From the NCBI RefSeq assembly GCF_023639785.1, contig NZ_CP098325.1:992001-1056000 (forward strand): a stretch of 64,000 nucleotides of DNA, given 5' to 3'. Below, piece by piece: positions 1-64,000 of this stretch (its first letter is position 1; each line of letters opens with the position of its first letter). The DNA comes from Leclercia adecarboxylata (GTDB lineage Bacteria > Pseudomonadota > Gammaproteobacteria > Enterobacterales > Enterobacteriaceae). Below the pieces are notes generated by a model. The model was not told where the DNA came from and ran no database searches. It saw nothing but the letters and a program-made list of their open reading frames with translations. Made by a program: the position numbers and the translations under genes.

Positions 1-84
1 CTGAAAAGGCTGCGGTTCTATAAAACGGCGCAGTGCATCGTTAGCACGCTCGACGCACGCCTGAAGCTGGTTCGAAAAATCCAT
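1..84 (-). CDS. ispA: Farnesyl diphosphate synthase, N-terminal fragment
   Basis: Only the first 28 codons lie in the window; the rest runs off the left edge. The visible start (MDFSNQLQACVERANDAL, then RRFIEPQPFQ) matches the IspA N-terminus. The enzyme condenses isopentenyl diphosphate with dimethylallyl and geranyl diphosphate to make farnesyl diphosphate in the cytoplasm. The ATG follows the xseB stop codon directly (TAA then ATG), so the two are co-transcribed, as in the E. coli xseB-ispA-dxs operon. The Asp-rich catalytic motifs are outside the window. Confidence 0.93.
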   Translation of the reverse strand, partial: MDFSNQLQACVERANDALRRFIEPQPFQ

Positions 85-327
85 TTACTCGGCATCCGGG
101 GTGAAGGGAGTTGTGGCAGCGTCTTCGTTATCGGAGAGCAGGATCTGCACGCGCTGTTCCGCCTGTTGCAGCTTAACCTGGCCCTGGCGCGCCAGCTGCA
201 CGCCGCGTTCGAATTCATTAAGCGCCTCTTCTAACGGCAGGTCGCCGCTTTCCAGACGGGTAACGATTTGCTCCAGTTCACTCAGCGCAGTTTCGAAACT
301 GGCCGGTGCATCGTTTTTCTTCGGCAT
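85..327 (-). CDS. xseB: Exodeoxyribonuclease VII small subunit
   Basis: 80-residue small subunit of exonuclease VII, which pairs with XseA to degrade single-stranded DNA from both ends into oligonucleotides. The start was placed at [12 protein letters not shown], not at the upstream in-frame start at 363, because this gives the usual family length and the conserved N-terminus. The body ([20 protein letters not shown], then a helix rich in Gln and Glu) is the two-helix fold of the family. It is the first gene of the operon leading into ispA. The 188-bp gap to divergent thiI must hold both promoters. Confidence 0.95.
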
Positions 328-515
328 AGTGAATGTCTGACTCTCAGTTTTTATCCCTGACATGGTATCGGACTCAGGGTAATTATCAAATAACGCGCAA
401 TGTGCACAGGAGGCGCGCGATGGTGGTATACTTGCGCGCCTGGATGCAGCCGCGGATGTGGGCTGCTTACTTTTCCATTACAAGCTTAAATGCTTGCCAA
501 CGAAACATTGCCGCC

Positions 516-1964
516 ATGAAGTTTATCATTAAATTGTTCCCTGAAATCACCATCAAAAGCCAATCTGTGCGTTTGCGCTTTATTAAAATTTTAACCGGGA
601 ACATTCGTAACGTTCTGAAGCACTACGACGAGACTCTTGCCGTCGTGCGTCACTGGGATCACGTTGAAGTCCGCGCTAAAGATGAAAACAAGCGTCAGGA
701 TATTCGTGATGCATTAACCCGAATCCCGGGGATCCACCATATTCTGGAAGTGGAAGATGTTCCGTTCACTTCCCTGCACGACATTTTTGAACAGGCCCTG
801 GCGCAGTATCGCGAGCAGATCGAGGGTAAAACCTTCTGCGTGCGCGCCAAGCGTCGCGGTAAGCATGAGTTTAGCTCTATTGAAGTAGAACGCTACGTCG
901 GCGGCGGTCTGAACCAGCACGTTGAGTCTGCGCGCGTGCGTCTGACCAACCCGGACGTGACCGTTCACCTGGAAATCGAAAACGATCGTCTGCTGCTGGT
1001 TAAAGGCCGCTACGAAGGGATCGGCGGTTTCCCGATTGGCACCCAGGAAGATGTCCTGTCGCTCATTTCCGGCGGCTTTGACTCAGGCGTTTCCAGCTAT
1101 ATGCTGATGCGTCGCGGCTGCCGCGTGCACTACTGCTTCTTTAACCTCGGCGGCGCCGCCCATGAAATTGGCGTGCGTCAGGTTGCGCATTACCTGTGGA
1201 ACCGCTTCGGCAGCTCCCACCGCGTACGTTTTGTTGCCATTAATTTCGAACCGGTGGTCGGTGAAATCCTCGAAAAAGTGGACGACGGACAGATGGGCGT
1301 GGTGCTGAAGCGCATGATGGTGCGTGCGGCTTCGAAAGTAGCTGAGCGTTATGGCGTGCAGGCGCTGGTGACTGGCGAAGCGCTGGGCCAGGTGTCCAGC
1401 CAGACCCTGACCAACCTGCGTCTTATCGACAACGTTTCCGACACGCTGATCCTGCGTCCGCTGATCTCTCACGATAAAGAGCACATCATCGACCTCGCGC
1501 GTGAAATTGGCACTGAAGACTTTGCCCGTACCATGCCGGAATACTGCGGCGTGATTTCGAAGAGCCCGACGGTTAAAGCGGTGAAAGCGAAGATCGAAGC
1601 GGAAGAGGAGAATTTCGATTTCACCATTCTGGATAAAGTGGTGGAGGAAGCCTCGAACATCGATATCCGCGAAATCGCCCAACAGACCGAGCAGGAAGTC
1701 GTCGAAGTGGAGACCGTCAACGGTTTCGGCCCGAATGATGTGCTGCTGGATATCCGCTCCGTCGATGAACAGGATGCGAAGCCGTTTGAGCCTGAAGGTG
1801 TGGAAGTGGCCTCGCTGCCGTTCTACAAGCTGAGCACCAAATTTGGCGATCTCGACAAGAACAAAACCTATCTGCTGTGGTGTGAGCGCGGGGTGATGAG
1901 CCGTCTGCAGGCGCTCTATCTGCGTGAGCAGGGCTTTACTAATGTGAAGGTGTATCGCCCGTAG
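516..1964 (+). CDS. thiI: tRNA 4-thiouridine sulfurtransferase / ThiS sulfur carrier
   Basis: ThiI makes 4-thiouridine at position 8 of tRNA and passes sulfur to ThiS for the thiamine thiazole. The chosen ATG at 516 gives 482 residues, the E. coli length; an in-frame extension to 333 lacks homology. Domain order is N-terminal ferredoxin-like, THUMP, PP-loop pyrophosphatase (SGGFDSG at 185-191, including Asp189), then a C-terminal rhodanese domain. The rhodanese cysteine is Cys456 ([11 protein letters not shown]) and its disulfide partner Cys344 ([10 protein letters not shown]) is present, so the persulfide-transfer chemistry looks intact. It is monocistronic and divergent from xseB; a REP element follows the stop. 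Confidence 0.97.
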
Positions 1965-1971
1965 TGGTTGC

Positions 1972-2042
1972 GCCGGGTGGCGGCTTCGCCTTACCCGGCC
2001 TGCCTGAACCTTGCAGGCCCGACAAGCGTAGCGCCGCCGGGC
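1972..2042. repeat. REP/BIME-type palindromic element
   Basis: A GCCGGGT arm (1972-1978) pairs with ACCCGGC (1993-1999) around the typical ggcggcttcgcctt loop region. A second partly inverted GC-rich unit (CCTGC/GCAGG, then gcgccgccgggc) reaches 2042. It fills the gap between convergent thiI and yajL. Such elements are usual intergenic REP units in enterobacteria and can stabilise mRNA 3' ends. Confidence 0.8.
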
Positions 2043-2047
2043 ATTAC

Positions 2048-2641
2048 CTACGCGTCGTAATAGTTATAAATCCCCGCCGCCATCACCAGGGACGACGCGA
2101 CTTCATAAGCTTTTTCGCGGCCAACCAGCAGCTCAATCATCTTTAGCGCAAAATCAATCGACGTGCCCGGCCCCTGGCTGGTTAACAGGTTCACGCGCGG
2201 ATCCCAGACCATACGTTTGTCCACCCACTGCTCTTCGGGAATTTTATCTTTCAGCGTCGGGAAGCCGGTCATGTTGCCGATGGGGAAAATGTTGTGCGGA
2301 ACGAGCACCGTGGCCGCTGCCGCGCAGATGGCCGCCACGATGCGCCCGGAATGGTGGAACTGTCTGACCGTCTCGACCAGCAGCGGACTGTCGCGGAAAC
2401 ACTCCGCGCCCTTAATGCCGCCGGGCAGGACGATAACGTCGTAATCGCCGTCGGCGACTTCAACCAGCGGCGCATCTGCCACGATCTTCACCCCACGCGA
2501 GCAGGTGATAACCAGGTTGCCATCGCTGGCGACGCTTGCTGTTGTAACGCTAATCCCGGCGCGAACCAGCAGATCGATGGTGGTGACCGCTTCGGTCTCT
2601 TCGCTACCAGGGGCGAGGCATACCAGTGCCGACGCGCTCAT
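2048..2641 (-). CDS. yajL: DJ-1/PfpI-family protein deglycase/chaperone YajL
   Basis: 197-residue DJ-1 superfamily member; E. coli YajL protects thiol proteins against oxidative and carbonyl stress. The nucleophile-elbow cysteine is Cys106 ([10 protein letters not shown]), at the same position as in E. coli YajL and human DJ-1; E. coli has Pro where this protein has the third Ala. Glu15 and Glu16 (GSEETEAVT) supply the acidic partner. The start was set at [12 protein letters not shown]; an upstream ATG at 2683 would add 14 non-homologous residues. The gene overlaps the end of panE by 38 bp, so the two are translated from one transcript. It was once misassigned as ThiJ. Confidence 0.95.
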
Positions 2642-3515
2642 ACTCACTCTCCTTACGTTTAACCTGTTCATACAGACGGACATTTTCAGGCACGTTAATA
2701 CCGTGCGCCCGGGCGCGTTTTAGCAGGTAGCCGGTGATGTAGTCAATTTCGGTGTGGCGCAGCGCGCGGATGTCCTGCAGCATGGAGGAGATATTGTGCG
2801 CGGTGCTCTCAATGACCTCTTCAACGTAATAGCGGATATCATCTACCGAGGTGTGAATGCCTTCCCGTTCCACCACCGCAGCGACTTCGGCGCAGAGCGT
2901 CGCCACTTCCTCAGAATGGTTTTTAAGCTCGCCATTCGGGCAGTTCAGCAGGGCGGTGAGCGGGTTTATCACGCAGTTGACCGCCAGCTTGCGCCACATC
3001 TGGGGACGAATGTTATCGTGCCAGGCAACATCCGGCAGCACCTGCTGGAAGCGATCTGCCAGATAACTGTAGTCTCCCTCCTGATCACGGGCCGGGCCGA
3101 TATGGGTCATACCGCTGGCGACATGAACAATCACATTGCCATCACGGCGTGCTGCGTGGGTGGTGATTGCCATCAGCAGCGGCTGGTGAACATGTCTGAG
3201 CTCTTCGATGGTGCCCATACCGTTGTGCAGCAACATAATCGGTGAAGTGCGGGGGAGGGTGGTTGCCAGCGTCCGGACGGCATCGGAAACCTGCCAGGCT
3301 TTCAGGGTGACCAGCAGCAGATCGCTTTGGGCGAGAAAATCAGGATCGTTAGCGATGAGAGATTCGTTAAAGATACTCCCGTCTTGTTCAATCAGGTTTA
3401 CACTGCAATAGGGCTGTGGCACGCGCAGCCAGCCCTGTACTTCATGCCCATGTTTGCAAAGTGCGGTAAGCCAAAGTTGTCCCAATGCTCCGCATCCGAG
3501 CACGGTAATTTTCAT
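2604..3515 (-). CDS. panE: 2-dehydropantoate 2-reductase (ketopantoate reductase)
   Basis: 303 residues, the family length. The enzyme reduces ketopantoate to pantoate with NADPH in pantothenate and coenzyme A synthesis. The N-terminal Rossmann fold begins at residue 3 with the dinucleotide motif GCGALG (7-12). The catalytic lysine is Lys176 (MWRKLAVNC), followed by the conserved N-x-N-PL-TAL stretch of the substrate pocket. panE is the upstream gene of a two-gene unit with yajL. It is divergent from yajQ across about 130 bp that must contain both promoters. Confidence 0.97.
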
Positions 3516-3644
3516 CGTTCCTCCTCACCTGCAACTGCGCCAGGTGTTACAGCATTTAGTATAGCGTCGACAGCTAAGCTTCTGTTGAGTTATGCCCCGT
3601 AGCGGGTATTATGCAACGCAACAAAAGTGAAGGGAGAAGAAAAG

Positions 3645-4136
3645 ATGCCATCTTTCGATATTGTTTCTGAAGTTGATATCCAGGAAGTACGTAACGGCGT
3701 GGATAACGCCAGCCGCGAGGTTGAGTCTCGCTTCGATTTTCGTGGCGTTGAGGCTTCATTTGAGCTGAATGACGCAAATAAGACCATTAAGGTGCTCAGC
3801 GAGTCGGATTTCCAGGTAAATCAGCTGCTGGATATCCTTCGCGCCAAGCTGCTGAAACGTGGCATTGAAGGCACCTCTCTTGATGTGCCGGAAGACTTTG
3901 TCCACAGCGGGAAAACCTGGTTTGTTGAAGCCAAACTGAAGCAGGGCATTGAGAGCGCGACGCAGAAGAAAATCGTTAAGCTCATCAAAGACAGTAAGCT
4001 GAAGGTCCAGGCGCAGATTCAGGGCGAAGAGATTCGTGTTACCGGAAAATCACGCGACGATTTGCAGGGCGTGATGGCGCTGGTGCGCGGCGGCGATCTC
4101 GGCCAGCCGTTCCAGTTCAAGAACTTCCGCGATTAA
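3645..4136 (+). CDS. yajQ: YajQ-family nucleotide-binding protein
   Basis: 163 residues, identical in length to E. coli YajQ, a two-domain protein with ferredoxin-like folds that binds nucleotides. Homologues in Xanthomonas and Pseudomonas are cyclic-di-GMP effectors, but whether the enterobacterial protein does this is unsettled. The start at [11 protein letters not shown] was chosen over 3627 because it lies after an AAGGGAG ribosome-binding site and is the conserved N-terminus. The gene ends in a strong hairpin shared with convergent yajR. Confidence 0.94.
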
Positions 4137-4138
4137 GA

Positions 4139-4166
4139 AAATGCCCGGCAGAGCCGGGCATTTTTT
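4139..4166. terminator. Bidirectional terminator between yajQ and yajR
   Basis: An 11-bp perfect stem (aaatgcccggc, 4139-4149; gccgggcattt, 4153-4163) has a 3-nt loop and a run of six T on the + strand. The run of A before the stem can serve yajR on the other strand. Confidence 0.9.
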
Positions 4167-5527
4167 CAGGCTTTCAGCGCCTGCTCAACTTCGAAGCGGT
4201 TAGTTATTTTACTGTCGATTTTAACGTACAAACTGCGCTCTTCAGGCACCAGTAATACCTCGCTGATACCCTCTTTTGCTTCAAGACGCTGTTTTAGCAA
4301 CTCGTTAACTTCAACATCATCGGGTATTTCCACCCGCAGGCTGCTGACGTACCGCGGCTCTTTCATGGTACTGGCGACCAGCAACCAGAGCGTTGCCAAC
4401 AGGGCACCCGCCAGGAAAACGGTCTGAGAATCAAAAAATCCATCGACCCAGCCGCCCAGCGATCCGCCGATGGCCACGCCAATAAACTGGCTGGTGGAGT
4501 AGATCCCCATGGCCGTGCCTTTATAGCCCGCCGGCGACTCTTTACTGATCAGCGACGGCAGCAGGGCTTCCATCAGGTTGAAGGCAAGGAAAAACAGCTG
4601 TACGCCTGCGACCAGCTCCCAGAAGTGCGGGCCTGACCCCCACAATACGATTTCAGCAATCAACAACAGGGCGACGCAGGAGATGAAGACGCGCTTCATC
4701 CGGCGCTTCACTTCGGCATAGATAATAAACGGCACCACGGAGACAAACGAGATGAGCATGGTTACCAGGTAGATTTTCCAGTGCTCGGCCGCCGGAAAAC
4801 CGGCCGCAGCAAGCTGGCCGGGCAGGGCGACAAACGTGGACATCAGCAAAATGTGCAGACACATAATGCCGAAGTTAAGCTTGAGCAGGCGCGGCTCAAC
4901 CAGCACTTTGCTGAAGCAGCCTTTGACCATCCCCGACTCGCGGTTAAGCACATGGTTTTTGCTGTCCGGCACCACCCATATGGTCAGGGCGATACCTACA
5001 GTAGCCAGCACGGCGATCATCCAGAACAGGGCGTGGAGCCCAAGGGTATGGGTAACGATTGGCCCCAGCACCATCGCAATGGCAAAGGTCACGCCAAAGC
5101 TGACGCCAATAAAGGCCATCGCCTTAGTGCGATTTTGCTCGCGGGTCAGATCGGAGAGCAGCGCCATCACGGCGGCAGCGATAGCGCCAGAGCCCTGCAA
5201 CGCGCGGCCGAGAATAATTCCCCAGATGGAGTGGGAGAGGGCGGCTATAACGCTACCGGCGACGAAGACCAGCAGCCCGCCGACGATTAAGGGTTTGCGA
5301 CCCACGCGGTCGGAGAGCAGACCAAAAGGGATCTGGAATACTGCCTGCGCCAGGCCATAAATGCCGATGGCAAGACCAATCAGCGCCTCGCTTGCTCCCT
5401 GTAACGCCATGCCGTATGTCGTAAGTACCGGCAGGACCATGAACATGCCGAGCATACGTAACGAAAAAACCGTCCCCAAACCCCAGGTGGCACGAAGCTC
5501 GCCTGGCGTCATTTTATAATCGTTCAT
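4166..5527 (-). CDS. yajR: MFS transporter YajR with C-terminal YAM domain
   Basis: 453-residue major facilitator. Twelve hydrophobic segments span roughly residues 15-390, with the MFS signature between helices 2 and 3 (GLLSDRVGRKPLIVGG). A soluble ferredoxin-like YAM domain follows at about 395-453 (YVSSLRVEIPDD to the end). E. coli YajR is a proton-driven exporter of known structure but unknown natural substrate. The ATG at 5527 (MNDYKMTPGE) sits just after a GAGGTG ribosome-binding site; an in-frame GTG two codons upstream overlaps that site and is less likely. The gene is convergent with yajQ and probably monocistronic. Confidence 0.94.
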   Translation of the reverse strand: MNDYKMTPGELRATWGLGTVFSLRMLGMFMVLPVLTTYGMALQGASEALIGLAIGIYGLAQAVFQIPFGLLSDRVGRKPLIVGGLLVFVAGSVIAALSHSIWGIILGRALQGSGAIAAAVMALLSDLTREQNRTKAMAFIGVSFGVTFAIAMVLGPIVTHTLGLHALFWMIAVLATVGIALTIWVVPDSKNHVLNRESGMVKGCFSKVLVEPRLLKLNFGIMCLHILLMSTFVALPGQLAAAGFPAAEHWKIYLVTMLISFVSVVPFIIYAEVKRRMKRVFISCVALLLIAEIVLWGSGPHFWELVAGVQLFFLAFNLMEALLPSLISKESPAGYKGTAMGIYSTSQFIGVAIGGSLGGWVDGFFDSQTVFLAGALLATLWLLVASTMKEPRYVSSLRVEIPDDVEVNELLKQRLEAKEGISEVLLVPEERSLYVKIDSKITNRFEVEQALKA

Positions 5528-5702
5528 TACCACCTCTGTCTGAAAAGCGCGTCCAGTGTAGTGCGAGCGGGCGTTCGGGTAAACAAAGCGATGGTGAACA
5601 AATATAAATTACATGAATGATCTGTGCTATTAAGCAGAAAACAGCGAGGGGGGAAAGGGGGGAGGGATAATGGTGCTTATTAAAGGTTATCTCTTACTTA
5701 AA

Positions 5703-5732
5703 TCAGGAACAGGTTGAATAACCTGTTCCTGA
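5703..5732 (-). terminator. Hairpin after the double-glycine peptide gene
   Basis: Perfect 13-bp stem (5703-5715 with 5720-5732) and a gaat loop, 13 bp after the stop codon of the minus-strand gene at 5746. The following tract on the minus strand is only T-rich (ATTTAAG), so it may be a weak terminator or an mRNA-stabilising hairpin. Confidence 0.6.
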
Positions 5733-5745
5733 GACAAAACCTTTT

Positions 5746-6078
5746 TTACGCGCTGGCTTTTACCAGGAAATTATTCCAGTCGCCAGCCGCATTATCCACG
5801 AAGGTTGACCAGCTATTTCCCGCAGTCTGAACAAACCCGTTCCAGTTATTTGCACCGGTAGTCACGAAGGTTTCCCAGTTGGTGGCACCGACCACGAACG
5901 AGCCAAACGCGATGGCGCTGTCCACAACGAACTCAGCGAAGGCGTTACCAGAGGTCAGGACAAAGGAGCCAAAGCCAGCCCCGGAGTTACAGACAAAACG
6001 GGTAAAGCCGGTTGCAGCGCCCATCAGGTTAAAACCACCGGAGATATCGTGCATTTCATTCAGTGATAATTCTTTCAC
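5746..6078 (-). CDS. Orphan double-glycine-leader peptide with eight hendecad repeats (microcin-like)
   Basis: 110 residues. I do not recognise an orthologue. The GTG start at 6078 has an AAGGA site (6086-6090) at 7-nt spacing; an ATG at 6138 would add 20 residues with no ribosome-binding site and would bury the leader. Residues 1-15 (VKELSLNEMHDISGG, first residue read as Met) fit the class II microcin/colicin V leader pattern ending in Gly-Gly, the cut site of C39-peptidase ABC exporters. The predicted 95-residue mature part has a short FNLMGAAT lead-in, then eight units of about 11 residues (24-110) with consensus [small][F/W]xxFV plus five small or polar residues. Units 1-4 carry Phe and units 5-8 Trp at position 2. 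The mature part is acidic (about -3) with one Cys. No immunity gene, C39 exporter or maturation gene lies nearby. Function is inferred: secreted or membrane-active peptide, possibly a bacteriocin. Confidence 0.72.
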   Translation of the reverse strand: MKELSLNEMHDISGGFNLMGAATGFTRFVCNSGAGFGSFVLTSGNAFAEFVVDSAIAFGSFVVGATNWETFVTTGANNWNGFVQTAGNSWSTFVDNAAGDWNNFLVKASA

Positions 6079-6178
6079 TTTTATTTCCTTATTAAATGAA
6101 AAAGTGTGAGCAAAATACTCACGCCGGAAGAGTAGCACTCCCGAATATCAACGAGACAGGCAAAGTTGAGCAAACTTG

Positions 6179-6207
6179 TTTATATGCGCTTTTTTTAACT
6201 TAATTAA
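6179..6207 (-). promoter_or_regulatory. Candidate sigma-70 promoter for the double-glycine peptide gene
   Basis: On the minus strand TTAATT (6202-6207) and TATAAA (6179-6184) are separated by 17 bp, about 95 bp upstream of the GTG. The -10 match is good and the -35 match poor. The surrounding 180 bp is AT-rich and contains no other gene. Confidence 0.4.
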
Positions 6208-6257
6208 TATCTGATGGTGAACTGTGGAGTAGTAATAATAAATTTTCGATATGATAT

Positions 6258-6294
6258 AAAAAAACAGCCCGCGACCATAAGGTGGCGGGCTGTT
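6258..6294 (-). terminator. Terminator of the cyo operon
   Basis: A 10-bp stem (aacagcccgc, 6263-6272; gcgggctgtt, 6285-6294) is followed on the minus strand by seven T (6258-6264), 22 bp past the cyoE stop. Confidence 0.92.
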
Positions 6295-6315
6295 GGAATC
6301 ACTTAATCTGAGACG

Positions 6316-7203
6316 TTACCAGACGTAAGTCAGCAGATTACTGGAGTCAGGCACCATAAAATCGACGGACATCATCACCGAAAGGGAAGTGATAGCGACA
6401 ATTGAGAACACAAACAGCTTGCGTGCCCAGACCTTGTCATCTTCCACTTTATATCCCCGCAGCGCCATACCGAGCCACCAGACGCTAACCGCCGCAGCAA
6501 CCACCAGATATTTATATCCTGCGTAACCGCCCAGCGACAGCATCAGGGTAGCAACCGCAAACGCAATGATGTAGAGCGTGATATGGTTCTTGGCCACTGA
6601 GATGCCTTTCACCACCGGCAGAACCGGAATGTTCGCTGCCTGATAATCCTTGAAGCGGAAAATCGCAATGGCGTAGGAGTGCGGCATCTGCCACAGGCTA
6701 AAGATAGCCAGCAGGATGAGCGCACCGCTGTCGAACTCGTTGGTGACCGCGCAGTAGCCAATCACCGGCGGCGCAGCGCCGGAGAGAGAACCAATCAGCG
6801 TGCCGTAGACGGAGTGACGTTTCATATACAGGCTATAGACGCCCACATACACCACGAAACCCATCACCCCCAGCCAGCAGGCCAGAGGGTTGGCGCCGAA
6901 CCACAGCAGCATAAAGCCAGCAATACCCAGCAAGGTGGCGTACACCAGCGAGACGGCAGGGGACATCAGGCCTTTTACCAGCACCCGATTTTTGGTCCTT
7001 TCCATCTTCCTGTCGATATCCATGTCGATGTAGTTGTTAAACACACAACCGGACGCAACAACCAGTGACACCCCAATCAGCGTGTAGATAAAGAGGGGAT
7101 AATCGATGCTGCCTTTGGAAGCCAGCAGGAACCCTCCGATCACCGAGATCAGGTTGCCAAAGATGATGCCTGGTTTTGTTACTTGCAGGTATTGCTTAAA
7201 CAT
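6316..7203 (-). CDS. cyoE: Protoheme IX farnesyltransferase (heme O synthase)
   Basis: 295-residue integral membrane enzyme of the UbiA prenyltransferase family. It attaches a farnesyl chain to heme b to make heme O for the CyoB active site. The first Asp-rich motif [15 protein letters not shown] lies near residue 60 (E. coli has Arg where this has the first Met). Hydrophobic segments fill the rest of the protein. The start at [12 protein letters not shown] follows an AGCGGCGAG ribosome-binding site, 11 bp after the cyoD stop; an upstream ATG at 7248 lies inside cyoD. It is the last gene of cyoABCDE and is followed by the operon terminator. Confidence 0.97.
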
Positions 7204-7214
7204 ACTCGCCGCTC

Positions 7215-7540
7215 TTAGTGAACCATCATGTTGTAGTTGAGGTTCCACATAATCCAGATGGATCCGACTACCAGGATTGCGATGATAATCACGGTAAAGA
7301 TGAATGCTGTCATATTCCAGCCTTCATCAGACTTGGTGTTCATGTGCAGGAAGCAAACCAGATGCACCAGAATCTGCACTACCGCGGTAACCAGGACAGT
7401 GCCCAGGATTGCCGCGTGAGAAGCAGTACCGCTCATCACCATCCAGAACGGAATGACCGTCAGGATGATCGACAGGATAAACCCTGTCATGTAGGTTTTT
7501 ACGCTGCCGTGGGAAGCGCCATGATCGTTAGAATGACTCA

Positions 7541-7541
<1 letters not shown>
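7215..7541 (-). CDS. cyoD: Cytochrome bo3 ubiquinol oxidase subunit IV
   Basis: 108-residue small subunit with three membrane helices (about 20-40, 48-68 and 80-100). It helps assemble CyoB and its metal centres rather than carrying cofactors. The ATG at 7541 overlaps the cyoC stop by one base (TAATG), which indicates translational coupling. The N-terminus [20 protein letters not shown] is close to E. coli CyoD, one residue shorter. Confidence 0.96.
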
Positions 7542-11100
<3,559 letters not shown>

Positions 11101-11573
11101 TTAACGACCTCAATTCCACGGGGACCTTGGTGGCGTTTAAAGTGTGGGGGCATTTTACGGGAAGGTTACATTACTGTAAACATGATTAGGCCTGTGTCAG
11201 GAACGTGTTACCGGGTTCTGCCGGATAAGTCACACATGTTGCAAAACATGACCATTTCCAGATGGGAGTCCCGCCGCATGCGGCTTATAACGAATCCAGC
11301 CCTGTCTGGGGGGTAAAAAGGGTAATTGGTATAACCATTGTGAAAAAGATACAAATAATTAACAATTAATTATCAATAAAAAGACAAATAAAAAACGGAA
11401 AATTAATCTTTCGTTTGCTGAATCGGTTAAAGGAAATTAGTGTTTATTACCGCTTCCAATAATTTCCGGAATTCTAAGACGCACAAAACAACAAATATTA
11501 TTTTTAACCGGACAGATTTATTTGCCGTTATAATTTCGCAGGGTGATTGCAACGGCAAATAACGTTTTTTATT
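11101..11573. other. Intergenic regulatory region between cyoA and ampG
   Basis: 473 bp without a gene. The half next to ampG is strongly AT-rich. It contains the in-phase 11-bp repeats described separately, and a TTTGCCGTT/AACGGCAAA inverted repeat (11521-11529 and 11551-11559) just beyond the ampG stop, with no T tract on the ampG side. The cyo promoter must lie here; I could not fix its -10 and -35 elements. Confidence 0.7.
11344..11376 (-). promoter_or_regulatory. Candidate ArcA-binding repeats upstream of cyoABCDE
   Basis: Read on the minus strand, three consecutive 11-bp units occur: TTGATAATTAA (11376-11366), TTGTTAATTAT (11365-11355) and TTGTATCTTTT (11354-11344). ArcA recognises direct repeats with 11-bp phasing and a TGTTAATTA-like core. 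The cyo operon is a known target of anaerobic ArcA repression in E. coli. The site lies about 245 bp before the cyoA start. Confidence 0.5.
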
Positions 11574-13049
11574 TTAAGCCACCGGGTTTTTACGCATTGC
11601 CAGATAATCCAGCAGTGCCCCGGTCACAATCCCGACCAGCGCCAGCAGCGCACCAACATCAAGCAGCCACAGGGCAAAAGGCAGGTCGAGAGCGGTGGTG
11701 GCATTGATAATCAGTACAACAAGCCACAGCGCCAGCATCAGGCATCCCATCAGCAATACGCGTAAGGCGAAGCGATAGGCCGATGGGTAGAGCCTCCTTT
11801 CCATAAAGTGTTCGGTTTGCTGGGTATATTCCAGCGAACAACGGCAAATTAATAACAAAAGCAACCCAGGAATCGCCGCAAACACGGAAAACAGATAGAA
11901 CTCTGCCCAGCCATGCGCTTCCACAAACCAGCCCGCAATAGGGCCGACGTAGACCCGACCCACGGCGGAGAGTGCAGAGAGTAGGGCGAACTGTGTAGCG
12001 GAGAAAGATTTATTGCACAGGGTCATCAGGAGCGCGACAAATGCGGCTGTCCCCATCCCACCACAGAGGTTCTCGAAGAACACCGCCGCCGCCATGCTGA
12101 GCATATGCTTATCGGTGACGGAGAGCAGCCAGTAACCCGCGTTGGATACCCCCTGAAGAATGCCGAAAATCAACAGGGCGCGGAACAGGCTTAAGCGCTG
12201 CATCAGCACGCCGCCGTACAGCGCGCCGATAATTGTGGCAACCAGCCCCAGGGTTTTGTTTACCACCCCCACCTCGCCGGCATCGAAGCCCACGCCGCGG
12301 ATCAGGAAGGTAGTTGTCAGGCTCATCGCAAACGCATCGCCAAGTTTATACAACACAATCAGCAACAGAATGAGCCAGGCATTGTTGCGACCAAAAAAGT
12401 CGCGCAGCGGTTCAGCGACAGCCTGTTCAAGGGAGCGCGGAACGGGGATCACATTGCTCGGTTCCGGCGCGAGGAACGTGGCAATCATGCACGGGATAAG
12501 CAGGGCGGCCATCAGCCAGTACATTCCCTGCCAGCCGAGGTATCTGTCTGCCAGCCATAACGCCAGCCCGCCCGAGACCAGCATGCCCAGGCGGTAGCCC
12601 AGCACGCTGATCGCGGCACCAGCGCCACGTTCTTCAGCTGAGAGCACGTCCGTTTTCCAGGCATCAAAAACGATATCCTGCGATGCAGAGCAGAAGGCGA
12701 TAACTACCGCCAGGGCGGCCATCCAGCGCAGTTGTGTCGCCGGTTCAAGGAAGCCCATGGCGGCAACCGCCAGCAGCAGCATCGCCTGGGTCATCAGCAG
12801 CCAGCCACGACGCCTGCCGAGGAAAGGCGGCGTGTAGCGGTCCATCATGGGTGACCACAAAAACTTGAACACATACGCCTGACCGACCAGGGAGAAAAAG
12901 CCGATGGTTTTAAGATCGATATTTTCGACGGTCATCCACGCCTGTAGCGTGCCGGAGGTCAGGGCAAGGGGTAAACCAGAGGCGAAGCCGAGGATCAGCA
13001 AGATAGCTGATTTAGGCTGCTGGAAAATGCGTAGATATTGACTGGGCAT
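11574..13049 (-). CDS. ampG: Muropeptide permease AmpG
   Basis: 491 residues, the E. coli length. This MFS-family inner-membrane permease imports GlcNAc-anhydroMurNAc and its peptides for cell-wall recycling. In species with an inducible chromosomal AmpC, it feeds the signal that AmpR senses. Twelve to fourteen hydrophobic segments are present, with the conserved loop SASQDIVFDAWKTDVL near residue 130. It lies 42 bp downstream of yajG in the same direction; an inverted repeat (CTGACCCG/CGGGTCAG) in that gap may attenuate read-through. Confidence 0.97.
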   Translation of the reverse strand: MPSQYLRIFQQPKSAILLILGFASGLPLALTSGTLQAWMTVENIDLKTIGFFSLVGQAYVFKFLWSPMMDRYTPPFLGRRRGWLLMTQAMLLLAVAAMGFLEPATQLRWMAALAVVIAFCSASQDIVFDAWKTDVLSAEERGAGAAISVLGYRLGMLVSGGLALWLADRYLGWQGMYWLMAALLIPCMIATFLAPEPSNVIPVPRSLEQAVAEPLRDFFGRNNAWLILLLIVLYKLGDAFAMSLTTTFLIRGVGFDAGEVGVVNKTLGLVATIIGALYGGVLMQRLSLFRALLIFGILQGVSNAGYWLLSVTDKHMLSMAAAVFFENLCGGMGTAAFVALLMTLCNKSFSATQFALLSALSAVGRVYVGPIAGWFVEAHGWAEFYLFSVFAAIPGLLLLLICRCSLEYTQQTEHFMERRLYPSAYRFALRVLLMGCLMLALWLVVLIINATTALDLPFALWLLDVGALLALVGIVTGALLDYLAMRKNPVA

Positions 13050-13091
13050 GGGCTAAAACTGACCCGACCGGAAGCCGGGTCAGCGGCAGAA

Positions 13092-13670
13092 TTAACGTGC
13101 GTTCTGCTTGATGAACTCGTGGATGCTGGTGTCCTGCGCCATGTCGGCGATGGTGTCGGTCAGCACGCTGTTAACCGCGTTAGCAATGTTCTGGTTGGAA
13201 GCCTGGAACGCACCTTCAACAGAGTAACTTGCACGGTAGTTTTTGTTCATCTTATTGCCGTTCTTCGCGGTAGCGATGATGGCGATATCGGCTTTGGTAG
13301 CGATGTTATAGCGCACGTTGCCCTGAGAGACGTCAGCATACAGGTTGTTAACGATGATCTGCAGATCGACCGCGCCGCTTGGGCCAACCATATAGCCGCG
13401 AGAGGTCATCTGCTTCTCAAGCACTTCCTGGAGCAGGAAACGCAGATCGCGGGAAGCGGTCAGGGTGACCACCTGGTTGTCACGGGTGACTTTCGCCAGC
13501 GCCTGATCGCGACGCTGATCCGCCCCGTTGATGCTCACGGTCACGCCCATCAGGCTTGGATCCTGCTGCGGCAGAGTGATTTTCGGCGACACATCAATGG
13601 TGGTTGGTGGCGTTGCGCAGCCAGCCAGCATAAACAGGGCTACCATAGGGAAAAAGAGTTTTTTTAACAT
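13092..13670 (-). CDS. yajG: Outer-membrane lipoprotein YajG
   Basis: 192 residues, the E. coli length. It has a type II signal peptide with lipobox MLAGC (Cys18) followed by Ala-Thr, which favours outer-membrane sorting. Function is unknown. The start at MLKKLFFPMV was chosen because an upstream ATG at 13724 would place 18 extra residues before the signal peptide. It is the upstream gene of yajG-ampG, a link conserved in enterobacteria. The mature part is a single predicted alpha/beta domain. Confidence 0.93.
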   Translation of the reverse strand: MLKKLFFPMVALFMLAGCATPPTTIDVSPKITLPQQDPSLMGVTVSINGADQRRDQALAKVTRDNQVVTLTASRDLRFLLQEVLEKQMTSRGYMVGPSGAVDLQIIVNNLYADVSQGNVRYNIATKADIAIIATAKNGNKMNKNYRASYSVEGAFQASNQNIANAVNSVLTDTIADMAQDTSIHEFIKQNAR

Positions 13671-13903
13671 GTTCAGGCTCTCAACGAATCGTAAGCATAT
13701 ATAGAAAAAAATTGCCGCCATCATAACATCGCCAACGGCGAGGGGAAGTGGTCAACGCATGTAAATTCATCGCCTTGTCTGAAAACTGACCATCTGAAAC
13801 GCTTTTCCGTTATTCGGACGACAAATCGGCTCTACCCTTATATGACTTCATACGGTTGAATGAGAAAATTAGACGAAAGCTAAATTTTTGTTGTCTTGTT
13901 GTT

Positions 13904-13928
13904 ATGCAAGCGGTAAAAGCGGCTAACA
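13904..13928 (+). promoter_or_regulatory. Candidate gearbox (RpoS) promoter of bolA
   Basis: CGGCTAACA at 13920-13928 resembles the bolA1p gearbox -10 element, and ATGCAA at 13904-13909 takes the place of CTGCAA at -35. The spacing and the flanking tttaaaggg resemble the E. coli promoter as I remember it. It lies about 47 bp before the bolA ATG. Confidence 0.5.
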
Positions 13929-13974
13929 TTTAAAGGGATGGGTGACATCTCAGCGTTGTCGGAGGAGTAATTTC

Positions 13975-14292
13975 ATGATGATACGTGAACAGATTGAAGA
14001 TAAGTTAAGGGCGGCGTTTGAACCTGTGTTCCTTGAAGTCGTCGACGAAAGCTATCGTCATAACGTACCGGCAGGCTCTGAGAGCCACTTTAAGGTGGTG
14101 CTGGTCAGCGACCGTTTTGCTGGCGAGCGTTTTCTCAATCGTCACCGTATGATTTACGGAACCCTGACGGAAGAGCTCTCGACCACGGTCCACGCACTGG
14201 CGTTACACACTTATACGATCAAAGAGTGGAAGGGGTTACAGGATACAATTTTCGCGTCGCCACCGTGCCGGGGAGCCGGAACGATCGCATAA
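13975..14292 (+). CDS. bolA: BolA morphogene / Fe-S-associated transcription regulator
   Basis: 105 residues, the E. coli length, starting [15 protein letters not shown] after a GGAGGAG-like site (ggaggagtaa). It has the class II KH-like BolA fold. The conserved His and surrounding residues ([13 protein letters not shown], then RHRMIY and [13 protein letters not shown]) can ligate an Fe-S cluster together with a monothiol glutaredoxin. E. coli BolA affects cell shape, biofilm and dacA/dacC expression under stress. A gearbox-like promoter precedes it and a hairpin terminator follows. Confidence 0.96.
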
Positions 14293-14348
14293 TAAATCCT
14301 GTTTGCAACTGCGGGAGTTTTTCCAGTATGTTGCATAAAGAACACGTC

Positions 14349-14370
14349 AAAACGGCCTGCGGGCCGTTTT
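14349..14370 (+). terminator. Terminator after bolA
   Basis: A 9-bp stem AAAACGGCC (14349-14357) with GGCCGTTTT (14362-14370), tgcg loop, followed by GTTTTGT. It separates bolA from the tig promoter. Confidence 0.8.
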
Positions 14371-14463
14371 GTTTTGTCCGGGTTTTGAGCCGGTGGCGCG
14401 ATTTTAAGGCCGAAAATAGCCTGAAATTGTGAAAAAAGCCGCAGCTACATGCGCCAACCGTTC

Positions 14464-14492
14464 TCGACTCACTAAAGTGATGCCGCTATAAT
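14464..14492 (+). promoter_or_regulatory. Sigma-70 promoter of tig
   Basis: A perfect -10 TATAAT (14487-14492) lies 17 bp after TCGACT (14464-14469). The predicted leader is about 125 nt and contains a gggatg/catccc pairing option. With the bolA terminator this accounts for the 331-bp gap between bolA and tig. Confidence 0.7.
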
Positions 14493-14614
14493 GCCGCGTC
14501 TTAATGAATGTCTTCGGGATGATTCTGGCGACAGGGAATGTGAATCTGCTACAAGAGAGCATCCCGGTATTGCGAGGCAAATTCAGAGTTGACCGAGCAC
14601 TGTGATTTTTTTGA

Positions 14615-15922
<1,308 letters not shown>

Positions 15923-15954
15923 TTCTGCCCGCTTCGTTTAAAGTTTGAGCAAAA

Positions 15955-15986
15955 AACCCGTTGCCGTCTGGTGACGGGTTTTTTTT
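15955..15986 (+). terminator. Terminator of tig
   Basis: AACCCGT (15955-15961) pairs with ACGGGTT (15974-15980), followed by a T run through 15986. The A run before the stem is the mirror of the T run. Confidence 0.92.
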
Positions 15987-16058
15987 ATCACAGTTATAAA
16001 TCACGAAGCGTGATAAAACGCTTTTTCAGTGTTAGCGTTACAACAAAAGATTGTTATG

Positions 16059-16087
16059 CTTGAAATAGGGCTGAGCCGCCCCCATTA
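16059..16087 (+). promoter_or_regulatory. Candidate sigma-32 (heat shock) promoter of clpP
   Basis: CTTGAAA (16059-16065) and CCCCATTA (16080-16087) are separated by 14 bp. This fits the RpoH consensus CTTGAAA-N(13-17)-CCCCATnT with one mismatch. It lies about 95 bp before the clpP ATG. Confidence 0.75.
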
Positions 16088-16182
16088 GTGGGGAAGCAGT
16101 ATTAAAGAGACTGGCTGATAATCCGTCCGCAAGGTTACAATCAGTACAGCAGGTATTTTCATTTTTTATCCAGGAGACGGAA

Positions 16183-16806
16183 ATGTCATACAGTGGCGAA
16201 CGAGATAACTTTGCACCCCATATGGCGCTGGTGCCAATGGTTATTGAACAGACCTCTCGCGGTGAACGTTCTTTTGATATCTACTCCCGTCTGCTTAAAG
16301 AACGCGTTATCTTCATGACCGGCCAGGTGGAAGACCACATGGCGAATCTGATCGTCGCGCAGATGCTGTTTCTGGAAGCGGAAAACCCGGAAAAAGACAT
16401 TTACCTGTACATCAACTCTCCGGGTGGCGTGATCACCGCCGGAATGTCCATTTACGACACCATGCAGTTCATCAAGCCTGATGTGAGCACCATTTGTATG
16501 GGCCAGGCAGCATCGATGGGCGCATTCCTGCTGACGGCAGGGGCGAAAGGCAAGCGTTTCTGCCTGCCAAACTCGCGCGTAATGATTCACCAGCCGCTGG
16601 GCGGGTACCAGGGCCAGGCAACAGATATTGAAATTCATGCCCGTGAAATTTTGAAAGTAAAAGGGCGCATGAATGAACTTATGGCTCACCACACGGGTCA
16701 ATCACTTGAGCAGATCGAGCGCGATACCGAGCGCGATCGCTTCCTGTCCGCATCTGAGGCAGTTGAGTACGGCTTAGTCGACTCCATTTTGACCCATCGT
16801 AATTGA
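16183..16806 (+). CDS. clpP: ATP-dependent Clp protease proteolytic subunit
   Basis: 207 residues including the N-terminal propeptide, identical in length to E. coli. The serine-protease triad is visible: Ser111 (MGQAASMG), His136 (VMIHQPLGG) and an Asp in the [11 protein letters not shown] region near 185 in precursor numbering. The tetradecameric barrel degrades substrates fed by ClpX or ClpA. A CAGGAGACGG ribosome-binding site precedes the ATG. It is followed after 127 bp by clpX in the same direction and is probably co-transcribed with it from the sigma-32-like promoter. Confidence 0.98.
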
Positions 16807-16933
16807 TGCCCACGACGCGGGTGTGCCGCTATACTATGGTAGGGCGGCATTTTGCTTACGAGCAGCTTGCGTCTGAGAATGGCATTTGCGTCGTCATGTG
16901 CGGCACAAAGAACTTAAAAAGAGGTTTTGACTC

Positions 16934-18208
16934 ATGACAGATAAACGCAAAGATGGATCGGGCAAACTGCTTTACTGCTCTTTTTGCGGCAAAAGCCAGC
17001 ATGAAGTGCGCAAACTGATTGCCGGGCCATCCGTGTATATCTGCGACGAATGTGTCGACTTATGTAACGACATCATCCGCGAAGAGATTAAAGAAGTCGC
17101 GCCACACCGCGAGCGCAGCGCGTTACCGACCCCGCATGAGATTCGTCATCACCTTGACGACTACGTCATCGGTCAGGAACAGGCGAAAAAGGTGCTGGCA
17201 GTGGCGGTGTACAACCACTACAAACGTCTGCGTAACGGGGATAACAGCAACGGCGTTGAGCTGGGCAAAAGTAACATTTTGCTAATCGGCCCAACCGGTT
17301 CCGGTAAAACCCTGCTGGCAGAAACGCTGGCACGTCTGCTGGATGTTCCGTTCACCATGGCGGATGCCACCACCCTGACTGAAGCCGGTTACGTGGGTGA
17401 AGATGTGGAAAACATCATCCAGAAACTGCTGCAGAAGTGTGATTACGACGTGCAGAAAGCACAGCGCGGTATCGTGTATATCGATGAGATCGATAAAATC
17501 TCGCGTAAATCCGATAACCCGTCGATCACCCGTGACGTTTCCGGTGAAGGTGTGCAGCAGGCATTGCTGAAACTGATCGAAGGGACGGTTGCTGCTGTTC
17601 CACCACAGGGTGGGCGTAAACATCCTCAGCAGGAGTTCCTGCAGGTTGATACCTCCAAAATTCTGTTTATCTGTGGCGGCGCGTTTGCCGGTCTGGATAA
17701 AGTCATCGCTAACCGTGTTGAAACCGGCTCGGGTATTGGCTTTGGCGCGACGGTGAAAGCCAAGTCTGAAAAAGCGAAAGAAGGTGAACTGCTGATGCAG
17801 GTTGAGCCAGAAGATCTGATCAAATTTGGTCTGATCCCTGAGTTCATCGGCCGTCTGCCGGTTGTCGCCACGCTGACTGAGCTGAGCGAAGATGCCCTGA
17901 TTCAGATCCTGAAAGAGCCGAAAAACGCCCTGACCAAACAGTACCAGGCGTTGTTCAATCTTGAAGGCGTTGAGCTGGAGTTCCGTGATGAAGCGCTGGA
18001 TGCGATTGCCAAGAAAGCAATGGCACGTAAAACCGGTGCGCGTGGCCTGCGTTCAATTGTTGAAGCAGCCCTGCTCGATACCATGTACGACCTTCCTTCA
18101 ATGGAAGAGGTCGAAAAAGTGGTTATCGACGAGTCCGTCATCGCCGGCCAAACCAAGCCGCTGCTGATTTACGGCACGCCGGAAGCGCAGCAGGCATCTG
18201 GCGAATAA
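16934..18208 (+). CDS. clpX: ClpX AAA+ unfoldase subunit of ClpXP
   Basis: 424 residues, the E. coli length. The N-terminal zinc-binding domain has C4 ligands at Cys15, Cys18, Cys37 and Cys40 (YCSFCGK and ICDECVDLC). The AAA+ domain has Walker A GPTGSGKT at 119-126, Walker B ([11 protein letters not shown]), the pore loop GYVGEDVE and the IGF loop (GIGFGA) that docks on ClpP. ClpX recognises ssrA-tagged and other substrates, unfolds them and threads them into ClpP. It lies downstream of clpP and ends at a strong terminator. Confidence 0.98.
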
Positions 18209-18235
18209 TTCACCAGACCATACAAGCAGTTAATC

Positions 18236-18264
18236 AAAAAGGGGGGATTTAATCCCCCCTTTTA
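18236..18264 (+). terminator. Terminator of clpPX
   Basis: AAAAAGGGGGGA (from 18236) pairs with TCCCCCCTTTT across a short ttta loop and ends in a T-rich tract. It is a strong G-C stem between clpX and lon. Confidence 0.9.
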
Positions 18265-18279
18265 TTTTTCCGTAAACAT

Positions 18280-18311
18280 GGCGTTGAATGTGTGGGAAAC
18301 ATCCCCATATA
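18280..18311 (+). promoter_or_regulatory. Sigma-32 heat-shock promoter of lon
   Basis: GGCGTTGAA (18280-18288) is followed after 14 bp by CCCCATATA (18303-18311). Sequence and spacing resemble the known E. coli lon heat-shock promoter. It lies about 80 bp before the lon ATG. Confidence 0.85.
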
Positions 18312-18392
18312 CTGGATTACATGTTAATGGTTATGTGAAGCACAGTCTCATGACCAGCTTACCTGGCGGACACTAAACTAAGAGAGAGCTCT

Positions 18393-20747
18393 ATGAATCC
18401 TGAGCGTTCTGAACGCATTGAAATCCCCGTATTGCCGTTGCGCGATGTGGTGGTTTATCCGCACATGGTCATACCCTTATTTGTAGGGCGGGAAAAATCT
18501 ATCCGTTGCCTTGAAGCCGCCATGGATCATGATAAAAAAATCATGCTGGTTGCGCAGAAAGAAGCATCAACGGATGAGCCGGGTGTAAACGATCTTTTCA
18601 CCGTCGGGACCGTGGCCTCTATTTTACAAATGCTGAAGCTGCCTGACGGCACCGTGAAGGTGCTGGTCGAGGGGCTGCAGCGTGCGCGTATTACCACGCT
18701 GTCGGATGATGGCGAACATTTTGCAGCAAAAGCGGAATATCTCGACTCGCCTCAGCTTGATGAGCGTGAGCAGGAGGTGCTGGTTCGCACCGCGATCAGT
18801 CAGTTTGAAGGCTACATCAAGCTGAACAAAAAAATCCCACCAGAAGTGCTGACGTCGCTGAACAGCATCGACGACCCTGCGCGTCTGGCAGACACCATCG
18901 CGGCGCACATGCCGCTGAAGCTGGCTGACAAACAGTCCGTGCTGGAGATGTCCGACGTTAACGAACGTCTGGAATATCTGATGGCGATGATGGAGTCTGA
19001 AATCGATCTGCTGCAGGTTGAGAAACGCATTCGCAACCGCGTTAAAAAGCAGATGGAAAAATCTCAGCGCGAGTACTATCTGAACGAGCAGATGAAGGCC
19101 ATTCAGAAAGAGCTCGGCGAGATGGACGACGCGCCGGACGAAAACGAAGCGCTGAAACGTAAGATCGACGCGGCAAAAATGCCGAAAGAGGCCAAAGAGA
19201 AAGCGGAAGCCGAGCTGCAGAAGCTGAAAATGATGTCTCCGATGTCGGCTGAAGCCACCGTCGTGCGCGGCTATATCGAGTGGATGGTTCAGGTTCCGTG
19301 GAATGCCCGTAGCAAGGTCAAAAAAGACCTGCGTCAGGCCCAGGAGATCCTGGATACCGACCACTACGGTCTGGAACGTGTTAAAGACCGCATCCTTGAG
19401 TATCTCGCGGTTCAGAGCCGTGTTAACAAGCTCAAAGGGCCAATTCTGTGCCTGGTAGGGCCGCCGGGGGTGGGTAAAACTTCTCTGGGCCAGTCCATTG
19501 CCAAAGCCACCGGACGTAAATACATCCGTATGGCGCTGGGCGGCGTGCGTGACGAAGCGGAAATCCGTGGTCACCGTCGTACCTACATTGGTTCTATGCC
19601 GGGCAAACTGATCCAGAAAATGGCAAAAGTGGGCGTTAAAAACCCGCTGTTCCTGCTGGATGAGATTGACAAAATGTCGTCCGATATGCGTGGCGATCCG
19701 GCTTCAGCCCTGCTTGAAGTGCTGGATCCAGAGCAGAACGTGGCGTTCAGCGATCACTACCTGGAAGTGGACTACGACCTGAGCGACGTGATGTTCGTGG
19801 CGACCTCTAACTCCATGAACATCCCGGCACCGCTGCTGGATCGTATGGAAGTGATCCGTCTTTCTGGCTACACCGAAGACGAAAAACTGAACATTGCCCG
19901 TCGTCACCTGCTGTCGAAGCAGATTGAACGTAACGCCCTGAAAGAGAGCGAACTGACCGTCGATGACAGCGCGATTATCGGCATCATTCGTTACTACACC
20001 CGTGAAGCGGGCGTGCGTAGCCTGGAGCGTGAAATCTCCAAGCTGTGTCGTAAAGCGGTGAAACAGCTGCTGCTCGACAAGTCGTTGAAGCATATTGAGA
20101 TCAATGGCGATAATCTGCACGAATATCTCGGTGTTCAGCGCTATGACTACGGTCGTGCGGACAGCGAAAACCGCGTAGGCCAGGTGACCGGTCTGGCGTG
20201 GACGGAAGTGGGCGGCGATCTGCTGACCATTGAAACCGCCTGCGTACCGGGTAAAGGCAAGCTGACCTATACCGGCTCGCTGGGTGAAGTGATGCAGGAA
20301 TCTATTCAGGCTGCGCTGACCGTGGTGCGCGCGCGTGCGGAAAAACTGGGTATTAATCCGGACTTCTACGAAAAACGCGACATTCACGTTCACGTCCCGG
20401 AAGGGGCAACGCCGAAAGATGGCCCAAGTGCGGGTATCGCCATGTGTACCGCGCTGGTGTCTTGCCTGACCGGTAACCCGGTTCGTGCCGATGTGGCGAT
20501 GACCGGCGAAATTACCCTGCGAGGTCAGGTATTGCCGATTGGCGGTTTGAAAGAAAAACTGCTGGCAGCCCATCGCGGTGGCATCAAAACTGTCCTCATC
20601 CCGCATGAGAACAAGCGCGATCTGGAGGAGATTCCGGACAACGTTATCGCCGATCTGGAGATCCATCCGGTGAAACGTATTGAGGAAGTTCTGACACTTG
20701 CGCTGCAGAATGAGCCTTCAGGAATGCAGGTTGTGACCGCAAAATAG
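18393..20747 (+). CDS. lon: ATP-dependent Lon protease
   Basis: 784 residues, the E. coli length. The N-terminal substrate-binding domain (10-200) is followed by a coiled-coil region and an AAA+ module with Walker A GPPGVGKT at 356-363. The C-terminal protease domain carries the Ser-Lys dyad, Ser679 ([10 protein letters not shown]) and Lys722 (GGLKEKLLA). Lon degrades misfolded proteins and regulators such as SulA and RcsA. It is monocistronic, with a sigma-32 promoter upstream and a hairpin terminator downstream. Confidence 0.98.
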
Positions 20748-20777
20748 TGACCTCGCGCAAAGAGCGTCAATAAAAAC

Positions 20778-20817
20778 AAGGCTGGTGAGCTATTTCGGGC
20801 TTGCCAGCCTTTTTTTG
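20778..20817 (+). terminator. Terminator of lon
   Basis: AAGGCTGG (20778-20785) pairs with CCAGCCTT (20804-20811), followed by T to 20816. Confidence 0.9.
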
Positions 20818-20957
20818 TATAGCTAATTTAGATTGCTGATTAGGCCAGCCATCAACAACGGGTGTTGTAAGGTCATGGCAGGCCTGATATAACTGCTGCG
20901 CGGTCGCGTTGTGAAGGATTCAGACGCGATATAAATTATAAAGAGAGGAAGAGAAGA

Positions 20958-21230
20958 GTGAATAAATCTCAACTGATTGACAAAATTGCTGCGGGTGCTG
21001 ATATCTCCAAAGCTGCGGCTGGACGTGCGTTAGATGCTTTGATTGCTTCTGTTACCGAATCTCTGCAGGCTGGGGACGACGTAGCGCTGGTAGGTTTTGG
21101 TACTTTTGCTGTTAAAGAGCGTGCTGCCCGTACTGGCCGCAACCCTCAGACCGGTAAAGAGATCACCATCGCTGCTGCTAAAGTTCCGGGCTTCCGTGCC
21201 GGCAAAGCGCTGAAAGACGCGGTAAACTGA
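20958..21230 (+). CDS. hupB: DNA-binding protein HU-beta
   Basis: 90 residues. Nucleoid-associated HU subunit that binds bent or nicked DNA as a homodimer or with HupA. The GTG start at 20958 is supported by the conserved N-terminus [15 protein letters not shown] and an AGAGGAAGAG ribosome-binding tract; E. coli hupB also uses GTG. The beta-arm signature [20 protein letters not shown] is intact. It stands between lon and ppiD with its own terminator. The upstream 140 bp is likely to contain more than one promoter, which I could not resolve. Confidence 0.98.
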
Positions 21231-21263
21231 TCGCTTTCTTACTTCAGGGAAGTTGAAAAGTAC

Positions 21264-21292
21264 AAGGGCGCATCATTTGATGTGCCTTTTTT
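21264..21292 (+). terminator. Terminator of hupB
   Basis: AAGGGCGCATCA pairs with TGATGTGCCTTT (12 bp with two G-U pairs) and leads into a T run to 21292. Confidence 0.8.
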
Positions 21293-21440
21293 GTTTGTCC
21301 AGTCCTGATTTATGTGAGTTTATGCGAGTTGTGGGCTGACAATAGCCCCGGTTTCTTGTCACAATACGTCTTTACGCGCTGCGGTCAGGATTCCGCCAGC
21401 GTCAGGTCACCAGTCACCTACAGCGGAGTGTGGTTACACC

Positions 21441-23312
21441 ATGATGGACAGCTTACGCACGGCTGCTAACAGTCTCGTGCTCAAGATTATTTTCGGTATC
21501 ATTATCGTGTCGTTCATTTTGACCGGCGTGAGCGGATACCTGATTGGCGGTAGTGCAAACTACGCCGCAAAAGTGAACGACCAGGAAATCAGCCGTGGGC
21601 AGTTTGAGAATGCATTTGCCGGTGAACGTAACCGCATGCAGCAACAGCTGGGCGACCAGTTCTCTGAACTGGCGGCGAATGAAGGGTACATGAAGAACCT
21701 GCGTCAGCAGACGCTGAACCGTCTTATCGACGAAGCACTGCTGGATCAGTACGCTCGCGATCTCGGTCTGAGCATCAGCGATGACCAGGTTAAGAAAGCG
21801 ATTTTCGCGACACCTGCTTTCCAGAATGACGGCAAATTCGATAACACCCGTTATACCGCTATCGTTAATCAGATGGGGATGTCGCCGGATCAATACGCTC
21901 AGGCGCTGCGCAACCAGCTCACCACTCAGCAGCTTATTAACGCTGTTGTAGGTACCGACTTCATGCTCAAAGGCGAAGCGGATGAGCTGGCGACGCTGGT
22001 TTCTCAGCAGCGCGTCGTGCGCGAAGCCACTTTCGACGTCAATGCTCTGGCTGCTAAACAGCAGGCGAGCGACGACGAGGTGAAAAGCTACTACGAGCAG
22101 AACAAAAACAACTTCACCGCGCCGGAGCAGTTCCGCGTAAGCTACATCAAGCTGGATGCGGCTGCGATGCAGGAAAACGCCTCCGATGCGGAGATCCAGT
22201 CTTACTACGATCAGCATCAGGATCAGTTCACTCAGCCACAGCGTAATCGTTACAGCGTGATTCAGACCAAAACCGAAGCCGACGCTAAAGCGGCGCTGGA
22301 TGAGCTGAACAAAGGCACCGATTTCGCTACCGTCGCAAAAGAGAAATCGACCGATATCATCTCTGCGAAAAATGGCGGTGATATGGGCTGGCTGGAAGAC
22401 GCGACCACGCCGGACGAGCTGAAAAATGCCGGCCTGAAAGAGAAAGGCCAACTCTCTGGCGTCATCAAATCTTCCGTCGGCTTCCTGGTTGTGCGTCTGG
22501 ATGATGTTACCCCTGCAACAACCAAACCGCTGGCTGATGTCCATAATGAGATCGCGGCAAAAGTGAAGCAGGAGAAAGCCCTGGATGCCTTCTATGCGTT
22601 ACAGCAGAAGGTGAGCGACGCGGCCAGCAATGACAACGAATCCCTGGCGGGCGCTGAGCAGGCTGCAGGCGCGAAAGCGGTGACCACCGGTTGGTTCGGT
22701 CATGACAACCTGCCGGAAGAGCTGAACTTCAAGCCGGTAGCGGATGCCATCTTTAATGGCGGTCTGGTAGGCGAAAACGGCACCCCGGGCAGCAACTCCG
22801 ACATCATCTCCGTTGACGGCGATCGCGCTTTCGTACTGCGCGTGAGCGAGCACAAGCCAGAAGCCATCAAGCCGCTGGACGAAGTGAAGGATCAGATTAC
22901 GGCGCTGGTGAAACACAACAAAGCCGTGCAGCAGGCGAAGCTGGATGCTGAAAAGCTGCTGGCTGACCTGAAAGCCGGTAAAGGCGATGAGGCGCTCAAA
23001 GCGGCTGGCCTGAGCTTTGGCGAAGCGAAAACCCTGAGCCGTACCGGTCAGGATCCGATTAGCCAGGCGGCATTCAGCCTGAGCCAGCCGGCGAAAGACA
23101 AGCCGAGCTTCGGTATCGCTAACGACATGCAGGGCAACGTGGTCATTCTGGCGCTGGATGAAGTAAAAGCGGGCACCATGCCGGAAGCACAGAAGAAAGC
23201 GATGGTTCAGGGTATCACCCAGAACAATGCGCAAATTGCTTTCGAAGCGCTGATGAGCAACCTGCGTAAAGAAGCCAAAATCAAGCTGGGCGATATCATA
23301 ACTCAGCAGTAA
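21441..23312 (+). CDS. ppiD: Periplasmic folding chaperone PpiD (SurA-like)
   Basis: 623 residues, the E. coli length. A single N-terminal transmembrane helix (about 16-34, IIFGIIIVSFILTGVSGYL) anchors a large periplasmic part. The parvulin-like domain lies around residues 270-355 (YSVIQTKTEADAKAALDELN to GFLVVRLDD). PpiD contacts nascent outer-membrane proteins near the Sec translocon; the parvulin domain of the E. coli protein is inactive or weak. It is monocistronic, with a hairpin downstream. Confidence 0.97.
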   Translation: MMDSLRTAANSLVLKIIFGIIIVSFILTGVSGYLIGGSANYAAKVNDQEISRGQFENAFAGERNRMQQQLGDQFSELAANEGYMKNLRQQTLNRLIDEALLDQYARDLGLSISDDQVKKAIFATPAFQNDGKFDNTRYTAIVNQMGMSPDQYAQALRNQLTTQQLINAVVGTDFMLKGEADELATLVSQQRVVREATFDVNALAAKQQASDDEVKSYYEQNKNNFTAPEQFRVSYIKLDAAAMQENASDAEIQSYYDQHQDQFTQPQRNRYSVIQTKTEADAKAALDELNKGTDFATVAKEKSTDIISAKNGGDMGWLEDATTPDELKNAGLKEKGQLSGVIKSSVGFLVVRLDDVTPATTKPLADVHNEIAAKVKQEKALDAFYALQQKVSDAASNDNESLAGAEQAAGAKAVTTGWFGHDNLPEELNFKPVADAIFNGGLVGENGTPGSNSDIISVDGDRAFVLRVSEHKPEAIKPLDEVKDQITALVKHNKAVQQAKLDAEKLLADLKAGKGDEALKAAGLSFGEAKTLSRTGQDPISQAAFSLSQPAKDKPSFGIANDMQGNVVILALDEVKAGTMPEAQKKAMVQGITQNNAQIAFEALMSNLRKEAKIKLGDIITQQ

Positions 23313-23356
23313 TTACGGCGCTGCTCGCAAGATTAAGCAACGTAATGCAATACCAG

Positions 23357-23378
23357 AAGGCCGCTTTCGCGGCCTTTT
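23357..23378 (+). terminator. Terminator of ppiD
   Basis: AAGGCCGC (23357-23364) pairs with GCGGCCTT (23369-23376), loop tttc, then TT. Confidence 0.85.
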
Positions 23379-23424
23379 CCATTTCTGCAATCTGCTGTTT
23401 GTTCCTGCAAAGGGGGCCGTCTAA

Positions 23425-23826
<402 letters not shown>

Positions 23827-23922
23827 TAACTTGCACAGTGGCAAAAATTTGCCAGGATAAAGAGGTCATACCAGTTATGACCTCTGAATCTTATAATTAA
23901 CTACCCTGAAGGCTATTGCGCT

Positions 23923-24321
23923 ATGCAGACCCAAATCAAAGTACGCGGTTACCACCTTGATGTTTACCAGCACGTGAATAACGCCCGCTATCTGGAATTC
24001 CTTGAAGAGGCGCGCTGGGACGGACTGGAAAACAGCGACAGTTTCCAGTGGATGACCGCACACCGCATCGCTTTTATCGTGGTGAACATCAATATCAACT
24101 ATCGCCGCCCCGCGGTGCTCAGCGATTTACTGACCGTGACCAGCCAGTTGCAGCAACTTAACGGTAAAAGTGGGGTGTTGAGCCAAGTGATCACCCTGGA
24201 ACCGGAAGGGCAGGTGGTGGCCGATGCGTTAATCACCTTTGTCTGCATCGATCTGAAGACACAGAAAGCGCTGCCGCTGGAGGGGGAATTACGTGAGAAG
24301 CTGGAGCTATTAATCAAATAA
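23923..24321 (+). CDS. fadM: Long-chain acyl-CoA thioesterase FadM (hot-dog fold)
   Basis: 132 residues, the E. coli length (also named ybaW or tesD). Single hot-dog domain of the 4-hydroxybenzoyl-CoA thioesterase type, with the active-site segment YQHVNNARYLEFLEEARWD near residues 16-34; in this family an Asp close to the start of the motif is catalytic. E. coli FadM hydrolyses 3,5-tetradecadienoyl-CoA, a dead-end product of oleate beta-oxidation, and is controlled by FadR. I did not identify a FadR site. It is convergent with queC. Confidence 0.94.
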   Translation: MQTQIKVRGYHLDVYQHVNNARYLEFLEEARWDGLENSDSFQWMTAHRIAFIVVNININYRRPAVLSDLLTVTSQLQQLNGKSGVLSQVITLEPEGQVVADALITFVCIDLKTQKALPLEGELREKLELLIK

Positions 24322-24334
24322 CCCCGCCGTATGA

Positions 24335-24364
24335 TGCCGGGCGAAGCATCGCTTTCGCCCGGCA
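24335..24364. repeat. REP-like palindrome between fadM and queC
   Basis: TGCCGGGCGAA (24335-24345) pairs with TTCGCCCGGCA (24354-24364). This 11-bp GC-rich stem of REP type lies between convergent genes and could end both transcripts. Confidence 0.8.
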
Positions 24365-24375
24365 GACGGGCGCTA

Positions 24376-25071
24376 TTACTTTAGGCCGGTTTTCTTCTTC
24401 ATGGCCGCCATCACCCCGGCTTTTTCCGCCAGATAGTGATTCAGACCGTTCGCGCGCAGATTACACGCCGCGCACTGTCCGCAGCCATCCCCTTTGATGC
24501 CGTTGTAGCAGGTCAGCGTTTCGCTACGCACCAGATCCAGCTTGCCCCAGTAATCGGCCAGGGCCCAGGTTTCGGCTTTATCCAGCCACATCAGCGGCGT
24601 CTCAAAGCGGATATCTTTGGCCATGCCGAGGTTCACGGCGTGGTTGAGGGCTTTCACAAACTCATCGCGACAGTCCGGATAGCCCGAGAAGTCGGTTTCA
24701 CACACGCCGGTGATCACCGCCTCGGCTTTCACCTGGTACGCGTAGATTGCCGTCAGGGTCAGAAACAGGATATTGCGGCCCGGAACGAAGGTATTAGGGA
24801 TCCCCTCTGCATCCGGCTCATAATCGGGTACCGGAATGCTGTCGCGGGTAAGGCTGCTCACTGCCAGTTCGTTGAGCAGGGTAACATCCAGAACTTTATG
24901 CGCCCGCGCACCGAGTTTAACGGCCAGTTTCTGCGCCACCTCGATCTCTTCGCTATGGCGCTGGCCATAGTCAAAAGTGACGCAATGGACTTCATCATAT
25001 TGCTGCAGAGCCTGCACCAGACAGGTGGTGGAATCCTGGCCTCCACTGAACACGACAACAGCACGTTTCAT
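24376..25071 (-). CDS. queC: 7-cyano-7-deazaguanine (preQ0) synthase
   Basis: 231 residues, the E. coli length. It converts 7-carboxy-7-deazaguanine to preQ0 with ATP and ammonia in queuosine tRNA modification. The N-terminal PP-loop motif is SGGQDSTTC (9-17). The C-terminal zinc site is a Cys cluster, [16 protein letters not shown] (four Cys near 188-203). The start at [11 protein letters not shown] was chosen over an ATG four codons upstream to match the family. It is downstream of and in the same direction as ybaE, with a 66-bp gap. Confidence 0.97.
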
Positions 25072-25137
25072 AAGACTTCCCAACGTTGAAGATTAAAGAC
25101 ATATGGTAACGTCTGCCCGTGGTGGCGACCAGCTTCT

Positions 25138-26838
25138 TCACGTTTTCGGGGCTGGTAGCCAGGCCTCGGTAAAATCAAACCAGCCACGCGGATTCAGCCG
25201 GATACCGTTTACACCCGGCGGGGCGCTGATCTGGTACTGATAGTTAAACAGCGGGGTCACTACGGCATGTTCCATCAGGCGGGAGTAAACCTCTTTTAGC
25301 GCCAGATGGCGGGCAGAGGCGTCGGGCTGCGTCTGAACGGCATCCAGGGTGGCCATCAGGTGGGCAAACTGCGGGGCGCTGAGTAGCCAGGACCACAGCG
25401 TGTCGCAGCGCAACCACTGCTCAAGGGTGTACTCCGGCGCCTCGCCTATCAACCTGTCCCCCATCATGATATCGGCGTCTGCCAACGCGGTGCAGCCATC
25501 CCAGGTTTTCGCATCATGAAAATTCACCCTGAGATGACAGCCTTCCCGGGCCAGATAGCGCTTCAGCTGTTCCGCCATGGTATGCAACTCCACCGGCAGG
25601 TGGTAAAGCAGGGTAAGCGTCTTCGGCAGAGCGGTGTCCTGTTCCTGTGCCCACTGTGGGATCGACCAGCCAGGCAGCAACTCCTGGGTCGGGGTAATAA
25701 GATTCTCATCCAGCGGCAGGGTGTGCATAAGCGAGGTGTGATGAATGATATTAATCACCCTGCGAGCCTGCGCTTCGCTTAGCCGGTCGCTCTGCTTCAG
25801 GGTGAGATAGCAAAAACCGAGGCTGATGCTGTTACTGACCAGCCGCAGGCTGGCAAGCTCCTCCGGCTCGCCAATGGCGATCTGCACCGGATGACGACAG
25901 CTGGTGCCTAAATCCTGGTCAAAAAGCTGGGGCGTGATCCAGAATTCAATCGCTTTCAGCAGGGGATGACCAAGATGATACTGCTCGTGGCTCTCAAGGC
26001 GGACAAGATCCGGGTCGAAGATCGCCAGGCGAAACGGCCCGCTCCCGATCAGGGGCTGTTCAGGGTGGGCAAGGTGGCTGCAATAGCTTGCCAGGCGGTG
26101 CGCCAGCCAGTAGTCGGGGTGATGTAACACAAAGGTCAGGCACTGGGGATGCGTTACCTCTATCTGCTTCACGCTATTGAACAGTTTGCGCAGGGCAGGC
26201 AGGGTGAGCAGCGTCGTTAACTGACGCTGAAGCTGAGTGGCCTCGACGTTATCCCCGTTATGCCAGTGCAGGGTAGAGCGGAGGTAGAAGTGCCAGCGTA
26301 ACCCGTCGGGAGCGATCTCCCAGTGATGGGCCAGATCGCCCGCAGGCGCGCTGCGGGTGTCGTTGAACCGCGTCAGGCCGGAAAAGATTTGCCCCACCAG
26401 ATGCTGCTCAGCGCGGCCCGGTAAAAAGCCTGGCCGGAGCGGATCGAGTGAACGGTAATAAGGAATGCGCAGCGTCGGGGTGTCGTCTTGCCACTGTCCA
26501 CCCAGAAAAGGATGAAGCAGCGCCCGCAGCGCCTGAGGGGCCAGCTGGGCCAGCGCCAGCGCGTTGTGCTGCTGACCGCTTTTCAGCGCCTCTTCCATCA
26601 TCGCGTTACGTAGCGACTCCGGCGTCACGTGAAAGCGCAGCTCGCCGCGCTTTCCGCGTCCGGATTGCGCATGCCAGCTCAACCAGCCTGCCTCCTGGGC
26701 CTGCCGCAGCAGCGTACGCACATGCCGTTCACTGCAAAAGCAGCGGCTGGCCAGTTCGGCCACGCTCACCTGCTGTGGCGCACCGGCAGAGGGCTGCCAC
26801 AGACGCTGGAACTGATTAAGTCGATTAAGCTGACGCAT
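25138..26838 (-). CDS. ybaE: SgrR-like transcriptional regulator / solute-binding protein YbaE
   Basis: 566 residues, the E. coli length. Two-part protein: an N-terminal winged-helix domain of SgrR type (about 1-115, containing [20 protein letters not shown]) fused to a periplasmic-binding-protein-like domain of the peptide/nickel SBP family (about 160-560). No signal peptide is present, so the ligand domain is cytoplasmic. SgrR itself controls the sgrS small RNA under glucose-phosphate stress. The ligand and targets of YbaE are unknown. It is divergent from cof across 102 bp. Confidence 0.92.
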
Positions 26839-26940
26839 AGTAAACCCGGAACAATAATTTCCATCTATTCAGTATTACTTCCGTATATAACAGGCAATAC
26901 TGATGCACAAGTTAATCCCCTTCACATTTTCGGAGTTCCC

Positions 26941-27759
26941 ATGGCGCGGCTGGCTGCATTTGATATGGACGGCACCTTGTTAATGCCGGATCACCGATTA
27001 GGTGATAAAACGCTGAGCGTGCTTAAGCGGCTGCGTGAGCGCGACGTCACGCTCACCTTTGCCACGGGCCGACATGTGCTGGAGATGCGCCATTTAATGG
27101 GCGCGCTCTCCCTTGACGCCTTTTTGATTACCGGCAACGGGACGCGTATTCACTCCGTGGAGGGGGATGTGCTCTACCGCCAGGATCTCGCCCCTGATGT
27201 GGCAGAACAGGTGCTGCACAGCACCTGGGATACCCAGGCCAGTATCCACGTGTTTAACGACACCGGCTGGCTGACAGGCAGGGACATTCCGGCCATGCTG
27301 GAAGCGCACGTCTATAGCGGCTTTCAATATCAGCTGACCGATCTGCGCCGTATCCCGGCCCACGCGGTGACCAAAATCTGCTTCTGCGGCGATCATGACG
27401 ATCTCTGCCGCCTGCGCATTCAGCTCAACGAGGCGCTGGGCAACCGCGCGCATCTCACCTTCTCGGCGATTGATTGTCTGGAGGTGCTGCCGGTGGGGTG
27501 CAACAAAGGTTCCGCGCTGGCGGTACTGAGCGAGCATCTGGGGCTGAGTCTGCAGGAGTGTATGGCGTTTGGCGATGCGATGAACGATCGCGAGATGCTG
27601 GGCAGCGTAGGGCGCGGCATGATTATGGGCAATGCGATGCCTCAGCTGATCGCCGAGCTCTCGCATTTACCCGTTATTGGACACTGCCGCAACGAGGCCG
27701 TGTCCCATTTCTTAACCCATTGGCTGGATACACCTGATCTTCCTTATTCCCCCGAATAG
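26941..27759 (+). CDS. cof: HMP-PP phosphatase Cof (HAD superfamily)
   Basis: 272 residues, the E. coli length. HAD-family phosphatase of the Cof type: motif I FDMDGTLL (7-14), motif II in FATGRH, motif III Lys in VGCNKGSAL and motif [12 protein letters not shown]. In E. coli it hydrolyses the thiamine precursor HMP-PP, other sugar phosphates and PLP. The start at [11 protein letters not shown] was chosen; a longer reading frame from 26629 is an artefact running through ybaE on the other strand. A strong hairpin follows. Confidence 0.97.
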
Positions 27760-27775
27760 TGAGACCCTTCCAGCA

Positions 27776-27801
27776 AGCCAGACAAACGTCTGGCTTTTTT
27801 T
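27776..27801 (+). terminator. Terminator of cof
   Basis: AGCCAGAC (27776-27783) pairs with GTCTGGCT (27788-27795), loop aaac, then a T run to 27801. It overlaps the last codon of convergent cdsH. Confidence 0.9.
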
Positions 27802-28846
27802 ATTTCACCAGCCGGGTAATCTCCGCCAGCCAGGGCGCCACATCGCCAATATTCGCTTTTACCCATTCGGCGTTGTAGTAGGTGTCCAGGTAGCGCTCGC
27901 CGCTGTCGCACAGCAGGGTAACGATAGAGCCGGTTTGTCCCGCCTCGCGCATCCGCGCGGCAAGCTGCAACGCCCCCCACATATTGGTCCCGGTGGATGC
28001 ACCCACCTTGCGGCCGAGCTGGGTTTCCAGCCAGTGGGCAGTAGCCACGCTGGCGGCATCAGGTACGCGAAGCATTTCGTCCACTACGTCCGGGATAAAC
28101 GACGGCTCGACGCGAGGGCGGCCAATGCCTTCAATTTTGCTGCCCACCGGACTGCGCAGGGCAGGATCGCGCTGCTGCCAGTAATCAAGAAACACCGAAT
28201 TTTGCGGGTCCACCACCATCAGGCGGGTGTCGTAGCCCTGGCAGCGAATATAGCGGCCAATGGTGGCCGAGGTGCCGCCGGTGCCGGCGCTCATCACGAT
28301 ATGCGCCGGCACCGGGTGGGGTTCATTTTGCATCTGCCGGAAGATACTGTCGGCAATGTTGTTATTACCGCGCCAGTCGGTTGCCCGCTCCGCGAAAGTG
28401 AACTGGTCCATATAATGGCCGTTCAGCTCCCGGGCCAGCATCTCTGACGCGGCATAAATTTCACAGGCGCTTTCCACAAAGTGGCAGCGACCGCCGTAAA
28501 ATTCGATCTGTTCAATTTTGCGTTTTGCCGTGCAGGAGGGCATAACGGCGATAAACGGCAGGCCGAGCAGGCGGGCAAAATAGGCCTCAGAGACGGCGGT
28601 TGAGCCGGAAGAGGATTCAATAATGGTGGTACCTTCATTGATCCAGCCGTTACACAGCCCGTACAGGAACAGCGAGCGCGCCAGACGGTGCTTCAGGCTG
28701 CCGGTCGGGTGAGTGCTTTCGTCTTTCAGATAGAGCTGAATACCCGAAAAACCGGGCAGGGCGAGGCGGATAAGGTGTGTATCCGCCGAGCGCTGATAAT
28801 CGGCGTTAATTTCACTGATGGCGTTTTTAACCCAGGTGCTATTCAT
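27800..28846 (-). CDS. cdsH: PLP-dependent cysteine desulfhydrase of the cysteine synthase fold
   Basis: 348 residues, fold type II PLP enzyme. The PLP lysine is Lys52 ([11 protein letters not shown]). The substrate loop SSSGSTAVS is near 78, the phosphate-cup glycines ([12 protein letters not shown]) near 185, and CDSGERY lies toward the C-terminus. Close relatives are Salmonella CdsH (STM0458) and Pantoea CcdA, which break cysteine down to pyruvate, ammonia and sulfide. E. coli K-12 lacks it at this locus. It is divergent from decR across 116 bp, which matches the Salmonella and Pantoea arrangement where the Lrp-type regulator activates it on cysteine. A cysteine synthase activity is the alternative; the neighbour argues for degradation. 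Confidence 0.85.
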
Positions 28847-28962
28847 CGAAGTAATCCATTTGTCATTTTGTGCCCAGCATAGCGAAAAGCACAGAAAAAA
28901 TTGTTGCTATCTGGCCTTTAAAATAGAATAAGAAGAGAAAAATTTTCTCTGAGGGGGTGGGT

Positions 28963-29421
28963 ATGCTAGATAAAATTGACCGTAAGCTGCTGTCCTTACT
29001 GCAAAGCGACTGCACCCTCTCTTTGCAGGCGCTGGCGGATGCCGTTAATCTGACCACCACGCCCTGCTGGAAGCGCCTTAAACGACTCGAAGACGAAGGC
29101 ATTTTGCTGGGGCGCGTGGCGCTGCTCGATCCCGAAAAACTGGGGCTAGGCCTGACCGCGTTTGTGCTGATAAAAACGCAGCACCACAGCAGCGACTGGT
29201 ACTGCGGATTCGTCAGCGTGGTATCCCAGATGCCCGAAGTGCTGGGTTTCTGGCGCATGGCGGGCGAATACGACTACCTGATGCGCGTTCAGGTGGCGGA
29301 CATGAAGCGCTATGATGATTTCTATAAACGGCTGGTCAACAGCGTGCCAGGTCTGTCGAATGTCACCTCCAGCTTTGCGATGGAACAGATAAAATACACC
29401 ACCGCCTTACCCATTGAATAA
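28963..29421 (+). CDS. decR: Lrp/AsnC-family cysteine-responsive regulator DecR
   Basis: 152 residues, the E. coli length (formerly ybaO). N-terminal AsnC-type helix-turn-helix (about 1-60: [19 protein letters not shown]) and C-terminal RAM ligand-binding domain. In E. coli DecR activates the cyuPA cysteine desulfidase genes in response to cysteine. Here it sits head to head with cdsH, its likely direct target. The ATG at 28963 was preferred to a GTG two codons upstream. mdlA follows after 42 bp. Confidence 0.93.
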
Positions 29422-29463
29422 CTTCCCGGCGCAGCCGGAATACGATCCTCAGGAAAAGACCGC

Positions 29464-31236
29464 GTGCGATTATTTGCTCAGCTAAGCTGGTACTTTCGCC
29501 GGGAGTGGCAACGCTATCTCGGTGCAGTGGCCCTGCTTATTATCATTGCCATTCTGCAGCTCATCCCGCCGAAAGTGGTGGGCTACGTCGTGGACGGCGT
29601 TACGGAACAGCATTACACCAACGCACGGGTGATGATGTGGATCGGCACGCTGGTACTGACGGCGGTGGTGGTCTATCTGCTGCGCTATGTCTGGCGCGTG
29701 CTGCTGTTCGGCGCGTCATACCAGCTTGCCGTTGAGCTGCGGGAAGATTTTTACCGCCAGCTTAGCCGCCAGCATCCGGAATTTTACCTGCGTCACCGCA
29801 CCGGGGACCTGATTGCCCGCGCCACCAACGATGTCGATCGCGTCGTCTTTGCCGCCGGGGAAGGGGTGCTGACCCTGGTCGACTCGCTGGTGATGGGCTG
29901 CGCGGTGCTGATCGTCATGTCGACGCAAATCAGCTGGCAACTCACGCTGCTGGCGCTGCTGCCGATGCCTCTGATGGCGCTGGCGATCAAGCGCTACGGC
30001 GACCAGCTGCACCAGCGCTTCAAGCTGGCGCAGGCGGCGTTTTCCTCCCTTAACGACCGCACCCAGGAGAGCCTGACCAGCATCCGGATGATCAAAGCCT
30101 TTGGCCTGGAAGACCGCCAGTCGTCTCTGTTCGCAGCCGATGCGGCGGACACCGGGGCCAAAAACCTGCGCGTTGCCCGGATCGACGCCCGTTTTGATCC
30201 CACGATTTACATCGCCATCGGCACCGCCAACCTGCTGGCCATTGGCGGCGGGAGCTGGATGGTGATTAACGGCTCGCTGACGCTGGGGCAACTGACCAGC
30301 TTCGCCATGTATCTGGGGCTAATGATCTGGCCGATGCTGGCTCTGGCCTGGATGTTCAACATCGTCGAGCGCGGCAGTGCGGCCTATAGCCGGATCCGCG
30401 CCATGCTCGCCGAAGCGCCGGTGGTCAACGATGGCAGCGAGCCGGTGCCGGATGGGCGCGGCGAGCTGACATTCTCAGTGCGGGCATTTGTTTACCCGCA
30501 TACGGAAAAAACGACGCTTGAAAATGTCCACTTCACCCTGCAACCGGGGCAGATGCTGGGCATCTGCGGCCCGACCGGGGCGGGGAAAAGTACCGTGCTC
30601 TCCCTGATCCAGCGCCACTTTGACATTGACCAGGGCGAGATCCGCTTCCACGACATCCCGCTGCCGCAACTGCAGCTGGATAGCTGGCGCAGCCGCCTGG
30701 CGGTGGTCAGCCAGACGCCATTCCTCTTCTCTGACAGCGTCGCCAACAATATCGCGCTTGGTTGCCCGCACGCGACCCAGGAAGAGATTGAGCATGTCGC
30801 CCGTCTCGCCAGCGTCCATGACGATATCCTGCGCCTGCCGCAGGGGTATGAAACCGAAGTGGGCGAGCGCGGCGTGATGCTCTCTGGCGGGCAAAAACAG
30901 CGTATTTCCATCGCCCGCGCGCTGCTGCTGAATGCCGAGATCCTTATTCTCGACGATGCCCTCTCTGCCGTCGATGGCCGCACTGAACACCAGATCCTGC
31001 ACAACCTGCGCCAGTGGGGAGAAGGGCGCACGGTGATCATCAGCGCCCATCGTTTGTCGGCCCTCACAGAAGCGAGCGAAATTCTGGTGATGCAGCACGG
31101 ACACATTGCCCAGCGCGGACAGCATGAACAGCTGGCGGAACAGCCGGGCTGGTATCGCGATATGTATCGTTATCAACAACTGGAAGCGGCACTGGATGAC
31201 GTGCCGGAAACCGACGAGGAGGCCGCCGATGCGTAG
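29464..31236 (+). CDS. mdlA: Multidrug-resistance-like ABC exporter, subunit A
   Basis: 590 residues with a GTG start, as in E. coli. A six-helix transmembrane domain (1-310) is fused to an ATPase domain with Walker A GPTGAGKS (369-376), signature LSGGQ (473-477) and Walker [13 protein letters not shown]. The last residue before Walker B is Asp-Asp rather than Asp-Glu (LDDAL), so this nucleotide site may be degenerate, as is common in heterodimeric exporters. It pairs with MdlB, whose start overlaps by 8 bp. The substrate is unknown. There is no C39 peptidase domain. Confidence 0.95.
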
Positions 31237-33007
31237 TTTTTCCCAGCTGTGGCCTACCCTGAAGCGCCTGCTGGCGTATGGCTCGCCGTGGCGCAAGCCG
31301 CTGACGCTGGCGGTAGTGCTGCTGTGGATTGCGGCGATTGCCGAAGTAACCGGCCCGCTGCTGATCAGCTATTTCATCGATAACATGGTGGCAAAAAATT
31401 ACCTCCCGATCGGCTTAGTCACCGGGCTGGCGGTGGCCTACGTCGGCCTGCAGCTGCTGGCGGCGGGCTTACACTACGCCCAGTCGCTGCTATTTAACCA
31501 GGCCGCCGTCGGGGTAGTGCAGCAGTTGCGTACCGACGTGATGGATGCCGCCCTACGCCAGCCGCTGAGCGCGTTTGATACGCAGCCTGTCGGGCAGATC
31601 ATCTCCCGCGTCACCAACGACACAGAAGTGATCCGCGACCTGTATGTCACGGTAGTGGCGACAGTACTGCGCAGCGCCGCCCTGGTGGGGGCCATGCTGG
31701 TGGCCATGTTCAGCCTCGAATGGCGCATGGCGCTGGTGGCGATGGCGATTTTCCCGGCGGTAATGATTGTGATGATCATCTACCAGCGCTACAGCACGCC
31801 CATTGTGCGCCGCGTGCGGGCCTATCTGGCGGATATCAACGATGGCTTCAACGAGGTCATCAACGGCATGAGCGTTATTCAGCAGTTCCGCCAGCAGGCA
31901 CGTTTTGGCGAGCGAATGGGTGAGGCCAGCCGTTCACACTATATGGCCCGCATGCAGACCCTGCGTCTGGACGGTTTCCTGCTGCGCCCGCTGTTAAGCC
32001 TCTTTTCGGCGCTGGTGCTCTGCGGGTTGCTGATGCAGTTTGGCTTTGCCGCCCGCGGCACCATCGAAGTGGGAGTGCTGTACGCCTTTATCAGCTATCT
32101 GGGGCGTCTTAACGAGCCCCTGATTGAACTCACCACCCAACAGTCGATGCTGCAACAGGCAGTTGTTGCCGGTGAGCGGGTCTTTGAGCTGATGGATCGT
32201 CCCCGTCAGGCGTATGGCGATGACGAGCGTGAACTGCAAAGCGGAGCGATTGATTTTGACAACGTCTCCTTTGCCTATCGTGACGATCGTCTGGTACTGC
32301 AGGATATCAACCTGACGGTGCCGTCCCGCAGCTTTGTAGCGCTGGTGGGGCATACCGGTAGCGGTAAAAGCACGCTTGCCAGCCTGCTGATGGGCTATTA
32401 CCCGCTCACCGAGGGTGAAATTCGCCTGGACGGCCGTCCGCTGTCGAGTCTGAGCCACGGGGCACTGCGTAAAGGGGTGGCGATGGTGCAGCAGGATCCG
32501 GTCGTGCTGGCCGATACCTTCTTCGCCAACGTGACGCTGGGCCGACCGTTCAGCGAGGAGCAGGTGTGGGACGTACTGGAGAAGGTGCAGCTGGCGGAAC
32601 TGGCGCGTGGCCTGCACGACGGTATTCATACCCGGCTCGGCGAGCAGGGTAATAACCTGTCTGTCGGGCAAAAGCAGCTGCTGGCGCTGGCACGGGTGCT
32701 GATTGATACCCCGCAGGTTTTGATTCTGGATGAAGCGACCGCCAGTATTGATTCCGGCACCGAACAGGCTATTCAGCAGGCGCTGGCTGCGGTACGCGAA
32801 CACACCACCCTGGTGGTGATTGCCCACCGTCTGTCGACCATCGTTGAGGCGGATACCATTCTGGTGCTTCATCGCGGCCAGGCGGTTGAGCGCGGCACCC
32901 ATAAGCAACTGCTTGAGGCAAAAGGGCGTTACTGGCAAATGTATCAATTACAGCTGGCCGGTGAGGAGCTGGCTGCCAGCGCGCGGGAGGAGTCCCTTAG
33001 CGCCTGA
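31229..33007 (+). CDS. mdlB: Multidrug-resistance-like ABC exporter, subunit B
   Basis: 592 residues. Transmembrane domain (1-320) plus ATPase domain with Walker [10 protein letters not shown] (374-382), signature LSVGQ (477-481, Val in place of the usual Gly) and Walker [13 protein letters not shown] with a proper catalytic Glu. The start at [11 protein letters not shown] overlaps the mdlA end by 8 bp, so translation is coupled; the longer frame from 31106 is inside mdlA. The consensus and degenerate ATP sites are split between the two subunits. A terminator follows at about 53 bp. Confidence 0.95.
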
Positions 33008-33059
33008 TGCACTAAAATTAAGCAACCTGCCGGCCGCTGAATCGGTTGGTGCAAAAATG

Positions 33060-33094
33060 AAACGCACCCTGCACTGTCATGGTGCGTTTTTTTT
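33060..33094 (+). terminator. Terminator of mdlAB
   Basis: AAACGCACC (33060-33068) pairs with GGTGCGTTT (33081-33089) and runs into a T tract. Its loop and 3' arm overlap an NtrC-like site. Confidence 0.85.
33070..33086 (+). promoter_or_regulatory. Candidate NtrC-binding site upstream of glnK
   Basis: TGCACT-GTCAT-GGTGCG matches the NtrC consensus TGCACC-N5-GGTGCA at all but the sixth and last positions. It lies about 70 bp upstream of the sigma-54 promoter, a reasonable enhancer position, but inside the mdlAB terminator hairpin. Confidence 0.6.
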
Positions 33095-33138
33095 CGCGAC
33101 AACGCTGCCGCGCCTCATATTCCCTCTCTTTTCACTTT

Positions 33139-33154
33139 TGGCACACCCCTTGCA
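33139..33154 (+). promoter_or_regulatory. Sigma-54 promoter of glnK-amtB
   Basis: TGGCAC (33139-33144), five bases, then TTGCA (33150-33154): a consensus -24/-12 RpoN promoter, 50 bp before the glnK ATG. It indicates nitrogen-limitation control by NtrC. Confidence 0.92.
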
Positions 33155-33203
33155 ATACCTCTTTCGTTGGCTCGCCAAAACCGAATTCTGACTGGAGGGA
33201 TAT

Positions 33204-33542
33204 ATGAAGCTGGTTACCGTGGTAATCAAACCATTCAAACTCGAAGACGTGCGCGAAGCACTCTCTTCAATGGGTATTCAGGGGCTGACCGTTACCGAAG
33301 TGAAAGGCTTCGGTCGTCAGAAGGGGCATGCAGAGCTTTACCGTGGTGCGGAATACAGCGTCAACTTTCTGCCAAAAGTGAAGATTGACGTGGCGATTGC
33401 CGACGATCAGCTGGATGAAGTCATCGACATCATTAGCAAAGCGGCCTACACCGGCAAAATTGGCGACGGCAAAATTTTCGTTGCTGAGCTGCAACGCGTT
33501 ATTCGCATTCGTACAGGCGAAGCCGACGAAGCGGCACTGTAA
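33204..33542 (+). CDS. glnK: PII-family nitrogen regulatory protein GlnK
   Basis: 112 residues, the family length. Trimeric PII signalling protein; the uridylylation site is Tyr51 in the T-loop (AELYRGAEY). It binds ATP/ADP and 2-oxoglutarate and, when not uridylylated, blocks AmtB by inserting the T-loop into the channel. The GGAGGG ribosome-binding site precedes ATG at good spacing. It is the first gene of the glnK-amtB operon, driven by the RpoN promoter. Confidence 0.98.
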   Translation: MKLVTVVIKPFKLEDVREALSSMGIQGLTVTEVKGFGRQKGHAELYRGAEYSVNFLPKVKIDVAIADDQLDEVIDIISKAAYTGKIGDGKIFVAELQRVIRIRTGEADEAAL

Positions 33543-33575
33543 AACAGCAGGCACACAGTGATAGGGATCGAGAAA

Positions 33576-34862
33576 ATGAACACAACAACACTTAAAGCAG
33601 GTCTGGGGTCTCTGGCGCTGTTGCCGGGCCTGGCAATGGCTGCACCCGCGGTAGCAGACAAAGCCGATAACGCCTTTATGATGATTTGCACCGCGCTGGT
33701 GCTGTTTATGACCATTCCGGGGATTGCGCTGTTTTACGGCGGCCTGATCCGCGGCAAAAACGTCCTTTCCATGCTCACTCAGGTGGCGGTGACCTTTGCG
33801 CTGGTGTGCGTGCTGTGGGTGGTCTATGGCTACTCGCTGGCCTTCGGGGAGGGCAACGCCTTCTTCGGCAGCTTTAACTGGGCAATGCTGAAAAATATTG
33901 AGCTGACCGCAGTGATGGGCAGCTTCTATCAGTATATCCACGTGGCGTTCCAGGGTTCATTCGCCTGTATCACCGTCGGGCTGATTGTCGGAGCGCTGGC
34001 TGAACGTATTCGCTTCTCCGCCGTGCTGATCTTCGTGGTGGTGTGGCTGACCCTCTCCTACGTGCCGGTGGCGCATATGGTCTGGGGCGGCGGCCTGCTG
34101 GCCTCTCATGGCGCGCTGGACTTTGCGGGCGGTACCGTTGTACACATCAACGCCGCGGTGGCGGGCCTGGTTGGGGCTTACCTGATTGGCAAACGCGTTG
34201 GTTTTGGTAAAGAAGCTTTCAAACCGCACAACCTGCCGATGGTCTTTACCGGTACGGCGATCCTCTACTTTGGCTGGTTTGGCTTCAACGCCGGTTCAGC
34301 CAGTGCGGCAAACGAAATTGCGGCCCTGGCCTTCGTGAACACCGTTGTTGCCACGGCGGGTGCCATTCTCTCCTGGATCTTCGGCGAGTGGGCGGTACGC
34401 GGTAAGCCTTCTCTGCTGGGCGCTTGTTCCGGTGCGATTGCGGGTCTGGTAGGTATCACCCCGGCCTGTGGTTTTGTCGGTGTCGGCGGTGCGCTGATCG
34501 TTGGTATCGTGGCGGGTCTGGCCGGTCTGTGGGGCGTGACGGCGCTGAAACGTGTGCTGCGCGTGGACGACCCTTGTGATGTGTTTGGCGTGCACGGCGT
34601 GTGCGGCATCGTTGGCTGCATCATGACCGGCATCTTTGCCTCAACCTCTCTGGGCGGCGTTGGCTTCGCTGAGGGCGTGACCATGGGTCACCAGGTTCTG
34701 GTGCAGCTGGAAAGTATCGCCATCACGGTGGTCTGGTCGGGCGTGGTTGCCTTTATCGGCTACAAACTGGCGGACATGACGGTTGGACTGCGCGTACCGG
34801 AAGAGCAGGAGCGCGAAGGTCTGGACGTCAACAGCCATGGCGAGAATGCGTATAACGCGTAA
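33576..34862 (+). CDS. amtB: Ammonium transporter AmtB
   Basis: 428-residue precursor, the E. coli length. A cleavable signal peptide (about 22 residues, ending LAMAAPA) precedes eleven membrane helices. The two pore histidines lie in FAGGTVVHINAA and DVFGVHGVCG. The trimer conducts ammonium/ammonia and is gated by GlnK. The start at MNTTTLKAG, 33 bp after glnK, was chosen to keep the signal peptide at the N-terminus; the frame opens six codons earlier at an ATG without a good ribosome-binding site. A strong terminator follows. Confidence 0.98.
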   Translation: MNTTTLKAGLGSLALLPGLAMAAPAVADKADNAFMMICTALVLFMTIPGIALFYGGLIRGKNVLSMLTQVAVTFALVCVLWVVYGYSLAFGEGNAFFGSFNWAMLKNIELTAVMGSFYQYIHVAFQGSFACITVGLIVGALAERIRFSAVLIFVVVWLTLSYVPVAHMVWGGGLLASHGALDFAGGTVVHINAAVAGLVGAYLIGKRVGFGKEAFKPHNLPMVFTGTAILYFGWFGFNAGSASAANEIAALAFVNTVVATAGAILSWIFGEWAVRGKPSLLGACSGAIAGLVGITPACGFVGVGGALIVGIVAGLAGLWGVTALKRVLRVDDPCDVFGVHGVCGIVGCIMTGIFASTSLGGVGFAEGVTMGHQVLVQLESIAITVVWSGVVAFIGYKLADMTVGLRVPEEQEREGLDVNSHGENAYNA

Positions 34863-34870
34863 ATAAAAGC

Positions 34871-34894
34871 AAACGGCAACCTCGGTTGCCGTTT
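34871..34894 (+). terminator. Terminator of glnK-amtB
   Basis: AAACGGCAAC (34871-34880) and GTTGCCGTTT (34885-34894) form a 10-bp stem with ctcg loop. Confidence 0.88.
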
Positions 34895-34906
34895 TAGCTT
34901 TTGTAG

Positions 34907-34934
34907 GCCGGGTAAGGCGAAACCGCCACCCGGC
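34907..34934. repeat. REP element between amtB and tesB
   Basis: GCCGGGT (34907-34913) pairs with ACCCGGC (34928-34934) around aaggcgaaaccgcc, the same family as the element at 1972. A TTTTT tract follows. Confidence 0.85.
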
Positions 34935-34943
34935 TTTTTCACA

Positions 34944-35804
34944 TCAGCCCCGGTTACGCATTACCCCTTCCTGTACGGTGGATGCCACCAGCACGCCATC
35001 CTGGGTATAGAACTCGCCGCGCACAAACCCACGCGCGCTGGACGCCGAGGTGCTTTCCACGCTGTAGAGCAGCCACTCATTCATATTAAACGGACGGTGG
35101 AACCACATTGAATGGTCGATGGTGGCAACCTGCATCCCTTTCTCAAGGAAACCCACACCGTGAGGCTGCAGGGCGACCGGCAGGAAGTTGAAGTCCGAGG
35201 CATACCCCAGCAGATACTGATGCACGCGGAAATCTTCCGGCATGGCGCCGTTGGCGCGGATCCAGACCTGGCGGGCAGGCTCTGCGATGTGTCCTTTCAT
35301 CGGGTTATGAAACTCAACCGGGCGGATCTCCAGGGGCTTATCGCAGAGAAACTTCTCTTTAACCTGCGGGGGCAGCAGATGCGCCAGCGCGCGGGCAATG
35401 TCAGTCTCTGAACGCAACGTATCCGGCGCAGGCGCGGGCGGCATCGTTTTCTGATGCTCATAGCCCGGCTCCGGGGCCTGGAACGACGCCGTCATATAGA
35501 AAATCGGTTTGCCGTTCTGCACCGCCGCCACGCGGCGGGCGCTGAAGCTATTGCCGTCGCGCAGGACTTCAACGTCATACACGATGGGTTTCTGGCTGTC
35601 GCCCGGGCGCAAAAAGTAGCTGTGAAAGGAGTGCACAAAGCGCTCCGCAGGTACGGTCTCTTTAGCAGCGTAGAGGGCTTGTCCCACAACCTGGCCGCCG
35701 AAAACCTGGCGTAAACCCAGATCTTCGCTTTGTCCCCGAAAGAGTCCTTCTTCAATTTTTTCCAGGTTTAATAATGTCAGCAGATTGCTTAGTGCCTGAC
35801 TCAT
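34944..35804 (-). CDS. tesB: Acyl-CoA thioesterase II
   Basis: 286 residues, the E. coli length, with a double hot-dog fold. It hydrolyses medium- and long-chain acyl-CoAs in the cytoplasm. The N-terminal half holds [13 protein letters not shown] and [12 protein letters not shown]; the C-terminal half holds the active-site region [12 protein letters not shown] and the Gln-bearing end STVQEGVMR. The start at [12 protein letters not shown] was chosen over an ATG four codons upstream. It is convergent with amtB and divergent from ybaY. Confidence 0.97.
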
Positions 35805-36012
35805 AGTCGTCCTCAATTAACACGCCGTGGCGAAAGATACGCAGAGTATAACGCAGAATTGAAAGTGGTCCGATGGGTGCAATAATCTGAATAACAGGGG
35901 GATTCCAGGCATAAATAATTGATATGTGCCACACTTAGTCTCGTTATCTTTATGTTAACCACTCATCTGGCGGTATCGATCCCGCTGGTGCATTGATGAT
36001 AAGGAGAACTCA

Positions 36013-36582
36013 ATGAAACTCGTGCACATGTTAAGTGGTTTAGCGGTAGCGGTTGCTCTCTCTGCCTGCGCGGACAAAAGCGCAGACATCCAGACGCCAG
36101 CGCCAAACCCTAACACTGCTGGCGTAGCGACGCAGCCGACTATTCAGCAGCCAAATGTCTCAGGTACGATCTGGATCCGCCAGAAAGTTGCTTTACCGCC
36201 GGATGCGGTGTTAACCGTTACCCTGTCTGATGCCTCGCTGGCTGATTCGCCATCGAAAGTGCTGGCGCAGCGGGCGACGCGTACCGAGGGTAAACAGGCC
36301 CCATTCAAATTTGAATTGCCGTTTAACCCGTCGGATGTTCAGCCCAACGCCCGTATTCTGTTGAGTGCGGCGATCACCATTAACGATCGGGTTGTTCTGA
36401 TGACCGATATCGTGAAGCCGGTGATCAACCAGGGCGGTACAAAAGCCGATCTGGTGCTGGTACCGGTGCAGCAGACCTCGCTGCCGTTGCAGCCTGGTGG
36501 CGGTGCACCGACCACGGTGCCGTCAACGTCACCAACCCAGGTTAGCCCGTCTACGGCGACCCCGGCGCCAACTCAGCTTTAA
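36013..36582 (+). CDS. ybaY: YbaY-family lipoprotein
   Basis: 189 residues. Lipobox VALSAC with Cys19 after a short signal peptide. Residues 50-150 form a YscW/pilotin-like beta domain (SGTIWIRQKVALPPDAVLTV, then FELPFNPSDVQP). The C-terminal 35 residues are low-complexity Pro, Thr and Ser. Function is unknown. A strong AAGGAGAA site precedes the ATG. E. coli YbaY is a sigma-E/RpoS-linked envelope protein of similar length. Confidence 0.92.
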   Translation: MKLVHMLSGLAVAVALSACADKSADIQTPAPNPNTAGVATQPTIQQPNVSGTIWIRQKVALPPDAVLTVTLSDASLADSPSKVLAQRATRTEGKQAPFKFELPFNPSDVQPNARILLSAAITINDRVVLMTDIVKPVINQGGTKADLVLVPVQQTSLPLQPGGGAPTTVPSTSPTQVSPSTATPAPTQL

Positions 36583-36614
36583 CGATCTCTGCCCCTCTCG
36601 CCTGAGAGGGGCAT

Positions 36615-36926
36615 TCAGTATCGCCAGCGATATCGCTGCATATCAATTTGCCCACCCCCTGACACCTGCACGCCTTCACTGAGCAATGCCTGACGCTGAC
36701 GCTGTAAATCCGGCCCGGTTAAGGAGATCGCCCCATGGCGATTGACAACCCGATGCCAGGGCAGGGTACTGCCTTCCGGCAGCCGTCTGAGGACGCCGCC
36801 GACCTGCCGCGCAGCGCGGGGAGAACCCGCCAGTCGTGCCACCTCGCCATAGGTGGTGACAGTGCCTTCGGGAATAGAAGCGACTATCTGCCATACCCGC
36901 TGGGGAAAAGAGTCGTGCTCGTCCAT
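36615..36926 (-). CDS. atl: Alkyltransferase-like DNA-lesion recognition protein Atl
   Basis: 103 residues. Homologous to the DNA-binding domain of O6-alkylguanine-DNA alkyltransferases, but the acceptor cysteine is replaced by Trp (PWHRVVN in place of PCHRVV). It therefore binds O6-alkylguanine without repairing it and channels lesions to nucleotide excision repair. The helix-turn-helix (TTYGEVARLAGSPRAARQVG) and the Arg finger region are present. The start at MDEHDSFPQRVW follows AGGAGA; E. coli annotations with about 25 more residues use a start not supported here. Symbol also ybaZ. Confidence 0.94.
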   Translation of the reverse strand: MDEHDSFPQRVWQIVASIPEGTVTTYGEVARLAGSPRAARQVGGVLRRLPEGSTLPWHRVVNRHGAISLTGPDLQRQRQALLSEGVQVSGGGQIDMQRYRWRY

Positions 36927-37035
36927 ATTTTTCTCCTGTGTTAGGGGCATGATAGAGATTAACGGCTAATACAGGAAGAAAGCGCCCACTCTGTAAACGC
37001 TTTGCGCAATAAACCATCACCCGGACGCGGTTAAC

Positions 37036-37064
37036 TTGCAATTGCCATGCGGTACAGTGATAAT
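37036..37064 (+). promoter_or_regulatory. Promoter of ffs
   Basis: TTGCAA (37036-37041) and GATAAT (37059-37064) are separated by 17 bp. The transcript would start near 37072, leaving a leader of about 25 nt that RNase P removes, as known for E. coli pre-4.5S RNA. Confidence 0.75.
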
Positions 37065-37096
37065 GCGCCAGCGCGTTGGTTAACAACGCTCTCAAT

Positions 37097-37210
37097 GGGG
37101 GCTCTGTTGGTTCTCCCGCAACGCTACTCTGTTCACCAGGTCAGGTCCGGAAGGAAGCAGCCAGGGCAGACGACGTGTGTGCCGGGATGTAGCTGGCAGG
37201 GCCCCCACCC
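37097..37210 (+). ncRNA. ffs: 4.5S RNA, RNA component of the signal recognition particle
   Basis: 114 nt, the E. coli length. The 5' end ggggGCTCTGTTGG pairs with the 3' end ccagc..GGGCCCCC to form the long rod. The apical SRP loop core (CAGGTCAGGTCCGGAAGGAA, then GCAGCC) that binds Ffh is fully conserved. It lies between atl and the accessory block, as ffs does in E. coli. Confidence 0.97.
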
Positions 37211-37311
37211 ATTTCTGCTCTCCGAACGTCTTTCTCATCCCCTCATTTCTGTTATCCCCATCAACAGTGCGCATATTTTATATTTTCATTCTGGCCTGTC
37301 TATTTCGCAAA

Positions 37312-37351
37312 TTGTCATCATACTGAAACGTGGCTGTCATTATTCTGTCAT
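37312..37351 (+). promoter_or_regulatory. Candidate tandem Pho box upstream of the two-gene unknown operon
   Basis: Four 7-mers lie at exact 11-bp phase: TTGTCAT (37312), CTGAAAC (37323), CTGTCAT (37334) and CTGTCAT (37345), with 4-bp spacers cata, gtgg and tatt. The last two form a good PhoB box (CTGTCAT-N4-CTGTCAT); the first pair is a weaker upstream unit. The downstream -10 is unclear (GTAAGT near 37366). The next gene starts 120 bp downstream. Confidence 0.5.
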
Positions 37352-37470
37352 AAATTTTCTGCAGGGTAAGTGTGACATTTTTATTATCTATAAGCAGGAA
37401 ATATATATCTGGATAATAATGTTAACTTCGTGTATTAATTTAAGAAAATAGTGCCAGGGATGTTAAAACC

Positions 37471-37722
37471 ATGACGACTGCTGTCCTGAATGTGAAAATT
37501 GACGAAGCGCTAAAAGAGAAGCTTCGTCACTATGCCGAAGTGAATAATGAGAATCTCAGCGTTACCACAGAGAAGCTGCTGCAGATGGCGTTTGCTGTAG
37601 CAGATGAGGCGGGAGTAACGGAGGAGGATATCGACAATCAGCATACGGAAGAAGAGAGTGTAGCTCCATTTACTCCTAAAGAAATCAAAGCATTAAGAAA
37701 AATTCTGAAGAAGAAAAAATGA
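37471..37722 (+). CDS. Small ribbon-helix-helix-like protein, first gene of a two-gene unit
   Basis: 83 residues; not recognised. The N-terminal part (TAVLNVKIDEALKEKLRHYA) has the strand-helix pattern of a ribbon-helix-helix (RHH) DNA-binding antitoxin. The middle is acidic (EEDIDNQHTEEESV) and the C-terminus is a Lys-rich helix. Its stop overlaps the next start (ATGA), so the pair is translationally coupled. Ribosome binding is weak: only cagggatg lies upstream. An antitoxin or regulator role is inference from size, order and RHH-like start; neither protein shows a recognisable toxin motif. Confidence 0.7.
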   Translation: MTTAVLNVKIDEALKEKLRHYAEVNNENLSVTTEKLLQMAFAVADEAGVTEEDIDNQHTEEESVAPFTPKEIKALRKILKKKK

Positions 37723-37937
37723 AACAACATCAACAATCAACCGCCAGCAGCTACTCAGAGGCCTGCTCGCTTCTGCGCTCTGGCTATGTCAAACATGTCC
37801 GGCTGGGCTGGGACGTTGGCAGTGATGAGTTCTTTCGAATTGCGTCTGACTGGTGTGATACCGGCGCAAAAATAAAGAAAGAAGGCGATAGTTTTGTTAT
37901 TTCCCTGAAAGGTTTTCCTATCCCGGCTCAGCACTGA
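37719..37937 (+). CDS. Small protein of unknown function, second gene of the unit
   Basis: 72 residues; no family recognised. The predicted fold is alpha then beta (YSEACSLLRSGYVKHVRLGW, then IKKEGDSFVISLKGFPIPA). The start ATG overlaps the preceding stop by four bases. A very strong terminator follows after 14 bp, so the two genes form a closed unit. It could be the effector partner of the RHH-like protein, but no catalytic residues of RelE, HicA, VapC or similar toxins are visible. Confidence 0.68.
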   Translation: MKQHQQSTASSYSEACSLLRSGYVKHVRLGWDVGSDEFFRIASDWCDTGAKIKKEGDSFVISLKGFPIPAQH

Positions 37938-37951
37938 TCTCCCCATGCTGA

Positions 37952-37988
37952 AAATGTCTGACTGTAACCATTACAGTCAGACATTTTT
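37952..37988 (+). terminator. Terminator of the two-gene unknown operon
   Basis: Perfect 16-bp stem (37952-37967 with 37971-37986), 3-nt loop and T tract to 37988. It is the longest perfect hairpin I found in the window. Confidence 0.92.
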
Positions 37989-38080
37989 AAATCCTGCATT
38001 AATAGCGGTTATTTGTGCGCCCGCTCACTTTTTTCCCGTAATAAATATCAGCGTTGCACTCGCGTATTGATTAAACGCGG

Positions 38081-39538
38081 TTACACCAGCGTGCGTTTGG
38101 CGCTGTGCCCGCCGTTACTCAATGCCCGCCACAGCGGCTTGATCCGCACCAGCGCGTTTTCCAGCTCCTCAGGCTCCATGGAAAAGGGCATACGCAGGTA
38201 GCGGTCAAAGGCCCCGGAAAGCCCAAAGCGCGTCCCGGTTCCCAGATGGATGCCCGCCGCTTCGGCGCGCGTGGCCAGCTGGGTTGCCAGCCTGTCCGGC
38301 AGCTCCACCCAGAAGGAGAGCCCCCCTTCCGGCATCCGGAAGCGCCAGTCCGGGAAATGTTCCCGCAGCAGCGCCGCACAGCCATCCCGTCGCTCGCGCA
38401 GCATCTCCCGGCGGGCAGGTAAAAATGTCTCGCCGTGTTCAATCAGCCACAGGGTTGCCAGCTGCTCCAGCAGCGGCGAGCCAAGATCGAGCGTATCGCG
38501 GGTCTGGGCAAGCGTGGCGATGGTGCGTGCCGGGGCGCGGACCCAGCCCATTCGCAGACCCCCCCAGAAACTTTTTCCTGCCGAGCCCAGCGTAATGACA
38601 TTGCCATTCGGGCAGAAGGAGGCCAGCGGCGGCGGGGGAGGGGCATCGAACCACAGATCCACCATGGTTTCATCCACCACCAGCGTAGTGCGGGCCCGGG
38701 CAGCAACCGCAGCGATGGCTTGCCGGCTCTTCTCGTCCATGCAGCGGCCAGTAGGATTGTGAAAATCCGGCATCAGATAGGCCAGACGTGGTGCGGTCTG
38801 GGCGAGGGTGGCGGCAAAGCCGTCGATATCCCAGCCCGTATGCGGCAGCGATACGCCCACCGGCCGACAGGACGCCCCCTGAATCGCCGCGATAGCCAGC
38901 GGATAGGTGGGGTGATCCACCACCACCCGATCGCCCGGCCCGGTGAACATGCGCAGGACCAGCGCCAGCCCGCTCACCGCGCCGTTAACCACCATCACCT
39001 CTTCTGCCCGGGTTGGCAGGCCGCGAGCCGTATAGCGTGCAGCGATGGCTTCGCGCAGCGCCAGCAATCCCAGCTGATCGTAGCCGGTTTGCGTCAGATG
39101 CTGGGTAATGGCGGTCAGGGCATGCGTATAGGCCCGATGGATCTCCGGTCCCGCAGCCAGGGCGGCAGTCGAGAGATCCAGGGCCGCGCTGGCACTGGCG
39201 CGGGTCGGGGGCGTGCGGCTGTCGGGCAGGATCACCCGCGAGCCGCTGCCGTGTCGGCTTTCGAGGTAACCTTCATCCCGCAGATGCGCAAGGGCACTGC
39301 TGACGGTGGTCCGGCTGACCGCCAGGGTTAAGGCCAGCTCCCGCTCCCCTGGCAGGCGCGTATCCAGCGCCAGCCTGCCGTCGAGGATCAGGAGGCGCAA
39401 GGCATCGGCCAGCTGGCGCCACAAAGGGGTGCGGGAGGCACTCTCCTGCCAGTGACCCAGCAGGCGAACTAATGACTGACTTCCAAATCGACGTGATGAC
39501 ACAGGCAGTCCACTTTTTGAAAACTGGACATTAATCAT
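38081..39538 (-). CDS. yczR: MocR/GntR-family PLP-dependent regulator YczR
   Basis: 485 residues. N-terminal GntR winged helix (about 35-105: PLWRQLADALRLLILDGRL, then SRTTVSSALAHLRDEGYLE) fused to a fold-type I aminotransferase domain. The PLP lysine lies in GSAGKSFWGGLRMGW. MocR regulators sense PLP or an aminated ligand and usually control a divergent gene. Here the divergent neighbour, 48 bp away, is yczE, the pairing typical of the YczR subgroup. The ATG at 39538 gives an N-terminal extension of about 35 residues; an internal start is possible but would still keep the winged helix. Confidence 0.86.
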   Translation of the reverse strand: MINVQFSKSGLPVSSRRFGSQSLVRLLGHWQESASRTPLWRQLADALRLLILDGRLALDTRLPGERELALTLAVSRTTVSSALAHLRDEGYLESRHGSGSRVILPDSRTPPTRASASAALDLSTAALAAGPEIHRAYTHALTAITQHLTQTGYDQLGLLALREAIAARYTARGLPTRAEEVMVVNGAVSGLALVLRMFTGPGDRVVVDHPTYPLAIAAIQGASCRPVGVSLPHTGWDIDGFAATLAQTAPRLAYLMPDFHNPTGRCMDEKSRQAIAAVAARARTTLVVDETMVDLWFDAPPPPPLASFCPNGNVITLGSAGKSFWGGLRMGWVRAPARTIATLAQTRDTLDLGSPLLEQLATLWLIEHGETFLPARREMLRERRDGCAALLREHFPDWRFRMPEGGLSFWVELPDRLATQLATRAEAAGIHLGTGTRFGLSGAFDRYLRMPFSMEPEELENALVRIKPLWRALSNGGHSAKRTLV

Positions 39539-39586
39539 AGGGCCATTTCAGGTGATGATGAAAGCAGAAACCATCGGAGAGAGATC

Positions 39587-40195
39587 ATGTTGCGTCGATT
39601 ACTTCAGCTTTACCTCGGATTAAGCCTCTATGGCCTGTCAACGGCGATGTTTGTGCGAGCGGATCTGGGAGCCGATCCGTGGAATGTCTTCCACCTGGGG
39701 GTAGCCAAACTGCTGGCAATGGATATTGGCACCGTCATGATCCTCACCGGGGCGCTGGTCCTGCTGTTCTGGATCCCGCTGCGCCAGCGTCCGGGCCTCG
39801 GTACGATAAGCAATGTGATTGTGATTGGTCTGGCCGCCGATGCGGCACTGGCGTTTATTCCGGCCATCGATTCCCTGATGGCCCGCAGCCTGTTGCTGGC
39901 AAGCGCAGTGATTGTCAATGCGCTGGCGACCGGGATGTACATTGGTGCCGGATTTGGCGCCGGGCCGCGCGACGGCCTGATGACCGGAATCAACGCCCGC
40001 ACCGGCTGGTCGGTTCGTCGCGTACGCACGGCGATTGAAATTTCGGTTCTGCTGATTGGTTGTGTTCTCGGCGGTACCTTTGGTGTGGGAACCGTGCTTT
40101 ATGCGTTGAGCATCGGTCCGCTGATCCAGATCTGCCTGCCGTGGTTTCGGCACAAACCGCGGATCCTTGTGCCAGAGCCAGGAAGCGTTGTCTGA
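39587..40195 (+). CDS. yczE: YczE/YyaS/YitT-family integral membrane protein
   Basis: 202 residues with about five hydrophobic helices. The conserved motifs FVRADLGADPWNVFH (helix 1-2 loop) and GAGFGAGPRDGLMTG mark the YczE family. The Bacillus homologue is needed for lipopeptide production; the transported or sensed compound is unknown. The gene is divergent from yczR and probably controlled by it. It is preceded by GGAGAGA. Its stop is directly followed by the operator-like sequence in front of lacI. Confidence 0.85.
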   Translation: MLRRLLQLYLGLSLYGLSTAMFVRADLGADPWNVFHLGVAKLLAMDIGTVMILTGALVLLFWIPLRQRPGLGTISNVIVIGLAADAALAFIPAIDSLMARSLLLASAVIVNALATGMYIGAGFGAGPRDGLMTGINARTGWSVRRVRTAIEISVLLIGCVLGGTFGVGTVLYALSIGPLIQICLPWFRHKPRILVPEPGSVV

Positions 40196-40196
40196 T

Positions 40197-40213
40197 TTTG
40201 CGAAGCGCTCACA
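40197..40213 (-). promoter_or_regulatory. lac-operator-like site in front of lacI
   Basis: TTTGCGAAGCGCTCACA on the + strand is the exact reverse complement of the 17-bp sequence at 41423. The minus strand reads TGTGAGCGCTTCGCAAA, whose TGTGAGCG half matches the left half of E. coli lacO1. It lies about 58 bp before lacI and suggests autoregulation. Confidence 0.65.
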
Positions 40214-40271
40214 TGCTTTACGCCAGGCGTTATGACAGAATAGGCGCATCCGTCCCTGCAGCGTGAACCGC

Positions 40272-41345
40272 ATGAAAGCCATAACCCTCTACGATGTCGC
40301 CCGCCTGGCGGGCGTCTCCTATCAAACCGTCTCGCGGGTCATTAATGACGCGGCCCATGTCTCTGCCCGTACCCGGGAGAAAGTGCTCCAGGCGATGGCC
40401 GAGCTGCACTATGTCCCTAACCGCGGTGCACAGCAGCTGGCAGGCAAACGCACCCTTACGCTGGGATTGATCACCACCGATCTGGCGCTGCATGCTCCCT
40501 CGCAGATTGCGTCGGCGGTGAAGACGCGGGCAGGGGAGCGCGGGGCGAGCGTGTTGATCTCGATGGTCGAAAATCCGCAGCAGTGCCTGGCGGCAGTCCA
40601 GGAGTTACTGGCCCAGCGCGTGGAAGGATTGCTGGTCAACGTCCCACTGGAAGATGAACTGGCAGAAAGCCTGCAGGCGCAGGCCGTTCCGGTGCCGGTA
40701 TTATTTCTTGATGTCACACCTCATGCCCGGGTCCACAGCCTGGTGTTTGATGCAGAGCAGGGGGCTCACCTGGGGGCGCAACATTTGCTGGCGCTGGGCC
40801 ATCAGCGGATCGCGCTGCTCGGCGGGCCGCAAAGTTCCGTCTCTGCCCGGGCGCGGCTAGCGGGCTGGTTATCATCTTTAGGCGAGGCGGGTCTGGAACC
40901 CTGCTCCGTCCTTCAGGGGGACTGGAGCGCGGCCTCGGGGTATGAAAAAGGCCATCAGCTGCTGGCCGGGGCTGTTCTCCCGCAGGCGATCCTGGTGGCT
41001 AACGATCAGATGGCCCTTGGCGTGATGCGTGCCTGCGCCGAAAAAGGGATTGCGGTGCCGGGTCAGATCTCGGTGGTGGGTTTTGACGATACCACCGACA
41101 GCGCATGGTTTACCCCGCCGCTGACCACGGTTCGCCAGGCGTTTCGTGAGGCAGGCCTGCGCAGCGTGGAGTGGCTGCTGGCGCAGCAGGGCAGCGCCGG
41201 AGAGACACCTTTGCAAACCCGGCTGCCGGTGACGCTGATCGAGCGTCATTCTACTGCCCGGGAAGGGATCCCACAGGGGAGCGACGATCTGGCTCAGCAG
41301 CTAAAATCGCTGGCGCTGCTGGCGGAACAGCTGGCCCGCCGATAA
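40272..41345 (+). CDS. lacI: Lac repressor (LacI family)
   Basis: 357 residues. Helix-turn-helix LYDVARLAGVSYQTVSRVIN at the N-terminus, with the recognition helix YQTVSRV identical to E. coli LacI. The hinge region NRGAQQLAGKRTL and the core FLHAPSQ-like segment (LALHAPSQIASAVKTRA) also match it. The C-terminus has a leucine-heptad tail (LAQQLKSLALLAEQLARR) like the tetramerisation helix of LacI, consistent with DNA looping between two operators. The ATG at 40272 was chosen by alignment; a GTG three codons upstream is possible. lacZ follows in the same direction after 104 bp. Confidence 0.93.
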   Translation: MKAITLYDVARLAGVSYQTVSRVINDAAHVSARTREKVLQAMAELHYVPNRGAQQLAGKRTLTLGLITTDLALHAPSQIASAVKTRAGERGASVLISMVENPQQCLAAVQELLAQRVEGLLVNVPLEDELAESLQAQAVPVPVLFLDVTPHARVHSLVFDAEQGAHLGAQHLLALGHQRIALLGGPQSSVSARARLAGWLSSLGEAGLEPCSVLQGDWSAASGYEKGHQLLAGAVLPQAILVANDQMALGVMRACAEKGIAVPGQISVVGFDDTTDSAWFTPPLTTVRQAFREAGLRSVEWLLAQQGSAGETPLQTRLPVTLIERHSTAREGIPQGSDDLAQQLKSLALLAEQLARR

Positions 41346-41422
41346 TGCTTTTGTGATCGCCATCGCTTCATCAGGCTCTCCCGCTTTACCCTCTCTTCCT
41401 GACAGGGCATTGTAGATAAAAT

Positions 41423-41439
41423 TGTGAGCGCTTCGCAAA
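41423..41439 (+). promoter_or_regulatory. lac-operator-like site in front of lacZ
   Basis: TGTGAGCGCTTCGCAAA ends 10 bp before the lacZ ATG and abuts the AGAGGT ribosome-binding site. Preceded by AAT, its left part AATTGTGAGCG is identical to the left half of E. coli lacO1; the right half differs. A repressor here would block transcript start or early elongation. Confidence 0.72.
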
Positions 41440-41446
41440 GAGGTAA

Positions 41447-44536
<3,090 letters not shown>

Positions 44537-44595
44537 ACTTAATCGCTGATGCGGCTACACCGCGTGGCCGCACATTCACTTCGGAGGTTTATCTG

Positions 44596-44949
44596 ATGAA
44601 GTATGTCGATGGTTTTGTGGTTGCCGTTCCCGCGGGCAATAAGGAGGCCTATCGCGAGATGGCGGCGAAAGCCGCGCCTTTGTTTAAGGAGTTTGGCGCG
44701 CTTCGCATCGTAGAGTGTTGGGCAGATGACGTGCCTGACGGCAAGTTAACCGACTTTCGCATGGCGGTGAAGGCGGAAGAGAACGAAGAGGTGGTCTTCA
44801 GCTGGATCGAATATCCTTCCAGAGCGGTTCGCGACGAAGCGAACCAGAAGATGATGAACGATCCCAGAATGAAAGCGTTTGGCGAGTCCATGCCCTTCGA
44901 CGGTAAACGGATGATCTATGGAGGCTTCTCGCCTCTGCTGGACGAATAA
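44596..44949 (+). CDS. ybaA: DUF1428 family protein YbaA
   Basis: 117 residues, the E. coli length and closely similar (MKYVDGFVVAVPAGNKEAYR, then DPRMKAFGESMPFDGKRMIY). A dimeric ferredoxin-like fold is expected. Function is unknown. In E. coli ybaA directly follows ffs; here about 7.3 kb separates them, which marks the right edge of the accessory block. A GGAGG ribosome-binding site precedes it. Confidence 0.94.
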   Translation: MKYVDGFVVAVPAGNKEAYREMAAKAAPLFKEFGALRIVECWADDVPDGKLTDFRMAVKAEENEEVVFSWIEYPSRAVRDEANQKMMNDPRMKAFGESMPFDGKRMIYGGFSPLLDE

Positions 44950-44955
44950 ACCTGC

Positions 44956-44981
44956 CGCCCGGCGGCGCCGTTCGCCGGGCG
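44956..44981. terminator. GC-rich hairpin between ybaA and pdeB
   Basis: CGCCCGGCG (44956-44964) pairs with CGCCGGGCG (44973-44981). It is REP-like, sits between two convergent genes and has no T run. Confidence 0.65.
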
Positions 44982-46550
44982 CTAAGCGTGAGACTCGGGG
45001 TCGAGATTGTTCTCCGCCCACTGAATAAATGCCTCTTTTGGCAGGGCTTTGCTGTAAAACCACCCCTGACCGTACTGCACTCCGTGGCTCCGTAGCCATG
45101 CCAGCTGGCCTTCGGTTTCAATCCCTTCTGCCACCATATCCAGGTTGAGTGATTTGGCCATCTCAATGATATGCGAGGTCACGTTTTTGTATTCCAGCGC
45201 GTCCACAAAGGACTTGTCTATTTTCAGCGTATCGACGTCCAGATCCTGGAGATAGCTGAGGCTGGAGTAGCCCGTTCCGAAGTCATCGATATAGACCGAG
45301 TGGCCTGCGCGCCTGAAGGCGGCAATGGCCGGGGCGCTGACGGCGGGATCGGCAAAGCCCCGCTCGGTCAGCTCCAGCGCAATCTGCGAGGGGGGAAGCT
45401 GCCACTGCTTCAGCAGGCGGCTCAGCAACGGCAGCACGGTTTTGGAAATCAAATCCTCCGGCGCCAGATTAATCGAGATATGGTGGCCCGGATGATGGCG
45501 CAGCCACTCGCCCATCTCCTCAAAGACTTTTTCGATGATAAGCGTTGTCAGCTGATTCGTCAGGCCCGTCTGCTCTGCCAGGGAGACGAAAATGTCCGGC
45601 GACAGGTAGCTGCCGTCCGGCTGCGGCCAGCGTGCAAGCGCTTCCGCACCCGTCAGCCTGCCGCTGTTTAACGCCACAATCGGCTGGAAATGAACCTGAA
45701 ACTCCCGGGCATTAATGGCATCCAGTAAACGATGCCGGGGCGACTGCAGACGGCGTAACACGCGGTATATAAACCCGGCCGTCAGTAAACTGATCAGGAT
45801 GCCAAAAGGCAGCCAGAAAATAAGCTGGTGGTGCCAGCTCTCTTTTAAGGGTTTCAGGGAAGACCACGCCACAATGGTGAACCCTAAGTCGGAGACATCG
45901 TGGCGGTTGTACATGACTCCATCATGCTGAAAATGTGCGCTGCCGCTGCGCTGCATTTCTCTGAATACCTGCATATCCAGGCTGTTACTGCTGGCAAAAA
46001 CGATGTTGCGGCGCACGCCCACCAGCGCCACGTCGACCGACCAGGAGCCAAAGGGGATCACGTCGATCAGCGAGGCCGGATCGATCATGACAACATAGTG
46101 TTCGGTGCCAATCGCGGCCATATAGCGGTCAAGGCCCAGGTCGTTGTGCGAGGTGACCCAGGCCCGATAGCCGTCCGGGGTGATGCGCATGGCTGGTGGA
46201 AAAGGAGCAGCATGGCTCTCCTGCTCCAGCGATGAGCAGCGAGGTTTCAGATCCTCAACGTAAAGGACTTCCTGAATATAGCGCCAGGAGAAAGAGGCGC
46301 GGCGCATGGCCATCGCATGGTCGTAACTGCAGGGGATCCCTTTGAAAGCCTGCATTTCAGTCAGGGCAGATTTCGCCTGGTTAACCACCCTGTCGGTCCG
46401 GATTTGCACGCGTGCAGAGTAGTCGTTCAGATCCTCAACAAACTTATCTTCCGCATTGCGGTGCGCCAGCCAGACGCTCAGGCAGACAGGGGCAAGGACT
46501 GCAATAATGAGTACACAGATAACCGCACTGACCAGGTGTCGGGTTGTCAT
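44982..46550 (-). CDS. pdeB: Membrane-bound cyclic-di-GMP phosphodiesterase (CSS-EAL)
   Basis: 522 residues. N-terminal transmembrane helix (about 8-28), a periplasmic CSS-motif domain (Cys in GIPCSYDHAM and in the RCSSLE motif, likely a redox-sensitive disulfide), a second helix (about 240-262), and a cytoplasmic EAL domain. The EAL motif (GAEALARW) and DDFGTGYSSL with its metal-binding Asp pair are present, so the domain should be active in degrading c-di-GMP. E. coli PdeB (YlaB) is the positional orthologue. In this family, periplasmic redox state is thought to control stability or activity. Confidence 0.93.
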   Translation of the reverse strand: MTTRHLVSAVICVLIIAVLAPVCLSVWLAHRNAEDKFVEDLNDYSARVQIRTDRVVNQAKSALTEMQAFKGIPCSYDHAMAMRRASFSWRYIQEVLYVEDLKPRCSSLEQESHAAPFPPAMRITPDGYRAWVTSHNDLGLDRYMAAIGTEHYVVMIDPASLIDVIPFGSWSVDVALVGVRRNIVFASSNSLDMQVFREMQRSGSAHFQHDGVMYNRHDVSDLGFTIVAWSSLKPLKESWHHQLIFWLPFGILISLLTAGFIYRVLRRLQSPRHRLLDAINAREFQVHFQPIVALNSGRLTGAEALARWPQPDGSYLSPDIFVSLAEQTGLTNQLTTLIIEKVFEEMGEWLRHHPGHHISINLAPEDLISKTVLPLLSRLLKQWQLPPSQIALELTERGFADPAVSAPAIAAFRRAGHSVYIDDFGTGYSSLSYLQDLDVDTLKIDKSFVDALEYKNVTSHIIEMAKSLNLDMVAEGIETEGQLAWLRSHGVQYGQGWFYSKALPKEAFIQWAENNLDPESHA

Positions 46551-46683
46551 GCTCCTGTTTCCTTTTATAACGCCTGAGTGGGGCGCCCAGGCTTACGTAC
46601 CATTTTAAGTGAATTATTCGCAAAGCGTAACGCGGTTATCACCCCAGACGCAGGTTGTTTTTCCATCGTGACTCGGATATGCT

Positions 46684-46704
46684 AATTGTTATGTTATAAC
46701 AATT
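46684..46704 (+). promoter_or_regulatory. Candidate Zur box in front of rpmJ2
   Basis: Perfect palindrome AATTGTTAT-gtt-ATAACAATT, 21 bp, 16 bp before the rpmJ2 start. It resembles the Zur consensus (TGTTATNNTATAACA core). It would repress the gene when zinc is sufficient. Confidence 0.75.
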
Positions 46705-46720
46705 CATTTTTGAGGTAAGC

Positions 46721-46861
46721 ATGCAGGTTCTGAATTCATTGCGCAGTGCCAAACAACGTCACCCAGATTGTCAGATCGTGAAACGAAAAGGGCGGCTGTA
46801 TGTGATATGCAAATCTAATCCGCGCTTTAAGGCGGTGCAGGGACGTAAGAAGAGACGTTAA
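46721..46861 (+). CDS. rpmJ2: Zinc-independent ribosomal protein L36 paralogue (bL36, C-minus type)
   Basis: 46 residues (also ykgO), starting [14 protein letters not shown] after GAGGT. Compared with the zinc-binding L36, two of four ligands are lost: Cys17 and Cys30 remain, but the first Cys of the CxxC pair is His14 and the final His position is Arg. This is the C-minus paralogue that replaces zinc-containing L36 during zinc starvation. The Zur-like box upstream supports this. In E. coli it is paired with rpmE2 (ykgM); no rpmE2 is adjacent here. Confidence 0.92.
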
Positions 46862-46918
46862 GCGGGTAGAGGTGCCTGCCGCTGAAAGCGAAGCTGACGG
46901 CGGCAGGTCAGAGCGGGA

Positions 46919-47383
46919 TCAGGCTGTCGCGCGTGAAAGCGTAAAGACGTCGTAGAAGGAGAGCTCGCCTTTGGTGGCGATCATCTTCTGCAATTTCTCT
47001 TTTTGCTGTGACTCGACGTTGGGCGAGTGCAGAATGTTTTCGATCAGCTGACCAGGGACAAAGCGAGTGTTATACCACTCCCCGTTGTAGCAAACGCGAA
47101 AATCCAGTACATCAATATCTTCATAGCGGTAGCGCGGATTAACGTCGAAGAAGAAGAAGGCGTTAAAGACGATAAACAATACCACCAGCAACCAGACGGA
47201 ACCGATCAGGGTTTCTGACTGCAGCATCACCACCAGCGTTGCCAGCCAGGCTGCGTACATAGCGATAAACAGACCGGGATGTTTGCGAATAAAACTGATG
47301 CTGAAACGCGGTTTGTTGTCACGCTTTTCACGAACATTGAGATCGTCAATGGTTTCGGTAAGCAGGCGTTGTATCTCGGTCAT
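46919..47383 (-). CDS. ylaC: Inner-membrane protein YlaC
   Basis: 154 residues with two membrane helices (about 35-75: [20 protein letters not shown], then [18 protein letters not shown]). The soluble C-terminal part reads [20 protein letters not shown] and beyond. Function is unknown. The start at [16 protein letters not shown] was chosen over an ATG 20 codons upstream because it follows an AGGGCAGAAG site and matches E. coli YlaC (156 residues). It keeps its position between pdeB and hha. Confidence 0.92.
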
Positions 47384-47649
47384 CTTCTGCCCTTTGTGAA
47401 TTCGACTCAATACGAAGGATCCGTATATTTTAAGTGACCACAATGTGTGTGGAAAGTAACAGTTATGCTAAGAAAAATCATAACAGTTACCCGAAAAGGG
47501 CGGATGAGATAACAGGGTCTGTCTGTTCCGTACAACACAACCTCTCCATGGGCGATAGCGTCAGCCCAACCGGGTGAAGACTTGCCTGTAACGCAACGTA
47601 TGAAGTACCTGAAAGGAGAGCGATTATCCCTGATAACTGTCAGACATAA
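47384..47649. other. Gap where E. coli carries maa
   Basis: 266 bp between ylaC and hha with no supported reading frame. E. coli has the maltose acetyltransferase gene maa here. I see no remnant of the Maa hexapeptide repeats. CCTCTCC (about 47545) and GGAGAG (about 47622) could pair over about 80 nt; whether this is transcribed is unknown. Confidence 0.5.
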
Positions 47650-47868
47650 TCAGCGTACAAACTTCCATACCGCAGTAGGAATTTTATCATATAGCTTATT
47701 CATCGTCAGTTCGGCCAGACGATGATCCGCTGCTGAATAGAATACTGCCAGTTCATTATCAGAAAGCTCGTATTTATTTTTTTCAATCACGCGCTCAAGG
47801 GTGTCAATTGACTGACAACGTCGCAAACGCATCAAATAATCAGTCTTGGTTAATGGTTTATCAGACAT
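47650..47868 (-). CDS. hha: Haemolysin expression-modulating protein Hha
   Basis: 72 residues, nearly identical to E. coli Hha. It is a small helical protein that joins H-NS to silence horizontally acquired genes and controls haemolysin and biofilm functions. Conserved residues include [23 protein letters not shown] and the Asp in [19 protein letters not shown]. It lies 8 bp after tomB in the same transcript and works with it as a toxin-antitoxin-like pair. Confidence 0.97.
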
Positions 47869-47876
47869 AAATTCAC

Positions 47877-48269
47877 CTAATTGTTTGTAATAATTTTAAC
47901 TGGAGAAGCTAACGGATTAGCTCTGCTTGCCGTAACAAAACAACGAAAAAGCCGATTGCCCGATTTACGCCATTTTTGCAAATCCTGTGCGTTAATGCCG
48001 TAACTGCTGAATAACATAAAAGTGTCATCCAGGTATTCGTCAATTTGCTCAATCAACTTATTATCTTCGTTATACTTAATTTTATAATTAAGGGCGAAGG
48101 TAGCAATATGTTCAATCAACTCGTTTAGCTGCAAATTAATGGCAGACGTAGGATCGTTTACCCAGCCATGATTGCTCTCATCGAGATTGGTCAGGCAGTC
48201 ATGGTACAGGGATTCACAAAGGAATTTCAACTGTGCAATATCTTGCCTTTTGGGCGAGTATTCGTCCAT
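47877..48269 (-). CDS. tomB: Hha-opposing biofilm regulator/antitoxin TomB
   Basis: 130 residues. Residues 1-112 are close to E. coli TomB ([20 protein letters not shown], then [14 protein letters not shown] and [13 protein letters not shown]). The last 18 differ and are longer ([19 protein letters not shown] against the shorter E. coli end). TomB attenuates Hha toxicity, possibly by oxygen-dependent oxidation of an Hha cysteine. It is the first gene of tomB-hha; its promoter lies in the 489-bp gap toward acrB. Confidence 0.95.
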
Positions 48270-48758
48270 AGCGCATCCCCTTTTTGAGTGATTTTTTACT
48301 CACCGAACATCGTTGTCGGGAAGGGTACAACTGACTTAGCGTCAACGGCGACTGTTATGCCTCTTGCTTTAACTATAATCTACTCTAATCAGGATTTCAC
48401 CGCGCTATTACGAAAAATTACAATTACGCAGCACTTTACCATCTGTGGCAGTCACTGTGTTATATATTGTTTTATCCTGACACGGAGCTTTACTTATCAC
48501 CGGTCGTGATCTTTCAATCACTTCAAAAATGACGCGCAAGCCAGGTTAAAATCAAAAAACACCAGGAATACTCTTAATACCTAAGAAGCAACGCATAAAA
48601 TTGAGAGTTTCTGTAAAAGAACCAGGCTAAATATGATAAGTCCTTTAAGCGTTACATTAAATATATAAACCCTCAATAAGCTAATTTTATGATTTTCAAT
48701 TGCTAAAAAAAAGGCCGCATATGCGGCCTTTTTAACGGTTAACCCCGTATCGGTGTCA
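48270..48758. other. AT-rich gap between tomB and acrB
   Basis: 489 bp without a credible gene. It must hold the tomB promoter, reading on the minus strand, and the acrAB terminator. Base composition is much more AT-rich than the flanks, as expected for an H-NS/Hha-bound region. No clear small-RNA structure was recognised. Confidence 0.6.
48705..48733. terminator. Terminator of acrAB
   Basis: AAGGCCGCAT and ATGCGGCCTT (48711-48730) form a continuous palindrome flanked by A and T runs, so it can end transcription from both sides. It lies 26 bp past the acrB stop. Confidence 0.88.
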
Positions 48759-51902
<3,144 letters not shown>

Positions 51903-51921
51903 TTAACGGCTCCTGTTTAAG

Positions 51922-53115
51922 TTAAGACTTAGGTTGTTCTGACTGACCGCCTGCTGAGGCTTGTTGTTGATTGTCAGACGTGACCTCTTGCGCTTTTACC
52001 TTGGCGCCTGGGCGAACTTTTTGTAATCCGGTAATAATGACGCGATCGCCATCTTTCAGACCTTCGGTCACCAGCCATTTATCACCAATGGCCTGGGTCG
52101 CCGTGATCTGACGAACTTCGACTTTGTCTTCAGCGCCAATCACCATCGCGCTGGCATCGCCGCGCGGTGTGCGGGTCACACCCTGCTGTGGAACCAGCAG
52201 TGCGGTTGGGTTAGTGCCTTCTTCCAGGCTTGCACGAACGAACATACCCGGTAACAGCGTATGGTTCGGGTTCGGGAAGATAGCGCGCAGGGTAATAGAA
52301 CCGGTGGTCTGATCGACCGTTACGTCAGAGAACTCGAGGCTGCCGGCCTGCGGGAACTTAATGCCGTCGCTGGTAACCAGTTCAACTTTAGCTTTGCCGT
52401 TTTCCTGCTTCAGCGTGCCGTTCTCCAGCTCCTGTTTCAGGCGCAGGAAATCATTGCTCGACTGGGTAACATCGACATAGATCGGGTCAAGCTGCTGCAC
52501 GGTTGCCAGCGCGTTAGTCTGGCCATTCTGCACCAGCGCACCTTCGGTCACGGATGATTTACCAATGCGGCCGCTGATAGGTGAGGTCACTTTGGTATAG
52601 GCCAGGTTGATGCGTGCAGTTTCAACGGCGGCTTTTGCCGCAAGAACGGCAGCATTAGCCTGCTGTGCGTCAGCCTGAGCGCTATCGTATTCCTGTTGGC
52701 TGATGTACTGAGTACCCAGCAGTTTCTGATAACGGTTGACGGTCAGCTGGGCAATTTTTGCAGCAGCCTGCGCTTTGGCCAGATCGCCTTTCGCGCTTTC
52801 GTAGTTAGCCTGATAGGTAGCGGGATCAATCTGATACAGAGAATCACCCGCTTTTACATCGCCACCTTCAGTAAAGTTACGTTTCAGGATGATGCCACTC
52901 ACCTGTGGACGCACTTCCGCAATGCGGTAAGCACTGGTACGGCCGGGTAATTCAGTTGTTATCTGGAGAGGTTCGGTTTTGAGCGTCACGACGCCAACTT
53001 CTGGCACCTGCTGAGCTCCTTGTTGAGCCTGTTTTTCGTCACATCCTGTAAGCGCTAAGCTGCCTGAAAGCATCAGAACGATCGCCAGAGGCGTTAACCC
53101 TCTGTTTTTGTTCAT
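51922..53115 (-). CDS. acrA: Periplasmic membrane-fusion lipoprotein AcrA
   Basis: 397 residues, the E. coli length. Signal peptide with lipobox LALTGC (Cys25). Lipoyl halves flank a long alpha-hairpin (about 100-170), followed by beta-barrel and membrane-proximal domains. It connects AcrB to TolC. The C-terminal tail is Gln/Ser-rich. The start at MNKNRGLTPLA, not the ATG at 53175, gives the proper signal peptide. It is the first gene of acrAB; the divergent gene is the repressor acrR, 142 bp away. Confidence 0.97.
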   Translation of the reverse strand: MNKNRGLTPLAIVLMLSGSLALTGCDEKQAQQGAQQVPEVGVVTLKTEPLQITTELPGRTSAYRIAEVRPQVSGIILKRNFTEGGDVKAGDSLYQIDPATYQANYESAKGDLAKAQAAAKIAQLTVNRYQKLLGTQYISQQEYDSAQADAQQANAAVLAAKAAVETARINLAYTKVTSPISGRIGKSSVTEGALVQNGQTNALATVQQLDPIYVDVTQSSNDFLRLKQELENGTLKQENGKAKVELVTSDGIKFPQAGSLEFSDVTVDQTTGSITLRAIFPNPNHTLLPGMFVRASLEEGTNPTALLVPQQGVTRTPRGDASAMVIGAEDKVEVRQITATQAIGDKWLVTEGLKDGDRVIITGLQKVRPGAKVKAQEVTSDNQQQASAGGQSEQPKS

Positions 53116-53205
53116 ATGTAAACCTCGAGTTTCCGATTTCAAATTGATCAATGGATCAAGCGTCCACAAACCCATTGCTGCGTTTATATTATCGTCGTGC
53201 TATGG

Positions 53206-53229
53206 TACATACATTCATAAATGTATGTA
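53206..53229. promoter_or_regulatory. AcrR operator
   Basis: A 24-bp palindrome: arms TACATACATT and AATGTATGTA around CATA. It corresponds to the E. coli AcrR-binding site. It lies between divergent acrA and acrR and can control both. Confidence 0.9.
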
Positions 53230-53257
53230 AATCTGACGCCTGTAAATTCACCTGCGC

Positions 53258-53277
53258 ATGGCACGAAAAACCAAACA
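53258..53277 (-). promoter_or_regulatory. Candidate marbox overlapping the acrR start codon
   Basis: ATGGCACGAAAAACCAAACA matches the MarA/SoxS/Rob consensus AYnGCACnnWnnRYYAAAYn at every fixed position. It begins at the acrR ATG and is 143 bp upstream of acrA. Whether it is the functional acrAB marbox is inference. Confidence 0.6.
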
Positions 53278-53911
53278 ACAAGCACTTGCAACACGCCAAC
53301 ACATCCTTGATGTCGCTTTACGCTTGTTTTCGCAACAGGGGGTTTCATCCACCTCTCTGGCACAGATAGCTCAGGCGGCTGGGGTAACCCGGGGAGCGAT
53401 TTACTGGCATTTCAAAAATAAGTCAGATTTATTTGGTGAAATTTGGGAGTTGTCAGAGTCCAGTATTGGAGATCTCGAGACTGAGTATCGGGCAAAATTC
53501 CCTGACGATCCACTCTCAGTTTTGAGAGAACTTCTGGTTTACATTCTTGAAGCAACAGTGACTGAAGAGCGTCGCCGTCTGATGATGGAAATTATCTTCC
53601 ATAAATGTGAATTTGTTGGGGAAATGGCGATCGTGCAACAGGCGCAGCGCAGCCTCTGTCTGGCCAGTTACGATCGTATTGAACAGACGCTGATCCACTG
53701 TATCAAAGCGAAAATGCTTCCCGCCAATCTGCTGACCCGTCGCGCCGCCATTCTGATGCGCAGCTATATTTCCGGTCTGATGGAAAACTGGCTCTTTGCT
53801 CCGCAGTCTTTTGATCTGCAACGTGAAGCCCGTGATTATGTCGCCATTCTGCTGGAAATGTATCAGTTCTGCCCTACGCTCCGCGCCCAGCCTGAGACCC
53901 TGCGGGCCTGA
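53258..53911 (+). CDS. acrR: TetR-family repressor AcrR
   Basis: 217 residues (E. coli 215). N-terminal TetR helix-turn-helix (about 10-56: [20 protein letters not shown], then [21 protein letters not shown] segment [12 protein letters not shown]) and a C-terminal ligand-binding domain that accepts drugs and dyes. It represses acrAB and itself from the palindrome in the divergent gap. No frameshift or truncation is present, so local repression of the pump should be intact in this strain. Confidence 0.96.
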
Positions 53912-54020
53912 CCCCCAGGAATTATCCAGGAGCCCCCAGTTGACGCTATTTTGCTTTCAACTGGCGTGATATTCTTCACGCCGGTCTATTGGGTCATTCA
54001 TCACACAAATTACACATATT

Positions 54021-57000
54021 ATGTCGCACTACACACGCAAACAGCATTCTGTTTTTGCCTTTATCCTGGTTTTCTTTTTTGCCTTCCTGGCTTCGCCGGT
54101 TGCCTTTGCGCGTGGCGATAACACCAGTGACATGCCAACCCGGGCAGATGTTCAGAGTCAGCTCGATAGCCTGAGCAAACAAAAAGAGCTTACTCCTCAG
54201 GATAAGCTGGTGCAGAAGGACCTGACTGAAACCCTGGAAACAATCGATAAGATCGAGCGGGTCAAGGCCGAAACCACACAATTACGTCAGAAAGTGGCTC
54301 AGGCACCCGAAGCGATGCGCAAGGCGACCGAAAGCCTGAATGCGCTGAGCGATGTCGATAATGATGACGAAACCCGCAAAACGCTGGCGACGCTCTCATT
54401 GCGCCAGCTGGAACAGCGCGTGTCCCAGCTTCTGGACGACCTGCAAACAGCCCAGAGCGATCTCGCCACCTACAACAGCCAGCTGGTTTCCCTGCAAACC
54501 CAGCCCGAGCGTGTACAGAATGCGATGTATACGGCGTCTCAGGAACTGCAGCAGATCCGCAATCGCCTGAACGGTACCTCTGCGGGGGAGGCGGCGTTAC
54601 GCCCCACGCAGCAGACGTTACTCCTGACGCAGCAGGTTCTGCTGAATGCCCAGATTGAACAGCAGCGTAAGAGCCTGGAAGGCAACACCGTTTTGCAGGA
54701 TACCCTGCAAAAACAGCGCGACTATGTCACGGCCAACATCAACCGACTGGAACACCAGCTGCAGCTGCTGCAGGAGGCGGTGAACAGTAAGCGACTCACT
54801 CTGACCGAGAAAACCGCCCAGGAAGCCGTAAACCCGGACGAAAACGCCCGTATCCAGGAAAATCCGCTGGTGAAGCAAGAGCTGGATATTAACCATCAGC
54901 TTAGCCAGCGTTTGATCAAAGCGACCGAAAACGGCAACTCGCTGGTTCAGCAGAATATTAAAGTGAAAAACTGGCTGGATCGCGCCCTGCAGTCGGAACG
55001 TAATATCAAAGAGCAGATTGCCGTCCTTAAAGGCAGCCTGCTGCTGTCGCGTATCCTTTATCAGCAACAGCAGACCCTGCCTTCCGCCGATGAGCTGGAG
55101 GACATGACCAACCGCATCGCGGATCTGCGACTTGAGCAGTTTGAGGTCAACCAGCAGCGCGACGCTCTGTTCCAGACCGATGCCTTCGTCGCCAGACTGG
55201 AAGAAGGCCACAGCAGCGACGTCAATAGCGAGGTCCACGATGCGCTGCTGCAGGTGGTGGATATGCGCCGCGAGCTGCTGGACCAGATGAACAAACAGCT
55301 GGGCAATCAGCTGATGATGGCCATTAACCTGCAGATCAACCAGCAACAGCTGGTGAGCGTATCCAAAAGCCTGCAGGAGATCCTCACCCAGCAAATCTTC
55401 TGGGTAAACAGCAATAAACCCATGGACTGGGACTGGATTAAATCTTTCCCGGGCATGCTGAAAGACCAGATTAAGGCGATGAAAATCACCGTTAACTGGG
55501 AAAAAGCAGGCCCTGCAGTGGCGTTTGCTTTCCTGGCGGGTCTACCGCTGTTGCTGATTGCCGGCCTGATTCGCTGGCGTCTCGCCTGGCTGAAAAAATA
55601 CCAGACGAAGCTGGCGCAGGAGGTGGGACAGCTGCGTAATGACAGCCAGCTTCACACCCCGAAAGCGATTCTTATCGATTTGATCCGTGCCCTGCCGGTC
55701 TGTCTGTTTATCCTTGCTGCTGGCCTGATCCTGCTGACCATGCAGCTCAACATCAGCGATCTGCTGTGGGCCTTCAGCAAAAAGCTGGCCCTCTTCTGGC
55801 TGGTCTTTGGCCTGTGCTGGAAAGTGCTTGAAAAAGACGGCGTGGCGGTAAACCACTTCAATATGCCTGCCCAGCTGACCAGTCACTGGCGCCGCCAGAT
55901 TGTGCGCGTCAGCCTGGCGCTGTTGCCGCTGCACTTCTGGTCCGTGGTGGCGGAACTCTCTCCGCTGCATCTGATGGATGATGTGCTGGGGCAGTTTGTT
56001 ATCCTGCTTAACCTGCTGCTGATTAGCGTGCTGATGTGGCCGATGTGCCGCGACAGCTGGCGCGACAAAGAGTCTCATGCCATCCGCCTTGTGACCGTCA
56101 CCGTGCTCTCTGTCATTCCGGTGGCGCTAATGGTGCTGACGGCAACCGGCTATTTCTATACCACCCTGCGTCTTTCAGGCCGCTGGATTGAAACCGTCTA
56201 TCTGGTGCTCATCTGGAACCTGCTCTATCAGACCGTGCTGCGCGGGCTCAGCGTTGCCGCGCGCCGTATTGCCTATCGTCGTGCTCTGGCGCGTCGACAG
56301 AATATGGTGAAAGAGGGGGCTGAAGGCGCCGAGCCGCAGGAAGAGCCGACCATCGCTCTGGAGCAGGTAAACCAGCAAACGCTGCGTATTACCATGCTGG
56401 TGATGATTGCTCTGTTCGGCGTGATGTTCTGGGCGATCTGGTCTGATTTAATCACCGTTTTTGCCTACCTCGACAGCATTACGCTGTGGCACTACAACGG
56501 TACCGAAGCGGGCGCGGCGGTAGTGAAAAACGTCACCATGGGCAGCCTGCTGTTTGCGCTGGTTTCGTCGGTGGTGGCCTGGGCCTTGATCCGCAACCTG
56601 CCCGGTCTGCTGGAAGTGCTGGTGCTCTCGCGCCTGAACATGCGCCAGGGGGCCTCCTACGCCATTACCACTATCCTGAACTACGTGATTCTGGTGGTTG
56701 GCGCCATGACCGTCTTCGGGTCGCTCGGCGTGTCGTGGGATAAGCTGCAGTGGCTGGCGGCGGCGTTGTCGGTCGGTCTTGGTTTTGGTTTGCAGGAGAT
56801 CTTCGGTAACTTCGTCTCAGGTCTTATCATCCTGTTCGAACGTCCGGTGCGTATCGGCGATACGGTGACCATCGGCACCTTCTCGGGTACCGTCAGCAAG
56901 ATCCGTATTCGCGCCACCACGATCACCGACTTCGATCGCAAAGAGGTGATCATCCCGAACAAAGCGTTCGTGACCGAGCGTCTGATCAACTGGTCGCTCT

Positions 57001-57368
57001 CGGACACCATTACCCGCGTGGTGATCCGCCTCGGCGTGGCTTATGGCTCCGATCTGGATGCGGTGAAAAACGTGCTGCTGAAAGCGGCGATGGATCACCC
57101 GAAAGTGATGCACGATCCTGAGCCGGCCGTCTTCTTTACCACCTTCGGGCCGAGCACCTTAGATCATGAATTGCGTCTGTACGTGCGTGAATTGCGTGAC
57201 CGTAGCTACACGGTGGATGAGCTGAACCGCACCATCGAACGCCTTTGCCGCGAGAACAACATCAATATCGCGTTCAACCAGCTTGAAGTGCATCTGCGTA
57301 ATGAGAAGGGCGACGAGCATACTGAAGTTAAACGTGAAATTAAGGGTGACGACCCGACGCCAGCGTGA
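54021..57368 (+). CDS. mscK: Potassium-dependent mechanosensitive channel MscK
   Basis: 1115 residues (E. coli 1120; older names kefA, aefA). Signal peptide (about 1-32), a long periplasmic coiled-coil region (35-460) rich in Gln and Leu heptads, about eleven membrane helices (495-900), and the MscS pore and vestibule (905-1100) with GLGFGLQEIFGNFVSG and the beta-domain VRIGDTVTIG. It opens under membrane tension and depends on external potassium. It lies 109 bp after acrR, probably with its own promoter, and is convergent with rsmS. Confidence 0.96.
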   Translation: MSHYTRKQHSVFAFILVFFFAFLASPVAFARGDNTSDMPTRADVQSQLDSLSKQKELTPQDKLVQKDLTETLETIDKIERVKAETTQLRQKVAQAPEAMRKATESLNALSDVDNDDETRKTLATLSLRQLEQRVSQLLDDLQTAQSDLATYNSQLVSLQTQPERVQNAMYTASQELQQIRNRLNGTSAGEAALRPTQQTLLLTQQVLLNAQIEQQRKSLEGNTVLQDTLQKQRDYVTANINRLEHQLQLLQEAVNSKRLTLTEKTAQEAVNPDENARIQENPLVKQELDINHQLSQRLIKATENGNSLVQQNIKVKNWLDRALQSERNIKEQIAVLKGSLLLSRILYQQQQTLPSADELEDMTNRIADLRLEQFEVNQQRDALFQTDAFVARLEEGHSSDVNSEVHDALLQVVDMRRELLDQMNKQLGNQLMMAINLQINQQQLVSVSKSLQEILTQQIFWVNSNKPMDWDWIKSFPGMLKDQIKAMKITVNWEKAGPAVAFAFLAGLPLLLIAGLIRWRLAWLKKYQTKLAQEVGQLRNDSQLHTPKAILIDLIRALPVCLFILAAGLILLTMQLNISDLLWAFSKKLALFWLVFGLCWKVLEKDGVAVNHFNMPAQLTSHWRRQIVRVSLALLPLHFWSVVAELSPLHLMDDVLGQFVILLNLLLISVLMWPMCRDSWRDKESHAIRLVTVTVLSVIPVALMVLTATGYFYTTLRLSGRWIETVYLVLIWNLLYQTVLRGLSVAARRIAYRRALARRQNMVKEGAEGAEPQEEPTIALEQVNQQTLRITMLVMIALFGVMFWAIWSDLITVFAYLDSITLWHYNGTEAGAAVVKNVTMGSLLFALVSSVVAWALIRNLPGLLEVLVLSRLNMRQGASYAITTILNYVILVVGAMTVFGSLGVSWDKLQWLAAALSVGLGFGLQEIFGNFVSGLIILFERPVRIGDTVTIGTFSGTVSKIRIRATTITDFDRKEVIIPNKAFVTERLINWSLSDTITRVVIRLGVAYGSDLDAVKNVLLKAAMDHPKVMHDPEPAVFFTTFGPSTLDHELRLYVRELRDRSYTVDELNRTIERLCRENNINIAFNQLEVHLRNEKGDEHTEVKREIKGDDPTPA

Positions 57369-57377
57369 AATGACCTT

Positions 57378-57404
57378 TACCCTCGCCCCAAAGGGGTGAG
57401 GGTA
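57378..57404. terminator. Hairpin between mscK and rsmS
   Basis: taccctcgcccc (57378-57389) pairs with ggggtgagggta (57393-57404) around aaa, with one G-T pair. It belongs to a ccctcacccc-type intergenic repeat, part of which continues into the 3' end of rsmS. Confidence 0.75.
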
Positions 57405-57422
57405 TAGTTTGCTTCCTCTTAC

Positions 57423-57584
57423 TCAGGGGAGAGGGGCGGGTTGAGGAGAGCTTTTCCCTTCATAATCCCGCTTCACAATCTCCAGCGCCTTCAGCACCGT
57501 CTCGGTCGGAATGGCATGATTCTCCAGCAACATAATCAGGTCGACGGCCAGCTTTACTTCATCGGGGGCGTTTTCCAGTGACAC
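57423..57584 (-). CDS. rsmS: RsmS (YbaM) small DUF2496-family protein
   Basis: 53 residues with a GTG start at 57584, preceded by AGGAG (57591-57595) at 6 nt. An in-frame stop codon (TAG) two codons upstream excludes an earlier start. Residues 1-41 ([20 protein letters not shown], then the segment to VKRDY) follow E. coli RsmS. The last 12 ([12 protein letters not shown]) do not and are encoded by an intergenic repeat. The Pectobacterium homologue regulates secondary metabolism; in E. coli the role is unclear. It follows priC by 12 bp. Confidence 0.88.
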
Positions 57585-57596
57585 ACACTACTCCTG

Positions 57597-58124
57597 TTAA
57601 CGGGTCAGACGCGCGATCACGCGTTCAATATCATCCAGTGCCTTGCGGCAGCGCTCAAGCCGTCCTTCAAGTGCGGTGATTTCGCGCATCAGCATCTGCT
57701 GTTCTTCCAGCGTTTCGGCCTGATTCAGCCGGGTCTCGCGTTCAGACTTCATTTCACATAGCCGACGTTCAAACTCCTGGTGTTCCAGACGCTTGCGCTG
57801 CCATTTTGTGGTGCCCGCAGTGGCACCGTCCCAGATGCGTAACGGCCAGGCGGCGATCTCCCGATGCAGGGCGGCAATCTGTTCTGCCAGATGACCGGCC
57901 AGCCAGGCGACCTGCTCAGACTGCGCGTTGTCCACAGCGTGGCGCAACTCATCCAGATGATGCTGGGCTTCATCGAGATAATCTTTCATCAGGGTGCTGC
58001 GGGTGCGGAACAACTGCCGGTCAAAACGCGGCTTCAGGGTGGCGTGCTGCATCAGCGGCGCGGCCTGCTCGCGCAGGGTGGTCAATTGATTTTGCAACGT
58101 CTGTAAAAGCAAGGCTGTTTTCAA
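57597..58124 (-). CDS. priC: Primosomal replication protein N'' (PriC)
   Basis: 175 residues, the E. coli length. PriC restarts stalled replication forks by loading DnaB onto SSB-coated DNA at gapped forks. It is an all-helical protein rich in Arg, Gln and Leu; the C-terminal domain (about 100-175) contains the conserved aromatic/Arg residues for SSB tail binding (KWQRKRLEHQEFERRLCEMK). It is the upstream partner of rsmS. The divergent gene is ybaN, 50 bp away. Confidence 0.95.
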   Translation of the reverse strand: MKTALLLQTLQNQLTTLREQAAPLMQHATLKPRFDRQLFRTRSTLMKDYLDEAQHHLDELRHAVDNAQSEQVAWLAGHLAEQIAALHREIAAWPLRIWDGATAGTTKWQRKRLEHQEFERRLCEMKSERETRLNQAETLEEQQMLMREITALEGRLERCRKALDDIERVIARLTR

Positions 58125-58174
58125 TCCGCACTCCAGTGGTACAGTAGCCGTTCAGTTTGATAACGATTTGCATT

Positions 58175-58552
58175 ATGCAGCGTACTATTCTAATCATCAT
58201 TGGCTGGCTTGCGGTAGTGCTCGGCACGCTCGGCGTCGTTTTACCTCTATTACCAACCACGCCCTTTATATTGCTGGCGGCGTGGTGCTTTGCCCGTTCT
58301 TCGCCGCGTTTTCACCACTGGCTGCTTTACCGCTCCTGGTTTGGCGGCTATCTGCGTCACTGGCAACAGTACCGTGCGATGCCCCCCGGCGCTAAGCCAC
58401 GGGCCATTGCGGTGATCCTCGTGACCTTTGCCCTTTCATTATGGATGGTAAAAATCATGTGGGTGCGGATCCTGCTGCTGGCGATCCTCACCTGCCTGCT
58501 GATTTTCATGTGGCGGATCCCCGTAGTTGATGGAAAGCAACAAAAGCAATAA
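58175..58552 (+). CDS. ybaN: DUF454 inner-membrane protein YbaN
   Basis: 125 residues, the E. coli length. Three or four hydrophobic helices: GWLAVVLGTLGVVLPLLPTT near 9-28, and a pair near 75-115. The motif PLLPTTPFILLAAWCFARSS is the DUF454 signature. Function is unknown. The start at MQRTILIIIGW was chosen over an ATG six codons upstream. It lies between priC and apt. Confidence 0.92.
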   Translation: MQRTILIIIGWLAVVLGTLGVVLPLLPTTPFILLAAWCFARSSPRFHHWLLYRSWFGGYLRHWQQYRAMPPGAKPRAIAVILVTFALSLWMVKIMWVRILLLAILTCLLIFMWRIPVVDGKQQKQ

Positions 58553-58704
58553 TCATCAGTATGGCTGTTGCAATTCTTGTGCGCAGCCAGTAAATTCGAC
58601 CGTTTTCGAGCACGGGCAGAGCTGGTCAAAGGTTAAACAATTGTTACTTTGACCGACCATTAATCCGCTCCGTGAGTAACACCGTTTTCATCAGGCATCC
58701 ATTT

Positions 58705-59256
58705 ATGACCGCAACTGCGCAGCAGCTTGAATTTCTTAAAAACAGCATCAAAAGCATCCAGGATTATCCGAAGCCTGGCATTCTTTTCCGTGATGTCACC
58801 AGCTTGCTGGAAGACCCGAAAGCGTATGCTCTCAGCATTGAACTGCTGGTTGAGCGCTATAAAAACGCGGGGATCACCAAAGTTGTAGGAACCGAGGCCC
58901 GCGGCTTCCTGTTTGGCGCTCCGGTTGCGCTGGCAATGGGCGTGGGCTTTGTGCCGGTACGTAAGCCGCGCAAGCTGCCTCGCGAAACCATCGCCGAGAG
59001 CTACGAGCTGGAATACGGCACCGACCAGCTTGAGATCCACGTTGATGCGATCAAACCAGGCGACAAAGTCCTGGTAGTTGACGATCTGCTGGCAACCGGC
59101 GGCACCATTGAAGCCACCGTGAAGCTGATTCGTCGTCTGGGTGGTGAAGTCACCGATGCGGCCTTCATCATCAACCTGTTCGATCTGGGCGGTGAACAGC
59201 GCCTCGAAAAACAGGGCATCACCAGCTACAGCCTCGTGCCTTTCCCGGGACATTAA
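58705..59256 (+). CDS. apt: Adenine phosphoribosyltransferase
   Basis: 183 residues, the E. coli length. It salvages adenine to AMP with PRPP. The PRPP-binding motif [13 protein letters not shown] lies near 123-135. The N-terminal hood and conserved [13 protein letters not shown] are present. The start at [13 protein letters not shown], 11 codons inside a longer frame, matches the family. Upstream sequence (ttgttactttgaccgaccattaat) resembles a promoter but was not resolved. A hairpin follows, then dnaX. Confidence 0.97.
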
Positions 59257-59268
59257 TCCTCCCGCCCG

Positions 59269-59293
59269 CAACCTCGCCCAATGGGTGAGGTTG
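59269..59293 (+). terminator. Hairpin after apt
   Basis: CAACCTCGCCC (59269-59279) pairs with GGGTGAGGTTG (59283-59293), with one G-T pair and a short aat loop. There is no T run, so it may attenuate rather than terminate read-through into dnaX. Confidence 0.55.
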
Positions 59294-59345
59294 TGTTAGC
59301 ATTACCCCCCTGAATATCCACCTTCCAGCGTTGCAGAGCCTGCCC

Positions 59346-61277
59346 ATGAGTTATCAGGTGTTAGCCCGTAAATGGCGACCCCAAACCTTTGCTGACGTTG
59401 TCGGCCAGGAACATGTGCTGACCGCCCTGGCGAACAGCTTATCGCTAGGACGTATCCATCACGCCTGGCTTTTTTCCGGCACCCGTGGCGTCGGTAAAAC
59501 CTCTATTGCCCGTTTGCTGGCGAAAGGCCTTAACTGCGAAAGCGGGATCACCGCGACGCCGTGCGGCGTCTGCGATAACTGCCGTGAAATCGAGCAGGGA
59601 CGTTTTGTCGATCTGATTGAGATCGATGCCGCCTCGCGCACCAAAGTCGAAGATACCCGCGATCTGCTGGATAACGTCCAGTACGCTCCGGCGCGCGGCC
59701 GCTTCAAGGTCTATCTGATCGATGAAGTGCACATGCTGTCGCGCCACAGCTTTAACGCCCTGCTGAAAACGCTGGAAGAGCCGCCTGCACACGTTAAGTT
59801 CCTGCTGGCGACCACCGATCCGCAAAAGCTGCCGGTCACCATTTTATCCCGTTGCCTGCAGTTCCATCTGAAGGCGCTGGACGTCACGCAGATCCGCGAT
59901 CGGCTCGAATATATTCTCAACGAAGAGCAGGTTGCCCATGAGCCGCGTGCATTGCAGCTGCTGGCGCGTGCTGCCGATGGCAGCCTGCGCGATGCCCTCA
60001 GCCTCACCGATCAGGCGATTGCCAGCGGTGATGGCAAGCTGACGACCCAGGCGGTGAGCACAATGCTCGGCACGCTGGATGACGATCAGGCGCTGTCGCT
60101 GATTGAAGCGGTTGTCGGGGCCAACGGCGAGCGGGTGATGGAGCTGGTCAATGCCTCTGCATCACGCGGCGTCGAGTGGGAAGCCCTGCTGGTTGAGATG
60201 CTCAGCCTGCTACACCGTATTGCGATGGTGCAGCTCTCCCCGGCGGCGCTGGGCCCGGATATGGTGGCCATCGAACAGCGGATGCGCGAGCTGGCGCGCA
60301 CGATCCCGCCAACGGACATACAGCTCTACTATCAAACGCTGTTAATTGGCCGTAAGGAACTGCCGTTCGCCCCTGACAGACGTATGGGGGTTGAGATGAC
60401 ATTGCTGCGCGCGCTGGCGTTCCATCCGCGCATGCCGCTGCCGGAACCTGAGGTGCAGCCGCAGTCGTTCGCGCCGGCCGCGCCAACGGCAGTGCTCACG
60501 CCGCCGCAGGTGCCCGCGCAGCAGAGTGCGCCACCGCCGCGCCACGAGGTGCCGCTGTCGGATGCCACCAGTTCGGTGCTGGCTGCCCGTAGCCAGCTAC
60601 AGCGTGCTCAGGGAGCAACCAAGCCAAAAAAGAGTGAACCGGCAGCGCCTGCAAGAGCGCGGCCGGTCAATAACGCCGCGCTTGAACGTCTGGCTTCGGT
60701 CACGGATCGCGTCCAGTCGCGTTCGACAACGGTGACGTCTGAGCCAAAGGCGCCGGTTAAGCAAGAAGCGTATCGCTGGAAAGCGACCACCGTCACCGAA
60801 GAGGTGAAGGTCGAAATAGCCACGCCGAAGGCGCTGAAAAAGGCGCTGGAGCATGAGAAAACGCCTGAACTCTCCGCCAAACTTGCCGAGGAGTCCCTCG
60901 CGCGCGATCCCTGGGCGGCAGAGGTCAGTAAACTTAAGCTGCCGAAGCTGGTGGAGCAGGTAGCGCTTAACGCCTGGCGCGAGCAGGACGGCAACCGAAT
61001 CTGTCTGCATCTGCGCCCGGGCCAGCGTCACCTGAACTCGGCGAGCGCGCAGCAGGTCCTGACTGAGGCACTCTCCACATTACAGGGTGCCCCGGTTGAA
61101 TTGACCATCATTGAAGATGATAATCCGGCGGTGCGAACGCCGCTGGAGTGGCGTCAGGCCATTTATGAAGAGAAACTCGCGCAGGCGCGTGAGTCGATTA
61201 TCGCGGATAATAACATTCAGACCCTGCAGCGTTACTTTGATGCAGACCTGGATGAAGAGAGTATTCGACCCATTTGA
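59346..61277 (+). CDS. dnaX: DNA polymerase III subunits tau and gamma
   Basis: 643 residues for full-length tau, the E. coli length. AAA+ clamp-loader domain: Walker A GTRGVGKT near 45, the zinc-binding Cys cluster (CESGITATPCGVCDNC) near 64-79, Walker B and DEVHMLS. Domain IV (about 370-495) is Pro/Ala/Gln-rich, and domain V (about 500-643) binds the alpha subunit (PWAAEVSKLKLPKLVEQVAL). A -1 frameshift cassette produces the shorter gamma form. The start at MSYQVLARKWRP was chosen over an ATG five codons upstream. ybaB and recR follow in the same operon. Confidence 0.98.
   Translation: MSYQVLARKWRPQTFADVVGQEHVLTALANSLSLGRIHHAWLFSGTRGVGKTSIARLLAKGLNCESGITATPCGVCDNCREIEQGRFVDLIEIDAASRTKVEDTRDLLDNVQYAPARGRFKVYLIDEVHMLSRHSFNALLKTLEEPPAHVKFLLATTDPQKLPVTILSRCLQFHLKALDVTQIRDRLEYILNEEQVAHEPRALQLLARAADGSLRDALSLTDQAIASGDGKLTTQAVSTMLGTLDDDQALSLIEAVVGANGERVMELVNASASRGVEWEALLVEMLSLLHRIAMVQLSPAALGPDMVAIEQRMRELARTIPPTDIQLYYQTLLIGRKELPFAPDRRMGVEMTLLRALAFHPRMPLPEPEVQPQSFAPAAPTAVLTPPQVPAQQSAPPPRHEVPLSDATSSVLAARSQLQRAQGATKPKKSEPAAPARARPVNNAALERLASVTDRVQSRSTTVTSEPKAPVKQEAYRWKATTVTEEVKVEIATPKALKKALEHEKTPELSAKLAEESLARDPWAAEVSKLKLPKLVEQVALNAWREQDGNRICLHLRPGQRHLNSASAQQVLTEALSTLQGAPVELTIIEDDNPAVRTPLEWRQAIYEEKLAQARESIIADNNIQTLQRYFDADLDEESIRPI
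60610..60667 (+). promoter_or_regulatory. Programmed -1 ribosomal frameshift cassette in dnaX
   Basis: All three parts of the E. coli signal are present. The internal Shine-Dalgarno AGGGAG (60610-60615) is followed after 10 nt by the slippery heptamer A-AAA-AAG (60626-60632). The stem ACCGGC (60638-60643) with GCCGGT (60662-60667) comes next. After slipping, GAG-TGA ends translation at 60637, giving a gamma of 430 residues (429 shared plus Glu). Confidence 0.95.
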
Positions 61278-61309
61278 TCGTGAGTCTGACTTACGGTTGT
61301 TATCTTTAA

Positions 61310-61662
<353 letters not shown>

Positions 61663-61663
<1 letters not shown>

Positions 61664-62268
61664 TGCAAACCAGTCCGCTGCTTACGCAGTTAATGGAAGC
61701 GCTGCGCTGCCTGCCGGGCGTCGGCCCGAAGTCGGCGCAGCGTATGGCGTTTACTCTGCTGCAACGCGATCGCAGCGGCGGAATGCGCCTGGCGCAGGCG
61801 CTGACCCGCGCCATGTCGGAAATTGGTCACTGTGCCGATTGCCGCACCTTTACCGAGCAGGACGTGTGTAACATCTGCGCCAACCCGCGTCGTCAGGAAA
61901 ACGGTCAGATTTGCGTGGTGGAGAGTCCTGCGGACATCTACGCCATCGAACAGACCGGACAATTTTCTGGCCGCTACTTTGTGCTGATGGGCCACCTTTC
62001 ACCCCTTGACGGTATTGGTCCGGATGATATCGGCCTTGACCGGCTGGAACAGCGCCTGAAATCGGAAACGATCGCTGAGGTGATCCTCGCTACCAACCCA
62101 ACGGTGGAAGGGGAGGCGACAGCCAACTATATCGCCGAGCTGTGTGCCGAGTCGGGCGTCGACGCCAGTCGTATTGCCCACGGTGTTCCGGTTGGCGGTG
62201 AGCTGGAGATGGTCGACGGCACCACGCTGTCACACTCTCTGGCCGGTCGTCACAAGATTATTTTCTGA
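61663..62268 (+). CDS. recR: Recombination mediator RecR
   Basis: 201 residues, the E. coli length. Helix-hairpin-helix at the N-terminus ([13 protein letters not shown]), C4 zinc motif ([17 protein letters not shown]) near 54-72, and TOPRIM domain ([14 protein letters not shown]) near 80-175. With RecO and RecF it loads RecA on SSB-coated single-stranded DNA. The ATG overlaps the ybaB stop by one base, so expression is coupled to the dnaX operon. Confidence 0.97.
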
Positions 62269-62297
62269 CCAAACGGAGGCTGCAGACGCGGCCTCCG

Positions 62298-62326
62298 CTT
62301 GAAAAAATTCCCCCCTGGCCCCATCT
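62298..62326 (+). promoter_or_regulatory. Sigma-32 heat-shock promoter of htpG
   Basis: CTTGAAA (62298-62304), 14 bp, then CCCCATCT (62319-62326): a full match to the RpoH consensus, 55 bp before htpG. Confidence 0.93.
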
Positions 62327-62381
62327 CTCCCTCAACGCTTTTAAACCCCATTAAATGGCATTGTTGAGGTCGACTTAGTAT

Positions 62382-64000
62382 GAAAGGACAAGAAACCCGT
62401 GGTTTCCAGTCAGAAGTAAAACAACTTCTGCACCTGATGATCCATTCTCTTTATTCCAATAAAGAAATTTTCCTGCGTGAGCTTATCTCTAACGCCTCTG
62501 ATGCGGCAGACAAGCTGCGTTTTCGTGCGCTCTCGAAGCCAGAGCTGTATGAAGGTGACGGCGAACTGCGCGTACGCGTGTCGTTTGATAAAGAAAACCG
62601 CACCCTGACCATCGCGGATAACGGCATCGGGATGACCCGCGATGAAGCCATTGATCATCTTGGCACCATCGCTAAATCCGGCACCAAAGCGTTCCTGCAG
62701 TCAATGGGCTCCGATCAGGCTAAAGACAGCCAGCTGATCGGCCAGTTCGGCGTGGGCTTCTACTCCGCCTTCATCGTGGCGGATAAAGTCACCGTACGCA
62801 CCCGTGCGGCTGGCGAAAGCGCGGAAAACGGCGTGTTCTGGGAATCCCACGGCGAAGGTGAATACACCGTTGCCGATATCACCAAAGCCGATCGCGGGAC
62901 CGAGATCACGCTGCACCTGCGCGAAGGGGAAGATGATTTCCTCAACGACTGGCGCGTACGCTCCATCATCAGCAAATATTCCGACCATATCGCGCTGCCG
63001 GTAGAGATCGAAAAACGGGAAGAGCAGGACGGCGAAACCGTGATCTCCTGGGAGAAGATCAACAAGGCGCAGGCGCTGTGGACGCGTAACAAGTCTGAGA
63101 TCAAAGACGAAGAGTACACCGAGTTCTACAAGCACATCGCCCATGACTTTACCGATCCGCTGACCTGGAGCCACAACCGCGTGGAAGGGAAGCAGGAGTA
63201 CACCAGCCTGCTGTACATCCCGGCGCAGGCGCCGTGGGATATGTGGAACCGCGATCACAAGCACGGCCTGAAGCTGTACGTGCAGCGCGTGTTCATCATG
63301 GACGAAGCCGAGCAGTTCATGCCGAACTACCTGCGCTTTGTGCGTGGTCTGATTGATTCTAACGATCTGCCGCTGAACGTCTCCCGTGAGATCCTCCAGG
63401 ACAGCACCGTGACCCGCAACCTGCGCAACGCGCTGAGCAAACGTGCGCTGCAGATGCTGGATAAGCTGGCGAAAGATGACGCGGAAAAATACCAGACCTT
63501 CTGGAAACAGTTCGGCCTGGTGCTGAAAGAGGGGCCGGCAGAAGATTCCTCTAACCTCGAAGCTATCGCCAAACTGCTGCGCTTCGCCTCCACGCACACC
63601 GACTCTTCCGAGCAGACCGTATCGCTGGAAGAGTACATCTCCCGCATGAAAGAAGGGCAGGAGAAGATCTACTACATCACCGCCGACAGCTATGCCGCGG
63701 CGAAGAGCAGCCCGCACCTGGAGCTGCTGCGTAAGAAAGGCATCGAAGTGCTGCTGCTTTCCGATCGCATCGATGAGTGGATGATGAACTACCTGACCGA
63801 GTTCAGCGGTAAAGCGTTCCAGTCCGTTGCTAAAGCCGATGAGTCCATCGACAAGCTGGCGGATGAAGTGGACGAAACCGCAAAAGAGGCGGAAAAAGCC
63901 CTGGAGCCGTTCGTTGAGCGCGTAAAAACCCATCTGGGCGATCGCGTCAAAGAGGTGCGTTTCACCCACCGTCTGACGGATACCCCGGCTATCGTCACCA
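62382..64000 (+). CDS. htpG: Hsp90-family chaperone HtpG, 3' end outside the window
   Basis: 539 codons are visible of about 624; the frame is open to the right edge. The N-terminal ATPase domain (1-215) has the GHKL motifs [16 protein letters not shown] (catalytic Glu at 34), DNGIGM and [11 protein letters not shown]. The middle domain (about 230-495) carries RNLRNALSK and the conserved catalytic-loop Arg region. Part of the C-terminal dimerisation domain is cut off. ATP-dependent chaperone induced by heat, in line with the consensus sigma-32 promoter. Confidence 0.97.

Follow-up and report, generated by a model that had tools for sequence, protein, structure and literature searches.

A double-glycine peptide of eight 11-residue units and a distant C39 exporter that co-occurs with it

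The window (the whole stretch of 64,000 nucleotides analysed here) contains on its minus strand a small gene for a protein with a double-glycine leader and no exporter beside it, and the question raised by this locus is whether the product is secreted, by which exporter, and in what role. In the preliminary description, made from the letters of the window, it had been regarded as a secreted peptide: an orphan bacteriocin, a contact or biofilm factor, or the cargo of a C39 exporter encoded elsewhere. The gene and its relatives are referred to as type A.

Precursor gene, its relatives and the repeats

The coordinates, minus-strand frame and GTG start were re-read from the window, and the 110-residue protein and the good ribosome-binding site (AAGGAA) of the preliminary description were all recovered (Table 1). 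The frame is open upstream as far as 6138, and the start was set at 6078 because of leader conservation and of an extended -10 element lying at 6129-6137. For comparison, a family of 21 type A genes was aligned, consisting of 9 genes from the window's genus (g1), 11 from a second genus (g2) and that of G002 from a third; it excludes the duplicates from named records (L008-L010) and type B paralogues (see below). The same leader opens all 21 genes, the start codon being ATG or GTG, and 20 of them encode 110 residues; the product of G300, the most diverged (about 30% identical), has 100 residues. With dN/dS values of 0.03-0.24 in 13 chosen pairs, 5746-6078 is shown by computation to be a real gene under selection. 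Homologues keeping the repeats and losing the Gly-Gly leader, which according to the preliminary description would argue against secretion, were not met among the 21 aligned genes, nor was any other homologue without the leader. A perfect inverted repeat, with arms of 12 nt and a loop of 4 nt, lies 3′ of the stop codon at 5704-5731 of the window, with no good T run on the strand of the type A gene.

A promoter and an mRNA hairpin are predicted upstream of the gene. A stem is located 4-10 nt beyond the -10 element in all 21 type A genes, with 15 different stem sequences; in single-gene shuffles 9 of the 21 stems fell below 0.05, the stem of G333 has 3 bp only, and a sequence alignment of the 5′ regions leaves the stems out of register. 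The case for the stem-loop rests on the constancy of its place. Hairpins at the 5′ end of an mRNA are usually protective. The same -10 element was found 63-67 nt before three of the four type B genes (stems there were seen by eye) and, at a similar distance, before 1 of 23 exporter-operon starts (hlyD of G364).

cyoE lies at most 2.5 kb upstream in 18 of the 21 type A loci and yajR downstream in 9, and in G002 the gene occupies another site, which by our own reading is before comEC. The absence of an adjacent immunity, exporter or peptidase gene had already been noted for the window. No exporter or peptidase gene is adjacent to the type A gene, and a search of the 700 bases around it at the 21 loci gave, cyoE and yajR excepted, no conserved, separately bounded ORF of at least 40 codons. 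Antisense frames (44 codons upwards) are open at all 21 loci, have no common ends and were taken as a by-product.

Type A relatives were detected in 4 of 295 genomes of a family-wide sample, in 9 of 61 genomes of g1 and in 11 of 20 genomes of g2. Peptides identical in their letters to those of the g2 genomes G305 and G242 are encoded by CP125156 (labelled K. pneumoniae) and LR134125 (K. aerogenes), respectively. The 5.37-Mb record CP125156.1 (L008) is labelled as a plasmid; cyoABCDE is among the chromosomal genes on it, and it looks like a mislabelled chromosome. An order-wide profile search of 394 genomes, with at most 12 candidates scored in each and 372 genomes left off its list, gave only the window's own genome (G000) and G347 among the matches listed and is little guide to whether the peptide is absent beyond the three genera. 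Of the E. coli genomes searched at blastn sensitivity, none had the greater part of the type A locus or of the exporter gene described below. Type B denotes a second double-glycine peptide, also unlinked, which shares with type A its leader and a terminal W-S-[ND]-F-V motif; in LR134125 (L009) its gene is split into two frames.

The eight 11-residue units of residues 24-110 (unit four having 10 residues), Phe-type followed by Trp-type, had been proposed at the outset and were borne out by shuffling and by the 21-row alignment. The mature part has 30 self-identities at lag 11, against a mean of 12.3 and a maximum of 25 in 20,000 shuffles, each of which was allowed its own best lag in the range 5 to 15. 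The 20 identities at lag 22 and 15 at lag 43 fit a duplicated four-unit block minus one residue, a duplication likewise suspected before, and the two blocks match the two arms of the predicted hairpin. At unit position 2, Phe (units 1-4) or Trp (units 5-8) occupies 20-21 of the 21 rows, and at position 5 Phe occupies 18-21; in the mature peptide 17 residues are Phe or Trp, 5 are acidic and 2 are basic. The structure prediction suggested in the preliminary description was carried out with AlphaFold2 from the 21-row alignment and gave long helices at residues 18-62 and 68-109 (mean pLDDT 92.9, pTM 0.72), i.e., a predicted helical hairpin with the Phe block as one arm and the Trp block as the other. 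Both helices have their maximal hydrophobic moment at 97-97.5 degrees per residue, close to the 98.2 of an 11/3 helix. The type A peptide would represent a simple two-helix fold made from a single 11-residue unit.

Table 1. Coordinates of the type A gene and of related features (positions without a locus handle are those of the window)
Feature	Position	Strand	Remarks
Precursor gene of the type A hairpin peptide, 110 residues (GTG start, TAA stop)	5746..6078	-	ORF reading; 21-gene family; dN/dS
Leader, residues 1-15, Gly-Gly end	6034..6078	-	36.0 bits on profile of exporter-adjacent leaders
Predicted mature peptide, residues 16-110 (95 aa, 9,912 Da, pI 4.1)	5749..6033	-	putative cleavage
Units 1-4 (Phe type), residues 24-66	5881..6009	-	mostly within predicted helix 1 (residues 18-62)
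Units 5-8 (Trp type), residues 67-110	5749..5880	-	predicted helix 2 (residues 68-109)
Ribosome-binding site AAGGAA	6085..6090	-	read from sequence; 6 nt 5′ of GTG
Stem-loop (GTGAG, 7-nt loop, CTCAC), likely mRNA 5′ end	6106..6122	-	stem at like place in 21/21
Extended -10 element TGNTANNNT	6129..6137	-	58-68 nt 5′ of start in 21/21 type A genes
Type B peptide genes	L012 6725-7051; L127 9844-10170; L129 10790-11116; L142 850-1176	-	
Gly-zipper peptides at fimbrial operon end (G364)	L187 5008-5807	-	
Gly-zipper peptides at fimbrial operon end (G306)	L188 1278-2033	+	
Gly-zipper peptides at fimbrial operon end (G313)	L093 18045-18794	+	
yjeJ (PF15922), last gene of exporter operon	L011 6578-7426; L186 3866-4735	-	fast-varying

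Leader and distant exporter

A leader profile was built from 34 exporter-adjacent leaders, which themselves score at least 39 bits. The 21 type A leaders reached 25-46 bits, that of the window lying within this range (Table 1) as expected of the 15-residue double-glycine leader described earlier, and the four type B peptides reached 38-42 bits; a ColV-like peptide of another exporter scored 17.7 bits, and 250 background ORF starts scored at most 4.2 bits. Met1, Leu4, Glu8 and Met9 are present in all 34 exporter-adjacent leaders and in 21, 21, 19 and 20 of the 21 type A leaders, respectively. Two-helix proteins of similar outline include ATP-synthase c subunits and phasins, and the type A product might be a small protein that stays inside the cell or in a membrane, its likeness to an export leader being incidental. 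This is very improbable, since the leader is kept in 21/21 genes and matches those beside the exporter; the co-occurrence with the exporter and the relic state of G347, both given below, also count against it.

The search of the own genome for C39 exporters, HlyD partners and peptides with the same leader, as had been recommended, gave one strong C39 ABC exporter (G000:C1:363448-365580, about 630 kb from the type A gene) with its HlyD partner and five peptides, and one weak C39 protein that is part of a different type I system (L015). At the exporter locus (L011, Pfam assignments), groEL and yjeI are followed by genes on the opposite strand that encode, 5′ to 3′, a fimbrial subunit, a chaperone, an usher, an adhesin-like protein, the five peptides (107-108 residues), the HlyD protein (429 aa), the C39 ABC exporter (710 aa) and YjeJ (PF15922). 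A protein with a Trans_reg_C domain is encoded beyond YjeJ. Among 25 exporter orthologues, narrow motif patterns detected the Cys of the C39 domain in 25, its His in 24, its Asp in 22 and a Walker A motif in 20; all four are present in the own exporter. A chaperone-usher operon adjoins the exporter locus in 10 of 12 loci with gene lists (assigned by Pfam in the own genome and by eye in the others).

The five tandem peptides of the own genome (L011 11094-12836, minus strand) are double-glycine peptides with a Gly zipper. The pattern GxxxGxxxG is present in 30/30 exporter-adjacent peptides (66% expected in shuffles) and in 0/21 type A peptides; a relaxed form occurs in 12 of the 21, no more than in shuffles (0.56), and is absent from the window's peptide. 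A model of one Gly-zipper peptide consists of helices (pLDDT 80.8). In G364, G306 and G313 the exporter is situated on the far side of the fimbrial operon and the peptides stay at the operon end, which ties them to the fimbriae. G364 and G306 had been considered as genomes without Gly-zipper peptides, which was rejected when further stretches showed the peptides there. In G300 a transposase-like gene (L109 10119-11099, plus strand) interrupts the hlyD of the exporter, and no Gly-zipper peptide was found at that exporter locus. Other double-glycine peptides were seen near other exporters: one in G242 (K. aerogenes-like; L174 11180-11497, minus strand) near a second C39 exporter, which we take to be ColV-like from its resemblance to colicin V, and a Ser/Gly-rich one in G356 (L177 10780-11061, minus strand) beside a more distant exporter (50% identity).

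In E. coli K-12, yjeJ stands alone between yjeI and epmB and may have remained there after loss of an exporter; it serves as a linked marker in passages of PMC10679819. YjeJ is as variable as the Gly-zipper peptides. It is not claimed as their immunity protein: its identities track those of the exporter (r 0.84) and otherwise the peptides weakly (r 0.20, p 0.05, and r 0.16, p 0.09, after removal of exporter or HlyD identity, respectively).

For the co-occurrence analysis, an exporter orthologue was defined by at least 70% identity in the C39 part; below this limit the closest matches were at 50% in g1 and 57% in g2. Among the 61 genomes of g1, 9 had the peptide, 11 the exporter and 8 both, and the exporter was found in 3 of 52 non-carriers; among the 20 genomes of g2, the exporter was found in the same 11 genomes as the peptide and in 0 of 9 non-carriers. 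In the 81 genomes together, 19 had both, 1 the peptide only, 3 the exporter only and 58 neither, so that the orthologue is present in 19/20 peptide carriers vs 3/61 non-carriers (Fisher p 1.9e-14, kinship ignored). With a 55% cut-off, the g2 genomes G301, G307 and G311 become exporter only, and the latter count rises to 6/61. As C39 matches of any kind are common (38/61 and 18/20 genomes at E 0.001), the coupling concerns this group of orthologues. In the family-wide sample the orthologue was present in 4/4 carriers vs 2/291 others (G046 and G142).

The exporter is present and the type A peptide absent in G315, G321, G046 and G142, of which G315, G046 and G142 are plain exceptions to the coupling; in the stretches of G321 that were read, no fimbrial operon, Gly-zipper peptide or hairpin peptide was found. 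G335 likewise has the exporter without a type A peptide, and a type B peptide is encoded there after cyoE. G300 was counted as a carrier despite its diverged peptide and interrupted hlyD. In G347 (peptide only) no C39 protein was found; at its groEL locus yjeJ (26% identity over 274 residues) lies beside an element in the usual place of the exporter, IS3-like in our own reading of its two frames, and no yjeJ was found at the groEL locus of G316, G001 and G144, which have neither exporter nor peptide. Because yjeJ is kept there beside the insertion element and the three controls are without yjeJ, G347 probably lost the exporter. The type A peptide is thus an orphan only by position, and the earlier suggestion of a secreted double-glycine peptide served by a C39 exporter elsewhere is supported, in that the exporter, very similar leaders on its local peptides and the 81-genome coupling were found; export itself is predicted, as judged from the leader and the co-occurrence, and is very probable.

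History and possible function

Identities were compared in 18 genomes, with omission of G300 (outlier), G313 (groEL outside the stretch) and G347 (no exporter). The identity of the type A peptide follows that of groEL (r 0.62, p 0.0003; r 0.27, p 0.11 with G300 included), and that of the exporter does not (r -0.11). In G296 the exporter is 93% like that of the window's genome and the peptide 98% like that of G303. Exporter alleles appear to have been exchanged between lineages while the peptide stayed. Since peptide and exporter identities are uncorrelated (r 0.00), shared descent of a pair of alleles does not by itself account for their occurring together. Over the 20 exporter genomes, mean identities are 0.83 for the exporter, 0.74 for HlyD, 0.69 for the type A peptide, 0.40 for YjeJ and 0.39 for the Gly-zipper peptides.

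In the explanation preferred here, the C39 domain of the distant exporter would recognise the leader and cut after Gly15, and the product would leave with the adjoining HlyD partner, presumably via TolC, which is assumed to be present as in Enterobacteriaceae generally. The 95-residue product would fold into the helical hairpin, its aromatic faces packing on each other or inserting into a membrane. Its site of action would most likely be the cell surface or the space beyond it, where it would accompany, as the constant partner, the fast-varying Gly-zipper peptides encoded beside the exporter and its fimbrial operon, in a Cdz-like contact-dependent system. Taken whole, this explanation appears to us equally apt to be right or wrong. 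Its last step, the companion role, is plausible and somewhat doubtful; type A and Gly-zipper identities are uncorrelated (r 0.00) and give no direct support for a partnership. More speculatively, Klebsiella and relatives may possess a two-part extracellular device in which one exporter serves varying Gly-zipper peptides and a constant unlinked hairpin of 11-residue (hendecad) units, the constant part scaffolding, anchoring or delivering the variable part at cell contacts; we regard this as rather unlikely.

A self-sufficient, membrane-active bacteriocin of the class II microcin kind, leaving by the same exporter and killing relatives, with immunity encoded elsewhere or unneeded, would agree with the leader, the C39 exporter in the genome and a 9.9-kDa peptide of aromatic amphipathic helices, and according to passages of PMC9746304 nearly 100% of the assemblies from each of four species (K. 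pneumoniae, K. quasipneumoniae, K. variicola, K. aerogenes) encode putative microcins. The gene is, however, not beside the exporter, has no linked immunity gene and is conserved over species (mean identity 0.69) where the Gly-zipper peptides are diversified (0.39); for lack of such immunity and of allelic diversity the orphan bacteriocin of the preliminary description was not upheld, and we consider a bacteriocin improbable. The same low standing is given to a structural matrix or attachment peptide whose hairpins would assemble on the surface or round fimbriae and aid aggregation or biofilm formation. Conservation, repeats and few charges would suit such a peptide, as would the chaperone-usher operon beside most exporter loci, which may be a mere neighbour, and the double-glycine EbfG proteins of Synechococcus (described in part of PMC4997328) offer a precedent.

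Comparison with known systems

Amphipathic helices with 11-residue repeats are found in alpha-synuclein and type I antifreeze proteins. The type A peptide has the period in common with them and differs in its two-armed Phe and Trp hairpin and its export leader; no homology is claimed. EbfG1-4 of Synechococcus, likened here by description only, are small double-glycine proteins with a C39 transporter and a non-bacteriocin role (same part of PMC4997328). Our literature searches gave no paper on an unlinked cargo of hendecads, within a scope of texts exclusive of the supplement sequences of PMC9746304 and PMC11494933; the latter, in the portion seen, adds putative microcins of Klebsiella and Enterobacter, and type A or Gly-zipper peptides may already be among the microcins of the two papers.

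Class II microcins such as MccV and MccE492, the components of which are listed in PMC9746304 (in part), have a Gly-Gly leader of about 15 residues and a C39 ABC exporter with HlyD. The window's peptide has the same kind of leader, and its genome an exporter with catalytic residues and HlyD; the peptide differs in lying far from the exporter, in its eight 11-residue units and predicted hairpin, and in having no immunity gene near the precursor at the 21 loci.

The Cdz system of Caulobacter and Cdz-like loci, found in K. pneumoniae among others and often near adhesion genes, are treated in passages of PMC5380434, which names thin aggregative fimbriae as its example; the adhesion genes at the present locus form a chaperone-usher operon. 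With its Gly-zipper peptides, the exporter locus agrees with the description of Cdz-like loci. The type A peptide resembles Cdz-like peptides in size (110 residues; 60-151 in that source), in its leader (Gly-Gly; G[G/A/S]) and in its type I exporter, but it has no strict Gly zipper (0/21), lies about 630 kb away in G000 and not within about 10 kb, and is much less variable. As it has neither the Gly zipper and the proximity of Cdz-like proteins nor the linked immunity gene of class II microcins, it was filed as neither. Bacteriocin searches beside exporters (within about 10 kb in that part of PMC5380434) would overlook such a cargo or label it an orphan, and if the coupling is functional, the Cdz-like system of Klebsiella-type bacteria may have a constant, unlinked component.
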